Assembly (NCBI RefSeq): GCF_003054555.1
Contig: NZ_CP026304.1
Span: 1,736,001 to 1,800,000 of the forward strand
Source: Streptomyces lunaelactis
GTDB taxonomy: Bacteria > Actinomycetota > Actinomycetes > Streptomycetales > Streptomycetaceae
DNA: 64,000 bases
Direction of reading: 5' to 3'
Part shown: positions 1 through 64,000 of the stretch, in pieces
Layout of the letters: every line of letters starts with the position of its first letter
How positions within the stretch are numbered: the stretch's first letter is position 1
Notes under the pieces: generated by a model
The model's input: the letters and a program-made list of their open reading frames with translations, nothing else
What the model was told of the DNA's origin: nothing
Database searches by the model: none
Position numbers and translations under genes: made by a program

Positions 1-819
1 GGGCTGTTCCAGGCGTCGCTCCAGGATCGAGCGGGCGACCTCCGAGGACTCGGCCTCGGTGAGCTTGCGGAACCCCTCGTCGCTGATGACGGTCACGATC
101 GGATAGATCCGCCGGGCCACATCGGGGCCGCCGGTCGCCGAGTCGTCGTCGGCCGCGTCGTACAGCGCCTGGATGACCAGGGTGATGGCCTGCTGCTCCG
201 TCAGGTCTTCGCGGTAGAGCTTCTTCATCGATCCACGGGCGAAGATCGAACCGGATCCGGTCGCCGCGAAGCCGTGCTCCTCGGAGCGGCCGCCCGTCAC
301 GTCGTACGAGAAGATGCGGCCCTTCTCGCGGTCGACGTCGTATCCCGCGAAGAGCGGCACCACGGCCAGGCCCTGCAAGGCCATGCCGAGGTTGCTGCGG
401 ATCATGGTGGAGAGCCGGTTGGCCTTGCCCTCCAGGGAGAGCTGGGCGCCTTCGACCTTCTCGAAGTGCTCCAGCTCCAGCTGGAAGAGCTTGACCATCT
501 CCACCGCGAGGCCGGCAGTGCCGGCGATGCCCACGGCCGAGTACTCGTCGGCCGGGAAGACCTTCTCGATGTCGCGTTGCGCGATCATGTTGCCCATGGT
601 CGCCCTGCGGTCACCGGCGAGCACCACACCGCCGGGGAACGTCGTCGCGACGATGGTCGTGCCGTGCGGTGCCTCGATGGCCCCCTGGATGGGCGGCAGG
701 ACCCGCCGGCCGGGCAGTGTCTCCGGCGCGTGCTGACCCAGAAAGTCCATGAACGAGGACGAGCCGGGCGTCAGGAAGGCTGCCGGCAGACGCCCGGTGC
801 TACGAGGGTTGGCTTCCAC
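1..819 (-). CDS. prcB: 20S proteasome beta subunit (3' end cut by window edge)
   Basis: Catalytic beta subunit of the actinobacterial 20S core particle, which degrades pupylated proteins. It starts at GTG (817-819) behind AAGGAA and reads 273 codons to the window edge, so only a short C-terminal tail is missing. A propeptide of about 53 residues precedes the TTIVATTF motif; autocleavage would expose Thr54 as the N-terminal nucleophile. Further family landmarks are GDRRATMGN and the SYDVTGG strand. prcA is expected just beyond the left edge. pup, dop and arc lie upstream on the same strand, the usual order in streptomycetes. Identity is certain; the exact C-terminus is not visible. Confidence 0.96.
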
Positions 820-990
820 GCGTTTCCTTCCGGATTGGCGGCGGCCCGCCATGTCAGGCGCGGGCCGATCTTTCGAACTGTGCACGGACATTACCCGCGC
901 CGTGGCCTGTCATCCGCCCCGGTGCCGACGGCTTTCGCCGACGGCCCGAGGACGGACAACAGGGGGTACCCCCAACAAAGTTCGGGGTCG

Positions 991-1209
991 CTACTCTCCG
1001 CCCTTTTGGACGAAGGACCTCACGAAATCCTCTGCGTTCTCCTCGAGGACGTCGTCGATCTCGTCCAGTACGGAGTCGACGTCGTCCGAGAGCTTCTCCT
1101 GGCGCTCCTTGAGATCCTCGGAGGCCTGCGCTTCCTGCGCCTGCTCCTCGACCTCCTCAGTGGAACGCGTGGCCTTCTGCTGTCCGCCGCCGGTGTCCTT
1201 GGTCGCCAT
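991..1209 (-). CDS. pup: Prokaryotic ubiquitin-like protein Pup
   Basis: A 72-residue, disordered, acidic protein conjugated through its C-terminal glutamate to lysines of target proteins. The ATG at 1207-1209 has GAGGGAT upstream. The sequence is rich in Glu, Asp and Gln, has a coiled-coil-prone middle (residues about 30-58) that would bind the Arc/Mpa coiled coil, and ends FVQKGGE. The last codon is already Glu, so no deamidation would be needed before ligation. The frame stays open upstream of the ATG, but that extension is Arg-rich and unlike Pup. It lies between dop and prcB on the same strand. Confidence 0.96.
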   Translation of the reverse strand: MATKDTGGGQQKATRSTEEVEEQAQEAQASEDLKERQEKLSDDVDSVLDEIDDVLEENAEDFVRSFVQKGGE

Positions 1210-1346
1210 ATCCCTCACCCCGCTCGGTTTGCCCTGACGTGAGTTCCTTCGGTCAAGATCAGACCCTACAAGCAGGGTCCGACATCGGCCCCGCACTTGC
1301 CTCAACGTCCGGGTACCACCTCGATGATTCCCGGCCGAGAACCATT

Positions 1347-2858
1347 TCAGCCGCCGGACAGCACCCGGACCAGGTCTTCCGCGGTGCGGCACCTGTCCAG
1401 GAGCTCCTTGACGTGATTACGCGTTCCGCGTAGCGGCTCCAGGGTTGGCACCCGCTGCAGCGAGTCACGGCCCGGCAGATCGAAGATGACCGAGTCCCAG
1501 GAGGCCGCGGCCACATCGTCCGCGTACTGCTCCAGACAGCGACCGCGGAAATACGCACGGGTGTCCTCGGGCGGCTTTGTCTCCGCCCGCACGACCGCCG
1601 GCTCGTCCAGCAGCCGCTTCATCTTCCCGCGGGCCGCCAGACGGTTGTACAGGCCCTTCTCGGGCCGTACGTCGGCGTACTGGAGGTCCACCAGGTGCAG
1701 CCGTGCCGCGTCCCACTCCAGGTTGTCACGCCGCCGGTAGCCCTCCATGAGCTCCTTCTTGGCGATCCAGTCCAGCTCCCCGGACAGGCTCATGGGGTCG
1801 TTCTCGAGCCGGTTGAGCGTGTCCTCCCAGCGGATCAGGACATCCCTGGTCTGCTCGTCGGCGTCCGAGCCGTAGCGCTCCTCGACGTACTTCCGCGCCA
1901 GCTCGAAATACTCCATCTGGAGCTGGACCGCGGTGAGTGTCCGGCCGCTGCGCAGCGTGACCAGACGTTTCAGGGTCGGGTCGTGGGAGACCTGGTGCAG
2001 GGTGCGCACCGGCTGGTCGACGGCCAGGTCCACCGCGATGAAGCCGTCCTCGATCATGGAGAGGACCAGGGCCGTGGTGCCCAGCTTCAGATAGGTCGAG
2101 ATCTCGGACAGATTCGCGTCGCCGATGATCACATGGAGCCGGCGGTACTTCTCGGCGTCGGAGTGGGGCTCGTCGCGGGTGTTGATGATCGGCCGCTTGA
2201 GAGTCGTCTCCAGGCCGACCTCGACCTCGAAATAGTCGGCTCGCTGGCTGATCTGGAAGCCGTGCTCATGGCCGTCCTGGCCGATTCCGACCCGTCCGGC
2301 GCCGGTGACGACCTGGCGGGAGACGAAGAACGGCGTCAGGTGGCGCACGATGTCCGAGAAGGCGGTCTCCCGCTTCATCAGGTAGTTCTCGTGGGTCCCG
2401 TAGGACGCGCCCTTGTTGTCGGTGTTGTTCTTGTAGAGATGGATCGGCTGGGCGCCGGGGAGCTGGGCCGCGCGCTCGGCGGCCTCCGCCATGATCCGCT
2501 CGCCGGCCTTGTCCCAGAGCACGGCGTCACGGGGGTTGGTGACCTCCGGAGAGCTGTATTCCGGGTGTGCATGGTCGACGTACAGCCGCGCGCCATTGGT
2601 GAGGATCACATTGGCCAGGCCGATGTCCTCGTCGGTGAGCTGGCTGGAGTCGGCGGCCTCGCGGGCGAGATCGAAGCCGCGGGCGTCCCGCAGCGGATTC
2701 TCCTCCTCGAAGTCCCAGCGGGCGCGCCGCGCCCTGTGCATCGCCGCCGCGTAGGCGTTGACGATCTGGGACGAGGTGAGCATGGCATTGGCGTTCGGGT
2801 GGCCCGGGACGGAGATGCCGTACTCCGTCTCGATGCCCATTACTCGCCGTACGGTCAT
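1347..2858 (-). CDS. dop: Depupylase/deamidase Dop
   Basis: A 503-residue member of the carboxylate-amine ligase-like family that removes Pup from substrates and, where Pup ends in Gln, deamidates it. The N-terminus shows GIETEYG (metal/ATP-binding Glu) and the [15 protein letters not shown] block, whose Asp95 is the family nucleophile. An [14 protein letters not shown] segment and KKELMEGY further support it. AAGGAGG precedes the ATG. This is Dop rather than the ligase PafA because it directly flanks pup and has the Dop-type N-terminal loop after residue 40. PafA itself is not in the window. Confidence 0.94.
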
Positions 2859-3049
2859 GCGGCCCTCCTTGCCCGGCGGCGCTCCCCTCCGGGAACGGCG
2901 CTCAAGTACCGCTGTCTCTCCGGTGCGTGTGCGGTGCCCGTCCCCGCACTGCGCGACGCGGCGGTACCGAAGAGCCTAGAACGCCTCTGCGCTGGTGGGG
3001 AGATCAATTTCGCCATTGCTCCGGTATGGCCGGACCTTCTCAGAAAGCA

Positions 3050-3111
3050 ACCGGCTGCGGATGCCCGTCCCCCTGCCTTCGGCGGGGGGACCCCCAGCAT
3101 CCGCAGCCGGT
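3050..3111 (-). terminator. Nested perfect hairpin downstream of arc
   Basis: Two nested stems lie just past the arc stop codon. The outer arms at 3050-3064 and 3097-3111 are a perfect 15-bp inverted repeat. Inside it, 3067-3077 and 3081-3091 form an 11-bp stem with one G-T pair and a TTC loop. The likely role is transcription termination or mRNA 3' protection for arc, separating it from dop. There is no U-tract, as is common in Streptomyces. Confidence 0.75.
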
Positions 3112-3118
3112 CTGCGTT

Positions 3119-4885
3119 CTACAGGTACTGGCCTGTGTTCGCCACCGTGTCGATGGAACGTCCGGTGTCCGCGCCCTGCTTTCCGGTGACAAGGGTGCGG
3201 ATGAAGACGATCCGCTCGCCCTTCTTGCCGGAGATCCGGGCCCAGTCGTCCGGGTTGGTGGTGTTCGGCAGGTCCTCGTTCTCCTTGAACTCGTCCACGC
3301 AAGCCTGGAGGAGATGGGAGACCCGAAGGCCCTTCTGGTTCTGGTCGAGGAAGGCCTTGATGGCCATCTTCTTGGCCCGGTCGACGATGTTCTGAATCAT
3401 CGCGCCGGAGTTGAAGTCCTTGAAGTACAGGACTTCCTTGTCGCCGTTGGCGTACGTGACCTCGAGGAAGCGGTTCTCCTCGGACTCCGCGTACATCTGC
3501 TCGACGACCGACTGGATCATCGCGTGCACGGCGGCATCCTTGGAGCCGCTGTGCTCGGAGAGGTCGTCCCCGTGCAGGGGCAGCGAAGCCGTCAGGTACT
3601 TGGCGAAGATGTCCTTCGCGGCCTCCGCGTCCGGACGCTCGATCTTGATCTTGACGTCGAGCCGGCCGGGCCGCAGGATCGCGGGGTCGATCATGTCCTC
3701 GCGGTTGGAGGCGCCGATGACGATGACGTTCTCCAGGCCCTCCACACCGTCGATCTCGGCGAGCAGCTGCGGGACGATGGTGTTCTCCACGTCCGAGCTG
3801 ACACCGGAACCACGGGTGCGGAAGAGGGATTCCATCTCGTCGAAGAAGACGATCACGGGGGTACCCTCGCTCGCCTTCTCCCGGGCACGCTGGAAGACCA
3901 GGCGGATGTGCCGCTCGGTCTCGCCGACGTACTTGTTGAGGAGCTCGGGGCCCTTGATATTGAGGAAGTAGCTCTTCCCCGCGGGCTGGCCGGTCACCTC
4001 GGCGACCTTCTTGGCAAGGGAGTTGGCGACGGCCTTGGCGATGAGCGTCTTGCCGCAGCCGGGCGGACCGTAGAGCAGGATGCCCTTCGGCGGCCGCAGT
4101 TCGTGCTCCTTGAAGAGGTCCGGGTGGAGGTACGGGAGCTCGACCGCGTCGCGGATCATCTCGATCTGGCCGCCCAGACCGCCGATCTTCTCGTAGTCGA
4201 CGTCCGGGACCTCTTCGAGGACGAGCTCTTCGACCTCGCTCTTGGGCACCACTTCATAGACGTAGCCGGAGCGGGGTTCGAGCAGCAGGGCGTCGCCGGG
4301 ACGGATGGTGATGTCCAGCAGCGGCTCCGCGAGCCGCACCACCCGTTCCTCGTCGGTGTGCCCGACCACCAGGGCGCGCTCGCCGTCCTCGAGGATCTCC
4401 TTGAGGGTGACGATGTCCCCGGCACGCTCGTACTCCATGGCCTCGACCACGTTGAGCGCTTCGTTGAGCATGACTTCCTGGCCGCGCCGGAGCTCGTCGA
4501 GCTCGACGCTGGGGCTGACATTCACCCGGAGCTTGCGGCCCCCGGTGAAGATGTCGCAGGTGCCGTCCTCATTTGACTGCAGGAAGACACCGAAGCCGGC
4601 CGGCGGCTGTGCGAGCCGGTCGACCTCCTCCTTGAGAGCCACGATCTGGTCGCGGGCCTCACGGAGTGTATTGGCGAGCCGCTCGTTCTGTGCGGACACG
4701 CCGGCCAGGTTTGTCTGCAGCTCGACGATCCGCTCTTCGAGAATCCTCGTATGGCGCGGAGAGTCGGCGAGCTTGCGGCGCAGGACGGCGATTTCCTGCT
4801 CGAGATAGGCAACCTGGCCGGCTGGGTCTTCAGACCCCCGCCCCGGCCGGATGCCGCGGTTGATGTCGTCGTCGTGGGCTGCCAC
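3119..4885 (-). CDS. arc: AAA+ proteasomal ATPase ARC/Mpa
   Basis: Hexameric unfoldase that captures Pup and threads substrates into the 20S core. The 588-residue form starts at GTG 4883-4885 behind GGAGGAGG; an upstream in-frame TTG would add six residues but lacks a ribosome site. An N-terminal coiled coil (about 25-92) is followed by OB domains (about 95-225) and the AAA module with Walker A GPPGCGKT (273-280) and Walker B VIVFFDE (344-350). The C-terminus ends GQYL, matching the penultimate-Tyr tail that docks into 20S alpha pockets. It is transcribed toward dop and pup but separated from dop by a strong hairpin. Confidence 0.96.
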
Positions 4886-5138
4886 GGTCCTCACCTCCTC
4901 CAAGGGGAGCTGGACGCTTCCTGACCCTACCTGGGTGGGTAGTGATTGAAACCCCTAGATCACAAAGACGGTAGAGGTGTGTCCGATCTTCACCCTTGCG
5001 CTCTCCCTCCTGCCAGGGGAATACCCACCCATCAACATCGGAAAGCGGGCGGAGGTATCGTCAAAGCGTTCAACACCCGTCAGGGCTGGCACGACTTGCT
5101 TCACATTGCTACACCCGACGAAGGAAACGGCAGGAGAT
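4886..5138. promoter_or_regulatory. Divergent promoter region arc/ferredoxin
   Basis: A 253-bp non-coding region separates the divergent arc and ferredoxin genes, so it should carry both promoters. A short inverted repeat CTACC/GGTAG (4927-4931 and 4938-4942) sits close to arc. I could not assign -10 boxes with confidence. Confidence 0.45.
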
Positions 5139-5450
5139 ATGACCGTGCAGCACGAGGCCCCCACCGGCGGCGCCGCGGATGCCCTGGAGGTCTGGATCGA
5201 CCAGGACCTCTGCACCGGGGACGGGATCTGTGCGCAGTACGCACCGGAGGTCTTCGAGCTCGACATCGACGGGCTGGCGTATGTGAAGAGCACGGACGAC
5301 GAACTGCTCCAGAACCCGGGCGCCGTGGCGCCCGTACCGCTTCCGCTCCTGAGGGATGTCGTGGACTCCGCGAAGGAGTGCCCGGGCGACTGCATCCATG
5401 TACGTCGCGTTTCGGACAGGGTCGAAGTCTACGGCCCCGACGCAGGGTGA
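5139..5450 (+). CDS. Ferredoxin, probable [3Fe-4S] type
   Basis: A 103-residue electron carrier. Cysteines occur as CTGDGIC (C-x5-C) near the N-terminus and ECPGDC near the C-terminus. The first pair lacks the usual second Cys of a 4Fe-4S CxxCxxC motif, which points to a 3Fe-4S cluster of the kind serving cytochromes P450. A 20-odd residue insertion rich in Pro and Val (NPGAVAPVPLPLL) separates the two halves. ATG follows CAGGAGAT. The open frame extends upstream to 4977, but that part has no ferredoxin features. No P450 or reductase gene is adjacent, so the partner is unknown. Confidence 0.85.
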   Translation: MTVQHEAPTGGAADALEVWIDQDLCTGDGICAQYAPEVFELDIDGLAYVKSTDDELLQNPGAVAPVPLPLLRDVVDSAKECPGDCIHVRRVSDRVEVYGPDAG

Positions 5451-5469
5451 CGGATCACACACTCCACGC

Positions 5470-6030
5470 TCAGGCCTGGGCGGTGCGGACGAACTTCCCG
5501 CCCTGCCACTGCCACTTGACCTTCTCCTGCTCGTCGGGACAGCAGCTCGGCACATTTGGCGAGGAGTAGCCGAGCAAGGTCGCCGTAATCACTCCGTCAC
5601 GTACGGCGAAGTCCCCGACGCTCAGCTTCTGCGCGGGCTCCAGCAGCGTCGCGACCACGCGCGGTACGGTCCCATCACCCTGCGTCAGTACGAAGATTCC
5701 GCTCGGCGGGGTGCCGGAACCGGCGTCGCAGCGGGCCACGGCCACGGTCTCGGGGCTGCCGTCGCCGTCGAGATCGCCCGAGGCCTTCTTGGTCACCACG
5801 CTCTGCACGCCGCCGCATTCCAGCGGGAGCCGCGCTGTGGCCGGGTCGGGGGCCGGCGCCGGCGCCGCGGCGGTGCCGGTGCGCGGCTGGCCCGCCTGGG
5901 AGGCGGCCTGCGCCCTGGGCTGCAGCAGTCCGGCGGCAGCGACGACCGCGGCCATCGCCGTCGCGGTGGCCAGCCAGTGCACCGGGCGGGCGTGGGTGTG
6001 CGCGAGGTCCGGGACGACGGAGGTCTGCAC
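5470..6030 (-). CDS. Secreted or membrane-anchored hypothetical protein
   Basis: A 186-residue protein of unknown function. GTG start with AGGAGA at good distance. A hydrophobic segment at about residues 18-38 (WLATATAMAAVVAAAGLL) looks like a signal peptide or N-terminal anchor, followed by an Ala/Pro-rich linker. The mature part contains SGDLDGDGSPETVAV, a calcium-loop-like FG-GAP motif, and four Cys (one each in ECGG and ARCD, and the SCC pair), which suggests disulfides outside the cell. Convergent with the ferredoxin gene; the ends are 19 bp apart. No pathway link is visible. Confidence 0.75.
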   Translation of the reverse strand: MQTSVVPDLAHTHARPVHWLATATAMAAVVAAAGLLQPRAQAASQAGQPRTGTAAAPAPAPDPATARLPLECGGVQSVVTKKASGDLDGDGSPETVAVARCDAGSGTPPSGIFVLTQGDGTVPRVVATLLEPAQKLSVGDFAVRDGVITATLLGYSSPNVPSCCPDEQEKVKWQWQGGKFVRTAQA

Positions 6031-6139
6031 GCGGGATGTCTCCTGTGAAGGGCGATGCCGGTGGGGGTGGCCTGCATCGTGCCATACGTCACAGCGGGAG
6101 CGGAACAGTGGGGTCCGACTGTGTAGGTCAAGAAGCGGT

Positions 6140-6207
6140 CAACGCGAAGACGCCGCCGCCGAGTTCTCCGTGGGTCACGGGAACTCGGCGGCGGCGTCTT
6201 CGCGTTG
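6140..6207 (-). terminator. 27-bp perfect inverted repeat, trmI terminator
   Basis: Arms 6140-6166 and 6181-6207 are perfectly complementary over 27 bp. The loop itself closes with CCGTG/CACGG around GGT, so the whole is a 32-bp stem with one unpaired T. It lies 20 bp past the trmI stop and blocks read-through into the gene at 5470-6030. Confidence 0.85.
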
Positions 6208-6227
6208 TACGGGCGTCAGCCCCGGCG

Positions 6228-7115
6228 TCAGCCCTTGTTGGGGCCTTCGTAGTCATCGCCGTACGCGCCCTTGGCGGGGCGACGGCGGCGCATCGGAGGC
6301 TCCACACCGTCGGCGAGACGGCGGGCGGTGACGAGGAAGCCGGTGTGGCCGATCATCCGGTGGTCCGGGCGGACGGCCAGGCCCTCGACGTGCCAGTTGC
6401 GGATCATCGACTCCCAGGGCTGCGGCTCGGCGAAGCAGCCGATCTCGCGGATGGACTCGACGGTCCGTGCGAGCTGGGTCGTCGTCGCGACGTAGCAGCA
6501 GAGGATGCCGCCGGGCACGAGCGCCTTGGAGACGGCCTCCAGGCACTCCCAGGGGGCGAGCATGTCCAGGATGACGCGGTCGACGTCGGCGTCCGTCAGG
6601 TTGTCCTGGAGGTCGCCGACGGTGAGCTGCCAGGCGGGGTGCGGGCCGCCGAAGTAGCGCTCCACGTTCTGCTGGGCGATCTCGGCGAAGTCCTCGCGTC
6701 GCTCGTAGGAGTGCAGCATGCCGTGGTCACCGATGGCGCGCAGCAGGAAGCTGCTCAGCGAGCCGGAGCCCACCCCCGCCTCCACGACGCGGGCGCCGGG
6801 GAAGATGTCGGCGAAGGCCAGGATCTGTCCCGCGTCCTTGGGGTAGACCACGGCGGCGCCGCGGGGCATGGACAGGACATAGTCGGGGAGCAGGGGGCGC
6901 AGCGCGAGATAGGCGACGTTTCCCGTGGTACGGACAACACTGCCCTCGGGAGCCCCGATCAGCTCGTCGTGGGGGAAGGAACCCTTGTGGGTGTGGAAAT
7001 TCTTCCCGGCCTCGAGCGTGAACGTGTAGTGGCGTCCCTTGGGGTCGGTGAGCTGGACCTGGTCCCCGACCTTGAAGGGCCCGCGTCGGCGGGCGGCACC
7101 GGTCGGTTCGGACAT
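6228..7115 (-). CDS. trmI: tRNA (adenine-58-N1)-methyltransferase TrmI
   Basis: A 295-residue Rossmann-fold methyltransferase that makes m1A58 in the T-loop of tRNAs. The N-terminal beta domain (1-75) contains the KNFHTHKG block. The SAM site is VVEAGVGSGSLSSFLL with acidic SYERREDF after it, and the catalytic strand is VILDMLAPWE. The C-terminus is basic (MRRRRPAKG). The ATG has no Shine-Dalgarno sequence; instead TAGGCT lies six bases upstream, so the mRNA is probably leaderless. It is often found near the proteasome genes in actinobacteria, and the pairing is seen here too. Confidence 0.93.
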   Translation of the reverse strand: MSEPTGAARRRGPFKVGDQVQLTDPKGRHYTFTLEAGKNFHTHKGSFPHDELIGAPEGSVVRTTGNVAYLALRPLLPDYVLSMPRGAAVVYPKDAGQILAFADIFPGARVVEAGVGSGSLSSFLLRAIGDHGMLHSYERREDFAEIAQQNVERYFGGPHPAWQLTVGDLQDNLTDADVDRVILDMLAPWECLEAVSKALVPGGILCCYVATTTQLARTVESIREIGCFAEPQPWESMIRNWHVEGLAVRPDHRMIGHTGFLVTARRLADGVEPPMRRRRPAKGAYGDDYEGPNKG

Positions 7116-7121
7116 GTGACC

Positions 7122-7127
7122 AGCCTA
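7122..7127 (-). promoter_or_regulatory. -10 box of leaderless trmI
   Basis: TAGGCT on the minus strand ends six bases before the trmI ATG and no ribosome site is present, which fits a leaderless promoter. Confidence 0.5.
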
Positions 7128-7184
7128 CCGGGCCCTTTGGGCCCCGGGGACCACACCGCCTGTGCGGCGAGTGGGCCGAGCCCT

Positions 7185-8432
7185 CTAAGTAGAGGGCCGG
7201 GCCATGGCGGCGACGAAGGCGCGCTCCACGTCCGCCGTGGACAGCACCCCGTAGATCTCGCCCGTCTCCTCGACCACCAGGTACTCCGTCGCGGGCGACG
7301 CCCTGAGCTTGTCCAGCAGGGCCTCCCCCGCCAGATCGGCCGAGACCTTCATGCCCTCGGTGAGGTCCTGGGCGAGGCCGCTCACGGCGACCCAGGGGCG
7401 GCGGTGCTCGGGGACGCCGACGATCGCCGTCTCGCGGACCAGGGCCGTCGGGTCGCCGTGCCCGTCGACGACGACCAGGGCGCGGGCGCCGGCCTCGTTG
7501 GCGCGGCGCAGGGCCTCGGAGAGCGGGGTGTTGGACTCGACGGGGACGGCGCGCCTGGTGAGCGTGCGGGCCTCGAGCTCGGGCAGGTGTTCGCGCAGCC
7601 GCGCCATGCGCAGGCTGTTGCCCGCCCCGGTCCAGATGATCGCGGCGAGGATCGCGGCCAGCAGCGCGTCGGTGACGGTCTCCATGCCGCCGATGTCCTC
7701 GGTCGCGTTGCCGAGGGCGCCGGTGTGGGTGAGGAGCGGGAGGCCGATCAGGACGGCGACCGCGAGCGCCCGGCCGACCCAGGCCGCGGCGACCGTGCCG
7801 GCCATCGGTTTGCCGGTGATCTTCCAGACGACGGCGCGGAGCATCCGGCCGCCGTCCAGCGGCAGTCCGGGCAGCAGGTTGAAGGCGGCGACGATGAGGT
7901 TGGAGATCATCAGGCCCGCGAGCAGGACGCCGGGTACGGTGCCCGGCTCGACGGCCATCATCCCGAGGTAGAAGACGCCGGACAGCACGAGCGAGAGCAG
8001 CGGCCCGACGAAGGCGAGGATGAACTCGCGGCCGGGCGTCTCGGACTCCTTCTCGATCTCCGAGACGCCGCCGAAGAACTGGAGCTGGATGCGGCGCACC
8101 GGCAGTTTGAAGCGCAGCGCGGCGACGGTGTGTGCGAGTTCGTGCACGAGCACCGAGGCGTAGAAGGCGACCGCGAAGAACAGCGAGACGAGATAGCGGA
8201 CGCCGCCGAGCTCGGGGAGCACCCGGTCCAGCTGGCCGCCGAACACCCAGGTGATCAGGGCGGCGACGATGAACCAGCTGGGGGCGACATAGACCGGCAC
8301 GCCGAAGGGACGGCCCATGAGGATGCCGCCGCCGGGGCCGTCGGAGCGCCGCGGCTTGCCACCGTCGGGGTTCGATCCCCCCGTACCGGACTGCGGCCGC
8401 TTGCGCTCACCGCTCATGTCGTCCTGGTTCAC
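7185..8432 (-). CDS. M50 site-2 protease with C-terminal CBS domains
   Basis: A 415-residue intramembrane zinc metalloprotease of the S2P/FtsH-adjacent Rip type. GTG at 8430-8432 follows AAGGGA; an ATG five codons later is the alternative. About six membrane segments follow a Gly/Pro-rich cytoplasmic head. Zinc motif HELAH is at 97-101 and the partner Asp lies in PLDGGR at about 191-196. Two CBS domains occupy roughly 290-410, which in this family sense adenine nucleotides. Substrates would be membrane-anchored anti-sigma factors or similar proteins; none is next to it. The frame is open further upstream but without coding character. Confidence 0.92.
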   Translation of the reverse strand: MNQDDMSGERKRPQSGTGGSNPDGGKPRRSDGPGGGILMGRPFGVPVYVAPSWFIVAALITWVFGGQLDRVLPELGGVRYLVSLFFAVAFYASVLVHELAHTVAALRFKLPVRRIQLQFFGGVSEIEKESETPGREFILAFVGPLLSLVLSGVFYLGMMAVEPGTVPGVLLAGLMISNLIVAAFNLLPGLPLDGGRMLRAVVWKITGKPMAGTVAAAWVGRALAVAVLIGLPLLTHTGALGNATEDIGGMETVTDALLAAILAAIIWTGAGNSLRMARLREHLPELEARTLTRRAVPVESNTPLSEALRRANEAGARALVVVDGHGDPTALVRETAIVGVPEHRRPWVAVSGLAQDLTEGMKVSADLAGEALLDKLRASPATEYLVVEETGEIYGVLSTADVERAFVAAMARPST

Positions 8433-8537
8433 AGGTTCCCTTCGTTGCGTATGCGTCGTGTATGCGTCATTCACTTGATCATGCAGTGCGCAGGGTCTGA
8501 CGTCGATGGTATTGCGCTCGCTGTCAGTGGCGGGTCG

Positions 8538-8543
8538 TAGGGT
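8538..8543 (+). promoter_or_regulatory. -10 box of leaderless nuclease gene
   Basis: TAGGGT ends seven bases before the ATG at 8551, with no Shine-Dalgarno sequence between them. Confidence 0.5.
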
Positions 8544-8550
8544 CTGAGTC

Positions 8551-9411
8551 ATGAGTACGAGCCAGCAGCCCACATCGCTGTCGCCGTCGCGGGCGAGCGA
8601 CTTCATGCAGTGTCCCCTGCTGTACCGGTTCCGGGTGATCGACAAGCTGCCGGAGAAGCCCAGTGAGGCAGCTACCCGGGGCACGCTCGTGCACGCGGTG
8701 CTGGAGCGTCTCTTCGACGACCCGGCGGCGGAGCGCACGGTTCCGCGCGCGAAGGCGATGATCCCGGGGCAGTGGGACCGGCTGCTGGAGACGAAGCCGG
8801 AGCTGAGCGAGCTGTTCGCCGAGGATGCCGGGGGCGAGCGGCTCACCGGCTGGCTGGGCGAGGCGGAGCAGCTGGTCGAGCGCTGGTTCTCGCTGGAGGA
8901 CCCGACCCGTCTGGAGCCCGCCGAGCGGGAGATGTTCGTCGAGACGGAGCTGGAGTCGGGGCTGCGGCTGCGCGGAGTCATCGACCGGGTCGACGTGGCG
9001 CCCACCGGCGAGGTGCGGATCGTCGACTACAAGACGGGCAAGGCCCCGCGCCCGGAGTACAGCGAGGGCGCCCTGTTCCAGATGAAGTTCTACGCCCTGG
9101 TGATCTGGCGCCTGAAGAACGTCGTGCCCCGCCGGCTGCAACTGGTGTATCTGGGCAGCGGCGATGTGCTGACGTACGACCCGGTCCCGGCGGACCTGGA
9201 GCGTATGGAGCGCAAACTGCTGGCGCTGTGGGACGCGATCAAGGAGGCCACCGGGACGGGTGACTGGCGGCCGCGGCCGACCAAGCTGTGCGGCTGGTGC
9301 GACCACCAGGCGGTCTGTCCGGAATTCGGTGGCACTCCCCCGGTTTATCCGCTGAGCATTTCCCCGGCCGATTCCGCGGAGGATGGTCAGGGCAGAATGG
9401 GCCCGGTCTAG
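8551..9411 (+). CDS. RecB-family PD-(D/E)XK nuclease with Fe-S cysteines
   Basis: A 286-residue single-domain exonuclease related to Cas4 and the AddB/RecB nuclease domain. The active site reads GVIDRVD followed by IVDYKTGK, with RGTLVHAVLERLF upstream. One cysteine near the N-terminus (MQCPLLY) and three near the C-terminus (LCGWCDHQAVCP) are spaced like the 4Fe-4S clamp of AddB and Cas4. The upstream neighbour is divergent; the response regulator follows 17 bp downstream and may be co-transcribed. A role in DNA end processing is inferred from family only. No helicase partner is adjacent. Confidence 0.9.
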   Translation: MSTSQQPTSLSPSRASDFMQCPLLYRFRVIDKLPEKPSEAATRGTLVHAVLERLFDDPAAERTVPRAKAMIPGQWDRLLETKPELSELFAEDAGGERLTGWLGEAEQLVERWFSLEDPTRLEPAEREMFVETELESGLRLRGVIDRVDVAPTGEVRIVDYKTGKAPRPEYSEGALFQMKFYALVIWRLKNVVPRRLQLVYLGSGDVLTYDPVPADLERMERKLLALWDAIKEATGTGDWRPRPTKLCGWCDHQAVCPEFGGTPPVYPLSISPADSAEDGQGRMGPV

Positions 9412-9428
9412 GTGAAGGAGTAGTACCC

Positions 9429-10100
9429 GTGGCTATCCGCGTCCTACTGGTCGACGACCAACCGCTGCTGCGTACCGGCTTCCGGATGATCCTGGAGGCG
9501 GAGCAGGACATCGCGGTCGTCGGCGAGGCCGGGGACGGCCTCCAGGCCCTCGACCAGGTGCGGGCGCTGCAGCCCGATGTGGTGCTGATGGACATCCGGA
9601 TGCCGCGGATGGACGGGGTCGAGGCGACCCGGCAGATCAGCGGCCCCGGCCGGGACGGATCGGCGAAGGTGCTGGTACTGACCACCTTCGACCTCGATGA
9701 GTACGTGGTGGAGGCGCTGCGTGCCGGCGCCAGCGGTTTCCTGCTGAAGGACGCGCCCGCCAATGAGCTCGTGCAGGCGATCCGGGTGGTCGCGGCGGGC
9801 GAGGCGATGCTGGCGCCGAGCATCACCCGCAGGCTGCTCGACAAGTACGCGGACCATCTGCCGTCCGGCGAGGAGCCGGTCCCCGACACGCTGCACACGC
9901 TGACCGAGCGCGAGGTGGAGGTGCTCAAACTGGTCGCGCGGGGGATGTCCAACGCCGAGATCGCCGCGGATCTGTTCGTCAGCGAGACGACTGTCAAGAC
10001 GCATGTGGGCCATGTCCTGACGAAGCTGAGCCTGCGCGACCGGGTCCAGGCCGCGGTGTACGCGTACGAGAGCGGCCTGGTGCGCCCCGGCGCGCAGTAG
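9429..10100 (+). CDS. NarL/LuxR-family response regulator, orphan
   Basis: A 223-residue two-domain regulator. The receiver shows the acidic pair VDDQP, phosphoacceptor Asp55 (VLMDIRMPRMDG), Thr in VLTTFD and Lys in LKDAP. The C-terminal LuxR helix-turn-helix is at about 150-212 (LTEREVEVLKLVARG, NAEIAADLFVSETTVKTH). GTG 9429-9431 follows GAAGGAG; an in-frame start further upstream would fuse unrelated residues. No histidine kinase gene is next to it, so its sensor must be elsewhere. A hairpin at 10151-10174 follows the gene. Confidence 0.92.
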   Translation: MAIRVLLVDDQPLLRTGFRMILEAEQDIAVVGEAGDGLQALDQVRALQPDVVLMDIRMPRMDGVEATRQISGPGRDGSAKVLVLTTFDLDEYVVEALRAGASGFLLKDAPANELVQAIRVVAAGEAMLAPSITRRLLDKYADHLPSGEEPVPDTLHTLTEREVEVLKLVARGMSNAEIAADLFVSETTVKTHVGHVLTKLSLRDRVQAAVYAYESGLVRPGAQ

Positions 10101-10150
10101 CTCGACCCAGATCACCTCAGATCGCCGCGGATCACCGGAGCACGGCAAGC

Positions 10151-10174
10151 GGCGGCGGGCAGATGCCCGCCGCC
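10151..10174. terminator. Bidirectional terminator hairpin
   Basis: GGCGGCGGGC and its exact complement flank the tetraloop AGAT, giving a 10-bp GC stem between two convergent genes, the response regulator and the solute-binding protein. Confidence 0.75.
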
Positions 10175-10223
10175 GGTCATTCTCAGCCTTGTTTCGCAGT
10201 GTCCTCGCCGGTCACCGCAGGGG

Positions 10224-11819
10224 TCACACGGTGCCGCGGCCCAGCTCCCACAGCTGCAGGTCGGAGCTGGAGTTGAGCACCCACTCGACGCCGGTCACGC
10301 CGACGCGGGCGGCGACGTACTGCTTGCCCTGCCACAGCGGCAGGAACGGCACGTCGGTGGCGACGATGTCCTGGATCTGCGTGAATGCCTTGGACGCGGA
10401 GGTGCGGTCGGCGGCACGGCGCGACTGCGGGATGAGTTCGCGTGCCACGGTGCTCACGTACGGGGTGTTGAGGAAGTTGCCCTTGTCCAGGAACGGCGCG
10501 ATGTAGTTGTCCGGGTCCGGGAAGTCGGGGAACCAGCCCAGTCCGTAGACCGCGTAGTCGCCGCGCTTCTGGGCGGGGCGGAACTTCGCCCACTCGGTGC
10601 CCTCGATGGTGACGTCGAAGAGCTTGGTGGCGTTCAGCTGCTGCTTGAGCGCCTCGAACTCCTTGGCCGTACCGGGGCCGTAGTGGTCGGTCGTGTAGTG
10701 GAGCTTCAGCTTCACCGGAGTGGTGATGTTGGCCTTGTCGAGGATCTCCGCGGCCTTCGTGCGGCTCGGCTCGCCGTACTTGTTGAAGAAGGAGTTGGTG
10801 TGCGCGGCGATGGTCGTCGGGATGAGCGAGTAGAGCGGCTCGGCGGTGGCGCCGTACACCTGACCGGCGATGTGACCGCGATCTACGACCGCCGCCATGG
10901 CCTGGCGGACCGCCTTGTCCTTCACCGACGGGTCGTTGGTGTTGAAGGCGAGGTAGCGGATCTCCAGACCCGGCATCTCGGTGAGCTGGATGCCTTCCTT
11001 GGGGTTCTCGGACAGATCCCTGATCTGCTCCGGCGACATCGCGCGGGTCATCATGTCGATGTCCCCGGACTCGAGCGCCTTGCCCATGGAGTCGGCATCC
11101 GCGAACGACCGCAGCTCGATCTTGTCGTTGCGGAGCTTGAGGTCGCCCTTGTAGTTGGAGTTCCTGGAGAAGACGACCTTGGTGATCTGCTCACCCTTGG
11201 TCTCGGTCTTCATGGTGTACGGACCGGAGCCGTCGACCTGGAACCCTTCGCGGAGCTTCTTGCCGTCGTAGTTCTTCTTGCTGACGATGCCGGCGGCCGG
11301 CGTCGAGAGCTTGTACGGGAAGGTCGCGTCCGGCGTGGAGAGGTGGAAGACCACCTCGTCGCCGTTGGCCTCGATGGTGTCGATGTTCGCGAGGAGGGCG
11401 GCCGTACCGTTGTCGGCGTCGATGTCCCGCACACGCTCGATGGAGAACTTCACGTCCTCGGCGGTGACCTCGGTGCCGTCGGCGAACGTCAGCCCGCTGC
11501 GCAGCTTGCAGCGGTAGCTCTCGCTCGCGTTGTCGGTGAAGGTGCAGGACTGGGCGGCGTCGGGCACCGGCTCGCCACCGCCGCGCGGGGCGTGCAACAG
11601 GGTCTGGATGGTCTGCCGCAGTACGTTCCACGCGCCGGTGTCGTACGCGTAGGCCGGGTCGAGGGGCGCGGGCGTGTCCTCCGTCGCGATGAACTGGTCC
11701 GTGGTGCCCACGACGATGGCATCACCGCCGCCGGACCCGCCGTCCGCACTGCCGCAGGCGACGAGCACGGGCGCGAGCAGGCCGATCACGGCCGGCAGCA
11801 CCAAAGTCTTACGGTTCAT
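10224..11819 (-). CDS. ABC-transporter solute-binding lipoprotein, family 5
   Basis: A 531-residue extracytoplasmic receptor of the DppA/OppA class, which feeds peptides or similar ligands to an ABC importer. The signal peptide ends in lipobox LVAC with Cys22 as the lipidated residue. The body has the family start DPAYAYDTGAWNVLRQ, FADGTEVTAEDVKFSIERV and WFPDFPDPDNYIAPFL. No permease or ATPase gene is adjacent, so it is a solitary receptor. It is transcribed away from a 500-bp non-coding region that must hold its promoter. Ligand not predictable from sequence alone. Confidence 0.9.
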   Translation of the reverse strand: MNRKTLVLPAVIGLLAPVLVACGSADGGSGGGDAIVVGTTDQFIATEDTPAPLDPAYAYDTGAWNVLRQTIQTLLHAPRGGGEPVPDAAQSCTFTDNASESYRCKLRSGLTFADGTEVTAEDVKFSIERVRDIDADNGTAALLANIDTIEANGDEVVFHLSTPDATFPYKLSTPAAGIVSKKNYDGKKLREGFQVDGSGPYTMKTETKGEQITKVVFSRNSNYKGDLKLRNDKIELRSFADADSMGKALESGDIDMMTRAMSPEQIRDLSENPKEGIQLTEMPGLEIRYLAFNTNDPSVKDKAVRQAMAAVVDRGHIAGQVYGATAEPLYSLIPTTIAAHTNSFFNKYGEPSRTKAAEILDKANITTPVKLKLHYTTDHYGPGTAKEFEALKQQLNATKLFDVTIEGTEWAKFRPAQKRGDYAVYGLGWFPDFPDPDNYIAPFLDKGNFLNTPYVSTVARELIPQSRRAADRTSASKAFTQIQDIVATDVPFLPLWQGKQYVAARVGVTGVEWVLNSSSDLQLWELGRGTV

Positions 11820-12327
11820 CCTGGACGTTCTCCCTCATCCGGCACTGGGATACAGCGATGTCTACGGGGGGACTCCGCCGCGACCGCCCGTTCGGGGCGG
11901 TGCGATCGGGCCGGGGAACAGAACGATCGGTCCTGTGTTCCCGTCGGCTTTTGATGGCCGCCGGGGCACATCGATGATGCGGCGAAGTTCTCGCGACGAG
12001 ATTAGTCGGCAGCGCCAGGAAAGCTTGACCGGACCCGAGTTGGGGCGTATGCGCTCAGTGATCAGTTATGCCTGTGAGTGGATGGTCGCGGCACGGAATG
12101 ATTCGCGCACCACTCCACCAATGCGGACATATAGGCACAGCCGCTTCCCCATAGAGGGGGCGTGGCGCGGTCCAGACCAAGGTCATCGGGGCCACCCACA
12201 GTGACGAACGTCACGCCATGAACTTTTATCGGCGGGCCCTCGATAAGCAACGGCTCAGATCACCGGAATGACCTGCTCCGCTGCCGAGAGTTTCCCGTGC
12301 ATTCAAGAAGCACGGACAGTACACGCA
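11820..12327. other. 508-bp intergenic region, no gene recognised
   Basis: This is the longest gap in the window and is somewhat more AT-rich than its surroundings. Two inverted repeats stand out. GGGAACA (11914-11920) pairs with TGTTCCC (11936-11942), and GTGACG-AA-CGTCAC is a 14-bp near-perfect palindrome at 12201-12214. Either could be an operator for the lipoprotein gene. A 62-codon minus-strand frame at 12062-12250 has no family resemblance that I can see and I do not call it. Confidence 0.5.
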
Positions 12328-13029
12328 TCAGTTCATCGTGGTGATCAGGGTGCGCAGGAAAACAAGGTCGACTTCTTCGAGCGAGCGTACGATCACGCGG
12401 CCGTCGGCGGGCGCGATCGGCGCCACGGACGGTACGGCCACCACCCGGCACCCTGCCGCCTCGGCCGAGGCCACACCGGTCGCCGTGTCCTCGATGACGG
12501 CGCATCTCGCCGGGTCGGCGCTCAGGCCGTCGGCCGCGAGCAGATACGGGTCGGGGTGCGGCTTCGTACGCGGCACCTCGTCACCTGCGACCGAGAGAGC
12601 GAAGTTCTGCGGACCGAGCGAGGCCAGGACGCGGTCGATGATGCGGCGGTGGGAGGCGGAGACCAGCGCGGTGGGCACATTGTGCGCGGCGAGCTCGGCG
12701 AGCAGCTTGGCTGCGCCCGGCATCATCGGCACTCCGCGCCCGATGCGGTCCTCGAAGCGGTCGTTGAGCAGCACGGTGAGCTCGGCGAGGGTGATGTCGG
12801 CGCCAGTGGCCTCGATGAGATAGCCGGCGCTGCGCGTCATGGGACCGCCGACCACCACGTCCCGCCATGACTCGTGCAGGACATGGCCGAGGTCGGCGAA
12901 GACCTCCACCTCCGCGTCCCACCAGAAGCCTTCGGTGTCCACGAGGGTGCCGTCCATGTCGAGGAAGACGGCCTGCAGGGCAGAACCTGCGGCCGAACGG
13001 GTCAAGGACGCGGGGACCGTACTGGTCAT
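12328..13029 (-). CDS. HAD-superfamily phosphatase (beta-phosphoglucomutase-like)
   Basis: A 233-residue hydrolase. The first motif FLDMDGTLVDTE carries the nucleophilic Asp and the general-acid Asp two residues later. Motif II is ALVSASH, motif III lies in RTKPHPDPYLLAA and motif IV is CAVIEDTATGVASAEAAG. The helical cap between motifs I and II is of type C1. ATG 13027-13029 has GGAGG eight bases upstream; an earlier in-frame start adds five residues only. The substrate is likely a small sugar phosphate. It follows metH on the same strand, but a hairpin separates them. Confidence 0.9.
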   Translation of the reverse strand: MTSTVPASLTRSAAGSALQAVFLDMDGTLVDTEGFWWDAEVEVFADLGHVLHESWRDVVVGGPMTRSAGYLIEATGADITLAELTVLLNDRFEDRIGRGVPMMPGAAKLLAELAAHNVPTALVSASHRRIIDRVLASLGPQNFALSVAGDEVPRTKPHPDPYLLAADGLSADPARCAVIEDTATGVASAEAAGCRVVAVPSVAPIAPADGRVIVRSLEEVDLVFLRTLITTMN

Positions 13030-13057
13030 CCGGCACACCTCCACAGAGGGATGAGAA

Positions 13058-13094
13058 GGCCGGTCGCCTTCCCAGCTGGGGAAGGCGGCCGGCC
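13058..13094 (-). terminator. metH terminator hairpin
   Basis: Arms 13058-13073 and 13079-13094 pair over 16 bp with one G-T pair around a five-base loop, 34 bp past the metH stop codon. Confidence 0.75.
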
Positions 13095-13127
13095 TGCACT
13101 GGACCGATAAGTGTACGTCGCGTCCGA

Positions 13128-16100
13128 CTAACGTGCGTTGAAGTACTTCGCCTCGGGGTGGTGGATGACGATCGCGTCGGTGGACTGTTCGGGGTGGAGC
13201 TGGAACTCCTCGGAGAGCTGGACGCCGATCCGCTCGGGCTCGAGCAGGGTGGCGATCTTGGCGCGGTCCTCGAGGTCGGGGCAGGCGCCGTAGCCGAGGG
13301 AGAAGCGGGCGCCCCGGTACTTCAGGGCGAACATGTCCTCCACGTCGGCGGGGTCCTCGCCGGCGAAGCCGAGCTCGGAGCGGACCCGGGCGTGCCAGTA
13401 CTCGGCCAGCGCCTCGGCCAACTGCACGGACAGGCCGTGCAGTTCGAGATAGTCGCGGTACGAGTCCGACTCGAACAGCTCGGCGGTAGCCTCACCGATC
13501 TTCGAGCCGACGGTGACGATCTGCAGGCCGACCACGTCGGTTTCGCCGGACTCCTCGGGGCGGAAGAAGTCCGCCAGGCAGAGCCTGCGGCCGCGGCGCT
13601 GACGCGGGAAGGAGAAGCGGGTGCGCTCCGAGCCGTCCTCGTTCAGCAGGATCAGGTCGTCGCCCTTGGAGACGCAGGGGAAGTATCCGTAGACCACGGC
13701 CGCTTCCAGCAGGTTCCTGGTGTGCAGCTGCTCCAGCCAGCCCCGCAGCCGCGGCCGGCCCTCGGTCTCGACGAGCTCCTCGTACGTCGGCCCGTCACCC
13801 GCGCGGGCCTGCTTGAGGCCCCACTGGCCCTTGAACAGCGCGCCCTCGTCCAGCCAGGACGCGTACTCCTTCAGCTGGATCCCCTTGATCACCCGGGTGC
13901 CCCAGAACGGCGGCTCGGGGACCGGGTTGTCGATCGCCACGTCCGAGCGGGCCTCGCCCTCTTCGGGACGATCCTCGACGACCGCGTTCGTGGTGGCGCG
14001 GACCCGGCGCTGCTTGAGCTCGGGCAGTACGGCTCCGGGGACGCCGCGCTTGACCCCGATCAGGGCGTCCATCAGCCGCAGACCCTCGAACGCGTCGCGG
14101 GCGTAGCGGACTTCACCCTCGTAGATCTCGTGCAGATCCTGCTCGACATACGCCCGCGTCAGCGCCGCACCGCCCAGGATCACCGGGAACTCGGCGGCCA
14201 GCTTGCGCTGGTTGAGCTCCTCCAGGTTCTCCTTCATGATCACCGTGGACTTCACCAGCAGCCCGGACATCCCGATGACATCGGCCCGGTGCTCCTCAGC
14301 GGCTTCCAGGATCGCGGAGACGGGCTGCTTGATCCCCAGATTCACCACGTTGTAGCCGTTGTTGGACAGGATGATGTCCACCAGGTTCTTCCCGATGTCG
14401 TGCACATCGCCGCGCACCGTGGCGAGCACGATGGTGCCCTTGCCCTCCGCGTCCGACTTCTCCATGTGCGGCTCGAGATGGGCGACGGCGGTCTTCATGA
14501 CCTCGGCGGACTGCAGCACGAACGGCAGCTGCATCTGCCCGGAGCCGAAGAGCTCTCCGACGACCTTCATGCCCTCCAGGAGGGTTTCGTTGACGATGTC
14601 GAGGGCGGGGCGGGACTGCAGCGCCTCGTCGAGGTCGGCCTCCAGGCCGTTCTTCTCGCCGTCGATGATGCGGCGCTGCAGGCGCTCCTCCAGCGGAAGG
14701 GCGAGGAGTTCCTCGGCCCTGCCCGCCTTCATCGACTTCATGTTGACGCCCTCGAAGAGCTCCATGAGCTTCTGCAGCGGGTCATACCCCTCGGCGCGGC
14801 GGTCGTAGATCAGGTCGAGGGCGACCTTGACCTGCTCCTCCTCCAGCCGCGCGATCGGAAGGATCTTCGAGGCGTGCACGATCGCCGAGTCGAGGCCGGC
14901 CTTGACGCACTCGTCGAGGAAGACGGAGTTGAGGACCACGCGGGCGGCCGGGTTGAGGCCGAAGGAGATGTTCGACAGACCCAGGGTGGTCTGGACGTCG
15001 GGGTGGCGGCGCTTCAGCTCGCGGATCGCACCGATGGTGGCGATGCCGTCGCCGCGGGACTCCTCCTGGCCCGTGCAGATCGTGAAGGTCAGCGTGTCGA
15101 TGAGGATGTCCGACTCGTACACCCCCCAGTTGCCGGTGAGGTCGTCGATCAGCCGCTCGGCGATGGCGACCTTGTGCTCGACGGTGCGGGCCTGACCCTC
15201 CTCATCGATCGTCAAAGCGATCAGCGCGGCACCGTGCTCGACGGCCAGCTTGGTGACCTTCGCAAACCGCGACTCCGGGCCGTCGCCGTCCTCGTAGTTG
15301 ACCGAATTGATGACAGCGCGGCCGCCGAGCTTCTCCAACCCCGCCTGCAGAACAGGCAGTTCCGTGGAGTCGAGGACGATCGGCAGCGTGGACGCGGTCG
15401 CGAAGCGGCCCGCCAGCTCCTCCATGTCGGCAACACCGTCCCGGCCGACGTAGTCGACGCACAGGTCGAGCATGTGCGCGCCCTCACGGATCTGGTCCCG
15501 GGCCATCTCCACACAGTCGTCCCAGCGCCCGTCCAGCATGGCCTCGCGGAACTTCCTCGAGCCATTGGCATTCGTCCGCTCACCGATCGCCAGGTACGAA
15601 GTGTCCTGACGGAAGGGCACGGTCTGGTAGAGCGAGGTCGCGCCCGGCTCCGGGCGCGGGTCACGGGCGGGCGGGGTCAGATCACGTACCCGGTCGACGA
15701 CCTGGCGCAGGTGCTCCGGAGTCGTACCGCAGCAGCCGCCGACCAGCGAGAGACCGTATTCGCGTACGAAGGTCTCCTGCGCGTCGGCCAGGCCCTCGGG
15801 ACCGAGCGGGAAGTGCGCCCCGGCCTTGGTGAGCACCGGCAGTCCGGCGTTCGGCATGCAGAGCAGCGGGATACGGGAGTGGCGCGTGAGGTAGCGCAGG
15901 TGCTCGCTCATCTCCGCCGGGCCCGTCGAGCAGTTCAGACCGATCATGTCGACGCCGAGCGGCTCGAGCGCGGTCAGTGCCGCACCGATCTCCGAGCCGA
16001 GCAGCATGGTGCCGGTCGTCTCGAAGGCCAGCGATACCCACAGCGGAAGGTCGGACCCTGCCGCGTCCAGTGCCCGGCGGGCGCCCAGCACCGCGGCCTT

Positions 16101-16637
16101 GGTCTGCAGCAGATCCTGCGTCGTCTCCACGATGAGCGCATCGGCGCCGCCGGCGATCAGTCCCTCGGCGTTCTGCTGGAAGCCGTCGCGCAGCACGGTG
16201 TACGGGGCGTGGCCGAGCGTCGGCAGCTTGGTGCCGGGGCCCATCGAGCCCAGCACCCAGCGCTGCCGGCCGTCCGCGGAGAACTCGTCGGCCACCTCGC
16301 GGGCGATGCGGGCGCCGGCTTCCGAGAGCTCGAAGTTGCGCTCCGCGACGTCGTACTCGTTCAGGGCGGAGAAATTTGCCCCGAAGGTGTTGGTCTCAAC
16401 GAGGTCGACACCGGCCGCGAAGTACTCCTGGTGCACGGAGCGGACGATGTCGGGGCGGGTGACGTTCAGGATTTCGTTGCAGCCTTCGAGATTCTCGAAG
16501 TCCTCGAGTGTCGGGTCCTGTGCCTGCAGCATCGTGCCCATGGCGCCGTCGGCCACGACCACACGCGTGGCGAGCGCCTCACGGAGGGCGTCGATTCGGG
16601 TCCGGCTGTCAGCGGAGGGGGTCGGCAACGAGGCCAT
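13128..16637 (-). CDS. metH: Cobalamin-dependent methionine synthase
   Basis: A 1169-residue enzyme that methylates homocysteine using 5-methyltetrahydrofolate. Four modules can be seen. The homocysteine-binding barrel (about 1-320) has the zinc cysteines GLNCS and GGCCGTTPEH. The pterin barrel (about 340-620) has IGERTNANGSRKF. The cobalamin domain (about 640-880) has base-off ligand motif DVHDIGKN. The AdoMet reactivation domain is at the C-terminus with a YFPC segment. ATG 16635-16637 follows GGGAG; longer in-frame readings lack family sequence. Divergent from gylR. No cobalamin riboswitch features were found in its leader. Confidence 0.96.
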   Translation of the reverse strand: MASLPTPSADSRTRIDALREALATRVVVADGAMGTMLQAQDPTLEDFENLEGCNEILNVTRPDIVRSVHQEYFAAGVDLVETNTFGANFSALNEYDVAERNFELSEAGARIAREVADEFSADGRQRWVLGSMGPGTKLPTLGHAPYTVLRDGFQQNAEGLIAGGADALIVETTQDLLQTKAAVLGARRALDAAGSDLPLWVSLAFETTGTMLLGSEIGAALTALEPLGVDMIGLNCSTGPAEMSEHLRYLTRHSRIPLLCMPNAGLPVLTKAGAHFPLGPEGLADAQETFVREYGLSLVGGCCGTTPEHLRQVVDRVRDLTPPARDPRPEPGATSLYQTVPFRQDTSYLAIGERTNANGSRKFREAMLDGRWDDCVEMARDQIREGAHMLDLCVDYVGRDGVADMEELAGRFATASTLPIVLDSTELPVLQAGLEKLGGRAVINSVNYEDGDGPESRFAKVTKLAVEHGAALIALTIDEEGQARTVEHKVAIAERLIDDLTGNWGVYESDILIDTLTFTICTGQEESRGDGIATIGAIRELKRRHPDVQTTLGLSNISFGLNPAARVVLNSVFLDECVKAGLDSAIVHASKILPIARLEEEQVKVALDLIYDRRAEGYDPLQKLMELFEGVNMKSMKAGRAEELLALPLEERLQRRIIDGEKNGLEADLDEALQSRPALDIVNETLLEGMKVVGELFGSGQMQLPFVLQSAEVMKTAVAHLEPHMEKSDAEGKGTIVLATVRGDVHDIGKNLVDIILSNNGYNVVNLGIKQPVSAILEAAEEHRADVIGMSGLLVKSTVIMKENLEELNQRKLAAEFPVILGGAALTRAYVEQDLHEIYEGEVRYARDAFEGLRLMDALIGVKRGVPGAVLPELKQRRVRATTNAVVEDRPEEGEARSDVAIDNPVPEPPFWGTRVIKGIQLKEYASWLDEGALFKGQWGLKQARAGDGPTYEELVETEGRPRLRGWLEQLHTRNLLEAAVVYGYFPCVSKGDDLILLNEDGSERTRFSFPRQRRGRRLCLADFFRPEESGETDVVGLQIVTVGSKIGEATAELFESDSYRDYLELHGLSVQLAEALAEYWHARVRSELGFAGEDPADVEDMFALKYRGARFSLGYGACPDLEDRAKIATLLEPERIGVQLSEEFQLHPEQSTDAIVIHHPEAKYFNAR

Positions 16638-16876
16638 GGATGTACTCCCAGGGATGCGACGGCTGTCGGCTTTGCGTCTTCCGGTGGAAGGCGCACGGAG
16701 CCAGAGTAGCCGGGCGGACCGCAGTGGGCGCGGGCGTCCCACGGGGCGGACGCGATTCCCTTCCCCGGGTTCGCGTTGTCTTTCGGTTGTTGCGTACTCG
16801 CTCTGCGGTGACACAAGGTCGGCATCGAGCGATAGTGTTCGGCATTGTCGAACTGAAGTGGAGAAGGGCCGAGCCG
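16638..16876. promoter_or_regulatory. Divergent metH/gylR promoter region with GylR-like operators
   Basis: This 239-bp region holds promoters for metH and gylR. Two copies of a motif beginning TCGGCAT occur 20 bp apart at 16819-16831 and 16839-16851 on the gylR side. The second copy (TCGGCATTGTCGA) is a near-palindrome that recurs upstream of glpF. They are probable autoregulatory GylR sites. Confidence 0.6.
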
Positions 16877-17641
16877 ATGGCGAAAAACATCCAGTCACTC
16901 GAACGGGCAGCGGCGATGCTGCGACTGCTCGCGGGCGGAGAGCGCCGGCTGGGCCTGTCCGACATCGCCTCCTCGCTCGATCTGGCCAAGGGCACCGCCC
17001 ACGGCATTCTGCGCACGCTCCAGGCCGAGGGCTTCGTCGAGCAGGATGCGGCGTCCGGCCGCTACCAGCTCGGGGCGGAGCTGCTGCGCCTCGGCAACAG
17101 CTATCTCGACGTGCACGAGCTGCGCGCCCGTGCCCTGGTCTGGACGGACGACCTGGCGCGCTCCAGCGGCGAGAGCGTCCACCTCGGCGTGCTGCACCAG
17201 CACGGCGTCCTGATCATCCACCACGTCTTCCGGCCCGACGACAGCCGCCAGGTCCTGGAGGTGGGGGCCATGCAGCCGCTGCACTCCACAGCCCTGGGCA
17301 AGGTGATCACGGCGTACGACCCGGTGGCGCACACCGAGGCACTCGAGGTCGAGCGCAAGGTCTTCACGCCGCGGACCGTCACAGGCCTGACGGACTTCGA
17401 GACGGTGCTCGACGATGCGCGGGCGCGCGGCTGGGCGGCCGATGTGGAGGAGACCTGGGAGGGCGTCGCCTCGGTGGCCGCGCCCATCCACGACCGGCGC
17501 CGTATGCCCGTCGGAGCTGTGGCCATCACGGGTGCGGTCGAGCGGGTCTGCAACGACGGTGAGCTGCGTTCCGAACTGGTCGCCGCGGTACGGGACTGTG
17601 CCCGCGCGGTCTCCCGGGATCTGGGCGCCCAGCGCTTCTGA
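16877..17641 (+). CDS. gylR: IclR-family glycerol operon repressor
   Basis: A 254-residue regulator of the glycerol operon. The N-terminal winged helix (about 1-65) contains GLSDIASSLDLAKGTAHGILRTL, and the C-terminal IclR effector domain (about 75-250) contains HSTALGKV. ATG 16877-16879 follows GAGAAGGG. Its position directly before glpF-glpK-glpD is the known gyl arrangement in streptomycetes, where GylR represses both its own gene and the operon and is relieved by glycerol or glycerol 3-phosphate. Matching operator sequences in both promoters support that here. Confidence 0.93.
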   Translation: MAKNIQSLERAAAMLRLLAGGERRLGLSDIASSLDLAKGTAHGILRTLQAEGFVEQDAASGRYQLGAELLRLGNSYLDVHELRARALVWTDDLARSSGESVHLGVLHQHGVLIIHHVFRPDDSRQVLEVGAMQPLHSTALGKVITAYDPVAHTEALEVERKVFTPRTVTGLTDFETVLDDARARGWAADVEETWEGVASVAAPIHDRRRMPVGAVAITGAVERVCNDGELRSELVAAVRDCARAVSRDLGAQRF

Positions 17642-17882
17642 GCGGCGCTTCGGCACGGTTTGGCAGACCATCGGTAACGATCCAGTTTTCGGCCACTGAA
17701 CCCTTGACGTCGTATTAACCCCGGGGCAACACTGCCGTGCATCGGTCGGCATTGCCGAACACCTACCGGTAATACACGTTAGGGTGTGACAACGCCAACG
17801 GCCGAAAACGCCCTCACCTGAGGGCGCGGACCACCGGAGGGACCCGGGGTTCGCCTTCCCCCGAAGGACAAAGGAGTCGCGG
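17642..17882 (+). promoter_or_regulatory. glpFKD promoter and GylR operator
   Basis: The region contains a perfect 13-bp palindrome TCGGCA-T-TGCCGA at 17746-17758, closely matching the motif before gylR. A weaker related sequence begins at 17689. Nearer the gene, CGCCCTC/GAGGGCG (17809-17826) forms a small hairpin that could sit in the glpF leader or end gylR transcripts. Promoter boxes are not assigned. Confidence 0.65.
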
Positions 17883-18671
17883 GTGTCCAACTCCGACATC
17901 TTCATCGGCGAGATCATTGGTACCGCCGTTCTCATCCTGCTCGGCGGTGGCGTCGTCGCCGCAGTCGTACTCAAGCGCTCGAAGGCGCAGAACGCCGGCT
18001 GGCTGGCGATCACCTTCGGGTGGGGCTTCGCGGTCATGATCGCGGTCTACATGACGGGCACGCTCTCCGGCGCCCACCTCAACCCGGCGGTCACCGTCGG
18101 CATCGCGATCAAGGACAGCGACTGGAGCAACGTTCCGGTCTACATCGCCGGCCAGATGGTCGGCGCCATGCTCGGTGCCGCCCTGGTCTGGATCGCGTAC
18201 TACGGACAGTTCCGCGCCCACCTCACGGACCCGGAGATCATCTCCGCACCTCCGCACGAGGAAGGCCTGGTCAGCGAGGAGGCCGCTCCGAAGGCCGGCC
18301 CGGTGCTCGGCGTCTTCTCCACCGGACCCGAGGTCCGCGTGGCATGGCAGAACCTGGCCACCGAGATCATCGGCACCACCGTCCTGGTGCTCGCGGTACT
18401 GACGCAGGGCCTCAACAACAGCGGCGACGGTCTGGGCGTCATCGGCGGTCTGATCGTCGCGCTCACCGTCGTCGGCATCGGCCTCTCGCTCGGCGGCCCG
18501 ACCGGCTACGCCATCAACCCCGCCCGTGACCTTGGCCCGCGCATCGTGCACGCCCTGCTGCCGCTGCCCAACAAGGGCGGCTCGGACTGGGGCTACGCCT
18601 GGATCCCGGTTGTCGGCCCGCTGGTCGGCGGAGCCCTCGCGGCGGGTATCTACAACCTCGCGTTCGCCTAA
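17883..18671 (+). CDS. glpF: Glycerol facilitator (aquaglyceroporin)
   Basis: A 262-residue MIP-family channel for glycerol uptake. Both pore-lining NPA motifs are present (HLNPAVT and AINPARD; the Asp after the second is typical of glycerol channels). Six membrane helices can be placed. A cytoplasmic stretch of about 35 residues in the middle ([17 protein letters not shown]) is longer than in E. coli GlpF. GTG 17883-17885 follows AAAGGAG. First gene of the glpF-glpK-glpD operon; glpK begins 30 bp later. Confidence 0.95.
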
Positions 18672-18701
18672 GCCGTCCCTTCGATCTCGCAGGAGCACCC
18701 C

Positions 18702-20237
18702 GTGACCGACGCACACACCACCGGCCCGTTCATCGCGGCCATCGACCAGGGCACCACCTCCAGCCGCTGCATCGTCTTCGACACCGACGGCAGGATCGTC
18801 TCCGTCGACCAGAAGGAGCACGAGCAGATCTTCCCGAAGCCGGGCTGGGTGGAGCACAACGCAGCCGAGATCTGGACCAATGTCCAGGAGGTCGTCGACA
18901 GCGCCATCGCGAAGGCGGGCATCACCTCCGCCGACGTCAAGGCCATCGGCATCACCAACCAGCGCGAGACCACCGTCCTCTGGGACAAGAACACCGGCGA
19001 GCCGGTGCACAACGCGCTGGTCTGGCAGGACACCCGTACCGACGCGCTCTGCAAGGAGCTCGGCCGCAACGTCGGCCAGGACCGCTTCCGCCGCGAGACC
19101 GGCCTGCCCCTGGCCTCGTACTTCGCCGGCCCGAAGATCCGCTGGCTGCTCGACAACGTCGAGGGCCTGCGCGAGCGCGCCGAGCGTGGCGAGATCCTCT
19201 TCGGCACCATGGACTCCTGGGTCATCTGGAACCTGACCGGCGGTGTCGACGGCGGCCACCACGTCACGGACGTCACCAACGCCTCGCGCACCATGCTGAT
19301 GAACCTGCACACCCTCGACTGGGACGAGAAGATCCTCCAGTCCATGGACGTGCCGGCCGCGGTGCTGCCGGAGATCCGCTCCTCCGCCGAGGTGTACGGG
19401 ACTGCCAAGAGCGGCGCCCTCGCCGGTGTGCCGGTCGCGTCCGCGCTCGGTGACCAGCAGGCGGCCCTGTTCGGCCAGACCTGTTTCGCCGAGGGCGAGG
19501 CCAAGTCCACCTACGGCACCGGCACCTTCATGCTGATGAACACCGGTCACGAGCCCGTCAACTCGTACAACGGCCTGCTGACCACGGTCGGCTACCGGAT
19601 CGGCGACCAGCCTCCGGTGTACGCGCTGGAGGGTTCCATCGCCGTCACCGGTTCGCTGGTGCAGTGGATGCGCGACCAGATGGGCCTGATCAGCACTGCC
19701 GCTGAGATCGAGACGCTTGCCCTCTCCGTAGAGGACAACGGCGGCGCCTACTTCGTACCGGCCTTCTCCGGCCTGTTCGCCCCGTACTGGCGTGACGACG
19801 CCCGTGGTGTGATCGCGGGTCTGACCCGCTATGTCACCAAGGCTCACATCGCGCGTGCCGTGCTCGAGGCCACCGCCTGGCAGACCCGCGAGATCAGTGA
19901 CGCCATGACCAAGGACTCCGGCGTCGAGCTGACCGCGCTCAAGGTCGACGGCGGTATGACATCCAACAACCTGCTGATGCAGACCCTCTCGGACTTCCTG
20001 GACGCACCGGTCGTGCGCCCGATGGTCGCCGAGACGACCTGCCTCGGCGCTGCCTACGCCGCCGGCCTGGCCGTCGGCTACTGGCCGGACACCGACGCCC
20101 TGCGTGCCAACTGGCGCCGGGCCGCCGAGTGGACCCCCCGCATGGACGCGGACCAGCGGGACCGTGAGTACAAGAGCTGGCTCAAGGCCGTCGAGCGGAC
20201 CATGGGCTGGCTCGAAGACGACGCTGACGAGGAGTAA
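18702..20237 (+). CDS. glpK: Glycerol kinase
   Basis: A 511-residue FGGY-family kinase converting glycerol to glycerol 3-phosphate with ATP. It shows [10 protein letters not shown] (phosphate loop), NQRETT and WQDTRTD (glycerol contacts), and [12 protein letters not shown] and [11 protein letters not shown] in the second half. GTG 18702-18704 follows AGGAG. Length and motifs are typical of active enzymes. It lies between glpF and glpD, and glpD starts six bases after its stop codon, so translation is likely coupled. Confidence 0.96.
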
Positions 20238-20243
20238 ATCGAG

Positions 20244-21851
20244 ATGACCACCCTGCAGAGCGTCCCTGCCCTGGGGACGCACCCGGCCTCCGGCTCCCTG
20301 CCGAGCCGCGCCGCGACTCGGGAGCAGCTTTCCAAGGCGACATACGACCTCCTGGTGATCGGCGGCGGCATCCTGGGCATCTCCACGGCCTGGCATGCGG
20401 CGCAGTCCGGGCTGCGGGTGGCTCTGGTGGACGCCGGCGACTTCGCCGGCGCCACCTCCTCCGCCTCCTCCAAGCTGGTCCACGGCGGGCTGCGGTACCT
20501 GCAGACCGGCGCGGTCAGGCTGGTGGCGGAGAACCACCACGAGCGGCGTGTACTGGCCAAGGACGTGGCCCCGCACCTGGTCAACCCGCTCACCTTCTAC
20601 CTGCCGGTCTACAAGGGCGGACCGGTGGGTGCCGCCAAGCTGGGCGCGGGCGTGTTCGCCTACTCGGCGCTGTCCGCCTTCGGTGACGGCATAGGCAAGG
20701 TCATCTCGCCGGCCAAGGCGGTCGCCGCCAACCCGGGTCTGAAGACGGACAACCTCAAAGCCGTCGCCGTCTACTACGACCACCAGATGAACGACTCGCG
20801 GGTCGCCGTCATGACGGTCCGCGCGGCCGTCGAGTCCGGTGCGGTCGTCCTCAACCACGCCGAGGTCACCGGTCTGCGCATGACGCAGGGCAGGGTGTCG
20901 GGCGCGGAGCTCAAGGACCGCCTCGACGGCACTGAGTTCGGCGTGAACGCCCGCGTCGTGCTCAACGCGACCGGTCCCTGGGTGGACCACCTGCGGCGCA
21001 TGGAGGACAAGCACTCCATGCCGTCCATCCGCCTCTCCAAGGGCGCGCACATCGTGATGAAGCGCACGTCGCCGTGGAAGGCCGCCATGGCTACCCCGAT
21101 CGACAAGTACCGCATCACGTTCGCCCTGCCGTGGGAGGACCAACTGCTCCTGGGTACGACCGACGAGAAGTACGAGGGCGACCCGGCGGACGTCCACGCC
21201 ACCGAGTCCGACATCCAGCAGATCCTGGACGAGGCGGCCTTCTCGGTGAAGGACGCCGACCTCGACCGCTCGCTGATGACGTACGCCTTCGCGGGCCTGC
21301 GGGTGCTGCCCGGCGGCCCCGGCGGCGTCGAGAAGGCCAAGCGCGAGACGGTTGTGTCCGAGGGCGCCGGCGGCATGCTCTCCGTCGCGGGCGGCAAGTG
21401 GACGACCTACCGGCACATCGGCCGGGTGGTCATGGACAAGCTGGCGAAACTGCCCGGCAGCCCCCTGACCGGGGACATGGAGCCGATGTCGTCCCTGGTC
21501 CGCCGGGTGCCGCTGCCCGGTGTCGCCAACCCCAACGCGGTCGCGCACCGGCTGCTGGTCGGCAGTGAGCCGGGCACCCGGATGGATCCCGCGACCGCGC
21601 GCCACCTGGCGTCGCACTACGGCTCGCTGTCGTTCGACATCGCGCGCCTGGTCAACGAGGACCCGGCGCTCGGCGAGCGGATCCACGAGGACGGTCCGGA
21701 GATCTGGGCGCAGGTCGTCTACGCGCGGGACAAGGAGTGGGCCGAGACGGTGGACGACGTGCTCCGCCGCCGTACGACGCTGACGATCCGCGGCCTGGAC
21801 ACCGAGGACGTCCGCGCCAAGGTGACGGACATGCTGGGCAACAAGGCCTGA
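20244..21851 (+). CDS. glpD: FAD-dependent glycerol-3-phosphate dehydrogenase
   Basis: A 535-residue membrane-associated flavoenzyme oxidising glycerol 3-phosphate to dihydroxyacetone phosphate and passing electrons to quinone. The FAD dinucleotide fold is LLVIGGGILGISTAWHAA, followed by ATSSASSKLVHGGLRYL, a strong family signature. Further blocks include LLGTTDEKYEGDP and GGKWTTYRHIG. ATG follows GAGGAG overlapping the end of glpK. A terminator closes the operon. The pathway feeds glycolysis and, in streptomycetes, is induced by glycerol. Confidence 0.96.
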   Translation: MTTLQSVPALGTHPASGSLPSRAATREQLSKATYDLLVIGGGILGISTAWHAAQSGLRVALVDAGDFAGATSSASSKLVHGGLRYLQTGAVRLVAENHHERRVLAKDVAPHLVNPLTFYLPVYKGGPVGAAKLGAGVFAYSALSAFGDGIGKVISPAKAVAANPGLKTDNLKAVAVYYDHQMNDSRVAVMTVRAAVESGAVVLNHAEVTGLRMTQGRVSGAELKDRLDGTEFGVNARVVLNATGPWVDHLRRMEDKHSMPSIRLSKGAHIVMKRTSPWKAAMATPIDKYRITFALPWEDQLLLGTTDEKYEGDPADVHATESDIQQILDEAAFSVKDADLDRSLMTYAFAGLRVLPGGPGGVEKAKRETVVSEGAGGMLSVAGGKWTTYRHIGRVVMDKLAKLPGSPLTGDMEPMSSLVRRVPLPGVANPNAVAHRLLVGSEPGTRMDPATARHLASHYGSLSFDIARLVNEDPALGERIHEDGPEIWAQVVYARDKEWAETVDDVLRRRTTLTIRGLDTEDVRAKVTDMLGNKA

Positions 21852-21863
21852 CAGCACCGGTTG

Positions 21864-21893
21864 AAGGGGCGGCCCCGTGTGGGGCCGCCCCTT
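21864..21893 (+). terminator. gyl operon terminator
   Basis: A perfect 13-bp stem (21864-21876 with 21881-21893) around GTGT is followed by T residues, 12 bp after the glpD stop. Confidence 0.85.
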
Positions 21894-22054
21894 TGTCGTG
21901 CCATGCCGGCAAGGGCGCGGAGGCCGGGCACTTCGATCCCTTCGGGCTCGACCGGACGGAACAGACCGAAACCCTGCGGCGATTTGCCGAGGAGATCGCT
22001 CCAATCGTACGGAAGGAGGCTCCGACCACACTCTGGGACGCATAATGGGGGACT

Positions 22055-22069
22055 GATACATCGGATGTC
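22055..22069 (+). promoter_or_regulatory. Operator-like palindrome before the FadR-type regulator
   Basis: GATACATCGGATGTC contains the near-palindrome TACATC-G-GATGT. The same sequence recurs, inverted, at 22904-22919 before the fuconate dehydratase remnant, so it is a probable binding site of the regulator at 22082. Confidence 0.6.
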
Positions 22070-22081
22070 TGGAGGTCGCCC

Positions 22082-22753
22082 ATGGCCGTAACCGACGAGG
22101 CCATCGAGAAGATCAAGGGAATGATCGTCTCGGGTGCACTGAGCCCCGGCGACCGCCTCCCCAAGGAGAGCGAACTCGCCGCCGAGCTGGGCCTGTCCCG
22201 CAACTCACTGCGCGAGGCGGTGCGCGCGCTGTCGCTCATCCGCATCCTCGACGTACGGCAGGGCGACGGCACGTACGTCACCAGCCTGGACCCGCAGTTG
22301 CTGCTGGAGGCCCTGAGCTTCGTGGTGGACTTCCACCGGGACGACACGGTGCTTGAGTTCCTGGCTGTACGCCGCATCCTGGAGCCGGCCGCCACGGCGA
22401 TGGCGGCGACGCGGATCAGCGAGAGCGAACTGGACGTACTGAGCGCCCAGTTGGATGCGCTGGGGGCGCACCCTTCGGTGGAGGAGCTGGTCGCCGCGGA
22501 CCTCGAATTCCACCGCGGCATCGTGCAGTCGTCGGGCAATTCGGTGCTGTGCTCGCTGCTGGACGGGCTCTCCGGGCCGACGACCCGGGCGAGGGTCTGG
22601 CGCGGCCTGACCCAGGAGGACGCGGCGAGCCGCACGCTGCACGAGCACCGGGCGATCTTGTCGGCGCTGCGGGACAGGGATGGGGAGGCGGCGCGGTCAT
22701 GGGCGACGGTGCACATCGCGAGCGTGGAGCAGTGGCTCCGCTCGACGCTGTAG
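22082..22753 (+). CDS. GntR/FadR-family transcriptional regulator
   Basis: A 223-residue regulator. The N-terminal winged helix (about 5-72) includes LPKESELAAELGLSRNSLREAVRALSLI and the wing VRQGDGTYV. The helical FCD domain follows with the metal/ligand residues LEFHRGIV and HRAILSALRDRD, typical of FadR-subfamily sensors of carboxylic acids and sugar acids. ATG follows GGAGG. A copy of its candidate operator precedes a broken L-fuconate dehydratase gene just downstream, suggesting it once controlled fucose or fuconate catabolism. With the target truncated, the regulator may now be an orphan. Confidence 0.9.
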   Translation: MAVTDEAIEKIKGMIVSGALSPGDRLPKESELAAELGLSRNSLREAVRALSLIRILDVRQGDGTYVTSLDPQLLLEALSFVVDFHRDDTVLEFLAVRRILEPAATAMAATRISESELDVLSAQLDALGAHPSVEELVAADLEFHRGIVQSSGNSVLCSLLDGLSGPTTRARVWRGLTQEDAASRTLHEHRAILSALRDRDGEAARSWATVHIASVEQWLRSTL

Positions 22754-22867
22754 CCGGGGTCCGCCCCGGACCCCGCTCCACGGGTTCATGGCGTCCGAGC
22801 CGTCGAGCTGTTCCGAGGTGGGGAAGCGGATGTCGTGAACCTCGAACTCCGTGACGGTCTGGCTCAT
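22697..22867 (-). pseudogene. Remnant of L-fuconate dehydratase (5' end only)
   Basis: The frame opens with ATG at 22865-22867 and gives FEVHDIRFPTSEQLDGSDAM then NP. This is the start of enolase-superfamily L-fuconate dehydratases, where the next residues are normally DPDYSAAYVV. Here identity stops after NP (codon 29, 22781-22783) and the frame runs on through the terminator and 3' end of the facing regulator for 27 unrelated codons. The rest of the roughly 430-residue enzyme is absent. An internal deletion with one end at 22780 explains this. The promoter-side operator at 22904-22919 is retained. No transposon is seen at the junction. Confidence 0.82.
22755..22775 (+). terminator. Terminator hairpin after the FadR-type gene
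   Basis: CGGGGTCCG and CGGACCCCG form a 9-bp stem with a CCC loop directly after the stop codon. On the other strand it lies inside the reading frame of the broken dehydratase. Confidence 0.7.
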
Positions 22868-22903
22868 GCACGCACCCCCGGAAGACGAACATCGGACCTC
22901 TTG

Positions 22904-22919
22904 GTCATCCGATGTATAG
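22904..22919 (-). promoter_or_regulatory. Operator-like site before the fuconate dehydratase remnant
   Basis: On the minus strand this reads CTATACATCGGATGAC, sharing 11 consecutive bases (ATACATCGGAT and the following G) with the site before the FadR-type gene. A weaker partial copy (ACATCGGA) starts at 22889. Confidence 0.55.
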
Positions 22920-23121
22920 CGCCGTCCAGAGGGCAGCGTCCAGGGTTGGGGGCAAAAGTTTCGGCCACAGCTCGGATGAATCGACTGCCGGATGCCCTGG
23001 TTCTCCGACGTATGCCCGATCGAGCGGAAGTTCACCCGGCCGTGCAAGGGGGCTGCGGCGGGGCACCCGGTAAGCCGTAAGGTTGGGGCGTGGACAAGGG
23101 AACTTCGGAAGGAGGCACTGG

Positions 23122-24120
23122 GTGATCGAGCTCGAGGGGGTTCCCGAGCTGATCGACCCGGTCATGGTGGCCGCGTTCGAGGGCTGGAACGACGCCGGCG
23201 ACGCCGCCTCCACCGCGGTCGCTCACCTGGACCGGGAATGGAAGGGCGAGGTGTTCGCGGCGCTCGACGCCGAGGACTACTACGACTTCCAGGTCAACCG
23301 GCCCACGGTGTGGCTGGACGGCGGGGTACGGAAGATCACCTGGCCCACCACCCGGCTCTCCGTGGTCCGCATCGGCGGCGACAAGCCGCGCGACCTGGTG
23401 CTGGTGCGCGGCATCGAGCCGTCCATGCGCTGGCGCTCGTTCTGCAACGAGATTCTGGGCTTCGCCCATGAACTCGGCGTCGAGATGGTGGTGATCCTGG
23501 GCGCGCTGCTCGGCGACACCCCGCACACCCGTCCCGTGCCGGTCAGCGGCATCACGTCGGACGCGGATCTGGCCAGGACGATGGATCTGGAAGAGACCCG
23601 GTACGAGGGGCCGACCGGCATCGTCGGCATCCTCCAGGAGGCTTGCACGCACGCGGGCGTGCCGGCGGTGAGCCTGTGGGCCGCGGTGCCGCACTATGTG
23701 TCGCAGCCGCCCAACCCCAAGGCGACGCTGGCCCTGCTCAACCGTCTCGAGGACCTCATCGGCCTCCGCATTCCGCTGGGTGAACTGCCCGAGGACGCCC
23801 GGGCCTGGCAGCTCGGGGTGGATCAACTGGCCGCCGAGGACAGCGAAGTGGCGGAGTACGTCCAGACGCTGGAGGAGGCGCGGGACACCGCGGAGCTGCC
23901 CGAGGCGTCGGGTGAGGCCATCGCGCGCGAGTTCGAGCGGTATCTGCGGCGGCGCGACGGGGGGCCGGGGCACGCGACCGACGGGGGCGAGGGCAGTTCG
24001 TATCTGCGCGACCCCTCCAGCGGGCGCACCCGGCCGCCGATGCCGCCGCGGGCGGAGCCGGACACCGAGGCCGAGCCGGAGGCCGGAGCGGGCGACGGGG
24101 AAGATTCCTCGGACGACTGA
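23122..24120 (+). CDS. PAC2-family protein
   Basis: A 332-residue member of the PAC2 family, named after the eukaryotic proteasome assembly chaperone 2 and common in bacteria and archaea that have 20S proteasomes. GTG 23122-23124 follows GGAAGGAGG. The fold core runs from VMVAAFEGWNDAGDAAS to PTGIVGIL and ends near residue 275. The C-terminal 60 residues are acidic, Pro-rich and probably disordered. In bacteria the function is unproven; a link with the proteasome is inference from family name and taxonomic distribution. A strong bidirectional terminator follows. Confidence 0.88.
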   Translation: MIELEGVPELIDPVMVAAFEGWNDAGDAASTAVAHLDREWKGEVFAALDAEDYYDFQVNRPTVWLDGGVRKITWPTTRLSVVRIGGDKPRDLVLVRGIEPSMRWRSFCNEILGFAHELGVEMVVILGALLGDTPHTRPVPVSGITSDADLARTMDLEETRYEGPTGIVGILQEACTHAGVPAVSLWAAVPHYVSQPPNPKATLALLNRLEDLIGLRIPLGELPEDARAWQLGVDQLAAEDSEVAEYVQTLEEARDTAELPEASGEAIAREFERYLRRRDGGPGHATDGGEGSSYLRDPSSGRTRPPMPPRAEPDTEAEPEAGAGDGEDSSDD

Positions 24121-24136
24121 GGCATCGAGGTGAGGA

Positions 24137-24167
24137 GAAGGGGCGGCGCCGGTGGCGCCGCCCCTTC
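24137..24167. terminator. Bidirectional 14-bp hairpin
   Basis: Perfect arms 24137-24150 and 24154-24167 around GGT lie between two convergent stop codons. Confidence 0.85.
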
Positions 24168-24178
24168 TCACATCTCTC

Positions 24179-25147
24179 CTAGCGGCCCTGGTCCACCGCG
24201 ACCGCGTCGTACGTCGTGGCGGGTGTCGGCGTCACATCGAAGCGGGCGTTGGGCAGATAGATCCTCTCGCCCCAGGCCGCCGCCGTCGTGGGGATCTTGA
24301 AGCGGGGATCGGTGATGCGTGCGATCGCCGTGCCACGGGTGCCGGACTCGTTGAGCCGCAGCACATCGACGGCGTTCTGCTGCTGCTGCACGACGTAGAG
24401 GATGCGGCCGAGCAGCAACAGTCCGTCGCCGTTCGGGAGTTCGGTGTCGCCGATGTCGACGCGGCGCGCGACGCCCGTACGCGGATCGACCCGCATCAGG
24501 GAGCCGCCTTCGACCACGGTGTTGACCATCAGCAGGGCGCGGCCGTCCGGGGTGCGCTCGATGCCGTTGGCCGTGAAGCCGGTCCCCTGCTCCCAGTCAC
24601 CGGTCAGCGGGACGGTCGTGACCTTGTCGCCCGGCTCGTCGTGCCGGCCGAGCGGGAGCCGGTAGATCTGCGCTGTGAACGAATCCGTGAACCAGGCGGC
24701 CCCCGGGGTGAGGATCACATCGTTGACGAACGTGGTGTCCGAGCCGACGGAGAAGGTCCTCAGCAGCTTCCCCGAGCGGACGTCGGCCACCCGGATCTCC
24801 CGGCTCGCGCCGCCGCTGAGGAACAGCAGCCGCTCGCGCCGGTCGATTTTCAGTCCGATCACGGGGTGCTCGGCGCCGAGCCCTTGGCTGATGACCCGTC
24901 CCTGGCCCGTGGCCAGGGACGCGCGGTGGATGTCGCCGCTCGCGATCGACCCGAAATAGGCGTACTGGCTCGATCCGATGGTGACGCCCTCGGGCCGGAA
25001 GCCGTCCGGCAGCGGGAAACTCGTGGGCCATCGCCCACTGGTGGATTCGGCCGCCCGGGCAACCCCGCCCAGAGGGGAGAGGAGCGCCGCGCCGCCGAGG
25101 GCCGCGACCGCCCCGAGAACTCTTCGACGTGCGAAGGAGCGTTGCAT
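24179..25147 (-). CDS. Tat-exported SMP-30/beta-propeller protein
   Basis: A 322-residue secreted protein. The N-terminus MQRSFARRRVLGAVAALGG is a twin-arginine signal followed by a hydrophobic stretch and AXA-type cleavage near ARAAES. The mature part shows repeated propeller strands with NDVILTP, TANGIERTPDGRALL and LPNGDGLLL, like SMP-30/gluconolactonase or superoxide dismutase-associated propellers. ATG 25145-25147 follows GGAAGGA; a longer frame adds 13 residues ahead of the Tat motif. Enzymatic activity is not provable from sequence. It is divergent from the subtilase gene. Confidence 0.85.
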   Translation of the reverse strand: MQRSFARRRVLGAVAALGGAALLSPLGGVARAAESTSGRWPTSFPLPDGFRPEGVTIGSSQYAYFGSIASGDIHRASLATGQGRVISQGLGAEHPVIGLKIDRRERLLFLSGGASREIRVADVRSGKLLRTFSVGSDTTFVNDVILTPGAAWFTDSFTAQIYRLPLGRHDEPGDKVTTVPLTGDWEQGTGFTANGIERTPDGRALLMVNTVVEGGSLMRVDPRTGVARRVDIGDTELPNGDGLLLLGRILYVVQQQQNAVDVLRLNESGTRGTAIARITDPRFKIPTTAAAWGERIYLPNARFDVTPTPATTYDAVAVDQGR

Positions 25148-25386
25148 TGACCGTCCTTCCGACAAGTGTTCTACAGACGCTCTCACCTCAGCACACAGCA
25201 GGCGGCTCCGTAGTGTTTGGCCGAATTGTGGGGTGACATCGCCTTCAAGACGAAATGCATGGGCTTCCCATGTGACTTGATTTCAAACGTAGTTCGCGCA
25301 AGCGGGGTGGACGCGCCGCCCCGGCGAGAGCAGGGTGGCCACCACGGCACGACATGGAGCACGGCACGAAGGGAGCGGTCGAAGCG

Positions 25387-27171
25387 ATGACCGATCAGGC
25401 ACTCCCAGGTCAGGGCCCCGGAACTGCGGGCCCTGGACCCGACGGAGCTGGATTCACCTATCAAGGAGCCGAGCCGGAGCTGATCGTCGTCGCACGGGCC
25501 GAGGCCCGGCTGCGCGCCGGCACGGAAGGCATACGGTCGGCCTCCGGGGCGGACATCTCCGCACTGAACATGTTCCTGAGCGACGAACAGCTCGCTCTGG
25601 AGCCGGTGTTCGGCAATGAGGAGCGGATCCGGTCCGCCCTGCCCGCGCAGCCCTCCGGACCGGCCGACGGCGGCGGCGGCGGCCGGGGCACGATGCCGGA
25701 CCTCTCGCTCTTCTATCGCGTACGGGGCGGCGGCGAGCGGGCCGAGGAGCTGACCGCGCGGCTGGCCGCACTCCCCGAGATCGAGACGGCGTACGTCAAG
25801 CCCGGCGCCGTACCCGCTCGGACCACACCGCAGGGCGCCCCGCCGAACCTCCGGCCGGAGGAGGCCAAACGACTCAAGGAGGGCGCGCCCGCGACCCCCG
25901 ACTACACCGGCCGCCAGGGCTACCTGGCGCCCGCGCCCGAGGGCGTCGACGCGTACTGGGCCTGGCAGCGGCCGGGCGGCTCGGGCCAGGACGTCACCGT
26001 CGTCGACGTCGAGGGCGCCTGGCAGCTGGGCCACGAGGACCTCGCGGACAAGCTCGCCGGGATCGTCGTCGGACATCCGATCCAGGACATCGCCTGGCGC
26101 AATCACGGCACGGCGGTCCTCGGCGTCATCGGCGGCGACCGAGACGAGAAGGGCATCACCGGTATCGCGCCCGAGGCGGTGACCGCGGCTGCGTCGTTCC
26201 AGGGCATCGGCTCCGCCGCGGCCATCCATGCCGCGGCCGAGCGCCTCCTGGCCGGCGACCTCCTCCTGATCGAGCTCCACCGGCCGGGCCCGCGGTTCGA
26301 CTACGCGGTACGCGACGACCAGCGCGGCTATGTCGCGGTGGAGTGGTGGCCGGACGACTGTGCCGCGATCCGCTGGGCGACGGCGAAGGGCGTCCTGGTC
26401 GTGGAGGCGGCGGGCAACGGCGGCGAGAGCCTGGACGACGCGGTGTACGAGCGCAGGCCCGACGCGTTCCCCGAGTGGTGGCGCAATCCCTTCAACCCGT
26501 CGAACCAGGCCTCGGGCGCGGTGCTCGTAGGAGCGGGCGCTCCCCCGCCCGGGACGCACGGCCGCGACCACGGTCCCGACCGCTCGCGGCTGGCGTTCTC
26601 CAACTACGGGGCACGGCTCGACGCCCAGGGCTGGGGCCGCGAGGTCACCACGACCGGCGGCTTCTGGGACCGGGCCGGTGATCTGCAGGGCGGCGCGGAG
26701 GAGATCGCCTGGTACACGGACACCTTCTCCGGCACCTCGTCCGCATCGCCGGTGGTGGTCGGCGCACTGGCCTGCCTGCAGGGCATCCTCAAGGCCGCAG
26801 GCCTCGCCCCGATGAGCCCCGAGCGGGCCCGCGAGGTGTTACGCAGGACCGGTTCGGCGCAGCAGGACGCCCCGGGCCGCCCGGTCTCGGAGCGCATCGG
26901 CAACCGGCCCGACATCAAGGCGGCCGTCACCCAGCTGGTTCCTTCGTCGGTCGGGTCCGGTCAGGCGGAGCAGTACTGGGACGAACTGATGCCGTACCCC
27001 CGTGAACTTCCCCCGCGCCTGAGGCTGTTCGTGGCCGGCGCGTGGCGCAACCTCAACCACCCCGCCCCCGAGGTCCGCCAGGCGGTACATGCCGCCTTCG
27101 CGGGGGGACGGCCGGACGTACGCGTCTGGTACTCGGACGACGAGGTCGTGGGCCTTGTCGTCGCCGGATGA
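25387..27171 (+). CDS. Cytoplasmic S8 (subtilisin-like) serine peptidase with C-terminal pairing domain
   Basis: A 594-residue subtilase with no signal peptide or membrane segment. The triad is Asp207 (TVVDVEGAW), His240 (RNHGTAVLG) and Ser451 (GTSSASP), with oxyanion Asn344 (AAGNGG). About 200 residues precede the catalytic Asp, including a Gly-rich linker at 93-100 and a possible prodomain-like segment (LSLFYRVRGGGERAEEL). The last 67 residues (about 528-594, YWDELMPYP to VVGLVVAG) align with the whole C-terminal half of the next gene product. Start chosen at ATG 25387-25389 after AAGGGAG; ATG 25354 adds 11 residues. The partner gene follows after 24 bp. Confidence 0.88.
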   Translation: MTDQALPGQGPGTAGPGPDGAGFTYQGAEPELIVVARAEARLRAGTEGIRSASGADISALNMFLSDEQLALEPVFGNEERIRSALPAQPSGPADGGGGGRGTMPDLSLFYRVRGGGERAEELTARLAALPEIETAYVKPGAVPARTTPQGAPPNLRPEEAKRLKEGAPATPDYTGRQGYLAPAPEGVDAYWAWQRPGGSGQDVTVVDVEGAWQLGHEDLADKLAGIVVGHPIQDIAWRNHGTAVLGVIGGDRDEKGITGIAPEAVTAAASFQGIGSAAAIHAAAERLLAGDLLLIELHRPGPRFDYAVRDDQRGYVAVEWWPDDCAAIRWATAKGVLVVEAAGNGGESLDDAVYERRPDAFPEWWRNPFNPSNQASGAVLVGAGAPPPGTHGRDHGPDRSRLAFSNYGARLDAQGWGREVTTTGGFWDRAGDLQGGAEEIAWYTDTFSGTSSASPVVVGALACLQGILKAAGLAPMSPERAREVLRRTGSAQQDAPGRPVSERIGNRPDIKAAVTQLVPSSVGSGQAEQYWDELMPYPRELPPRLRLFVAGAWRNLNHPAPEVRQAVHAAFAGGRPDVRVWYSDDEVVGLVVAG

Positions 27172-27195
27172 ATCGAAAGGGAAGGTGAACATGGC

Positions 27196-27663
27196 ATGAG
27201 CACCACCCCGCAGATGAACCCCAGCACGATGAGTCAGCAGTACGGGCAGCAGCCGTACGGCCACCAGCAGTACGGGCAGCAGCCGTTCGCCCAGCAGGGC
27301 GCGAGCACCGCCCCGCCGCTCCAGCAGCAGCTGCGTCAGCTCGGCCAGCAGCAGCCGTACCAGCAGCTGCTCCAGCAGCTCGGCCAGGAGCAGTCGCAGC
27401 AACCGATGGTGCTGCCGAGCGCGGTCGACGCCCAGGCCATCACCAGCGGCATCGCCACGAAGTTCTGGGACGTCGTCACGCCGTTCCCGGGCCAGCCGTC
27501 GATCCTCTACCTGTTCATCGACAACGCGTGGCGGCAGCTGGTCAACCCGAACCAGGTGACGCATGACGAGGTCCAGGAGGCGTTTGCCTTCGGGCAGCAG
27601 GTCATCGGGTTCTACGAATCCACGAACAGCGTCATCCAGGCGGTCGTGGTGAACAAGCAGTAG
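27196..27663 (+). CDS. Gln-rich protein sharing the subtilase C-terminal domain
   Basis: A 155-residue protein of unknown function. Residues 1-80 are low complexity, dominated by Gln with Tyr-Gly-Gln-Gln-Pro repeats, resembling prion-like or amyloid-prone segments. Residues about 87-155 (KFWDVVTPFP to IQAVVVNKQ) align with the C-terminus of the upstream S8 peptidase. Shared positions include FWD/YWD, P-F/Y-P, LxLF, AWRxL, the EV-x4-AF pattern and the hydrophobic end. ATG lies behind GGGAAGG, and the 24-bp spacing indicates one operon. It could be a substrate, adaptor or scaffold for the peptidase; that is inference. Confidence 0.8.
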   Translation: MSTTPQMNPSTMSQQYGQQPYGHQQYGQQPFAQQGASTAPPLQQQLRQLGQQQPYQQLLQQLGQEQSQQPMVLPSAVDAQAITSGIATKFWDVVTPFPGQPSILYLFIDNAWRQLVNPNQVTHDEVQEAFAFGQQVIGFYESTNSVIQAVVVNKQ

Positions 27664-27675
27664 GACGTGCGCCCT

Positions 27676-27710
27676 CAATCGCCGGCGAAGCTCAGCCCCG
27701 CCGGCGATTG
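27676..27710. terminator. Terminator hairpin, part of an intergenic repeat family
   Basis: Arms CAATCGCCGGCG (27676-27687) and its complement (27699-27710) pair over 12 bp, extendable with wobble pairs. The right arm and following GC run match sequences at 51081 and 58092. Confidence 0.75.
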
Positions 27711-27733
27711 GGGCGCGGGCCCCGGCTACAGGC

Positions 27734-30700
27734 TCACGCGCAACTGAAGCGCGCCGCGGCCCAGTCCCCGTGGTCCCCCGCCTTCGACCCATTCGTGTCG
27801 GTCACGTTCAGCCGCACATGCCGCGCCCCCTCCAGCCGCACATCCACCGGTACCGTCGCCGACGCCCCCGTCACCTTCGGCGAGGTCCACAGCACCTTGC
27901 CGTCCGCCTCGACCGAGAAGGCCACCTCCCCATAGCCGTTGATCTCGTCGTCGATGCCGACGTCCGCGGTCAGCGAGGTGCAGCGGCCGCCGAGGTAGAC
28001 CTCGATGCCGGAGTCCGCGTGGACGCCGATCCCCTTCTCGTACGTCGTGCCCGCCAGGGTGAGCGGATGTCCGTCCGCCGCCCCCGACTCGCCGTTGCTG
28101 CGGTCGCGTTCGGCGGGCCCGTAGCCGTTCGTGGACCTCAGCCACACCAGGTCGCTCGCCCAGGCGTCGGCGGCCGGCGGTGGCGGCATCACTCCCACCG
28201 CGAACCGCTGTACGGAGGTACGGTCCACGCCCGCCGCCCGATGGCGCACGGCCGCCGTCAGCGTCGCCTCGCCCGGCTTGGCGTCCACGGCGGGGGTGAC
28301 GGCCACCTCGACGCGCTTCGTCGTCCCCGCCGGGATACGGTCCACGGTCTGCGCGGGCGTGATCTGCCAGCCCGCAGGCGCGTTGAGGGAAACCTGTACC
28401 CCGGTGGCGTCCCGGCCGCCCGCCGTGACATCGACGGCGACCTTGCCGGGCGCGCCCGCGCCGAGCTCCTGCCCCGCCGGTACGGAGACGGACACGGCCG
28501 CGCCCGGAGTCCTGCCGCCGACCGCGCTGGTGTCCTCGAGCTCCAGCTCGAAGCCCCGGTCGGTGCGCAGAGACGGCGTCTTGACGTGCACCACGCCACC
28601 GCGGTCGTCCTGGTCGTACCACCAGCCCTGCGCGGCCCTCTCGTACGCGCCCTTCGAGCTCCGGCTCGGCAGCCCGCGGCCGTCGAGCTCCACCGTGCTC
28701 GGCGCGTCACCGGTGTGCACGCTGAAGTGGTACGGGCGTGTGGACTGCTTGCCCGTGAACTCGCCCTTGCTCGCACCGATCCGGACCCTCACGTCTCCGG
28801 CCCCGCTCCGCGGCGCGTCGACATCCGCGCGCTGGGTCGCGTACTTGCCGCCGCGGTGCTGACGGGTGACGCCGTCGTCCTCGTACAGCGTGAAGGACGA
28901 CTTCCCCTGCGGGTAGATGTCCCAGGCGAGCGGGGATCCGGCGGTGCGGTCGGCGTACGAGCGGATGCCCGGCCACATCGGGACGGTGGCCCCGGCCTTC
29001 ACGAACAGTGGCAGGGTGTCGAGCGGTGCGCTGTAGTTGTCGACGGTGACGGGACCTTCGTAACTCCGCCCGCTCCAGTAGTCGATCCACGTCCCCTTCG
29101 GGAGGTAGATCCCGTCGCGCTCGACGGCGTCCTGGTAGACGGGCGCGACCAGGAAGTCCTCGCCGCTCAGGAACTCGTACTTGGCCGCGTCCGTCGCCGC
29201 CTCGGGGTCGTCCGGGTACTCGAGCGCGAGCGGCCTGGCGAGCCCGACGCCCGTCCGGGTCGCCTCGTGCGCGTAGGAGTAGATGTACGGCAGCAGCGAC
29301 TCGTGCAGCTTGAGGTAGTCGCGGTTGACGGAGGTGTACGGCTCTCCGTACCGGAAGGGCTGCTTATCGCTCGCCGCCCAGCCGTCCATCGTCATCGTGA
29401 CCGGCAGGAACATCTTCCACTGCAGATCACGGGCGTACGTCTTGGGGCTGCCGCCGAAGATTCCGTCCACGTCGCCGGTCGTGTAGGCGAGTCCGGACAT
29501 GCTCGCGCCGGCGTAGGTCGGGATCTGCCAGCGGATGTACTCCCAGCTGCCGGACTGGTCGCCGGACCACTGCACTCCGCATCGCTGCGCGCCCGACCAG
29601 CTCTCCGGCGCCCAGGTGAAGCCGCGGGCGTCGCTGTTCTCCTCGATCCCCTTGTACGCGTCCTTGCAGCCGTCGAGGGCGAACTTGTAGCCGTCGCCGA
29701 CCCAGGCGACATCCAGTTTGGCGACGCGCTGTCCTGCCCTGACCTGCTCGGCGAGCTTGCCGATGCCGTCCTCGGTCCACAGGCCCATCTGCGTCTTGCG
29801 GTCCTGGAGCCCCTTGGCCGTTTCCGCCAGGTCCTCGTATCCGCACCCATAGCCGTCGTTGACGAGCATCCAGCCGTTGGGCATGTCGTTCTGCACATAC
29901 CCGTCGGCGACCTTGAGGGCGTCGAGAGTGTGCCGCTCGCCCCGGTTGGCGTTGTGCAAGTAGCAGTCGGCGTCGCCGATCTCGAGACCGTAGACGGGTG
30001 GCAGGAAGGGCTTGCCGGTCAGCTTCGTGTACTGGCCGATGACGTCCTTGGCGCTGGGACCCGCGAAGTAGTAGGCGTCGAAGCGCTGTTCCTTGGCGGT
30101 GGCCGTCACCGGGTCGTTGAACGCGTATGTGTTGGGTGCGTACGTGTTGCGGTAGACGCCGTATCCCTCCGAGGAGAGGTAGAACGGCACGGAGTTGGGG
30201 TGCCCGCCGTCGTCCCAGTTGTAGTCGACGCCGACCTCGACGGTCTTGCCGCGGTGGGAGGTGTTGCCGCGGCCGTTCTGCATTCCGGCGCCGTAGTACT
30301 GCTCGGCCGTGCCACGGGCGAGGGTCTGGGTGGTCTTGTCCCGGCCCCAGGTCAGGCCCGTGGTCTCGGCCCAGAGCTGGGTGCCGTCGGCGCGGTGGAG
30401 GGCGAAGCGCAGGGGCGACTTGTAGGCGCGCAGGGTGACCTTGGAGGTGCCGAGTTCATAGCGGTCGCCCTTGTCGCTCCAGTGGGTGGCGGGCGGGGCG
30501 CCCTGGGGCAGGACGATGTCCTGGCCGGTGGGGTCGGTGAAGGTGCCGTCCGGGGCGAGTTCGATACGGAAGGTCTCGCCGGAGACGAAGCTGACGCGGG
30601 CGACGGCGTTGCCGGCCGTGAGCCGGTAGACGGGGCCGTCGTGCGCGAAGCCGGTGACGTCACCCACTGTCGTATCGGCGGGCTCGGCCTGCGCGCTGCC

Positions 30701-30775
30701 GGCAGGGCCGGTGACGGCGGCGAGCAACCCGATCAGGGCGGCAACGACCGCTGATCTGAACCGTTTTGGTGTCAT
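27734..30775 (-). CDS. Secreted glycoside hydrolase family 31 with NEW3 and NPCBM domains
   Basis: A 1013-residue exported glycosidase. Signal peptide 1-30 (VVAALIGLLAAVTG, cleavage after AQA). The GH31 barrel occupies about 150-600: nucleophile Asp in KLDVAWVGDG, general acid Asp in WSGDQSGSWEY, and a C-terminal sheet domain after it. A NEW3/alpha-galactosidase-associated domain lies at about 765-850 (GVQVSLNAPAGWQI) and an NPCBM carbohydrate-binding domain at about 870-1013 (YEKGIGVHADSGIEVYLGG). GH31 enzymes hydrolyse or transfer alpha-glucosyl or alpha-galactosyl units; specificity is open. No clear ribosome site precedes the ATG. Confidence 0.9.
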   Translation of the reverse strand: MTPKRFRSAVVAALIGLLAAVTGPAGSAQAEPADTTVGDVTGFAHDGPVYRLTAGNAVARVSFVSGETFRIELAPDGTFTDPTGQDIVLPQGAPPATHWSDKGDRYELGTSKVTLRAYKSPLRFALHRADGTQLWAETTGLTWGRDKTTQTLARGTAEQYYGAGMQNGRGNTSHRGKTVEVGVDYNWDDGGHPNSVPFYLSSEGYGVYRNTYAPNTYAFNDPVTATAKEQRFDAYYFAGPSAKDVIGQYTKLTGKPFLPPVYGLEIGDADCYLHNANRGERHTLDALKVADGYVQNDMPNGWMLVNDGYGCGYEDLAETAKGLQDRKTQMGLWTEDGIGKLAEQVRAGQRVAKLDVAWVGDGYKFALDGCKDAYKGIEENSDARGFTWAPESWSGAQRCGVQWSGDQSGSWEYIRWQIPTYAGASMSGLAYTTGDVDGIFGGSPKTYARDLQWKMFLPVTMTMDGWAASDKQPFRYGEPYTSVNRDYLKLHESLLPYIYSYAHEATRTGVGLARPLALEYPDDPEAATDAAKYEFLSGEDFLVAPVYQDAVERDGIYLPKGTWIDYWSGRSYEGPVTVDNYSAPLDTLPLFVKAGATVPMWPGIRSYADRTAGSPLAWDIYPQGKSSFTLYEDDGVTRQHRGGKYATQRADVDAPRSGAGDVRVRIGASKGEFTGKQSTRPYHFSVHTGDAPSTVELDGRGLPSRSSKGAYERAAQGWWYDQDDRGGVVHVKTPSLRTDRGFELELEDTSAVGGRTPGAAVSVSVPAGQELGAGAPGKVAVDVTAGGRDATGVQVSLNAPAGWQITPAQTVDRIPAGTTKRVEVAVTPAVDAKPGEATLTAAVRHRAAGVDRTSVQRFAVGVMPPPPAADAWASDLVWLRSTNGYGPAERDRSNGESGAADGHPLTLAGTTYEKGIGVHADSGIEVYLGGRCTSLTADVGIDDEINGYGEVAFSVEADGKVLWTSPKVTGASATVPVDVRLEGARHVRLNVTDTNGSKAGDHGDWAAARFSCA

Positions 30776-30887
30776 GGCGTGTGTCTAACGCGTTGGCGCG
30801 TACACGACCATGGACTTATGTCCGGCCGCTCCTGGACTTATCGCGCGTCCCGGAGCGGCCGGAGGGTTAACCGGTGGGGTTCAGGTC

Positions 30888-32117
30888 CTAGAGCGCTACG
30901 CCCAGGAGGGCGTCGACGGCGCGGGACACCAGACCTGGCGCCCCCTCGTCCGTACCGCCGTCCGACTCCTGGAGCGCGGCCCAGCGGTCCACGGCGAGGA
31001 GCGCGGCGGGGGCGTCGAGGTCGTTCGCGAGGGCCTCGCGGATCTCCTCGACGAGGTCGTCGGCGGACGGCCCGTCGGGCCGGGAGACGGCCGCGCGCCA
31101 GCGCCCGAGGCGCTGCTGCGCCTCTTCGAGCACGGCGTCCGTCCACTCCCAGTCGGCCCGGTAGTGGTGCGAGAGCAGCGCGAGCCGGATCGCGGCGGGG
31201 TCCACGCCGTCGCGGCGCAGCTTGGACACGAAGACCAGGTTGCCCTTGGACTTGGACATCTTCTCGCCGTTGAGCGCGACCATGCCGGCGTGCACGTACG
31301 CCTTGGCGAAGGGGTACTCGCCGGTGAGCGCCTGGGCATGCGACGCCCCCATCTCGTGGTGCGGGAAGGTGAGATCGGATCCGCCGCCCTGCACGTCGAA
31401 GCCCATGCCGAGGTGATCCAGGGCGATGGCGACGCACTCGATGTGCCAGCCGGGCCGGCCGCGGCCGAGAGTGCCGCCGTCCCAACTCGGCTCGCCCTCG
31501 CGGGCGGACATCCACAGCATCGGGTCGAGCGGGTTCTTCTTGCCTGGCCGGTCGGGGTCGCCGCCGCGCTCGGCGGACAGCAGCCGCATGGCTTCGGCGT
31601 CGAGATTGGACACCTCCCCGAAGTGCGGATCGGCCTCCACGGAGAAGTACACGTCGCCCTCGAGCTCGTACGCGGCACCGGCGTCGCGGAGGCGCTCGAC
31701 GAGCGGCACGATGCCGGGTATCGCCTCGACGGCGCCTATGTAGTGCTGTGGCGGGAGCATGCGCAGGGCGGTCATGTCCTCGCGGAACAGTGCGGTCTCC
31801 CGCTCGGCGAGCTCGGTCCAGTCGTGACCGTCGCGGATCGCCCGCTCGAGGAGGGGGTCGTCGACGTCGGTCACGTTCTGGACGTAGTGAACCTGCCGCT
31901 TGGTGTCGAGCCACACGCGCTGAACGAGGTCGAACGCGTTGTAGGTCGCCGCGTGACCCATGTGGGTCGCGTCGTACGGCGTGATGCCGCAGACGTAGAT
32001 ACGGGCGACGGGACCGGGGTCGAGGGTGATCGTCCCCTGGGTCGCGGTGTCGTGGATCTGGAGGTCGCGGCCCTCACCAGGCAGGGCGGGGACCTCAGAA
32101 GCGGGCCAGGCATACAT
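30888..32117 (-). CDS. mshC: Mycothiol ligase MshC
   Basis: A 409-residue class-I cysteinyl-tRNA-synthetase-like ligase that joins cysteine to glucosaminyl-inositol with ATP, the penultimate step of mycothiol synthesis. It shows the zinc/Cys motif [15 protein letters not shown] (HMGH variant of HIGH), WHIECVAIA and KMSKSKGN. It lacks the anticodon-binding domain of CysRS, and the length fits MshC. No Shine-Dalgarno sequence; TAGGCT lies six bases before the ATG, so the mRNA is likely leaderless. The mycothiol-dependent MscR is also in this window (46555-47640). Confidence 0.95.
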
Positions 32118-32123
32118 GTCATG

Positions 32124-32129
32124 AGCCTA
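32124..32129 (-). promoter_or_regulatory. -10 box of leaderless mshC
   Basis: TAGGCT on the minus strand, six bases before the mshC ATG. Confidence 0.5.
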
Positions 32130-32301
32130 ACCGGACGGGTGTTCCGCATACGAACCGGATCACTCGACTTGGCGGGATTCGGGGTCCTGGGGGTGCGGGG
32201 TCCTGTGTGGGCACCCGGTCTTGTCCGGTGCCCGTTGGGGTCTCACCTACCTCCCCCTGGGTTCGGGGGTCTTGCCCCCGGTTCGGGAAGGGCCGGGGTG
32301 G

Positions 32302-32325
32302 GGTGGGGGAAACACACCCCCCACC
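32302..32325 (-). terminator. Hairpin abutting a stop codon
   Basis: GGTGGGGG (32302-32309) and CCCCCACC (32318-32325) form an 8-bp stem directly after the stop of the gene at 32326. Another CGGGGG/CCCCCG hairpin is at 32264-32280. Together they separate this gene from mshC. Confidence 0.6.
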
Positions 32326-33144
32326 TCACACCGGCGGCCAGGGAATCGCCGGCCACTCCCCCGACGGCCCCGGATGCCGCCCCGACTCCCGCAGCGCGTC
32401 CACCCTGCCCCGCAGCGCCTCCACCTCCGCCGACGTCAGCAGTTCCGCCAGACGGGTGGTGAGCGGTGTGCCCTCGCCCAGGGCCGCGGCCAGCGTGGCG
32501 AGGGACTCCGCCGCCTCCGGCGGCAGGGACTCCCCCGCCCACCCCCACAGCAGCGTCCGCAGTTTGTCGTCCACGTTGAACGTGACCCCGTGGTCGATCG
32601 CGTACAGCGCCCCGTCCACCGTCGGCAGCAGATGCCCGCCCTTGCGGTCCCCGTTGTTGATCACCGCGTCCAGCACCGCGAGACGCCGCAGCCGTGCGTC
32701 GTCCGCGTGGACCAGCAGCGCCGTACGCCCCTCGCCCACCTCCGCGAAGCCGACCGCCTTCCAGCCCTCTCCTGGCTCCTCGTCCTCGACCAGGGCCAGC
32801 AGGGACGCCGACGGGTCCGCCTCGATCCAGAGCTGGACCATGCCCTCGCCGTACGGCCCGTCCCGCAGGACGGTCGGCGGGACGAGACTCCACCCCATCG
32901 CCTCACAGAGCTCGTACGCCGCCACCTCCCGCTGCGCGAGCGTCCCGTCCGGGAAGTCCCACAGCGGCCGTTCCCCGGCGACCGGCTTGTAGACGCAGTG
33001 GGCCTTTTCGCCCTCGTACGAGACGGAGCAGTACAGCACCGCGTTGGACGCCTCGCGGACCCGGCCGCGCACAGTGAGCTCACCCTTGGCAAGCAGGTCC
33101 ACCGAGGTCACGCGCCCCGGCGGTATCCGTTCTGGCGCGGGCAT
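32326..33144 (-). CDS. SCO1664-family protein, PI3/4-kinase-like fold
   Basis: A 272-residue conserved actinobacterial protein of the family I know as SCO1664/TIGR03843. It has lipid-kinase-like features: CVYKPVAGERPLWDFP (phosphate-binding Lys), WSLVPPTVLRDGPYGEGMVQLW, LDAVINNGDRKGGHLL and LYAIDHGVTFN, equivalent to the catalytic and metal-binding loops. Substrate unknown. ATG 33142-33144 follows GGAAGGA. It overlaps the upstream DUF3090 gene by 37 bp, so translation is probably coupled. The trio with DUF3090 and the phosphomutase-like gene next to mshC is conserved, as far as I recall. Confidence 0.85.
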   Translation of the reverse strand: MPAPERIPPGRVTSVDLLAKGELTVRGRVREASNAVLYCSVSYEGEKAHCVYKPVAGERPLWDFPDGTLAQREVAAYELCEAMGWSLVPPTVLRDGPYGEGMVQLWIEADPSASLLALVEDEEPGEGWKAVGFAEVGEGRTALLVHADDARLRRLAVLDAVINNGDRKGGHLLPTVDGALYAIDHGVTFNVDDKLRTLLWGWAGESLPPEAAESLATLAAALGEGTPLTTRLAELLTSAEVEALRGRVDALRESGRHPGPSGEWPAIPWPPV

Positions 33145-33698
33145 ACGTGTCCTTCCGGATCGAGCGGCAGGCTGCACAGCGGGCACGGCGGCCGGCCGGC
33201 GTTCACCACCTCCAGCGCGCGTTTGGCGAAGGCCCTGGCCTGCGATCCGGTCAGCCGTACGCGCAGCATCGGCGGACCGTTCTCCTCGTCCTGCAGCAGC
33301 CGCTCCTCGGCCTCTGCGAGGTCCTCCTCGGAGTCCGCGTCCAGCTCCACCAGCGCCTGCGCCTCGACGATCATGCGCTGTTCCTCGCCGTCCCAGGCCA
33401 GCGCCATCGTGCCGACCCGGAACTCCTCCTCGACCGGCGCGTCCAGCGGCGCGGTGTCCGCGACGTCTGCCGGCGCGACGGCCGGTACCGGCGCGTTGCC
33501 CCCGGTGCGGCGTACCACCTCGTCCAGCAGCTCGTCGATCCGCTCGGCGAGTGCGGCCACCTGGGTCTTCTCCAGGGCGACGCTGGTCACGCGCCCCAAG
33601 GCGGAAGCCTGCAGGAAGAACGTACGGCGTCCAGGCAGCCCGACCGTACCGGCCACGAAACGGTCCGGCGGGTCGTAGAGGAACACCTGACGGGACAC
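33108..33698 (-). CDS. DUF3090 family protein
   Basis: A 196-residue protein of unknown function (TIGR03847/DUF3090). The N-terminus RQVFLYDPPDRFVAGTVGLPG is the family hallmark. The C-terminus carries a compact CPLC-x9-HVCP arrangement that may bind zinc. The middle is acidic. GTG 33696-33698 follows AAGGGAGAG. It is transcribed with the kinase-like gene, which it overlaps. Co-occurrence with the SCO1664-type protein suggests they act together; the reaction is not known to me. Confidence 0.85.
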   Translation of the reverse strand: MSRQVFLYDPPDRFVAGTVGLPGRRTFFLQASALGRVTSVALEKTQVAALAERIDELLDEVVRRTGGNAPVPAVAPADVADTAPLDAPVEEEFRVGTMALAWDGEEQRMIVEAQALVELDADSEEDLAEAEERLLQDEENGPPMLRVRLTGSQARAFAKRALEVVNAGRPPCPLCSLPLDPEGHVCPRQNGYRRGA

Positions 33699-33807
33699 GT
33701 TCTCTCTCCCTTGGGATCTGTCGGCACCGACGGGTGTCGGACGGACTCGGACGACTGTCGAGCGGGCGTACGGGTTTTCGGCCCGTCCACCCTACTGCGC
33801 GAAGCGA

Positions 33808-34494
33808 TCACGGTGCGCCCGCGCCGCCTCCTACGACACCGGCCCCGCCACCACCGCTCTCACGCGGTGCCAGGGAGCCGAAGTCCCCGGTGTCACCGAG
33901 GCGCAGAAGGAACGGACGGGTGCGGGTGTAGCGGATCGCGGTGACGGAGCACGGCTCCACATGGATCCGCTGGAAGAGATCGAGATGCATGCCGAGCGCG
34001 TCCGCCACCAAGGACTTGATGATGTCGCCGTGCGAGCACATCACATACGCCGCGTCCTCGCCGTGCGCCGCGTCCACGCGCGCGTTCCAGTCGCGTACCG
34101 CGTCGACGGAACGCGCCTGCATCGCCCGCATCGACTCGCCGCCGGGGAACGTCGCGGCGGACGGATGCTGCTGCACGACCTCCATCAGCGGCTCGTCGGC
34201 GAGTTCCGCGAGCTTGCGCCCCGACCAGTCGCCGTAGTGGCACTCACCGATCCGCTCGTCGGTGTGCAGCTCAAGACCGGGCCGGGCGTCCAGCAGCGGC
34301 TGCAGGGTCTGTACGCAGCGCTCCAGCGGGCTCGCGACGGCGGCGGCGAGCGGCACCGCGGCAAGCCGCTCGGGCAGCGCGGCCGCCTGGGCAGCGCCGC
34401 GCTCGTCCAGGCAGACGCCCGGCGTCCAGCCCGCGAGCACCCCCGCGGTGTTGGCGGTGGAACGTCCGTGGCGTACGAGGATCAGCGTGGCCAT
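33808..34494 (-). CDS. Histidine phosphatase / MSMEG_4193-type phosphomutase family
   Basis: A 228-residue member of the phosphoglycerate mutase superfamily. The catalytic motif LVRHGRSTANT contains the phosphorylated His. SPLERCVQTLQPL (second Arg), ERIGECHYGDWSGRKL (Glu) and MCSHGDIIKSL (second His) complete the active site. Last of a set of three conserved genes near mshC. The C-terminus is a Gly-rich tail. ATG 34492-34494 lacks a ribosome site and has TAGGCT seven bases upstream, so it is likely leaderless. The substrate is not predictable. Confidence 0.86.
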   Translation of the reverse strand: MATLILVRHGRSTANTAGVLAGWTPGVCLDERGAAQAAALPERLAAVPLAAAVASPLERCVQTLQPLLDARPGLELHTDERIGECHYGDWSGRKLAELADEPLMEVVQQHPSAATFPGGESMRAMQARSVDAVRDWNARVDAAHGEDAAYVMCSHGDIIKSLVADALGMHLDLFQRIHVEPCSVTAIRYTRTRPFLLRLGDTGDFGSLAPRESGGGGAGVVGGGAGAP

Positions 34495-34501
34495 GCCGAT
34501 C

Positions 34502-34507
34502 AGCCTA
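34502..34507 (-). promoter_or_regulatory. -10 box of a leaderless promoter
   Basis: TAGGCT on the minus strand, seven bases before the ATG of the phosphomutase-like gene. Confidence 0.5.
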
Positions 34508-34553
34508 GAGCGACCGACCCGCGGGGGTGCGTCCGGGCCGTGGACACGGAAGA

Positions 34554-35546
34554 ATGCGCGCCGTGATCGTGGACTCTGCCATTTACCGCGACGGGCGCCG
34601 GACCGAGGGTCCGTCCGACCTCTCCGATGCCCTGGCCGAGGCACGGGCCACCGGCGACGCCTTTCTCTGGATCGGTCTCTACGAGCCGACCGAGAAGGAG
34701 TTCGACCACGTATCGGCGGAGTTCGCGCTGCATCCGCTGGCGGTTGAGGACGCACTCAACGCTCACCAGCGCCCCAAGCTCGAGGTCTACGACGACTCGC
34801 TGTTCGCGGTCCTCAAGCCGGTCGTCTACGACCAGAAGAGCGGCACCGTCACCACCGGCGAGCTGATGGTCTTCATCGGCGACTCGTTCGTGGTGACGGT
34901 CCGGCACGGGGAGGGCTCTCCGCTGCACGCCGTACGCGTACGTCTGGAGGCCGATCCGAAGGTGCTCAAGCACGGCCCGACGGCGGTGCTGTACGCGATC
35001 AGTGACGCGGTCGTCGACCACTACATCGACGTCGCCGCCGAGCTCCAGGTGGACCTGGAGGAGTTGGAGACCGAGGTCTTCGCACCCGTCGGCCGCGGCG
35101 CACGCAACAGCGCGGAGCGGATCTACACCTTCAAGCGGCAGGTGCTGGAGTTCCGCCGCGCCGCCGCACCGCTGTCCGCTCCGATGGCCCGTCTTGCGAG
35201 CGCGGCCGTTCCGTTCGTTCATGAGCACTCGCAGCCGTTCTTCCGGGACGTCAACGACCATCTGATGCGAGCGAACGAGCAGGTGGAGGGTCTCGACCGG
35301 CTGCTGTCGGACGTCCTGTCCGCCCATCTCGCGCAGATGGGCGTGCGGCAGAACGACGACTTGCGCAAGATCTCGGCGTGGGCGGCCATGATCGCGGTCC
35401 CCACGATGGTCGCGGGGATCTACGGAATGAACTTCGACCACATGCCGGAGCTGCGGTGGGTGTGGGCATACCCGGTTGTGCTGCTTCTGATGGCAGGGGC
35501 GGTATGGGGGCTGTTCCGGCAGTTCAAGCGCCGCGGCTGGCTGTAG
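34554..35546 (+). CDS. corA: CorA-family magnesium/cobalt channel
   Basis: A 330-residue divalent cation channel. The long acidic and helical cytoplasmic funnel (1-270) is followed by two C-terminal membrane helices. The signature YGMNFDHMPEL sits between them (GMN selectivity loop). ATG 34554 has GGAAGA close by; GTG 34563, three codons later, has better spacing and is a real alternative. It is divergent from the phosphomutase-like gene, with only 59 bp between them. Transport of Mg2+ is the usual role; Co2+ or Ni2+ may also pass. Confidence 0.93.
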   Translation: MRAVIVDSAIYRDGRRTEGPSDLSDALAEARATGDAFLWIGLYEPTEKEFDHVSAEFALHPLAVEDALNAHQRPKLEVYDDSLFAVLKPVVYDQKSGTVTTGELMVFIGDSFVVTVRHGEGSPLHAVRVRLEADPKVLKHGPTAVLYAISDAVVDHYIDVAAELQVDLEELETEVFAPVGRGARNSAERIYTFKRQVLEFRRAAAPLSAPMARLASAAVPFVHEHSQPFFRDVNDHLMRANEQVEGLDRLLSDVLSAHLAQMGVRQNDDLRKISAWAAMIAVPTMVAGIYGMNFDHMPELRWVWAYPVVLLLMAGAVWGLFRQFKRRGWL

Positions 35547-35583
35547 GTCCCTCCGGCGCCCTCGCGGATTTGTCGGACACGGC

Positions 35584-36369
35584 CTAGAACGCGGGCGCGG
35601 GCGCGGCGGGTCCGTCGAGTGTGCCGCGGCGCTGCGGCATCTTCAGGCTGACCATCCCGTGCCAGCCGCCGAACCTCTCGTACGCGTACATGGCGTGGAT
35701 GCCCGCGGCGAGCGCCGCGGACTTGGGCTTGGGCCAGTGCAGCAGACGCCCCATGTGGTCCATCACCGCGAGGCTCACATCGCGGTAGACCTTGATCTCG
35801 GCGAGTGCGCTCTCGCGCAGCACCCGCTGGATCGTCCGGCCGTGCCCAGCGGCAACGAGACGCAGCAACTCCTCGTGGCAGTACGACAGATGGTTGTCCT
35901 CGTCGTGGCAGATCATGGTGATCGCCCTGCCGAGTTCGGGGTGGTCGCCGAAGTGCTTCACCAGCATGTCCATCTGGTCGGCGGCCCGCTGTTCGGTGAC
36001 CCTGCTGTGCGAGAGATAGACGACGATGTCCTCTTCGCTCAGCGGCTCGTCGCGGCGCAGCTTCTCGTGGGCGAGTCCGATGCCCTGCTTCTCGAGCAGC
36101 ATCGTGTAGTCGGTCTCGGGCGGGACGGCGACCGGCTCGAGCCCACGCTTCTTGAGCAGGGCGTTGAAGAGCCGGCCGTGCTTGTCCTCGTCGGCGCCGT
36201 GCCGGGTGATTTTCGGCGCGAGGGCACGCATGCTCTCGGGCACGAGGGCGGCGATACGGCCGTTCTCCCAGCCGCCCTGGGTCTCGCCACTGGCCGCGAT
36301 CGAGCAGAAGAGCTGGAAGGAGTCGTCGTCGTCGATTATTTCCTGGAAAAGACTTCGGGCCGAAAGCAT
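35584..36369 (-). CDS. Ferritin-like diiron protein
   Basis: A 261-residue helical protein. Two carboxylate/His motifs, GADEDKHGRLFN (about 56-67) and CHDEDNHLSYCHEE (about 160-173), are placed as in ferritin-like diiron sites. The N-terminus is MLSARSLFQEIIDDDDSFQLF. ATG 36367-36369 follows GGAGG; a GTG directly before it is possible. Longer in-frame readings are not family-like. The family is annotated only as ferritin-like domain protein in streptomycetes; oxygenase or stress roles are unproven. Convergent with corA, with 37 bp between the genes. Confidence 0.82.
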   Translation of the reverse strand: MLSARSLFQEIIDDDDSFQLFCSIAASGETQGGWENGRIAALVPESMRALAPKITRHGADEDKHGRLFNALLKKRGLEPVAVPPETDYTMLLEKQGIGLAHEKLRRDEPLSEEDIVVYLSHSRVTEQRAADQMDMLVKHFGDHPELGRAITMICHDEDNHLSYCHEELLRLVAAGHGRTIQRVLRESALAEIKVYRDVSLAVMDHMGRLLHWPKPKSAALAAGIHAMYAYERFGGWHGMVSLKMPQRRGTLDGPAAPAPAF

Positions 36370-36521
36370 CACTGCCACCTCCGTGAGAACGTCCCGCAAA
36401 CGAGTCAAATGCGGTACGGGAGGCGAGGCAACAGGTGGGCCGGACAACTCCGCCGAACGGCTGACATCAAGGCTCGTACGGGGCGTAACCGGGGTGGGCC
36501 TTCGCGCGTTGTGCTGCGTGA

Positions 36522-36563
36522 CGGCCGTGGCGGGGAAGACCCCCCGAGCCCCCACCACGGCCG
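36522..36563 (-). terminator. Hairpin downstream of the F420 enzyme gene
   Basis: CGGCCGTGG (36522-36530) pairs with CCACGGCCG (36555-36563); the loop holds GGGG and CCCC runs that can extend it. It lies just past the stop codon at 36580. Confidence 0.55.
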
Positions 36564-36579
36564 CAGGCTTCCCCAGGTA

Positions 36580-37629
36580 CTACGCGAGACCCGCGCGCTC
36601 CAGGGCATCGGTGCCGGCGCGCAGGGCTGTGAGCCGCTCGTCGAGCGTGAAGCCGGCCGGGGCGAGGGTCAGGGTCGTGACACCTGCAGCGGCGTACGCC
36701 TGCATCCGCTCGGCGATCCGCTCCACCGGGCCCAGCAGAGTTGTCTGGTCGATCAGCTGGTGCGGGACCGCCGCGGCCGCGCCCGGCTTGTCGCCGGAGA
36801 GGTACTTGTCCTGGATCTCGGCGGCTTCCTTCTCGTAACCCATGCGCTGCGCAAGCTGGTTGTAGAAGTTCTGCTTGCGGCTGCCCATGCCGCCGACGTA
36901 CAGCGCGGTGTACGGACGGAACATGTCGGCCAGTCCGTTGACGTCGTCACCGACGGCGAGCGGCAGCGTCGGACAGACGTCGAAGCCCTCCATCGTCTTT
37001 CCCGCCTTCTCACGGCCCGCGCGCAGGTGCTTGATCGCGGTGTCCTCGAGGTGGTCGGCGGACGGGAAGATCAGCAGGGCGCCGTCCGCGATCTCGCCGG
37101 TCTGCTCCAGGTTCTTGGGGCCGATCGCGGCGATGTAGAGCGGGATGTGCTCGCGCTCCGGGTGGACGGTGAGCTTGATCGGCTTGCCCGGGCCGCCCGG
37201 CAGCGGGAGCGTCCAGTGCTCGCCCTCGTACGACAGCCGCTCGCGGGACATCGCCTTGCGGACGATCTCGACGTACTCACGGGTGCGGGAGAGCGGCTTG
37301 TCGAACTTGATGCCGTACCAGCCCTCGGAGACCTGCGGGCCCGAGACGCCGAGGCCGAGCCGGAAGCGGCCGCCGGAGAGGGAGTCGAGGGTGGCGGCCG
37401 TCATCGCGGTCATGGCGGGCTGACGGGCCGGGATCTGCATGATGGCGGAGCCGACGTCGATGCGCTCGGTCTGCGCGGCGACCCAGGTGAGCACGGTGGG
37501 GGCGTCGGAGCCGTACGCCTCGGCGGCCCAGCAGACGTCGTAGCCGAGCTGGTCGGCCTCCTTCGCGACGGCGAGGTTGTCGCCGTCCATCCCCGCGCCC
37601 CAGTAGCCGAGGTTGATGCCGAGCCGCAT
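36580..37629 (-). CDS. LLM-class F420-dependent oxidoreductase
   Basis: A 349-residue TIM-barrel flavin/F420 enzyme. The N-terminus MRLGINLGYWGAGMDGDNL, the barrel strand DVGSAIMQIPARQPAMTAMTAATLDSLSGGRF and LGLGVSGPQVSEGWYG are typical of F420-binding luciferase-like proteins rather than FMN luciferases. Length fits. ATG follows GAGGGAG. The substrate is unknown; such enzymes reduce or oxidise small organics using F420. No F420 biosynthesis gene is in the window. The next gene upstream is divergent. Confidence 0.88.
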   Translation of the reverse strand: MRLGINLGYWGAGMDGDNLAVAKEADQLGYDVCWAAEAYGSDAPTVLTWVAAQTERIDVGSAIMQIPARQPAMTAMTAATLDSLSGGRFRLGLGVSGPQVSEGWYGIKFDKPLSRTREYVEIVRKAMSRERLSYEGEHWTLPLPGGPGKPIKLTVHPEREHIPLYIAAIGPKNLEQTGEIADGALLIFPSADHLEDTAIKHLRAGREKAGKTMEGFDVCPTLPLAVGDDVNGLADMFRPYTALYVGGMGSRKQNFYNQLAQRMGYEKEAAEIQDKYLSGDKPGAAAAVPHQLIDQTTLLGPVERIAERMQAYAAAGVTTLTLAPAGFTLDERLTALRAGTDALERAGLA

Positions 37630-37759
37630 AACCGCTCCCTCTTACTGATCAGTAACGTCCCTGTTCCGGGGACTGTAGCGCGGGTTCGTACGATTCGTCA
37701 GGGGGGCGTTGTCCACAGGCTCTCTCGGGGTGGGCCCATGGCCAGTAATCTCAGCGCCC

Positions 37760-38743
37760 ATGGAGCAGAGGCATCTCGGCCGTACCGGCCTGCGTGTGTC
37801 CCGGATCGGGCTCGGCACCCTCACCTGGGGCCGGGACACCGATGAGCATGATGCTGCCGACCAGCTGAAGGCGTTCTGGGAGGCGGGCGGGACGCTGGTG
37901 GACACCGCCGATGTGTACGGCGGCGGGGATTCCGAATATCTGCTGGGGCAGCTCGTCGAGCGGCTCGTACCTCGGCGCGATCTGGTCATCTCGACGAAGG
38001 CGGGCAGCGTGCCCGACCCGGACCGCCGCTTCGACGGTTCGCGTGGGCATCTGCTCGGGGCGCTGGACGACTCGCTGGGGCGGCTCGGGACGGACTACGT
38101 CGATCTGTGGCAGGTCCATGCCTTCGATCCGGGGACCCCGCTGGAGGAGACGCTCCAGGCGCTGGACATCGCGGTCAGCAGCGGGCGCGCACGGTACGCG
38201 GGGGTGTCGAACTTCTGCGGCTGGCAGCTGGCGAAGGCGGCGACCTGGCAGCTGGCCTCGCCGGGGATACGGACGCGGCTGGCGAGTACGCAGATGGAGT
38301 ACTCACTGCTGCAGCGGGGAGTCGAGCGGGAGGTGCTGCCGGCGGCGCTCGATCTGGGGGTCGGCCTGCTGCCGTCGTCGCCGCTGGGTCGCGGAGTACT
38401 GACGGGCAAGTACCGGCATGCGACTCCGGCGGATTCGCGGGGCGCCTCGGAGCGGTTGGCGCCGTTCGTGGAGCCGTATCTCGACGAAGCGGCGAGCCGG
38501 ATCGTGGACGCGGTGGCGACGGCGGCGGACGGGCTGGCGGCGACGGCGCTCCAGGTGGCGCTGGCGTGGGTGCGGGACCGGCCCGGAGTGGTGGCCCCGA
38601 TCGTCGGCGCGCGCAACGCTCAGCAGCTCACGGCCGCATTGTCAGTGGAGGCGCTTAGTCTTCCTCACGAGATCTGCCAGGCGCTCGACGATGTGTCGGC
38701 GCCCGTGCACCGCTATCCCGACCAGGACTGGAGCACGCTGTGA
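37760..38743 (+). CDS. Aldo/keto reductase
   Basis: A 327-residue NADPH-dependent reductase. The start MEQRHLGRTGLRVSRIGLG is typical. The tetrad can be seen: Asp and Tyr in DTADVYGGGDSE, Lys in VISTKAG, His in DLWQVHAFD. ARYAGVSNF and VAPIVGARN bind the cofactor. No ribosome site before ATG 37760; TAATCT is eight bases upstream, so a leaderless mRNA is likely. Its stop codon overlaps the GTG of the next gene (GTGA), so the two are translationally coupled, an unusual partnership for a reductase. Confidence 0.9.
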   Translation: MEQRHLGRTGLRVSRIGLGTLTWGRDTDEHDAADQLKAFWEAGGTLVDTADVYGGGDSEYLLGQLVERLVPRRDLVISTKAGSVPDPDRRFDGSRGHLLGALDDSLGRLGTDYVDLWQVHAFDPGTPLEETLQALDIAVSSGRARYAGVSNFCGWQLAKAATWQLASPGIRTRLASTQMEYSLLQRGVEREVLPAALDLGVGLLPSSPLGRGVLTGKYRHATPADSRGASERLAPFVEPYLDEAASRIVDAVATAADGLAATALQVALAWVRDRPGVVAPIVGARNAQQLTAALSVEALSLPHEICQALDDVSAPVHRYPDQDWSTL

Positions 38744-40926
38744 CTGTGCCTTCCCGGGGGACGCCCCCCGGATCCCCGGCGGAGGACCGCGCCCCCACGG
38801 ACGAGGCCGCCGCCCCGGCACCGGGCACCGACGAGGTGGCTGCGCCCGCGAGCGCGGACGTCACCGATGACGGTTCGGCCGAAGGGGCGGGCGCTGACGC
38901 GGGTGGCGAGGCGGGTGGCGCCGTCGAGGCGGGTGGCACCGACAGGACAGAGCCGGAGAAGGCCGCCGAGCCGTCCGAGGCCGAGGCCGAGCTGATCGCG
39001 CAGCGGGAGCTGCGGGCCAAGATCGAGCAGCGGAAGGCCGAGAAGGACGCGCCCATCGAGAGCGGCACCAAGCTGAGCGGGACCGCCGCCGATCTGCTCG
39101 CGGCGGTACGGGCGGTGGAGAGCGGCGAGAAGTCCGGCACCGCCTTCTTCGACTCCCCCGCGCCCGCCCCCAGGCGCCCCGCTCCCGCGGCCGCCGAGCC
39201 CGTACGGCCCCGGGTTCCGCAGCCCGCACAGGCACCGCGGGCGACCGCGCCGGAGACCGTGACGACCGTGCGGGCGGTGCTCGCCGAGGGCGGGGCACCC
39301 GAGTCGCTGGCCGCACAGGTGGCGAGCGCGCTCGGGGAGCGGGCCGCGGACGCCCTGCGCGAGGACCCGTGGCGGCTGCTGTCCGTGCCCGGCGTCCGGC
39401 CGGAGCAGGCCGACGGCTTCGCGCGTGCGCTGCTCGGTGCGGAGTGCGGCCCGGGTGACGAACGCCGGGCGGCGGCTCTCGTCGGCTGGCAGCTGGAGCG
39501 CGCGGCGCTCCAGGGCCACACCGCACTGGAGTCCTCGTCCGTGCGCGCGGCGCTGGCCGAGCGGTCGGTGCCCGATCCGGACGAGGCACTGCAGCAGGCC
39601 ATCGCCGAGGGCGCGGTGCTGGTGTTCCAGGACGGCGTCGAGGACGTCGAGCAGGCCGCGGACGGGGAGGACACCGAGGACTCCGAGCAGCAGGCAGTGC
39701 CGGTCCTGCTGGGGCTCGACCGGTACGCACTCGCCGAGGAGAGTCTCGCGGACGGTCTGGCGCGGCTGGCCAAGTCCGGTGCGGACGCCAGGTGGGAGGC
39801 GGCCGAGCCCACAGAGCTGGTCCGCGCGGTCGCCGCCAGTGGCCTGGTCGCGCATACGGGCGGTGAGGCGGCGCGCGCCGAGCCGGTCGCGCTCGCCGAC
39901 GCCTCCGGCGCGCTCGGCCTGCGGGCGGTCGTCGCGGTCCACAGCGAGAACGGGAGCCGTCGGCTCGGCCCCGCGGCGGTCACCGTCGCCGGGCTGCTCT
40001 CCGGTGCCGAGGGCCCCGGCAGGGACGCGGACGGGGCGTTCGCACTCGACCTTCTCGTCGTGCTGGACGCACCGCAGTTGGACGTCGAGACCGCCGCGAT
40101 GCTGGTGGAGTCGATGCCCGACAGCAGTCGGCTGGTGCTCAGCGGCGACCCGGGTGTGCTGTCCTCGGCGGGTGCGGGCCGGGTGTTCGCGGATGTGCTC
40201 GCCGCCCGGGTCTGCCCGCAGATCGCTTCGCGTACGCCGGACCCCGGCCCGATCGGTGAGCTGGTCTCGGGCATCGGCATCGGCGAGCTGAACCAGGTGG
40301 AGGCGCCGGGCAAGGAGGTCGTCATCGTCCCGGTCCGTGACGCGGGCGAGGCGGTCCACCGTACGGTGCAGCTCGTCGCGGACTCGGTGCCGCGGGCGAT
40401 CGGCGTGCCGACCGAGGAGACCCAGGTGATCGCCGTGGGACACGGCGGCTCCGCGGGGACCCGGGCGCTCAACGCCGCGCTCAAGCAGCGGCTGAATCCC
40501 GGGCCCGGCCGGTTCGGCGGCTTCGACCCGGGCGACCGGGTCGCCTACGCACCCGCCCCCGGCCGGACCCTGAGCGGCACGGTCGTCTCGGCGGACGGGG
40601 AGGGCCTGCACCTGGACTGCGAGGGCACGCCCGCCGTCGTACCGAAGGAGCGGGTCGAGTCGGCGGTGCGCCACGGCTGGGCGCTGACCGCGCACCAGGC
40701 GGCCGGGATGCGCTGGCCCGCGGCGGTCGTGGTGCTGCCGGGGGACGCGGCCCAGGCGCTGAGCCGGCCGTGGGTCTACACCGCGTTCAGCCGCGGCGAA
40801 CGGCATCTGTCCGTGGTGCACGGAGCGGATCAGGCGCTGCAGCGCGCGGTCGCCGAGGTACCGGCCCAGGACCGCACCACGCGGCTGCGGCCCCTGCTCG
40901 AAGGGCTCCTCGCGCCGACGACGTAG
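38740..40926 (+). CDS. RecD-like helicase-fold protein with degenerate ATPase motifs
   Basis: A 728-residue protein. Residues 1-170 are acidic, Ala/Pro-rich and disordered. A helix-hairpin-helix part follows (about 186-235, ALREDPWRLLSVPGVRPEQADGF), as in RecD2. The helicase part resembles RecD2 but key residues are lost. There is no GxGKT loop. Walker B is VVLDAPQLD instead of VxDExSMVD. The GDxxQL motif is SGDPGVLSSAGAGRV (470s). Motif V is TAHQAAGMRW, with Ala where TxHxxQG has Gln. Motif VI is YTAFSRGERHLSVVHG. ATP hydrolysis is unlikely; a DNA-binding or scaffold role is inferred. GTG overlaps the preceding stop. Confidence 0.8.
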   Translation: MTVPSRGTPPGSPAEDRAPTDEAAAPAPGTDEVAAPASADVTDDGSAEGAGADAGGEAGGAVEAGGTDRTEPEKAAEPSEAEAELIAQRELRAKIEQRKAEKDAPIESGTKLSGTAADLLAAVRAVESGEKSGTAFFDSPAPAPRRPAPAAAEPVRPRVPQPAQAPRATAPETVTTVRAVLAEGGAPESLAAQVASALGERAADALREDPWRLLSVPGVRPEQADGFARALLGAECGPGDERRAAALVGWQLERAALQGHTALESSSVRAALAERSVPDPDEALQQAIAEGAVLVFQDGVEDVEQAADGEDTEDSEQQAVPVLLGLDRYALAEESLADGLARLAKSGADARWEAAEPTELVRAVAASGLVAHTGGEAARAEPVALADASGALGLRAVVAVHSENGSRRLGPAAVTVAGLLSGAEGPGRDADGAFALDLLVVLDAPQLDVETAAMLVESMPDSSRLVLSGDPGVLSSAGAGRVFADVLAARVCPQIASRTPDPGPIGELVSGIGIGELNQVEAPGKEVVIVPVRDAGEAVHRTVQLVADSVPRAIGVPTEETQVIAVGHGGSAGTRALNAALKQRLNPGPGRFGGFDPGDRVAYAPAPGRTLSGTVVSADGEGLHLDCEGTPAVVPKERVESAVRHGWALTAHQAAGMRWPAAVVVLPGDAAQALSRPWVYTAFSRGERHLSVVHGADQALQRAVAEVPAQDRTTRLRPLLEGLLAPTT

Positions 40927-40943
40927 GAGGGCCTGCCGATGAC

Positions 40944-40990
40944 CGCACGGCGCGGCCGCCCTCCTTACCGGTGGGCGGCCGCGCCGTGCG
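40944..40990. terminator. 18-bp perfect bidirectional hairpin
   Basis: Arms 40944-40961 and 40973-40990 are exactly complementary, with an 11-base loop, between two convergent genes. Confidence 0.85.
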
Positions 40991-41002
40991 GGACAAGCGG
41001 CG

Positions 41003-41653
41003 TCAGGACTCCGCTTCGTCCAGGTCCTCGCCCAGCTCGTCCTCGTCGAAGACCGAACTGACGTCGAAGCGGCAGACGACCCGCTGCGGATCCGCCTGAT
41101 CGAAGGGCGTACTCAGCCACTCGCCCGGTTCCGGAAGGTCGTCCGAGGCCGACACCCACAGCGTCGAGTCGCCCTCCTCCAGACCGAACTCCTTGTGCCG
41201 GGAGGCGATTTCGTCCGGTTCGAACTCGCCGAAGAGCACGCCGAGCGCCGCATGCACGCTCGCGCCCACCACCGGGGCGTTCTCCGACCGGTCGTCATCG
41301 GGATCCAGATCTGCGATGCGCTGTGCCTGTGCCAGCAGCCGCTGCGGCTCCACCACCGCGTAGTCCCGGCGGATCAGCACGCTGAGCGAGTTCGGCTCCT
41401 CGGGACCCGCGTACGGCGGCAGTGAATCGTCCGCGCCCGGGATCTCGAAAGGAGTCACCTCGTCGTAGCGGTCGTAGAGCCGCTCGTCGTACGCCTCCGC
41501 CGCCGCGGCAAGGATGTTGAACGCGTCATAAACGGCCGGGTCGTCCTCGCCCGTGCGGTGTTCGACCGCCTCGAGGTGACGGTCCAGTGCGGCTTTGACC
41601 GCCTCGGCGGCGGCACGTACCTCGGCAGCGGTGGGCTGCGCAGCATCAGACAT
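41003..41653 (-). CDS. Conserved acidic hypothetical protein
   Basis: A 216-residue acidic cytoplasmic protein that I cannot assign to a characterised family. The N-terminal half is helical (AEAVKAALDRHLEAVEHR, AFNILAAAAEAYDERLYDRYDEV). The C-terminal half has LWVSASDDLPEPGEW and ends in an acidic tail. No signal or membrane segment. ATG 41651-41653 has TAGCGT seven bases upstream and no Shine-Dalgarno sequence, so the mRNA is probably leaderless. Divergent from the DUF5703 gene with 47 bp between starts. Confidence 0.72.
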   Translation of the reverse strand: MSDAAQPTAAEVRAAAEAVKAALDRHLEAVEHRTGEDDPAVYDAFNILAAAAEAYDERLYDRYDEVTPFEIPGADDSLPPYAGPEEPNSLSVLIRRDYAVVEPQRLLAQAQRIADLDPDDDRSENAPVVGASVHAALGVLFGEFEPDEIASRHKEFGLEEGDSTLWVSASDDLPEPGEWLSTPFDQADPQRVVCRFDVSSVFDEDELGEDLDEAES

Positions 41654-41660
41654 AGTGCAG

Positions 41661-41693
41661 ACGCTATCCGTACCTGGGCTCTGCCCGCACAAT
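41661..41693. promoter_or_regulatory. Back-to-back leaderless promoters
   Basis: TAGCGT (minus, 41661-41666) lies seven bases from the start of the acidic protein gene. CACAAT (plus, 41688-41693) lies seven bases from the start of the DUF5703 gene. Both genes lack ribosome sites, so two leaderless promoters would share a 47-bp gap. Confidence 0.45.
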
Positions 41694-41700
41694 AGATGCG

Positions 41701-41889
41701 ATGCCGGAATACGAATTTGTCGACGTGTACGTGCCGCGCGGGGTCTCCCGCAAGGAAGCGACCCGTCTGCTGACCGAACATGCCGAGTACGGACACTGGG
41801 AGTTGGACCGACTGAGTCTGCACCGGGACGGCAGCCGCAGGGTGCGGCTGCGCCGGCGCATCATCCGTCAGGTGCGCGCCACCTGGTGA
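41701..41889 (+). CDS. DUF5703 family small protein
   Basis: A 62-residue basic protein, MPEYEFVDVYVPRGVSRKEA at the start and an Arg-rich C-terminus (RVRLRRRIIRQVRATW). The family is conserved among streptomycetes and is uncharacterised, to my knowledge. ATG without a ribosome site, probably leaderless. The size and basic end could suit nucleic acid or ribosome binding, but this is only a guess. A terminator follows. Confidence 0.8.
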   Translation: MPEYEFVDVYVPRGVSRKEATRLLTEHAEYGHWELDRLSLHRDGSRRVRLRRRIIRQVRATW

Positions 41890-41898
41890 GCGAGTGAG

Positions 41899-41933
41899 AC
41901 GGAGCGGGCCCGCATGCGCGGGGCCCGCTCCGT
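41899..41933. terminator. Bidirectional terminator between DUF5703 gene and chpC
   Basis: ACGGAGCGGGCCC (41899-41911) and its complement (41921-41933) give a perfect 13-bp stem followed by TTTT on the plus strand. Confidence 0.88.
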
Positions 41934-41966
41934 TTTGTACTGATTCCTACCGATGTGGCTGCGCAC

Positions 41967-42779
41967 CTACGCGGAGGCGCGAGCCCGCCGGTACAGCACC
42001 GCTCCCGCGAGCAGCAGCCCCGCACCCGCCGGGACGAGCATGTCGAGCGGACCGGTGCCGGTCTGCGCGAGCTGCTCGGCACCCTTGGGCTGGGTGATGG
42101 ACTGCGCGCCGGGGGTGTTCGGCTCGTACGGAGTGACCGGCACCTCCGGCGCACCCGGCCCACCAGGGGTCCCGGGTCCACCAGGGGTTCCCGGCCCGCC
42201 AGGGGTTCCCGGCCCGCCAGGGGTCCCAGGCCCGCCGGGATTGCCCGGCTCTCCGGGGTTGCCGGGGTTGCCTGGATTACTCGGATTTCCGGGCTCCCCC
42301 GGGTGACCCGGATTGCCCGGGTTTCCGGGCGGGGTGTCGCCCGTGTCGTTGCCGCAGTCGTTGCCCATGGCGGCGTTGCCGAGGCCGCCGATGGTGACGG
42401 CGTTCCCGCAGACGTTCACGGGAACGTCGACCGGCGCCTGGACATGGTTGCCCGAGCCGACGCCGGGAGAATTGCTGGTTCCCCCGCCCGCCTGGGACCC
42501 GCCGGCGTGAGAGCCACCCCCGGGCCCGGACCCGGAGGACTCGTTGGCGCAGCGATTGCCGCCGACGGGGTTGAGCAGCGCGACGACATTCACGGTGTTC
42601 CCGCACACGTTGACGGGGACGTCCACCGGAGCCTGGACCGAGTTTCCGGACAGTACGCCCGGTGAATTCGACGCGCTTCCGTTTGCCCCCGCATCCGCGT
42701 GCGCATAACCGCCGCCGAGAGCGAGTACGCCGCCCGCGGCCGCCATGGTGATCAGGCCCTTGCGAGTGACCTGTCGCAT
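41967..42779 (-). CDS. chpC: Long chaplin with two chaplin domains and sortase signal
   Basis: A 270-residue cell-wall-anchored hydrophobin-like protein used in aerial growth. Signal peptide 1-29 ([23 protein letters not shown]). Two chaplin domains (about 35-78 and 102-145), each with [23 protein letters not shown] and two Cys. A collagen-like Gly-Xaa-Pro stretch (about 150-215) includes GGPGTP repeats. The end is sorting motif LAQTG, a hydrophobic helix and RRARA, fitting class E sortase. ATG 42777-42779 follows GGAAGG. It sits beside a short chaplin; chpC-chpH is a known pair in S. coelicolor. Confidence 0.93.
42156..42345. repeat. Collagen-like coding tandem repeat within chpC
   Basis: Tandem 18-bp units encoding GGPGTP (about four copies at the left) pass into 9-bp units encoding GNP/GEP. 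The copies differ at silent positions, so this is an old repeat, but slippage could change its length between strains. Confidence 0.7.
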
Positions 42780-42841
42780 AGGTTGATTCCCGCCTTCCAG
42801 CTTCAGGAATACCCCCGGACTTCGGTGCCCGGGGTGGAATG

Positions 42842-42888
42842 CCCGGGCGGTCCCGGTGTGCATGGCGCGCACTCCGGGACCGCCCGGG
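42842..42888 (-). terminator. chpH terminator hairpin
   Basis: A perfect 15-bp stem (42842-42856 with 42874-42888) lies 36 bp past the chpH stop. The 17-base loop can close further with GTGC/GCAC. Confidence 0.8.
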
Positions 42889-42923
42889 TTCAAACCCAAA
42901 CCCTTACGGGCCGAGTCACAACG

Positions 42924-43157
42924 TCAGTAGTTGACGCAGGTGTTGCCGAAGGCGGGGTTCAGCAGCCCGATCACCGAGACCGTGTTGCCGCACACATTCA
43001 CCGGCACGTGGATGGGCGCCTGAATGACGTTGCCGGAGAGCACACCGGGAGAGTGAACAGCAGCACCCTGGGCACCCGCGTCGGCCATGGCCACGCCCGC
43101 ACCCGCGAGCACCAGACCACCGGTGACAGCCGCAGCAGCGACGACCTTCTTGATCAT
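42924..43157 (-). CDS. chpH: Short chaplin
   Basis: A 77-residue secreted amphipathic protein that assembles into amyloid films on aerial hyphae and spores. Signal peptide 1-26 (KKVVAAAAVTGGLVLAGAGV). One chaplin domain follows with [37 protein letters not shown] and the second Cys in NTCVNY. The Cys pair separates it from ChpE, and sequence from memory best fits ChpH. ATG 43155-43157 follows AAGGAGG. A TTGACT-like -35 hexamer lies on the minus strand at 43260-43265, but no good -10 was found. Confidence 0.93.
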   Translation of the reverse strand: MIKKVVAAAAVTGGLVLAGAGVAMADAGAQGAAVHSPGVLSGNVIQAPIHVPVNVCGNTVSVIGLLNPAFGNTCVNY

Positions 43158-43323
43158 TATTCCTCCTTGTTGGCAATGCGATCCCAGCCGTGGACCGCAC
43201 CACCTGTAACGAGGAGGAAGCAGGGGGGCTACGCGCCCAGTGTTCTTTTCACTCTTTTCAGTCAACTGCGTACAGGCTGGCGATTATTGGAGTTTCGTCT
43301 CAGCAGATTTCACTCCCGACGGT

Positions 43324-44658
43324 TCAGCACTGGTCCAGGAATCGGTCAAGCACCCGCACACCGAACGTCAGGCCCTCCACCGGCACCCGCTCGTCCACCC
43401 CGTGGAACATGCCCGCGAAGTCCAGCTCCGGCGGCAGCTTGAGCGGCGCGAAGCCGAAGCAGCGGATGCCGAGATCGTCGAAGGACTTGGCGTCGGTGCC
43501 GCCGGAGAGCATGTACGGAACGGCCCGGGCGATCGGGTCCTCGGCCTTGAGCGCGACCTGCATCGCGTCGACGAGAGCGCCGTCGAAGCTGGTCTCCAGC
43601 GCCTTGTCGCCGTGCACGTCCTCCCGCTTGACCCGGGGGCCGAGCAGCCGGTCGAGGTCGGCCAGGAACTCCTGCTCGTACCCCGGCAGGAAGCGTCCGT
43701 CGACATGGGCGGTCGCCTGCCCCGGGATGACGTTCACCTTGTAGCCGGCGCCGAGCATCGTGGGGGCGGCGGAGTTGCGGAGGGTGGCGCCGACCATCTT
43801 CGCGATACCGCCGAGCTTGGCGAGCGTCGCCTCCATGTCCTCCGGGTCGAGCGGAGTGCCGAGCGCGTCGGAGAGCTCATCCAGGAAGGACCGTACGGTC
43901 TTGGTCATCCTGACCGGCCAGGTGTGCCGGCCGAGCCGGCCGACGGCCTCGCAGAGCTCGGTGATGGCGTTGTCGTTGTTGGTCATCGACCCGTGCCCGG
44001 CGGTGCCGTCCACGGTGAGGCGCATCCAGTGCATGCCCTTCTGGGCCGTCTCGACGAGATACAGCCGCAGTTTCTCGTTGACGGTGAAGGAGAAGCCGCC
44101 GACCTCGCCGATCGCCTCCGTCACGCCCTCGAAGAGATCCGGGTGCTTGTCGACCAAGTGCCGTGCCCCGTAGGTGCCGCCGGCCTCCTCGTCGGCGAGG
44201 AAGGCCAGGACGATGTCGCGCGGGGGCTTGCGGCCGGTGCGCAGCCGGTCACGTACGACCGCGAGTGTCATCGCGTCCATGTCCTTCATGTCGACCGCGC
44301 CGCGGCCCCAGACACAGCCGTCCGCGATCTCGCCGGAGAAGGGGTGATGCGTCCAGTCGTCGGCGTTCGCCGGTACGACATCGGTGTGGCCGTGGATGAG
44401 CAGCGCCGGCCTGGAGGGGTCCTCGCCCTCGATCCGGGCCACTGTGGAGGCGCGGCCCTTGTGGGACTCGAAGATCTGCGGCTCGAGCCCGACCTCGGCG
44501 AGCTTCTCCGCGATGTACTCCGCGGCGGCCCGCTCTCCCGGGCCCGAGTGGTCGCCGTAGTTGCTCGTATCGATCCGGATCAGCTCACGGCAGAGGTCGA
44601 CGACCTCGTCCTCACCCGAGACGGGCCTGGTCTTGTCAGCCCTGTTCGACTCGCTCAC
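43324..44658 (-). CDS. M20-family metallopeptidase/deacylase
   Basis: A 444-residue di-zinc hydrolase. Metal and catalytic motifs are HGHTDVVPA (His and Asp), GRGAVDMKDMD (bridging Asp), LADEEAGGTYG (catalytic Glu-Glu) and the C-terminal FHGVDERVPVEGL (His). The dimerisation lid is in the middle. GTG 44656-44658 follows GGGAGGAA. Substrate class could be a dipeptide, an N-acyl amino acid or a succinyl compound. It follows the tRNA region on the opposite strand and runs toward chpH. Confidence 0.9.
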   Translation of the reverse strand: MSESNRADKTRPVSGEDEVVDLCRELIRIDTSNYGDHSGPGERAAAEYIAEKLAEVGLEPQIFESHKGRASTVARIEGEDPSRPALLIHGHTDVVPANADDWTHHPFSGEIADGCVWGRGAVDMKDMDAMTLAVVRDRLRTGRKPPRDIVLAFLADEEAGGTYGARHLVDKHPDLFEGVTEAIGEVGGFSFTVNEKLRLYLVETAQKGMHWMRLTVDGTAGHGSMTNNDNAITELCEAVGRLGRHTWPVRMTKTVRSFLDELSDALGTPLDPEDMEATLAKLGGIAKMVGATLRNSAAPTMLGAGYKVNVIPGQATAHVDGRFLPGYEQEFLADLDRLLGPRVKREDVHGDKALETSFDGALVDAMQVALKAEDPIARAVPYMLSGGTDAKSFDDLGIRCFGFAPLKLPPELDFAGMFHGVDERVPVEGLTFGVRVLDRFLDQC

Positions 44659-44796
44659 GCTGATTCCTCCCACTGTCGCTGCTGGTGGTTCCCCCTCATC
44701 CTCCCGCGCTGGGCCCGGTACCCCAAGGGCGACTGTCCGCCGCCATGCGGCCGTCTCACCGGACCGGGGCGTGATCGAGCACAGTCGAATGTTTGC

Positions 44797-44802
44797 TATG
44801 GT
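44797..44802 (+). promoter_or_regulatory. Possible -10 box of tRNA-Leu
   Basis: TATGGT lies 42 bases before the mature tRNA 5' end. No convincing -35 element was found. Confidence 0.35.
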
Positions 44803-44844
44803 TTTCCACGTCGGAACGGCCCATGGCCGGGAGACAGACACCTT

Positions 44845-44932
44845 GTCCGGGTGGCGGAATGGCAGACGCGCTAGCTTGAGGTGCTAGTGCCCTTTATCGG
44901 GCGTGGGGGTTCAAGTCCCCCCTCGGACACCA
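44845..44932 (+). tRNA. tRNA-Leu(GAG), CCA encoded
   Basis: An 88-base class II tRNA. The acceptor GTCCGGG (44845-44851) pairs with CTCGGAC (44922-44928), with one wobble; discriminator A is followed by CCA. The anticodon loop TTGAGGT gives anticodon GAG (44878-44880), reading CUC and CUU. The long variable arm (GCCC/GGGC) and GGTTCAA T-loop context are normal for Leu. The terminator follows directly. Confidence 0.96.
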
Positions 44933-44934
44933 GC

Positions 44935-44964
44935 AAGATCCCCACGGATTCCCGTGGGGATCTT
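44935..44964 (+). terminator. tRNA-Leu terminator
   Basis: AAGATCCCCACGG and its complement form a 13-bp stem with loop ATTC, followed by TT, three bases after the CCA end. Confidence 0.85.
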
Positions 44965-44989
44965 TTCGTTGGGCGAACGTCGCTGGGCA

Positions 44990-44995
44990 TAGGGT
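44990..44995 (+). promoter_or_regulatory. -10 box of a leaderless gene
   Basis: TAGGGT ends seven bases before GTG 45003; no ribosome site is present. Confidence 0.5.
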
Positions 44996-45002
44996 CACGT
45001 CG

Positions 45003-45932
45003 GTGAGACGCAGACACCACGCCCCGCCGGCGCCGCTCCCCCAGCGCCACGGGATCGACCCGGTGCGGCTGCGGCTGCCCGCCGATCCGGACGGGCTCTG
45101 GGAGACGGTGGGCGACCATCTCCTGTGGCGGTACGCCGACGCCATCGGGGCCGGGACGGTCGAGGCGATGTTCCGGGAGGGGCGCATCGTCGGCACGGAC
45201 GGTCCGGTCGCCGCCGACGAGCCGTACACCGCGGGCCGGTTTCTCTGGTTCCACCGGGACTTCGCCGCCGAGGAGCGCGTCCCGTTCGAGATCGGGATCG
45301 TCCACCGCGACGAGCGGCTCGTGATCGCCGACAAGCCCCACTTCCTCGCGACCACTCCGCGCGGCCGGCACATCACCGAGACGGCTGTCGCCCGGCTGCG
45401 CCGCGATCTGGAGCTGCCGGAGCTGCAGCCCGCACACCGGCTCGACCGGCTGACGGCGGGGCTTGTGCTCTTTGCCGTGAGGCCCGGGGACCGCGGCGCG
45501 TACCAGACGCTGTTCCGGGACCGGCAGGTGCGCAAGGAGTACGAGGCGGTGGCGCCGTACGACCCCGCGGTGGCGCTGCCTCGTACCGTACGCAGCCGCA
45601 TCGAGAAGGAGCGCGGCGTGCTGGCCGCCCGCGAGGTGGCGGGCGAGCCGAACAGCGAGAGCCGGATCGAGCTGGTGGAGCATCGCGGCGGGCTCGGCCG
45701 GTACCGGCTGCTGCCGGCCACCGGCCGTACCCATCAGTTGCGGGTCCATATGAACAGCCTGGGGCTGCCGATCCTGGACGACCCGCTCTATCCGCTCGTC
45801 CTGGAGGCCGAGCCCGACGACTACGCCCGTCCCCTGCAACTCCTGGCGAGGGTGCTGGAGTTCACCGACCCGGTGACGGGAGAGCCGTACCGCTTCGAGA
45901 GTCGGCTGCGGCTGACTCAGTGGCCACGTTGA
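45003..45932 (+). CDS. RluA/RluD-family RNA pseudouridine synthase
   Basis: A 309-residue pseudouridine synthase. Catalytic Asp lies in PAHRLDRLTAGLVLF; VIADKPHFLATTP and GRTHQLRVHMNSLGLPILDDPLYP are the other family blocks. The N-terminal 80 residues replace the S4 domain of RluD. Target could be rRNA or tRNA uridine and is not predictable. GTG start, probably leaderless. Its last 16 bases overlap the convergent MBL gene, so the two mRNAs would be antisense at their ends. Confidence 0.9.
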   Translation: MRRRHHAPPAPLPQRHGIDPVRLRLPADPDGLWETVGDHLLWRYADAIGAGTVEAMFREGRIVGTDGPVAADEPYTAGRFLWFHRDFAAEERVPFEIGIVHRDERLVIADKPHFLATTPRGRHITETAVARLRRDLELPELQPAHRLDRLTAGLVLFAVRPGDRGAYQTLFRDRQVRKEYEAVAPYDPAVALPRTVRSRIEKERGVLAAREVAGEPNSESRIELVEHRGGLGRYRLLPATGRTHQLRVHMNSLGLPILDDPLYPLVLEAEPDDYARPLQLLARVLEFTDPVTGEPYRFESRLRLTQWPR

Positions 45933-46555
45933 ATCCATTCCTGCAGGTGGTCAGACTCGTCGCCGATTGTGGTCGGGTCGCCGTGGCCGGTGCGCACCAC
46001 CGTCCGCGGCGGCAGCGTGAGCAGCCGGCCGCGGATCGAGTCGATGATCGTCGGGAAGTGCGAGAAGGACCGGCCGGTGGCACCGGGGCCGCCCTGGAAG
46101 AGCGTGTCGCCGGTGAAGACCGTGGACAGCTCGGGGGCGTGGAGGCAGACGGCGCCGGGGGCGTGGCCGGGGGTGTGGAGCACGCGCAGCCGGGTGCCGG
46201 CCACCTCCAGCTCCTGGCCGTCGGCCAGTTCGCCGTCGGGGGCGCGCCCGGGGTGCGTCTGCTTCCACAGCGGCAGGTCGTCGGGGTGCAGCAGGATGGG
46301 CGCGCCGGTGGCCGCGGCGAGCGCGGGGGCGGCGTCGATGTGGTCGTTGTGGGCGTGGGTGCAGACGATGGCGCGCAGCGTACGGCCGTCCAGTGCGGCC
46401 TCGATGGCTTGGGCGTCGTGGGCTGCGTCGATGACGATCGCCTCCCGCTCGTCGCCGACGATCCAGACGTTGTTGTCGACGTCCCAGGTGCCGCCGTCGA
46501 GCGAGAAGGTGCCGGAGGTGACCAGGTGGTCAATCCTGCAGTTTCGGGGGTTCAT
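45917..46555 (-). CDS. MBL-fold hydrolase paired with MscR
   Basis: A 212-residue metallo-beta-lactamase-fold enzyme. The metal motif is THAHNDHID (THxHxDH variant), with GHAPGAV, FTGDTLF and RTGHGD supplying the remaining ligands. It looks like the glyoxalase II branch. Its ATG shares one base with the stop of the mycothiol-dependent formaldehyde dehydrogenase gene (TGATG), so the two are coupled. A role in hydrolysing S-formylmycothiol or a related thioester is inferred from this pairing, which also occurs in mycobacteria. Confidence 0.85.
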   Translation of the reverse strand: MNPRNCRIDHLVTSGTFSLDGGTWDVDNNVWIVGDEREAIVIDAAHDAQAIEAALDGRTLRAIVCTHAHNDHIDAAPALAAATGAPILLHPDDLPLWKQTHPGRAPDGELADGQELEVAGTRLRVLHTPGHAPGAVCLHAPELSTVFTGDTLFQGGPGATGRSFSHFPTIIDSIRGRLLTLPPRTVVRTGHGDPTTIGDESDHLQEWIQRGH

Positions 46556-47640
46556 CAGAGCTGCACCACCGAACGCAGTACGTCGCCCTCGTGCATCCGG
46601 GCGAAGGCCTTCTCGATGTCGCCGAGTCCGATGGTCTCGGTGACGAACGCGCCCAGGTCGATGCGGCCCTGCTGGTGGAGGTCGATGAGCATCGGGAAGT
46701 CGCGGGGCGGCAGACAGTCGCCGTACCAGGAGGACTTGAGGGCACCGCCGCGGCCGAAGACGTCGAGGAGCGGCAGTTCCAGCTTCATCTCGGGGGTCGG
46801 AACGCCGACGAGGACGACCGTGCCGGCCAGGTCCCGGGCGTAGAAGGCCTGTTCGTACGTTTCGGGGCGGCCGACCGCCTCGATGACGACGTCCGCGCCG
46901 AAGCCTCCGGTGAGTTCGCGGATCGCCTCGACGGGGTCGGTGGAGCGGGAGTTGACGGTGTGCGTCGCACCCATCGCCTTCGCCGTCTCGAGCTTGCGGT
47001 CGTCGATGTCGACGGCGATGATCCGGGCCGCGCCCGCCAGGCGTGCGCCGACAACGGCGGCGTCACCGACGCCGCCGCAGCCGATGACGGCGACCGAGTC
47101 GCCGCGGCCGACCTGGCCGGTGTTGATGGCGGCGCCGATGCCGGCCATCACTCCGCAGCCCAGCAGGCCCGCGACGGCCGGGGAGACCGCCGGGTCGACC
47201 TTGGTGCACTGGCCGGCCGCGACCAGGGTCTTCTCGGCGAAGGCTCCGATGCCGAGTGCCGGGGAGAGCTCGGTGCCGTCGGTGAGGGTCATCTTCTGCC
47301 GGGCGTTGTGGGTGTCGAAGCAGTACTGCGGGCGGCCCCGCCGACAGGCACGACAACGGCCGCACACAGCACGCCAGTTGAGTACGACGAAGTCGCCGGG
47401 AGCGACATCCGTGACGCCGTCGCCGACCGACTCCACCACGCCCGCGGCCTCATGGCCGAGGAGGAAGGGGAAGTCGTCGTTGATCCCGCCCTGCTTGTAG
47501 TGCAGATCGGTGTGGCAGACCCCGCACGCCTGCACCTGCACCACGGCCTCACCGGGGCCGGGATCGGGGACGATGATCGTCTCGATCCGTACCGGCTCGT
47601 TCCTGCCGGGCGCGATCACGCCTTGCACCTGCTGCGACAT
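46555..47640 (-). CDS. mscR: S-(hydroxymethyl)mycothiol dehydrogenase
   Basis: A 361-residue zinc alcohol dehydrogenase of the NAD/mycothiol-dependent formaldehyde type. Catalytic zinc ligands are in [11 protein letters not shown] and GHEAAGVVE; structural zinc cysteines are [15 protein letters not shown]. The Rossmann motif is [15 protein letters not shown] followed by AVDIDDRK. The ending [16 protein letters not shown] is typical of MscR. ATG 47638-47640 follows AAGGGCAGG. It detoxifies formaldehyde and S-nitrosomycothiol in actinobacteria, and works with mycothiol from the mshC pathway. Confidence 0.92.
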
Positions 47641-47756
47641 CGAGAACCTGCCCTTCTTCGCACGTAAACCGACCACCACTATGGACTGTCACGGCGACTG
47701 ACGGCGACGGGAACGGCCCTCTCCCGCGGGGGCCGTTGCCGCGGCCGCGGGACCTC

Positions 47757-48458
47757 TCAGGGCGCCAGCACATCCAGTTCGGCCAGCGCGCCGACGGTGA
47801 TCTGGCGGGTGATCTCCTCGGCCCGGGCGGCGTCGCCCTCGCGGACCGCCTCGGCCACCTGGACATGCAGGGTCACGGCCGCCGGATCGGGGTCGTCGAA
47901 CATGACCTGATGGTGGGTCCGGCCTGCGAGGACCTCGGCGACCACATCGCCGAGCCGCGCGAACATCTCGTTGCCGGAGGCGTTGAGCACCACGCGGTGG
48001 AAGGCGCTGTCGTGCTCCAGATACCCCTCGACCTGGTGTCCGCGCGAGGTGGCGACCATGCCCAGCGCGCACTCGGTGAGCTCGGCGCACTGCTCAGGTG
48101 TGGCGTTGCGGGCGGCGAGCCCCGCCGCCACCGGCTCGATGGCCGAGCGCAGCACGGTCAGTGAGCGCAGCTGGCGCGGGCGGTCGGTGCCGGCCAGTCG
48201 CCAGCGGATGACGCGCGGGTCGTAGACGTTCCACTCCTCGGCGGGGCGCACGGTCACGCCGACCCGGCGCCGGGACGCCACCAGGTGCATCGACTCCAGG
48301 ACCCTGACCACTTCGCGTACGACGGTGCGCGAGACGTCGAAGCGCTGCGCCACTTCGTCGGTGCGCAGGACGCTGCCCTGCGGATACTCGCCGGCCGTGA
48401 TCGCGAGGCCGAGGGTGTCCAGAACGTGGGTGTGGAGCCCCGGGCCTTCTGTGGTCAT
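47757..48458 (-). CDS. gntR: FadR-type GntR regulator, probable gluconate repressor
   Basis: A 233-residue regulator. The winged helix (about 8-75) shows VLRTDEVAQRFDVSRTVVREVVRVLESM, and the FCD domain has HDSAFHRVVL and HVQVAEAVREGD. It is divergent from gluconokinase gntK, the usual gluconate arrangement. No ribosome site; TAGTCT lies six bases before the ATG, suggesting leaderless translation. A 9-bp inverted repeat in the shared promoter is its likely operator. Confidence 0.88.
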   Translation of the reverse strand: MTTEGPGLHTHVLDTLGLAITAGEYPQGSVLRTDEVAQRFDVSRTVVREVVRVLESMHLVASRRRVGVTVRPAEEWNVYDPRVIRWRLAGTDRPRQLRSLTVLRSAIEPVAAGLAARNATPEQCAELTECALGMVATSRGHQVEGYLEHDSAFHRVVLNASGNEMFARLGDVVAEVLAGRTHHQVMFDDPDPAAVTLHVQVAEAVREGDAARAEEITRQITVGALAELDVLAP

Positions 48459-48494
48459 GCGACAAGACTACGGGCCACGGTTCGACAACGAAAA

Positions 48495-48533
48495 GTATGA
48501 CGTTTATGTCTCAACATCTTGAATACGTCATAC
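48495..48533. promoter_or_regulatory. Inverted repeat in the gntR-gntK promoter
   Basis: GTATGACGT (48495-48503) and ACGTCATAC (48525-48533) are exact complements 21 bp apart, about two helical turns. AT-rich for this genome and centred between divergent genes; the likely GntR operator pair. Confidence 0.65.
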
Positions 48534-48598
48534 CTAATGGGTTTCAGTAGCGCGACGGACCGATGTCGACGAAGACAGCGCAGACAGCGAGGCACGTA

Positions 48599-49108
48599 AT
48601 GAGCACCCCCCACGTCGTCGTGGTGATGGGCGTGGCAGGGACCGGCAAGACCACGATCGGCCCCCTGCTCGCCGACACCCTGGGCGTCCCGTACGCCGAG
48701 GGAGACGTTTTCCATCCCCCGGCGAACATCGCCAGGATGTCCGCCGGCATCCCGCTGGACGACGCGGACCGGCTGCCCTGGCTCGATGCCATAGGGCAGT
48801 GGGCGCACGGCCGGGCGGGCCTCGGCGGAGTGGTCGCCTGCTCCGCGCTCAAGCGGGTCTACCGCGACCGGCTCCGGGCCGCGGCGCCGGATGCCGTCTT
48901 CCTCCACCTCACCGGCGACCGGGCGCTCATCGAACAGCGGATGTCCGAGCGCAAGGGGCACTTCATGCCCGCCGCGCTGCTGGACTCGCAGTTCGCCACG
49001 CTTCAGCCGCTGGGAAGCGACGAGGCGGGCGTCGCCGTCGACGTGTCCGGCACCCCCGAAGAAATCATCGAACGGGCCGTCGCCTCGCTGCGCCGGCTCG
49101 AGAGCTGA
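48599..49108 (+). CDS. gntK: Gluconokinase
   Basis: A 169-residue P-loop kinase phosphorylating D-gluconate to 6-phosphogluconate. Walker A is GVAGTGKTT; EGDVFHPPANIARMSAGIPL binds the substrate, and RKGHFMPAALLDSQFATL is the lid. ATG 48599 follows GAGG; an upstream in-frame ATG (48563) lacks one. The reading frame and motifs are intact. The permease gene that should follow is broken, so gluconate import must use another route or none. Confidence 0.93.
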   Translation: MSTPHVVVVMGVAGTGKTTIGPLLADTLGVPYAEGDVFHPPANIARMSAGIPLDDADRLPWLDAIGQWAHGRAGLGGVVACSALKRVYRDRLRAAAPDAVFLHLTGDRALIEQRMSERKGHFMPAALLDSQFATLQPLGSDEAGVAVDVSGTPEEIIERAVASLRRLES

Positions 49109-49120
49109 GGAATCGCCACC

Positions 49121-49208
49121 GTGACCAGTCTCAGCGTCGGGACGCCGGCAGCGGACGCCACCGAAACGATCACTCTCCGTGACCGGTCTCGGCTTCGTCC
49201 TGCTGCTG
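49121..49208 (+). pseudogene. Remnant of gluconate permease gntP (ends only)
   Basis: GTG at 49121, with GAGGAA upstream, starts MTSLSVGTPAADATETIT, like the N-terminus of streptomycete GntP permeases. From 49173, in the +1 frame, LSVTGLGFVLLLSLVL matches the final membrane segment of GntP. Only about 35 of an expected 460 or so codons remain. An internal deletion removed the middle and the join is out of frame. The continuing frame-0 reading to 49366 has no family resemblance. The position directly after gntK supports the assignment. The 3' end abuts the stop of the convergent cytochrome b gene. Confidence 0.75.
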
Positions 49209-49871
49209 TCACTCGTCCTCCAGCCACAGCGGGTGTTCCCGCTTCGCCCAATGGCGCTCGACCGACCCGGTACGCATCCCCCTGCGTGACTCCGGGTCGG
49301 CGAGCGCCATTGCGATGTGCCCAGCGAGCACGATGCCGACGGCCAGCGACAGCCAGTCGTGGATGAAGGTCGCGCTCGTCCGCCACACGATCGGGGCGAG
49401 CGAGGTGAACCACATCAGCAGCCCGGTGCCGAGCATCAGCAGCACGGCGCCGGCGATCCACGCCGCGTAGACCTTCTGCCCGGCGTTGAACTTGCCAGCC
49501 GGACGGGACTCGGCACGATGGTCGCGCCGCCGGGCCGCGCGCAGCCAGGTGCGGTCGTGCGGCCCGAAGCGGTTGAGCCGGCGCAGATCCTTGCGGAAGG
49601 CGCGCGAGGCGAGACCGAGCAGGAAAGGCGCGGGGAGCAGGATCCCCGACCACTCGTGGACGGTGACCACGAGATGGCGGCGGCCGACGAGTTCGGCGAT
49701 CTGGGGTACGTAGAGCGCGGCCGCCGTCGCCACGCACAGCAGCATCAACCCGGCGGTCGTACGGTGCACCCAGCGCTCGGCACGGCTGAACCGCCGTACC
49801 CGCGCGGGCCGTTCAGACGGTGGGGGTGTCACTGCGGCCATTGGACCGGCCGACCCAGGCGTCGACGTCAT
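49209..49871 (-). CDS. Cytochrome b/b6-type membrane subunit
   Basis: A 220-residue integral membrane protein with about four helices, resembling the di-haem gamma subunits of formate dehydrogenases and the b561 family. His residues in helices (WVHRTTAGLMLL, VTVHEWSGILL, FIHDWLSLAVGIVLAGHIAMA) can bind haem. Start ATG 49869-49871 follows GGGAGGAG. It overlaps the end of the molybdopterin enzyme gene by 59 bp, so the pair should be made together. It probably passes electrons between quinone and that enzyme, a YedYZ-like arrangement by inference. Confidence 0.85.
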   Translation of the reverse strand: MTSTPGSAGPMAAVTPPPSERPARVRRFSRAERWVHRTTAGLMLLCVATAAALYVPQIAELVGRRHLVVTVHEWSGILLPAPFLLGLASRAFRKDLRRLNRFGPHDRTWLRAARRRDHRAESRPAGKFNAGQKVYAAWIAGAVLLMLGTGLLMWFTSLAPIVWRTSATFIHDWLSLAVGIVLAGHIAMALADPESRRGMRTGSVERHWAKREHPLWLEDE

Positions 49872-50538
49872 ATCCCCGCTCCTCCCAGTAACCGGGCTGT
49901 ACGTCGGAGGTGACGGAGATCCCGGAGAGCCATTTCGCCGACTTGTAGAAGTACATGGGCGCGACATAGAGCCGGACCGGACCGCCGTGGGAGTGAGTGA
50001 CCGGCTTGTCCTGCATCTGCAGGCAGACCAGCACATCGTCGCGGCGGGCCTGCGGGAGGGTGAGACTCTCGCTGTACGTGCCGTCGAAGCAGGTGAAACG
50101 GATCGCCTTGGCTCCCGGGCGTACGCCTGCGGCGTCCAGCAGCAACGAGAGCTTGACGCCGGCGAAGGGGGTGGAGGGAACCCGCCAGCCGGTGACGCAC
50201 TGGACGTCCCGCACGACGCGGGTCTGCGGCAGCCTGCGCAGGGCGTCGAGGGTGTACGTCGCCGGGCGGTCGACCAGTCCGTCCACCTTCAGCCGGTAGT
50301 TCTGCTCGTTCTTGTGCGGTACGGAGGAGGCGACCGAGTAGTAGCGGAAGCCGCCGCCGTTGGGCAGCAGCCCGGTCAGACCGGTCGGGTCGCTGCCGGC
50401 GGCCGAGCCGAGGAAGGATTCGAGGCCGCGCTGCAGATAAGGCGCGGCGGCGAAGCCGGCCGCGCCGAGCCCGAGCATGGAGAGCACCAGACGGCGGCCG
50501 ACGGGCACGCCCTCCGTATCGGAGTGGTGTGAGGTCAC
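49813..50538 (-). CDS. Sulfite-oxidase-fold molybdopterin oxidoreductase
   Basis: A 241-residue enzyme with the sulfite oxidase Moco fold. VVRDVQCVTGWRVP carries the Cys that binds molybdenum, and HSHGGPVRLYVAPMYFYKSAKWL is the other cofactor contact. The N-terminus GRRLVLSMLGLGAAGFAAAP looks like a Tat-type signal or anchor. GTG 50536-50538 chosen; the ribosome site is not strong. Together with the downstream cytochrome b it forms a likely membrane-bound reductase; the substrate (for example methionine sulfoxide) is not established. Confidence 0.85.
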   Translation of the reverse strand: MTSHHSDTEGVPVGRRLVLSMLGLGAAGFAAAPYLQRGLESFLGSAAGSDPTGLTGLLPNGGGFRYYSVASSVPHKNEQNYRLKVDGLVDRPATYTLDALRRLPQTRVVRDVQCVTGWRVPSTPFAGVKLSLLLDAAGVRPGAKAIRFTCFDGTYSESLTLPQARRDDVLVCLQMQDKPVTHSHGGPVRLYVAPMYFYKSAKWLSGISVTSDVQPGYWEERGYDVDAWVGRSNGRSDTPTV

Positions 50539-50614
50539 CCATCGATTCGAACACTCCGGGCTCCGAGAAGCCAGGAGAAGCGGGGGCACGTCAGACTTCC
50601 GTCACACTCGGCGC

Positions 50615-51046
50615 ATGAAGAACCGTGACTCGGAGGACCGTGAACAGCTGAAGCCGTTCCTGCTGGCCTTTCCCGGGCCGCTGCGCGACCAGCTGGTGGC
50701 CGCAGTGCTGTCCGGCCGGAAGGTCTCGACGACCGGGCTCCTCGCGGAGTACGAGGCGGAGAACGAGGAGCTGCCGCCGGTCGGCGAACGGTCGGCGCTG
50801 ATCGACTCGGAGGGCCGCGAGGTGGCGGTGATCGAGCTGACGGAGGTGCGGGTACTGCGGCTCGGCGAGGTCGATCTGCAGCACGCGCTGGACGAGGGCG
50901 AGGGGTACGGGTCGGTGGCGGAGTGGCGGGCGGCGCATGAGCGGTTCTGGCAGGGGGAGGAGATGCGGGAGGCGCTGGGGGACGGGGGGTTCGTGGTGGA
51001 CGACGAGACGTGGGTGGTGGCGGAGCGGTTCCGCGTGTTGCGGTGA
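50615..51046 (+). CDS. ASCH-domain protein
   Basis: A 143-residue protein with an ASCH domain, an RNA-binding fold related to PUA. Recognisable blocks are FPGPLRDQLVAAVLSGRKVSTTGL, GERSALIDSEGREVAVIELTEVRV and EGEGYGSVAEWRAAHERFW. Some ASCH proteins hydrolyse modified nucleosides. ATG 50615 lacks a ribosome site; CACACT is six bases upstream, so it may be leaderless. It is divergent from the molybdopterin enzyme and followed by an intergenic repeat. Confidence 0.85.
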   Translation: MKNRDSEDREQLKPFLLAFPGPLRDQLVAAVLSGRKVSTTGLLAEYEAENEELPPVGERSALIDSEGREVAVIELTEVRVLRLGEVDLQHALDEGEGYGSVAEWRAAHERFWQGEEMREALGDGGFVVDDETWVVAERFRVLR

Positions 51047-51080
51047 CCGGGGGGCGTTCCCCTACTGGATACTCCAGCCT

Positions 51081-51124
51081 CGCCTGCGATTGAGGCGCGG
51101 GGTCCGGGGCAGAGCCCCGGCTAC
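51081..51124. repeat. Intergenic repeat copy (GCGATTGAGGCGCGGGG family)
   Basis: This copy reads GCGATTGAGGCGCGGGGTCC then GGGGC-A-GAGCCCCGG; its second half forms a GGGGC/GCCCC hairpin. It closely matches 58092-58130 and partly 27699-27727. It lies between two convergent genes and may act as a terminator. Confidence 0.65.
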
Positions 51125-52776
51125 GCCACCGCCCTCGCCGCCGCGCGCCCCGCCGCCCGGCCCGAGAAGATGCAGCCTCCCAGGAACGTGCCCTCCAGCG
51201 AGCGGTAGCCGTGCACCCCGCCGCCGCCGAATCCGGCGGCCTCGCCCGCCGCGTACAGACCCGCCAGCGGCTCGCCGTCATCGCCGAGTACCCGCGAGGA
51301 CAGGTCGGTCTCCAGACCGCCGAGCGACTTGCGGGTGAGGATGTTCAGCCGGACGGCGATCAGCGGGCCCGCCTTCGGGTCGAGGATGCGGTGCGGCGCC
51401 GCCGTGCGGATGAGCTTGTCGCCGAGGTACTTGCGCGCCCCGCGGATCGCCGTCACCTGGAGGTCCTTTGTGAACGGGTTCTTGATCTCCCGGTCCCGCG
51501 CGGTGATCTCGCGCCGCAGTTCCGCCTCGTCGATCAGCGCCTCCTTGGTGAGCGCGTTCATGCCCCGTACGAGCGCCGAAAGGTCGTTCTCGACGACGAA
51601 GTCGACTCCGTTGTCCATGAAGGCCTTCACCGGGCCCGGCACATCCGCCCGCGCGCGCCCGATGACGTCGCGGACCGACTTGCCCGTCAGGTCCGGGTTC
51701 TGCTCGGAGCCCGACAGCGCGAACTCCTTGCCGATGATCTTCTGGTCGAGCACGAACCAGGTGTAGTCGTGGCCGGACTTCATGATGTGCTCGAGCGTGC
51801 CCAGGGTGTCGAAGCCGGGGAAGAGGGGGACGGGCAGCCGCTTGCCGCGCGCGTCCAGCCAGAGCGAGGACGGCCCCGGCAGGATCCGGATGCCGTGCTT
51901 GGCCCAGATCGGGTTCCAGTTCTCGATGCCCTCGGTGTAGTGCCACATACGGTCGCCGTTGATGCGGCTCGCGCCCGCGCGCTCCGCGATGCCGAGCATC
52001 AGCCCGTCGACGTGCGCGGGGACGCCGGAGAGCATCTTCGCGGGCGGGGTGCCCAGCCGCTCGGGCCACTGGGCGCGTACGAGGTCGTGGTTGCCGCCGA
52101 TGCCGCCCGAGGTGACGATCACCGCCTGCGCCCGGAACTCGAAGGCCCCCGCCACCTCGCGGCTGCTCGCGGTGCCGCGCTCGGCGTCGGAGGCTTCGAG
52201 TACCTCGCCGCTCACGGTGTCCAGCGCGCCCGCGCTGCCGGTCAGCCCGGTGACGCGGTGGCGGAACCTCAGCTGGACGAGGCCGCGGGCGACGCCCTCA
52301 CGGACCCGCCGCTCGAAGGGGGCGACGACGCCGGGGCCCGTCCCCCAGGTGATGTGGAAGCGCGGTACGGAGTTGCCGTGCCCGGTGGCGTCGTAGCCGC
52401 CGCGCTCGGCCCAGCCGACGACCGGGAAGAACCGCATGCCCTGGGCGTGCAGCCAGGACCGCTTCTCGCCGGCGGCGAAGTCGACGTACGCCTCGGCCCA
52501 CTTGCGCGGCCACCGGTCCTCGTCACGGTCGAAGCCGGCCGTGCCGAGCCAGTCCTGGTACGCCAGCTCCCGGCTGTCCTTGATCCGCATCCGGCGCTGC
52601 TCGGGCGAGTCGACGAAGAACAGCCCGCCGAAGGACCAGTGCGCCTGCCCGCCGATCGACTGCTCGGGCTCCTGGTCGAGCAGGATGACCTTGCGCCCGG
52701 CATCGACGAGCTCCGCGGTGGCCACCAGGCCCGCGAGCCCTGCCCCGATCACGATCACATCAGCGTCGTACGCCAT
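51121..52776 (-). CDS. FAD-binding dehydrogenase (KstD/fumarate-reductase fold)
   Basis: A 551-residue flavoprotein. The FAD motif is DVIVIGAGLAGLVATAELVDAG, and the C-terminal FAD lid is GLYAAGEAAGFGGGGVHGYR followed by LEGTFLGGCIFSG. The family is annotated broadly as FAD-binding dehydrogenase and relates to 3-ketosteroid 1-dehydrogenase; the substrate is unclear. ATG 52774-52776 follows AAGGATGG; an ATG three codons earlier has AAGG immediately against it. Divergent from the NUDIX gene. A nonessential oxidative role is the usual guess. Confidence 0.87.
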   Translation of the reverse strand: MAYDADVIVIGAGLAGLVATAELVDAGRKVILLDQEPEQSIGGQAHWSFGGLFFVDSPEQRRMRIKDSRELAYQDWLGTAGFDRDEDRWPRKWAEAYVDFAAGEKRSWLHAQGMRFFPVVGWAERGGYDATGHGNSVPRFHITWGTGPGVVAPFERRVREGVARGLVQLRFRHRVTGLTGSAGALDTVSGEVLEASDAERGTASSREVAGAFEFRAQAVIVTSGGIGGNHDLVRAQWPERLGTPPAKMLSGVPAHVDGLMLGIAERAGASRINGDRMWHYTEGIENWNPIWAKHGIRILPGPSSLWLDARGKRLPVPLFPGFDTLGTLEHIMKSGHDYTWFVLDQKIIGKEFALSGSEQNPDLTGKSVRDVIGRARADVPGPVKAFMDNGVDFVVENDLSALVRGMNALTKEALIDEAELRREITARDREIKNPFTKDLQVTAIRGARKYLGDKLIRTAAPHRILDPKAGPLIAVRLNILTRKSLGGLETDLSSRVLGDDGEPLAGLYAAGEAAGFGGGGVHGYRSLEGTFLGGCIFSGRAAGRAAARAVA

Positions 52777-52892
52777 GGGTTCCATCCTTGTCGGGGAGCC
52801 GGACTGCGATGGCTCTGATCTTCGGTACGGGCCAGTAACTCGTCAAGGTGTCGGCGGAGCGCGGCTGTCCGACCCGGTGATTGGATGGGGTC

Positions 52893-53399
52893 ATGACCCC
52901 CGCTGACGAAATCCTGGACATCGTCGACGAGAACGACGAGGTGATCGGCCAGGCCCCGCGCGGCGAGGCGTACGCGCGCGGGATGCGCCACCGCTGCGCG
53001 TTCATCCTCGTCAGGAACGCGGAGGGCCGGATCTTCGTCCACCGGCGGACCTCGACGAAGCTGGTCTTCCCTTCGCTGTACGACATGTTCGTGGGCGGAG
53101 TCGTCGGCACGGGCGAGTCGTACGACGCCGCGGCGCTGCGCGAGGCGGAGGAGGAGCTCGGGGTCTCCGGACTCCCCCGGCCCGTGCCGCTGTTCAAGTT
53201 CCTCTACGACAACGGCGAGCACAGCTGGTGGTCGGCGGTGTACGAGGTCCGCTGCGAGCTGCCGGTACACCCTCAGGCGGAGGAGGTCGCCTGGCACGAC
53301 TTCCTCCCCGAGGAAGAACTCGAACGGCGGCTCGGCGAGTGGGAGTGGGTGCCGGACGGCCTGGCGGCGTGGCAGCGGCTGCGGGAGTCGGGCCTGTGA
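52893..53399 (+). CDS. NUDIX hydrolase (IPP-isomerase-like branch)
   Basis: A 168-residue enzyme. The NUDIX box is GVVGTGESYDAAALREAEEE followed by LGV, complete with REAEEE. The N-terminus DEILDIVDENDEVIGQAPRGEAYARGMRHRCAFILV and Tyr/His around YDMFVGG resemble the isopentenyl-diphosphate isomerase-like YfcD group. The ATG at 52893 lacks an obvious ribosome site. Its stop overlaps the GTG of the next gene (GTGA), making a tight three-gene unit with two DUF202 proteins. Substrate unknown. Confidence 0.88.
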   Translation: MTPADEILDIVDENDEVIGQAPRGEAYARGMRHRCAFILVRNAEGRIFVHRRTSTKLVFPSLYDMFVGGVVGTGESYDAAALREAEEELGVSGLPRPVPLFKFLYDNGEHSWWSAVYEVRCELPVHPQAEEVAWHDFLPEEELERRLGEWEWVPDGLAAWQRLRESGL

Positions 53400-53791
53400 G
53401 CGACTTCGTGCGGAGCCTGCGGCTGTGGTTCGCGCCCCAGCGTGTGAGCGAGGAGGGCGAGACCCCCGACTACCGGTTCTCGCTCGCCAATGAGCGGACC
53501 TTCCTCGCCTGGCTCCGTACGGCTCTCGCGCTCATCGGCGGCGGCTTCGCCGTCGACCAGTTCCTGCCCGATCTGGCCTGGGGAGTACGCGCCGGAATGG
53601 CGCTGGGGCTGCTCGGCGCCGGGGTGCTGTGTGCGTTGCGGGCGGTCAATCACTGGGTGCGCTGCGAGCGGGCGATGCGGCGCGGCGAGGACCTGCCCGT
53701 CTCCCGGTTCCCGACCGTGCTGAGCCTGGTGGTCGCGGTCGTCGCGGTGGCCATGGTGGTCGTCGTGCTCTTCGGCTGGGAAGGGCGTTGA
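53396..53791 (+). CDS. DUF202/YidH-family membrane protein
   Basis: A 131-residue protein with three membrane helices. The family signature DYRFSLANERTFLAWLRTALALIGGGFAVDQFL is near the N-terminus, and helices end near residue 127 (VLSLVVAVVAVAMVVVVLFGW). GTG overlaps the upstream stop by four bases and the next start by four bases, so all three genes are translationally coupled. YidH/DUF202 proteins have no agreed function. It is paired with a second DUF202 gene directly after it. Confidence 0.87.
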   Translation: MSDFVRSLRLWFAPQRVSEEGETPDYRFSLANERTFLAWLRTALALIGGGFAVDQFLPDLAWGVRAGMALGLLGAGVLCALRAVNHWVRCERAMRRGEDLPVSRFPTVLSLVVAVVAVAMVVVVLFGWEGR

Positions 53792-54114
53792 ACACGGACG
53801 CCGTTGCCCCGGAGCGCGATCCGGGGCTGCAGCCCGAGCGGACCCGGCTGGCCTGGCGCAGGACGACGCTGGCGTTCACCGTGGCGGCGGTGCTGGCGGC
53901 CAGGCAGGTGGCGGGCGGCGATCTGAGCGCGGCCGGGTTTGTCGCGGTGGCGTGCAGTGCGCTGGTGTGGCTGGGGTTTCTGCGCGTCGCCCACCGGCGG
54001 GTGCTGGCTCTGGGCAGCGGGCCGAGGCCTCCGGCGATGTCGGTGCCCGCCGCGCTGGCCGCCGTGGCCTGCACGGTTGCCCTGGCAGGGTTCGCCGTGG
54101 CGATGGTGGTCTGA
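53788..54114 (+). CDS. Second DUF202 membrane protein
   Basis: A 108-residue protein with three hydrophobic segments and the DUF202 motif PERTRLAWRRTTLAFTVAAVLAARQV. It starts at TTG (53788-53790) behind GGAAGGGCG, overlapping the previous stop as TTGA. Shorter than its neighbour but similar in its first half, so the two probably form a hetero-oligomer. Pairs of DUF202 genes in tandem are usual in bacteria. Confidence 0.83.
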   Translation: MNTDAVAPERDPGLQPERTRLAWRRTTLAFTVAAVLAARQVAGGDLSAAGFVAVACSALVWLGFLRVAHRRVLALGSGPRPPAMSVPAALAAVACTVALAGFAVAMVV

Positions 54115-54251
54115 CGGAGAGGGGCCTGGCGGTCCGTGGGGTCATCGTGTTCTTCCCGGGCGTGGCACAGAGCCTGGAAGGGTGCGGAGCCGGTCTCGAG
54201 GACTAGCCTGCGAGGGACAGAAGGCCACGAATCACACCAAAGGTGAGCCTC

Positions 54252-54548
54252 ATGACCGTTCTCCACCACGAGCACCCCACGCACGAGCACACGCACGGCC
54301 CGGCCTGCGGACATACCGAAGTCCGGCACGGCGACCACGTCGACTACGCGCACGACGGCCACCTCCACAAGGAGCACTCCGGGCACTGGGACGAGTGCGA
54401 GCCGGGCGAGCACATCGCGCACAGCGGTCACGTCCACGATCACGGCCCCGGCTGCGGGCACCCCGCCGTGCAGCACGGCGACCACCAGGACTACGTCCAC
54501 GAGGGACACCGGCACGCCGAGCACGACGGGCACTGGGACGACCACTGA
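54252..54548 (+). CDS. His-rich duplicated metal-binding protein
   Basis: A 98-residue protein with 28 His. It consists of two near-identical repeats of about 34 residues, 15-48 and 64-97 (HGPxCGH, HGDHxDYxHxGHxH, HxGHWD), 49 residues apart. Each repeat has one Cys within its CGH. No signal peptide. ATG 54252 follows AAAGGTGA. Probable binder of Zn2+, Ni2+ or Co2+ as a buffer or chaperone; the exact metal is unknown. No Zur- or Nur-type operator was recognised upstream. It is separated by 137 bp from the DUF202 pair. Confidence 0.85.
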   Translation: MTVLHHEHPTHEHTHGPACGHTEVRHGDHVDYAHDGHLHKEHSGHWDECEPGEHIAHSGHVHDHGPGCGHPAVQHGDHQDYVHEGHRHAEHDGHWDDH

Positions 54549-54600
54549 GCACGGTCCTCGCCCACGGGGCCCGGGCCCCGGCTTCCCCGGCGCCATCTCC

Positions 54601-54629
54601 AACTGGCAGTCTCCTACTGACCAGTTCGG
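54601..54629 (+). promoter_or_regulatory. Operator-like inverted repeat before the MBL gene
   Basis: AACTGGCAGT and ACTG-A-CCAGTT (54601-54626) form an interrupted inverted repeat. The overlapping half-site ACTGACCAGTTCGG partly matches the 14-bp sites at 55711 and 61225. Confidence 0.45.
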
Positions 54630-54649
54630 CCTTTACTCGGGGAGCTCTG

Positions 54650-55561
54650 TTGTCCGCCACGGATCCGTACACCGTCCGGCTCACGCCTGAAGCGCACGCC
54701 TACGTCCAGCCGGACGGCGGCTGGTGCCTGAACAACGCGGGATTCATCAGCGACGGGGAATCGACCATCCTCATCGACACCGCGGCCACCGAACGGCGGG
54801 CACGGGCGCTGCGCGAGGCGGTCCTGGCGAGCGGCGTCCCGCTCCCCCGTACCGTCGTCAATACGCACCACCACGGCGATCACACGTACGGCAATGGCGT
54901 CTTCCTGCCAGAGGCCATGGTGATCGGGCACGACTCCTGCCGCAGCGAGGTGCTCGCGGCCGGCCATCAGCTCCATCTGATGTGGCCGCAGACCGACTTC
55001 GGCGACATCAGGATCACCGCGCCGACCGTGACGTACAACGACCGTCTCACCGTCCACGTGGGAGACATCGAGGTACGGCTCATCCACCCCGGCGTCGCGC
55101 ACACCATCGGCGACACGATCGTGCATCTGCCCCGGCAGCGGGTGGTCTTCACCGGGGACCTGATCTTCCAGGGCGGCACACCCTTCGTGCCCATGGGCTC
55201 GCTGAGCGGGTCCCTGCGGGCCCTGGAGGTACTGCGCTCGCTCGACGCCACGACGGTGGTCCCCGGACACGGCCCGATCACCGGCCCGTCCGCGTACGAG
55301 GCCACGGAGCGCTATCTGCGGTACGTCGCCGAGCTGGCCCAGGAGGCGTACGGCAAGGGGCGCACCCCGCTGGAGGCGGCGCGCGAGGCGGATCTCGGGG
55401 TCTTCGCCGAACTGCGGGAGAGCGAGCGGCTGGTGGCGAATCTGCACCGGGCGTACGCGGAGCTCGACGGGAAGCCGGCGGGGTCGCCGCTCGATGCCGT
55501 GGCCGTGTTCGCCGACATGGCGGCGATGAACGGCGGCGTACCGGTGGCCTGCCACGCCTGA
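54650..55561 (+). CDS. MBL-fold metallo-hydrolase
   Basis: A 303-residue enzyme. Metal-binding motifs are NTHHHGDHTYGN (THxHxDH type), HPGVAHTIGDTIVHLP, VVFTGDLIFQGG and VVPGHGPITG. Residues 230-303 are an extra helical C-terminal region. TTG 54650-54652 follows GGGAGC; a CTG is also possible. A palindromic site overlaps its upstream region and resembles the TetR-type operators at 55711 and 61225, so it may belong to the acyl-CoA regulon. Substrate unknown. Confidence 0.83.
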   Translation: MSATDPYTVRLTPEAHAYVQPDGGWCLNNAGFISDGESTILIDTAATERRARALREAVLASGVPLPRTVVNTHHHGDHTYGNGVFLPEAMVIGHDSCRSEVLAAGHQLHLMWPQTDFGDIRITAPTVTYNDRLTVHVGDIEVRLIHPGVAHTIGDTIVHLPRQRVVFTGDLIFQGGTPFVPMGSLSGSLRALEVLRSLDATTVVPGHGPITGPSAYEATERYLRYVAELAQEAYGKGRTPLEAAREADLGVFAELRESERLVANLHRAYAELDGKPAGSPLDAVAVFADMAAMNGGVPVACHA

Positions 55562-55710
55562 GCGCGGCCCGCACCCGGGCGGGCCCGACGCCGCAGGCCC
55601 GACCCGACAAAGGGCCCTTCGAGGCGCGCTCCTCCATGTGAACCTCGCCCACGGATGTGACCCCCGGACTGTGATCCAGGCCCGGGTTCGGTGAGCACGC
55701 TGGACGACAT

Positions 55711-55724
55711 ACCGACTGGTCGGT
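55711..55724 (+). promoter_or_regulatory. Perfect 14-bp palindromic operator before the APH-ACAD genes
   Basis: ACCGACTGGTCGGT is fully palindromic, 44 bp before the APH start. A variant of the same site lies before the SDR-ligase-TetR operon at 61225-61238. Confidence 0.7.
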
Positions 55725-55768
55725 CATCATGGGCGGGATCCGTTCTTCCGCCCCCGGAGGTGCCCACG

Positions 55769-56791
55769 ATGAGCTCAGTTCCCCCGCCAGGCCTCGATCC
55801 CGGGCAGCTGCGCGGTTATCTCGACCGCGAGCGGCCGGGTCTGGTGAGCGGACCGCTCAGCGCCCGGCTGATCCAGGGCGGCCGCTCCAACCTCACGTAC
55901 TCCGTCACCGACGGCACCGGCCGCTGGGTCGTGCGCAGGCCACCGCTCGGGCATGTGCTGGCCACCGCGCACGACATGAAGCGCGAGCACCGGGTGATCA
56001 GCGCGCTTCACCCGACCGCCGTACCGGTGCCCGAGCCGGTGCTGCTGTGCGAGGACGAGTCGGTGATCGGATCGTCCTTCTACGTCATGGAGTTCGTGGA
56101 CGGCACTCCGTACCGCACGGCCGAGGAACTCGCCCCGCTCGGCCCCGAGCGCACCCGGGGCGCGGTGCTCGGCCTTCTCGACACCCTCGTCGATCTGCAC
56201 GCGGTGGACCCGGAGTCGGTGGGTCTGGGCGACTTCGGCCGGCCCGAGGGCTTCCTCGACCGGCAGCTGCGGCGCTGGGGCAAGCAGCTCGACGCGTCCC
56301 GCAACCGCGAACTCGCCGGCATCGACGAGCTGCACGCCGCGCTCGGCCGCTCGCTGCCCGCCTCATCCACGCCGACCGTCATCCACGGCGACTACCGGCT
56401 GGACAACGTCCTGCTCGGCGACGACGACCGGATCAAGGCCGTACTCGACTGGGAGATGTCGACCCTCGGCGACCCGCTGACCGATCTCGGGCTGCTGGTG
56501 ATGTACAGCGCCAGGCTGGAGCTGCCCGACTCCCCGATCAGCACGACCGCGGGGGCCGCGGGCCACCCGGAGGCCGCCGAGCTGATCGAGCGGTACGCCG
56601 CGCGTTCCGGCCGCGACACCTCCGCCATCTCCTGGTACACGGCCTTCGCCTGGTTCAAGCTCGCCGTGATCCTCGAGGGCATCCACTACCGCTACACCCT
56701 CGGCCAGACCGTCGGAGCCGGCTTCGACCGGATGGGCGATCTCGTCCCCCTCTTCATCGAGCACGGCCTCACCACCCTTCAGGAAGGCTGA
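55769..56791 (+). CDS. APH-family phosphotransferase (ACAD10/11 N-terminal type)
   Basis: A 340-residue kinase of the aminoglycoside-phosphotransferase fold. LIQGGRSNLTYSV is the Gly-rich loop, VIHGDYRLDNVLL the catalytic loop (Asp) and VLDWEMSTLGDP the metal-binding Asp. Proteins of this type, next to an acyl-CoA dehydrogenase, correspond to the kinase half of ACAD10/11, which phosphorylate 4-hydroxyacyl-CoAs. ATG 55769 follows GGAGG; an earlier in-frame ATG covers the operator. The acyl-CoA dehydrogenase gene starts seven bases after its stop. Confidence 0.88.
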   Translation: MSSVPPPGLDPGQLRGYLDRERPGLVSGPLSARLIQGGRSNLTYSVTDGTGRWVVRRPPLGHVLATAHDMKREHRVISALHPTAVPVPEPVLLCEDESVIGSSFYVMEFVDGTPYRTAEELAPLGPERTRGAVLGLLDTLVDLHAVDPESVGLGDFGRPEGFLDRQLRRWGKQLDASRNRELAGIDELHAALGRSLPASSTPTVIHGDYRLDNVLLGDDDRIKAVLDWEMSTLGDPLTDLGLLVMYSARLELPDSPISTTAGAAGHPEAAELIERYAARSGRDTSAISWYTAFAWFKLAVILEGIHYRYTLGQTVGAGFDRMGDLVPLFIEHGLTTLQEG

Positions 56792-56798
56792 GTACCCC

Positions 56799-58031
<1,233 letters not shown>

Positions 58032-58091
58032 CTTGCCGGGCCCCCGGGACCCCTGTGTCCTCAGTCGCCGGACGGGCTGGATTTCCGGCCC

Positions 58092-58130
58092 CGCCGGCGA
58101 TTGAGGCGCGGGGTTCGGGGCGGAGCCCCG
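58092..58130. repeat. Intergenic repeat copy (GCGATTGAGGCGCGGGG family)
   Basis: Starts CGCCGGCGATTGAGGCGCGG and ends with a GGGGC-G-GAGCCCCG hairpin. Near-identical to 51081-51124. It lies between convergent stop codons, 15 bp before the TetR stop. Confidence 0.65.
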
Positions 58131-58145
58131 ACAAGGGCCCGGGCC

Positions 58146-58739
58146 CTACGGGCGCAAGGCGCGGAGGAGCATGTCGGCCAGGTGGTCCGCGACCTGTTGG
58201 GGCGTGAGCGGGCCGTCCGGGCGGTACCACGTCGACAGGTGGTGGACCGAGCCGAAGTGGTAGTCCACGACCAGGTCCGCGGGGGTCGCCGAGGAGAACA
58301 CCCCGCTCTGCTGGCCCTCCTCGACCAGCGCGCGGAACCGCTCGTGGTAGCGGCGGCGCTCCGCGCGTACCTGCTTGTGCTTCTCCGGGCTCAGGTGGTG
58401 CATGGACCGGAAGAAGATCGCGGCGTCGTCGAGGTTGTCGATCGTCGTCACGACCACATCGGCCGCCGCGCCCCGCAGCCGCTCCTCCACCGGCTCGTCG
58501 GCCTCCGCGTACGCGTCGAGCCGCTCCTGCTGGAGGCGGAGCATCCGGGAGTAGACCTCCTGGAGCAGGTCTTCCTTGGAGCCGAAGTAGTGGTAGAGCG
58601 CTCCCTTGGTGACGCCGGCCGCTTCGACGATCTCCTGCACAGAGGTCCGGTCGTAGCCGCGCTCCGCGAAGAGCCGGGTGGCGGCGGCCAGCAGCCTCTG
58701 CGGGACGGGGGTGCCGTTGCCGTCCGTCGTCCTGGCCAT
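58146..58739 (-). CDS. TetR-family regulator of the acyl-CoA cluster
   Basis: A 197-residue repressor-type protein. The helix-turn-helix is YDRTSVQEIVEAAGVTKGAL followed by YHYFGSKEDLL (about 30-60). The C-terminal ligand domain has a WYRPDGPLTPQQVADHL end, as in TetR proteins of fatty-acid catabolism. ATG 58737-58739 follows GGCAGG. It is the last gene of SDR-ligase-TetR on the minus strand, 34 bp after the ligase stop. Candidate operators ACCGAC-NN-GTYRGT lie before both operons, so it should control both; acyl-CoA is the likely inducer. Confidence 0.9.
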   Translation of the reverse strand: MARTTDGNGTPVPQRLLAAATRLFAERGYDRTSVQEIVEAAGVTKGALYHYFGSKEDLLQEVYSRMLRLQQERLDAYAEADEPVEERLRGAAADVVVTTIDNLDDAAIFFRSMHHLSPEKHKQVRAERRRYHERFRALVEEGQQSGVFSSATPADLVVDYHFGSVHHLSTWYRPDGPLTPQQVADHLADMLLRALRP

Positions 58740-58773
58740 TGCCGCCACCTGCCTTTCGTTCAATTCCGCGGTT

Positions 58774-60426
58774 CTACGCCTGGGAACGCAGTTCCCGCCT
58801 GAGGATCTTCCCACTTGCGGTCTTCGGCAGCTCCGGCAGGATCTCCACTTCGCGCGGGTATTTGTACGCAGCCAGTCGTTCCGCGCAGTACGCGGAGATT
58901 TCGTCCGGTTCCGCGGCAGACCCCTGGCGCAGGCTGACGTACGCCTTCACCGTCTCCCCGCGGTAGTCGTCGGGTATTCCGACGACGGCCGCCTCGCGCA
59001 CCGCCGGGTGCGTGTAGAGGACGTCCTCGACCTCGCGCGGCCACACCTTGAAACCGGAGGCGTTGATCATGTCCTTCTTGCGGTCGACGACGTACAGCCA
59101 GCCCTGCGCGTCCATGAAGCCGATGTCGCCGGTGCGCAGCTCGCCGTCCGGGAAGGCCTCGGCGGTGGCCTCGGGCAGTTTCCAGTAGCCGGGCACCACC
59201 TGGGGGCCGCTGACCGCGATCTCGCCCGGCTCGCCGAAGGGCACGTCGGCCCCCTTCTCGTCGACGATCCGGACGATCGCGTCCGGGCCCGGGATGCCGA
59301 CGGAGAGGGTGCCGGATGCCGGGTCGACCGGGGCCTCCTTCTCCGGGGGAACGGAGGCGCAGGGGGCGGTGCACTCGGTGAGTCCGTAGCCGTTGCGGAG
59401 GTAAGGGCCGAAGCCGGCACGGAACTTCTCGACCAGTGCGGGCGGCACCGGGGCACCGCCCGATGAGATCACCTGGAAGGAGTCGAAGTGCTCGCGGGTG
59501 GCGGCGGGGTGGGCGGCGAGTGCCATGAAGGCGGTCGAGGGGCCGACGGTGTAGGCGGGCCGGTGCTCGGTGAAGGCGTCGAGGACGACGCCCGCGTCGA
59601 AGCGGTATGCGAGGGCGAGGGTGCCCGCGTTGGCGATGCACGCGGCGAGTTCGCAGACCATGCCGGTGATGTGGAAGAGGGGCGCGAGGGCGAAGTAGCA
59701 GGCACCCTCGGGCACCGGGTGGCCGGTGCGCTGGCGCTCGGCGTTGTAGGTGATGCCGCCGTGGAGGTTCATGGCGCCCTTGGGGGTGCCGCTGGTGCCG
59801 GAGGTGTAGCTGATCAAAGCCACGTCGGTGGCGGCGAGTTGACGCTCCGACGGCGCGGGGAGACCCTTCCGGGCCACGGCCACCAGATCGTCGGCGTCGG
59901 CCGGCGGTGTCAGCCGTTCGAAGCCCAGGACCCGTTCGTCGTTGCGGGTCTGCAGATCGAGTTCGCAGGCGGTGAGGGCGATTCGTACGGACGAACCGGC
60001 GGCGCTCTCGCGCAGATACGTCTCCCAGGCGCGGTCCGAACAGATCAGCGCGGTGACGTCGGCGTCGGCCAGTACGTGCGCGACCTCGGCCGACTTGTAC
60101 ATCGGGTTGAGCGGTACGACGGTGGCGCCGGCCTTCCAGGCGCCGAGCAGCGCGATCACGAAGTGCGGGGTGTTCTGGAGCATGATCGCGACGCGGTCGC
60201 CGCGCTCGATGCCGCGCGAGGCGAGATGGCCCGCGACGGAGTCGGACAGCGCGTCGGTCTCGCGGTAGGTCAGCCGCCCGTCGAAGTAGGCGAGGGCGGT
60301 GTGATCGGGTGCGCGGTCGACGGCGGCCCGGAAGGAGTGCACGACGGTCGCGGGCGGCGTGATGTCGGCCCGCTGGGCCGCACTGAGCTGGGAGAGCCAC
60401 GGCTTGGCGGCGTAGATCGAGGTCAC
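58774..60426 (-). CDS. Acyl-CoA synthetase (AMP-forming)
   Basis: A 550-residue ANL-family ligase. The P-loop is SYTSGTSGTPKGAM, with motif GYGLTECTA, hinge ELRTGDIGFMD and DRKKDMINASGFKVWP, and catalytic Lys in PKTASGKILRREL. GTG 60424-60426 overlaps the SDR stop as GTGA. It activates a fatty or aromatic acid to a CoA thioester, the entry step for the acyl-CoA dehydrogenase encoded on the other strand. Chain length cannot be told from the sequence. Co-transcribed with the SDR and TetR genes. Confidence 0.92.
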   Translation of the reverse strand: MTSIYAAKPWLSQLSAAQRADITPPATVVHSFRAAVDRAPDHTALAYFDGRLTYRETDALSDSVAGHLASRGIERGDRVAIMLQNTPHFVIALLGAWKAGATVVPLNPMYKSAEVAHVLADADVTALICSDRAWETYLRESAAGSSVRIALTACELDLQTRNDERVLGFERLTPPADADDLVAVARKGLPAPSERQLAATDVALISYTSGTSGTPKGAMNLHGGITYNAERQRTGHPVPEGACYFALAPLFHITGMVCELAACIANAGTLALAYRFDAGVVLDAFTEHRPAYTVGPSTAFMALAAHPAATREHFDSFQVISSGGAPVPPALVEKFRAGFGPYLRNGYGLTECTAPCASVPPEKEAPVDPASGTLSVGIPGPDAIVRIVDEKGADVPFGEPGEIAVSGPQVVPGYWKLPEATAEAFPDGELRTGDIGFMDAQGWLYVVDRKKDMINASGFKVWPREVEDVLYTHPAVREAAVVGIPDDYRGETVKAYVSLRQGSAAEPDEISAYCAERLAAYKYPREVEILPELPKTASGKILRRELRSQA

Positions 60427-61187
60427 TGGCCGGCACCTTCCCACTTCTGCTGGATGTGGTTCATGCCGGTGAGCCAGCGCTCCGGGGTGGCGGCGCGGGC
60501 CTGGTAGTACCCGGCGACCTCGGGGTGCGGCAGGATCAGGAAGCGGTCGGCCTCGATGCCCTCGAACAGCGCGTCCGCGACGTCCTCGGGCTCGATCGCG
60601 GTCGGGGCGAGGACGAGCTCGCCCGCCGATCCGGCCGCCGTGAGCATGTCCGTACGCACGCCCTGGGGGCAGATCGCGTGGACCTTGAGGCCGCGGTGGC
60701 GGTAGGTGAGCGAGAGCCACTCGGCGAAGGCGTACGCGCCGTGCTTGCTGACGCTGTACGGGGCGGCACCCACCATCGTGAGCAGTCCGGCCGCGGAGAC
60801 GGTGGACACGAAGCGGCCGCTGCCGCGCTCAAGCCAGTCGGGCAGCAGGGTGCGGGCCGCGCGGACGTGCGCCATGACATTGACGTCCCAGGCCGCGCCC
60901 CAGACCGCTTCGTCGGCGAAGGCGTCACCGGGCGAGGCGAGACCGGCGTTGGCGCAGTAGACATCCACGGTGCCGTCCAGCGCGTCGCGGGCCGCGTCCA
61001 CGATCTCGGACGCGTCACCGGGGACCGCGGTCGCGCCGATCTCGTCGGCGATCGCCTTGGTCCTTGCCGGGTCGAGGTCGTTGACCACGACGCGGGCACC
61101 CTCCGCCGCGAACCGGCGGGCGAGTGCGGCACCAATACCGCCGCCCGCGCCCGTAACCACAACCCCAGCTCCCTGCACCGTACTCAT
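60423..61187 (-). CDS. Short-chain dehydrogenase/reductase
   Basis: A 254-residue NAD(P)-dependent SDR. Cofactor motif VVVTGAGGGIGAALARRFA, then NDLDP and CANAGLASPGD. The catalytic triad is Ser in STVSAAGLL, then YSVSK with Tyr and Lys. ATG 61185-61187 follows GGAG. It would oxidise a 3-hydroxyacyl intermediate or reduce a keto group in the same pathway as the ligase. Four-base overlap with the ligase gene. First gene of the operon; the candidate operator is 38 bp upstream. Confidence 0.91.
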   Translation of the reverse strand: MSTVQGAGVVVTGAGGGIGAALARRFAAEGARVVVNDLDPARTKAIADEIGATAVPGDASEIVDAARDALDGTVDVYCANAGLASPGDAFADEAVWGAAWDVNVMAHVRAARTLLPDWLERGSGRFVSTVSAAGLLTMVGAAPYSVSKHGAYAFAEWLSLTYRHRGLKVHAICPQGVRTDMLTAAGSAGELVLAPTAIEPEDVADALFEGIEADRFLILPHPEVAGYYQARAATPERWLTGMNHIQQKWEGAGQ

Positions 61188-61224
61188 CAAGCTCCGCCTC
61201 TCCGCGTGCCGGCCATCCACGCAG

Positions 61225-61238
61225 ACTAACCGGTCGGT
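61225..61238 (-). promoter_or_regulatory. TetR-type operator before the SDR-ligase-TetR operon
   Basis: On the minus strand ACCGACCGGTTAGT, matching ACCGACTGGTCGGT at 55711 at 11 of 14 positions and sharing the left half-site exactly. Confidence 0.65.
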
Positions 61239-61287
61239 ATGTAGCGAGGGAAGGGGGAGGGACGGAGTGGGGCGGCGCGCCCGGTCC

Positions 61288-61317
61288 GTTCCGCAGCGTT
61301 CCGCAGCGTTCCGCGGA
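61288..61317. repeat. Three 10-bp direct repeats
   Basis: GTTCCGCAGC, GTTCCGCAGC and GTTCCGCGGA follow each other without a gap. The 10-bp period places each copy on the same DNA face. The repeats sit between the divergent SDR and NamZ genes. Confidence 0.7.
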
Positions 61318-61471
61318 GGATCGCCCTCGTACTGGCGTTACTGGGGCGACTCCGACAACATCGCGGGTGTGCGTGCCAGGCGTCGCGGGGCAGGCGGGAC
61401 TTCCACAACACGCCCCAGCGTGCGTGGCCATGACAGACGGCGGTACCGAAGGCGATCACGGAGGTAGCCCG

Positions 61472-62710
61472 ATGAGCCTGTCCAGACGGGGTTTACTGGC
61501 CGCGGGCGGCGCGGTGGGCGCGCTCGCCGCGGGCGCGTCACCCACGGCCGCCCACTCGGGCCGCGGCCGGGTCCGTACCGGATTCGACCGGCTGGCCGCC
61601 GACGGCTACGCGCAGCTGTCCGGGCAGCGGGTCGGGCTGGTCACCAACCCGACCGGGATCACCCGGGACGTCCGTCACATCGTGGATGTGATGCACGCGG
61701 ACGAGCGGGTGAACCTCGTCGCCGTCTTCGGCCCCGAGCACGGCTTCAGGGGCACGGCGCAGGCGGGCGGTTCCGAGGGCCGCTACGACGACCCGGCGAC
61801 CGGGCTGCCCGTCTATGACACGTATCTCAAGAGCGGGCAGCCGCTCGCCGACATCTTCACCGCGTCGGGCGTGGAGACGATCGTCTTCGACATCCAGGAC
61901 GCCGGCGCCCGCTTCTACACGTACATCTGGACGCTCTACGACTGCATGCAGGCGGCCGCGCTCGCGGGCAAGCGCTTCGTGGTGCTGGACCGGCCGAACC
62001 CGGTGACCGGGCGGGCCGCCCTCGGCCCCGTGCTCGACAAGGCCTTCGCGACCTTCGTGGGCCGCGAGCCGATCGCGCAGGCGCACGGCATGACCGTGAC
62101 CGAGCTGGCGCGGCTGTTCAACGACGAGTTCCTGACGAAGCCGGTTGAACTGGAGACGGTACGGATGTCGGGCTGGCGGCGTTCGGACTTCTTCGACGAC
62201 ACGGGCCTGCCGTGGGTGCCGCCGAGCCCCAATATGCCGACGCCTCAGACCGCGCTCGTCTACTCGGGTACCTGCCTGTTCGAGGGGACGAACCTCTCGG
62301 AGGGGCGCGGCACGACACGGCCGTTCGAGCTGCTCGGCGCCGAGGGCATCGACCGCCGCTGGGCTCAGGCCGCGAACGCCCTGGAGCTGCCGGGCGTCCG
62401 CTTCCGCGAGGCGTACTTCGCCCCGACGTTCTCCAAGTTCCAGGGCAGGACGATCGGCGGGGTCCAACTGCACATCCACGACCGGACGTCGTACGACCCG
62501 GTGCGCACGGGGATCGCGCTGCTGGTGACGGCGAAGCGGACCTGGAGCGGCTTCGCCTGGCGGCCGGACAACTGGATCGACAAGCTGACGGGCTCGGCGA
62601 ACGTACGCACGATGATCGACGCGGGCGCCGGGACGGACGAGGTCGTGGGGGCGTGGCAGGGCGACCTTGCCGCGTTCAGGGCCGTACGGAAGGGATATCT
62701 GCGGTACTGA
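61472..62710 (+). CDS. NamZ-family exo-beta-N-acetylmuramidase (DUF1343)
   Basis: A 412-residue secreted enzyme. Twin-arginine signal SLSRRGLLAAGGAVGALAAG. The DUF1343 body has TNPTGITRDVRHIVDVMHA, FGPEHGFRG (catalytic Glu and His), FDIQDAGARFYTYIWTL, DRPNPVTG and LFEGTNLSEGRGTTRPFE. Members release MurNAc from the non-reducing end of peptidoglycan fragments, as in Bacteroides and Bacillus NamZ. ATG 61472 follows GGAGG; earlier in-frame starts precede the signal motif. It likely works in wall recycling outside the membrane. Confidence 0.92.
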   Translation: MSLSRRGLLAAGGAVGALAAGASPTAAHSGRGRVRTGFDRLAADGYAQLSGQRVGLVTNPTGITRDVRHIVDVMHADERVNLVAVFGPEHGFRGTAQAGGSEGRYDDPATGLPVYDTYLKSGQPLADIFTASGVETIVFDIQDAGARFYTYIWTLYDCMQAAALAGKRFVVLDRPNPVTGRAALGPVLDKAFATFVGREPIAQAHGMTVTELARLFNDEFLTKPVELETVRMSGWRRSDFFDDTGLPWVPPSPNMPTPQTALVYSGTCLFEGTNLSEGRGTTRPFELLGAEGIDRRWAQAANALELPGVRFREAYFAPTFSKFQGRTIGGVQLHIHDRTSYDPVRTGIALLVTAKRTWSGFAWRPDNWIDKLTGSANVRTMIDAGAGTDEVVGAWQGDLAAFRAVRKGYLRY

Positions 62711-62831
62711 CCGGGGACCGTATGCGACCGGTCCAGGTCGACAATGGCCGACATGTGTCATAGGTATGGCCCTCCCTCCCCCCGCGCAGGATGCTGTTCG
62801 AACAGGGGACGGTAACGGGGAGGGGCAGGTC

Positions 62832-64000
62832 ATGCCGGAGATGAGCGTGCGGCCGTACCGGGAAATCACCTTCGACGCGGACGGCGATGTCAACGCCGGG
62901 CAGCGTGACCGATTGGCGGAAACGGATGTCACCGATCTGGTGATGTTCGCCCACGGGTGGAACAACTCGCCCTCGGTCGCCGCCCAGCTGTACTCCGCCT
63001 TCTTCGCACCCTTCCCGGGGCTGCTGGCGCACTCGCCGGGGGTGCGGCTGGGGTACGTGGGTGTCGTGTGGCCGTCGATGCGTTTCACGGACGAGCCGAT
63101 CCCCGACTTCAGGCCCTCGGCCGTCGCGCCTGTGGAGGCCCGCCTGGACAAGGCCACCCAGGACGCCCTGACCGAACTCTTCCCGGGACACACGGAGACG
63201 GTGGAGCGCCTGGCCCAACTGCTCGACGAACAGCCCGAGTCGGAGGCGGCGTTCGCGGAGTTCGGCATGCTGGCACGGCAGTTGGCGGAGGTGCCGCCCG
63301 GCGGCCTGGAGGCTCGCTTCACGGACGATCTGCCGCAGGACGAGCAGAGCCCCCCGGCCGTGCTGTACGAGAACACCCTCGCCATGTGCCGCAGGTTCAG
63401 CCTGGCACTGGACGAGACCGGAGCGGTGACTGAGAAGCCCGCCGCACCCTCCTTCTCGCTCGGCGGCGGGCTCAAGACGGTGTGGAAGGGCGCGAAGGAG
63501 CTACTGCGGCAGACCACGTACTACGCGATGAAGCGGCGCGCCGGGACGGTCGGCGAGCTGGGGCTCGGGCCGCTGCTCGGGCAGCTCGCGCGGTCCTCCC
63601 CCACTGTGCGCGTGCATCTGGTCGGGCACAGTCAGGGGGCCCGGCTGGTCTCGTTCGCGCTGCGCGGACTGCCCGACGGCGCACGCAACGTGAAATCACT
63701 GACGCTCCTTCAGGGAGCCTTTTCCCACTATGCGTTCGCATCGAGTCTGCCGCACGCACCGCACACCGGCGGCGCCCTGTGCACCATGGATCATCGGGTC
63801 GACGGGCCGGTGGTCGCCTGCTATTCGCGGCACGACAGCGCGCTCGGGGTGATCTACCCGCTGGCGTCGAGTCTGGCCGGGGACTCGGCGACCGCGGCCG
63901 GACTCGACAAACGGTGGTGGGCGATGGGCCACGACGGCATCCAGGCCGTCCCGCGGACACCGCGGCTGACCTTGGACGAGGCGCTGCGCGACGGGATACC
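62832..64000 (+). CDS. Alpha/beta hydrolase-like protein (3' end cut by window edge)
   Basis: At least 389 residues, open at the right edge. MFAHGWNNSPSVA near residue 38 provides the oxyanion loop, and VHLVGHSQGARLVSF (Ser267) the nucleophile elbow GxSxG of lipase/esterase-type hydrolases. A 60-residue Gly/Lys-rich region lies between them. No signal peptide is seen at ATG 62832, which follows GGGGAGGGG; an in-frame ATG at 62766 lacks a ribosome site. The catalytic His and Asp would be in or beyond the visible C-terminus. Substrate unknown. Confidence 0.8.
   Translation, partial: MPEMSVRPYREITFDADGDVNAGQRDRLAETDVTDLVMFAHGWNNSPSVAAQLYSAFFAPFPGLLAHSPGVRLGYVGVVWPSMRFTDEPIPDFRPSAVAPVEARLDKATQDALTELFPGHTETVERLAQLLDEQPESEAAFAEFGMLARQLAEVPPGGLEARFTDDLPQDEQSPPAVLYENTLAMCRRFSLALDETGAVTEKPAAPSFSLGGGLKTVWKGAKELLRQTTYYAMKRRAGTVGELGLGPLLGQLARSSPTVRVHLVGHSQGARLVSFALRGLPDGARNVKSLTLLQGAFSHYAFASSLPHAPHTGGALCTMDHRVDGPVVACYSRHDSALGVIYPLASSLAGDSATAAGLDKRWWAMGHDGIQAVPRTPRLTLDEALRDGI

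Follow-up and report, generated by a model that had tools for sequence, protein, structure and literature searches.

In bacterial conflict systems, effector-associated domains (EADs) are small, non-enzymatic terminal domains that can be carried by the products of adjacent genes, including that of a peptidase, and that can be limited to particular lineages (PMC7159879, PMC8195603). According to the sections of the survey by Kaur et al. 2020 considered here, three EADs are of mixed α+β type and the rest are all-helical, a copy resides on the core component of a system, and an organism typically encodes several proteins bearing the same EAD (PMC7159879). In antiviral nuclease-protease pairs, a trypsin-like protease activates a nuclease (PMC12799240). 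Intracellular subtilisins are cytoplasmic S8 enzymes under pro-peptide control (PMC6220982), and N/Q-rich prion-like proteins with tracts predicted to be disordered have been surveyed in bacteria (PMC6400439), with 0 mentions of Streptomyces, Actinobacteria or peptidase in that survey's main text.

Here, we analyzed a pair of genes in a 64,000-nucleotide stretch of the Streptomyces lunaelactis chromosome (the window). The first gene encodes an S8 subtilase of 594 residues (positions 25387..27171, + strand), comprising a putative pro-domain, a catalytic domain (Pfam PF00082) and a C-terminal domain; the second encodes a Gln-rich protein of 155 residues (the partner; 27196..27663, +), which ends in a related domain and has no Pfam family above cut-off and no NCBIfam or PADLOC family. 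A first-pass annotation of the window had likened this arrangement to EADs and conflict systems. The layout indeed agrees, as the same small, non-enzymatic terminal domain is present on two adjacent genes, one of them for a peptidase, in a limited lineage (PMC7159879, PMC8195603). However, the domain is predicted to be OB-like, unlike the mostly helical EADs (PMC7159879), it has no Pfam match above chance, and only two carriers were found in the genome, neither of them fused to a conflict core (VMAP, iSTAND or GAP1-like). Furthermore, the neighbors scanned (PAC2, mshC, SCO1664 family, GH31-like and a GntR-type regulator) are housekeeping-type genes, without a core NTPase, vWA, VMAP or STAND component among them. 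With neither a core component nor extra domain copies found, the suggested link to conflict systems is unsupported.

The other described systems likewise match in part. As in the nuclease-protease pairs, a protease and a protein on which it may act form a two-gene unit, but the protease is of the S8 family, the partner has no recognized enzyme domain, and a shared domain is not mentioned in the portion of that work considered here (PMC12799240). When the two proteins were scanned with PADLOC, the sole match of the peptidase was to a generic subtilase model (17 bits, E 8.3e-4), and the partner had none. The peptidase resembles intracellular subtilisins in being a probable cytoplasmic S8 enzyme that may be controlled by a pro-peptide, while neither a partner gene nor a C-terminal shared domain is mentioned for those enzymes in the sections considered (PMC6220982). 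It also resembles the type VII mycosins in being an actinobacterial S8 peptidase with a weak profile match to TIGR03921; this assignment was rejected at 33.8 bits against a cut-off of 278.75, and no secretion gene was found among the scanned neighbors. Finally, the partner shares a Gln-rich tract predicted to be disordered with the surveyed bacterial prion-like proteins (PMC6400439), but here a shared domain links the tract to a protease. Among the matches listed for titles and abstract starts in the open-licence literature, we found no such protease-partner pair, nor did the family libraries hold one, in keeping with the initial impression that no system of this form had been described. The comparison suggests that the genes constitute an undescribed two-gene protease-and-partner module present in some Streptomyces.

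Two proteins with a common C-terminal domain

The two genes lie on one strand with a gap of 24 bp, and their coordinates were confirmed as originally annotated. The peptidase start at 25387 is supported by the invariance of M1 and T2 in 32 aligned rows, the window included. In the 30 loci in which a pattern search found both genes (locus L100, whose partner the pattern missed, is outside this set), the gap ranges from 24 to 145 bp, and GGAAGGT precedes the partner start in 29 of them. The stretch 27172-27195 and its equivalents in relatives (GGAAGGTGRCACC-like) seem to be kept across loci beyond the ribosome-binding site. A promoter scan returned no promoter-like site, and a terminator scan returned 3 terminator-like sites versus 0.8 expected.

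The peptidase matches PF00082 with an E-value of 9.3e-13 (48.6 bits; cut-off 21.8), placing it in the S8 family; NCBIfam and PADLOC added nothing specific, and its best sequence match in the PDB is remote and limited to the S8 region (E 1.7e-5). Residues D207, H240, N344 and S451 occur in the right order for what we take to be the Asp-His-Ser triad and the oxyanion Asn of S8 subtilases. All four are kept in 121/121 aligned sequences (the window and its 120 best-listed relatives), bearing out the complete triad that had been noted at the outset, and the catalytic core, from Asp207 to just beyond Ser451 (26005..26745, +), retains its catalytic residues in 31/31 paired loci examined. Judged by sequence, the catalytic residues of the peptidase are intact. 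A pro-domain is weakly predicted at residues ~23-146 (25453..25824, +), with a ferredoxin-like β-α-β arrangement as in subtilase propeptides. By hydropathy, neither protein has an evident signal peptide or membrane segment; within residues 1-60, the most hydrophobic 19-residue stretch scores 0.36 in the peptidase, consistent with the reported lack of an export signal, and -0.58 in the partner.

For counts of composition, motif and triad, we used the best-listed homologues: the best 120 of 252 in one list, which contains the window's own protein, and the best 120 of 4561 in another. Among the matches listed, the named relatives are nearly all from Streptomyces. The N-terminal tract of the partner (residues 1-76; 27196..27423, +) is Gln-rich, low in charge and predicted to be disordered except for a short helical stretch, with pLDDT values mostly <50. 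Among the 120 best-listed sequences, the tract, taken as everything before the last 80 residues, has a length of 36-156 aa and a Q content of 33-48% (median 41%) in every case, and charged residues account for 0.8% in the median and never for more than 8.7%. Over this set, Q accounts for 41% of its residues, G for 14%, P for 11% and Y for 2.5%, so that the tract is indeed Gln-rich, as first described, but is a Gln/Gly/Pro rather than a Gln/Tyr tract. With its Q content and low pLDDT, it has the N/Q-rich, low-charge and disordered character by which prion-like tracts are recognized. This richness in Gln is not a local composition effect, because, of 454 genes called at 34 loci, the 20 encoding partner-type proteins have 60-residue windows with a Q fraction of 0.42-0.57, while none of the remaining 434 exceeds 0.20; the simple gene caller missed several partners (e.g. 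at L096, L101 and L102), hence the count of 20.

Embedded in the tract is a motif, LRQLGQQQPYQQLLQQLG (residues 46-63; 27331..27384, +), modeled as parts of two short helices (residues 43-50 and 54-64, both at low confidence). The strict form [LIM]xx[LIMF]GxQQP[YFH]QxL[LM]xQ occurs in 115 of 123 sequences (the 120 best-listed and three relatives of a second-locus partner described below), and near variants occur in the remaining 8.

The C-termini of the two proteins (peptidase residues ~522-594, 26950..27168, +; partner residues 81-155, 27436..27660, +) align almost end to end. Their local alignment scores 109, against a mean of 22 (sd 4) for shuffled sequences, with 0/2000 shuffles equaling it. 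When the partner was used to search all six frames of the genome, it retrieved the C-terminus of the peptidase (E 7.4e-8) and no further match at E 0.001, although own-genome copies with as much divergence as the second-locus partner might escape this search. Profile-profile comparison, which had been proposed as a check, related the partner domain to the peptidase domain with a probability of 97.9 (E 3.8e-13, 66 columns; profiles built from 21 partner and 22 peptidase domains). Thus the domain that the first-pass annotation had seen in both proteins withstood all three comparisons, and by these alignments the two copies are homologous. Six positions (A87, L106, P118, A129, F130 and G133 in partner numbering) are identical in all 17 rows of a combined alignment, and six more (G85, D92, P96, P98, P101 and R113) are the same in 16/17.

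OB folds have the topology β1-2-3-α-β4-5. The model of the partner domain shows this order of elements (β-β-β-α-β-β) at high pLDDT, and its structural matches to OB folds stay at the level of the general fold; we are confident in predicting an OB-like fold. For the peptidase copy, the fold is taken over from the partner model, because the model of the whole peptidase is poor (mean pLDDT 40.5), including in this region. By sequence, the partner-domain profile retrieved nothing among solved structures (best E 1.2), and of 17 domain members compared to Pfam, 16 had no match at E 0.5 and one had a chance-level match (E 0.13).

Pairing at one chromosomal position

In a genus sample of 150 genomes, 24 had a match, 21 of them to an adjacent pair and 3 to the peptidase only. 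In an order sample of 293 genomes, 37 had a match, 36 with two adjacent matches and 1 with the peptidase only; two nearby matches on one strand were counted here as a pair, and of the new genomes, loci were read in G398 and G274. All order-sample carriers belong to one genus of 9, and the 3 matches in a phylum sample of 396 genomes are all from the own genus and had already been counted; in the samples searched, the shared domain is therefore confined to its own genus. The genus and order samples, which have five carriers in common, together comprise 56 carrier genomes, 52 with the pair, 4 with the peptidase only and 0 with the partner only, and since the alignment search scores part of the first-look candidates per genome, carriers may be missed. 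The survey of adjacency that had been called for thus found two adjacent copies in 52/56 carriers. The peptidase and partner genes form one genetic unit, and their functional pairing is strongly supported.

In the four genomes in which no partner was detected, the peptidase may work alone; their orphan status rests on sequence search. The orphan peptidases of G011 and G108 lie only ~76 and 164 bp before mshC, and those of G018 and G274 have a convergent gene close behind. Two orphans (L091 and L093) occupy the home slot with catalytic residues intact, and two (L092 and L094) are sited away from it. In the orphan at L092 (G018), the catalytic Asp is changed to Ala and the C-domain is kept, the one such loss seen.

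On its left, the slot is bordered by a PAC2-family gene (23083..24120, +; NCBIfam proteasome-assembly-chaperone, E 1.8e-7, below cut-off), which we assign, by family and position only, as the orthologue of parJ/SCO1662. ParJ (SCO1662) is PAC2-related, mshC is SCO1663, and ParJ has been tied to ParA and sporulation (PMC4255298). The right border is mshC, encoding mycothiol ligase (30888..32117, -; TIGR03447, E 1.9e-204). Placement covered the 24 genus-sample carriers and a minority of those found in the order sample only; of the 24, 23 have the match no more than 3.4 kb from mshC, and the remaining one (G018) has it on another contig. Of 66 loci with both borders, 29 hold the pair and 2 a lone peptidase between the PAC2-family gene and mshC. 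At the other 35, chosen from the 126/150 genomes without a match, seven genes were searched for and only an NHL-like and/or a GH31-like gene was found between the borders; gaps of <=735 bp there may hold other small genes.

Both of these genes are present in the window. A 335-residue protein, NHL-like by reading its sequence and without an NCBIfam match, is encoded at 24179-25186 (-), and this gene occupies the slot of many genomes, pair-less ones included. A GH31-like α-glucosidase of 1013 residues is encoded at 27734-30775 (-), between the pair and mshC; it is a second accessory gene, also found in the slot of some relatives, pair-bearing and pair-less alike.

A quick tree of 65 loci (34 of them pair-less; L167, in which the third tree gene is absent, was omitted) requires 11 presence/absence changes for the pair. 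Two tree neighbors, the pair-less L191 and the pair-bearing L201, have flanks that are 96-98% identical. The extra ~2.4 kb of L201 begins ~63 bp upstream of the peptidase ATG and ends with the last sense codon of the partner; L191 has 2 bp in its place. This segment holds just the two ORFs of the pair, so the unit can be present or absent as a whole. The pair is mostly kept or lost together at one spot of the chromosome. Its one usual slot and the clean difference between L191 and L201 suggest ancestral presence and repeated loss of the unit; the pair may instead have been gained by recombination at the slot. Natural empty controls exist in the many Streptomyces species whose slot is without the pair. 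Given the consecutive numbers of its parJ and mshC genes (SCO1662 and SCO1663), S. coelicolor is probably among the species without it.

Candidate functions of the pair

Reasoning by analogy, we tentatively favor a two-gene protease module in which the C-domains would dock the peptidase to a partner gathered through its Gln tract. The first gene would supply a cytoplasmic subtilase zymogen consisting of a pro-domain, an S8 catalytic domain and an OB-like C-domain, and the second a disordered, Gln-rich and almost uncharged protein with a diverged copy of that C-domain at its end. From these parts we infer assembly, docking and activation. The tract, with its conserved LQQLGQQQPFQQLLQQLG-type motif, would self-associate into assemblies or condensates under some cue; the OB-like C-domains would pair, by analogy gathering peptidases on the partner; and the crowded zymogens, again by analogy, might clear their pro-domains and cut nearby proteins, perhaps including the partner. 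In its most specific form, which we regard as conceivable but doubtful, the pair would be a bacterial signalosome, a prion-like Gln scaffold recruiting a subtilase zymogen via an OB-like docking domain not described before, such that assembly switches on cytoplasmic proteolysis in a multicellular bacterium. If the partner does gather and switch on the peptidase, the pair would offer a minimal example, with just two proteins, of bacterial proteolysis controlled by proximity, relying on a β-barrel and not on death-fold adaptors, with a Gln tract of the eukaryotic prion-like type.

The divergence of the two domains bears on how they might dock. Across 29 pairs, the mean p-distance is 0.388 for the partner domain versus 0.140 for the peptidase C-domain, a ~2.8-fold difference. 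The two C-domains show no co-divergence beyond that of flanking genes (partial r -0.15, with 1866/2000 permutations at least as high), whereas the peptidase C-domain and catalytic domain co-vary once the flanks are removed (r 0.32, 3/2000 permutations). In 8 of 11 close pairs, the partner domain has a dN/dS of 0-0.34, and in the remaining three it has values of 0.45, 0.75 and 0.88, compared to 0.13-0.25 for the peptidase in close pairs; overall, the partner is under purifying selection, loosely. As the two domains do not co-diverge and selection on the partner is loose, these data do not favor a tight, co-adapting interface.

The main rival to scaffold docking, which we consider rather unlikely, is that the partner is a dedicated substrate or reserve, docked via the shared domain and cleaved on demand, for example as a nitrogen-rich store of spores or stationary cells. 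Gln-rich spore proteins with their protease and gluten-like storage proteins provide parallels. Such a role would suit a tract that is rich in amide nitrogen and nearly uncharged and that keeps its composition at lengths varying from 36 to 156 aa (120 best-listed sequences), as well as the single adjacent peptidase per partner; the hydrophobic residues of the motif could even be subtilase sites. However, a conserved motif within the tract exceeds the needs of a bulk reserve, and 4/56 carrier genomes have the peptidase without a detected partner. Also in favor of this role, the slot adjoins the parJ-like gene, and a function in sporulation has been described for ParJ (PMC4255298). Were the partner a substrate, the pair would represent an undescribed dedicated storage or regulatory protein together with its protease.

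The absence of co-divergence would also fit a shared targeting tag, with the C-domain sending both proteins to one place such as the membrane, a spore layer or a third protein. OB folds can bind many ligands, and the domain occupies the same C-terminal position on otherwise unrelated proteins; yet two adjacent carriers per genome, as usually found, would make an odd client list for general sorting, and we judge this explanation unlikely. Less probable still is an inhibitor or antidote, by which the partner would keep the peptidase inactive via the shared domain in toxin-antidote style. The partner is small, is encoded right behind the enzyme and was never seen alone in the 56 carrier genomes, but if there is a pro-domain, it would by itself hold the enzyme in check, and L091 and L093 carry a peptidase with intact catalytic residues at the home locus without a partner, which argues that the partner is not needed to tolerate it. 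The toxin gene of a toxin-antitoxin pair is not kept without its antidote, and those lone peptidases speak against membership in this class. That both are nucleic-acid-binding OB proteins, the partner, a disordered Gln/Gly/Pro tract followed by an OB fold, resembling a reversed SSB that brings the peptidase to DNA or RNA, strikes us as very improbable.

A second locus and relatives outside the genus

The preferred docking arrangement draws on components that recur elsewhere in one genome. In addition to the home pair, G398 has a second locus (L095:6644-8987) that encodes a peptidase of 588 aa and, behind it, a Gln-rich protein of 175 aa. The C-domain of this second-locus partner is 29% identical to that of the window partner and matches it at the profile level (probability 91.7, E 7.9e-7, 58 columns), and the tract motif is kept in this protein and in its 3 relatives, the only ones that a homologue search with it found in the database. 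The association of tract, domain and peptidase is thus repeated at a second place in G398, and this version of the pair is rare.

Outside the genus, we read four related peptidases (in G635, G448, G621 and G484), which are 38-55% identical and lack the C-domain; the domain was therefore probably added to the peptidase in Streptomyces. The G635 peptidase gene is followed by a gene for a 195-aa protein that is not Gln-rich and matches no NCBIfam family. In G448 (L088:5373-7958), the related S8 peptidase has a repeat region that looks like a β-propeller in place of the C-domain, and by reading the sequence it adjoins a TPR/CHAT-looking protein and a second S8-looking peptidase.
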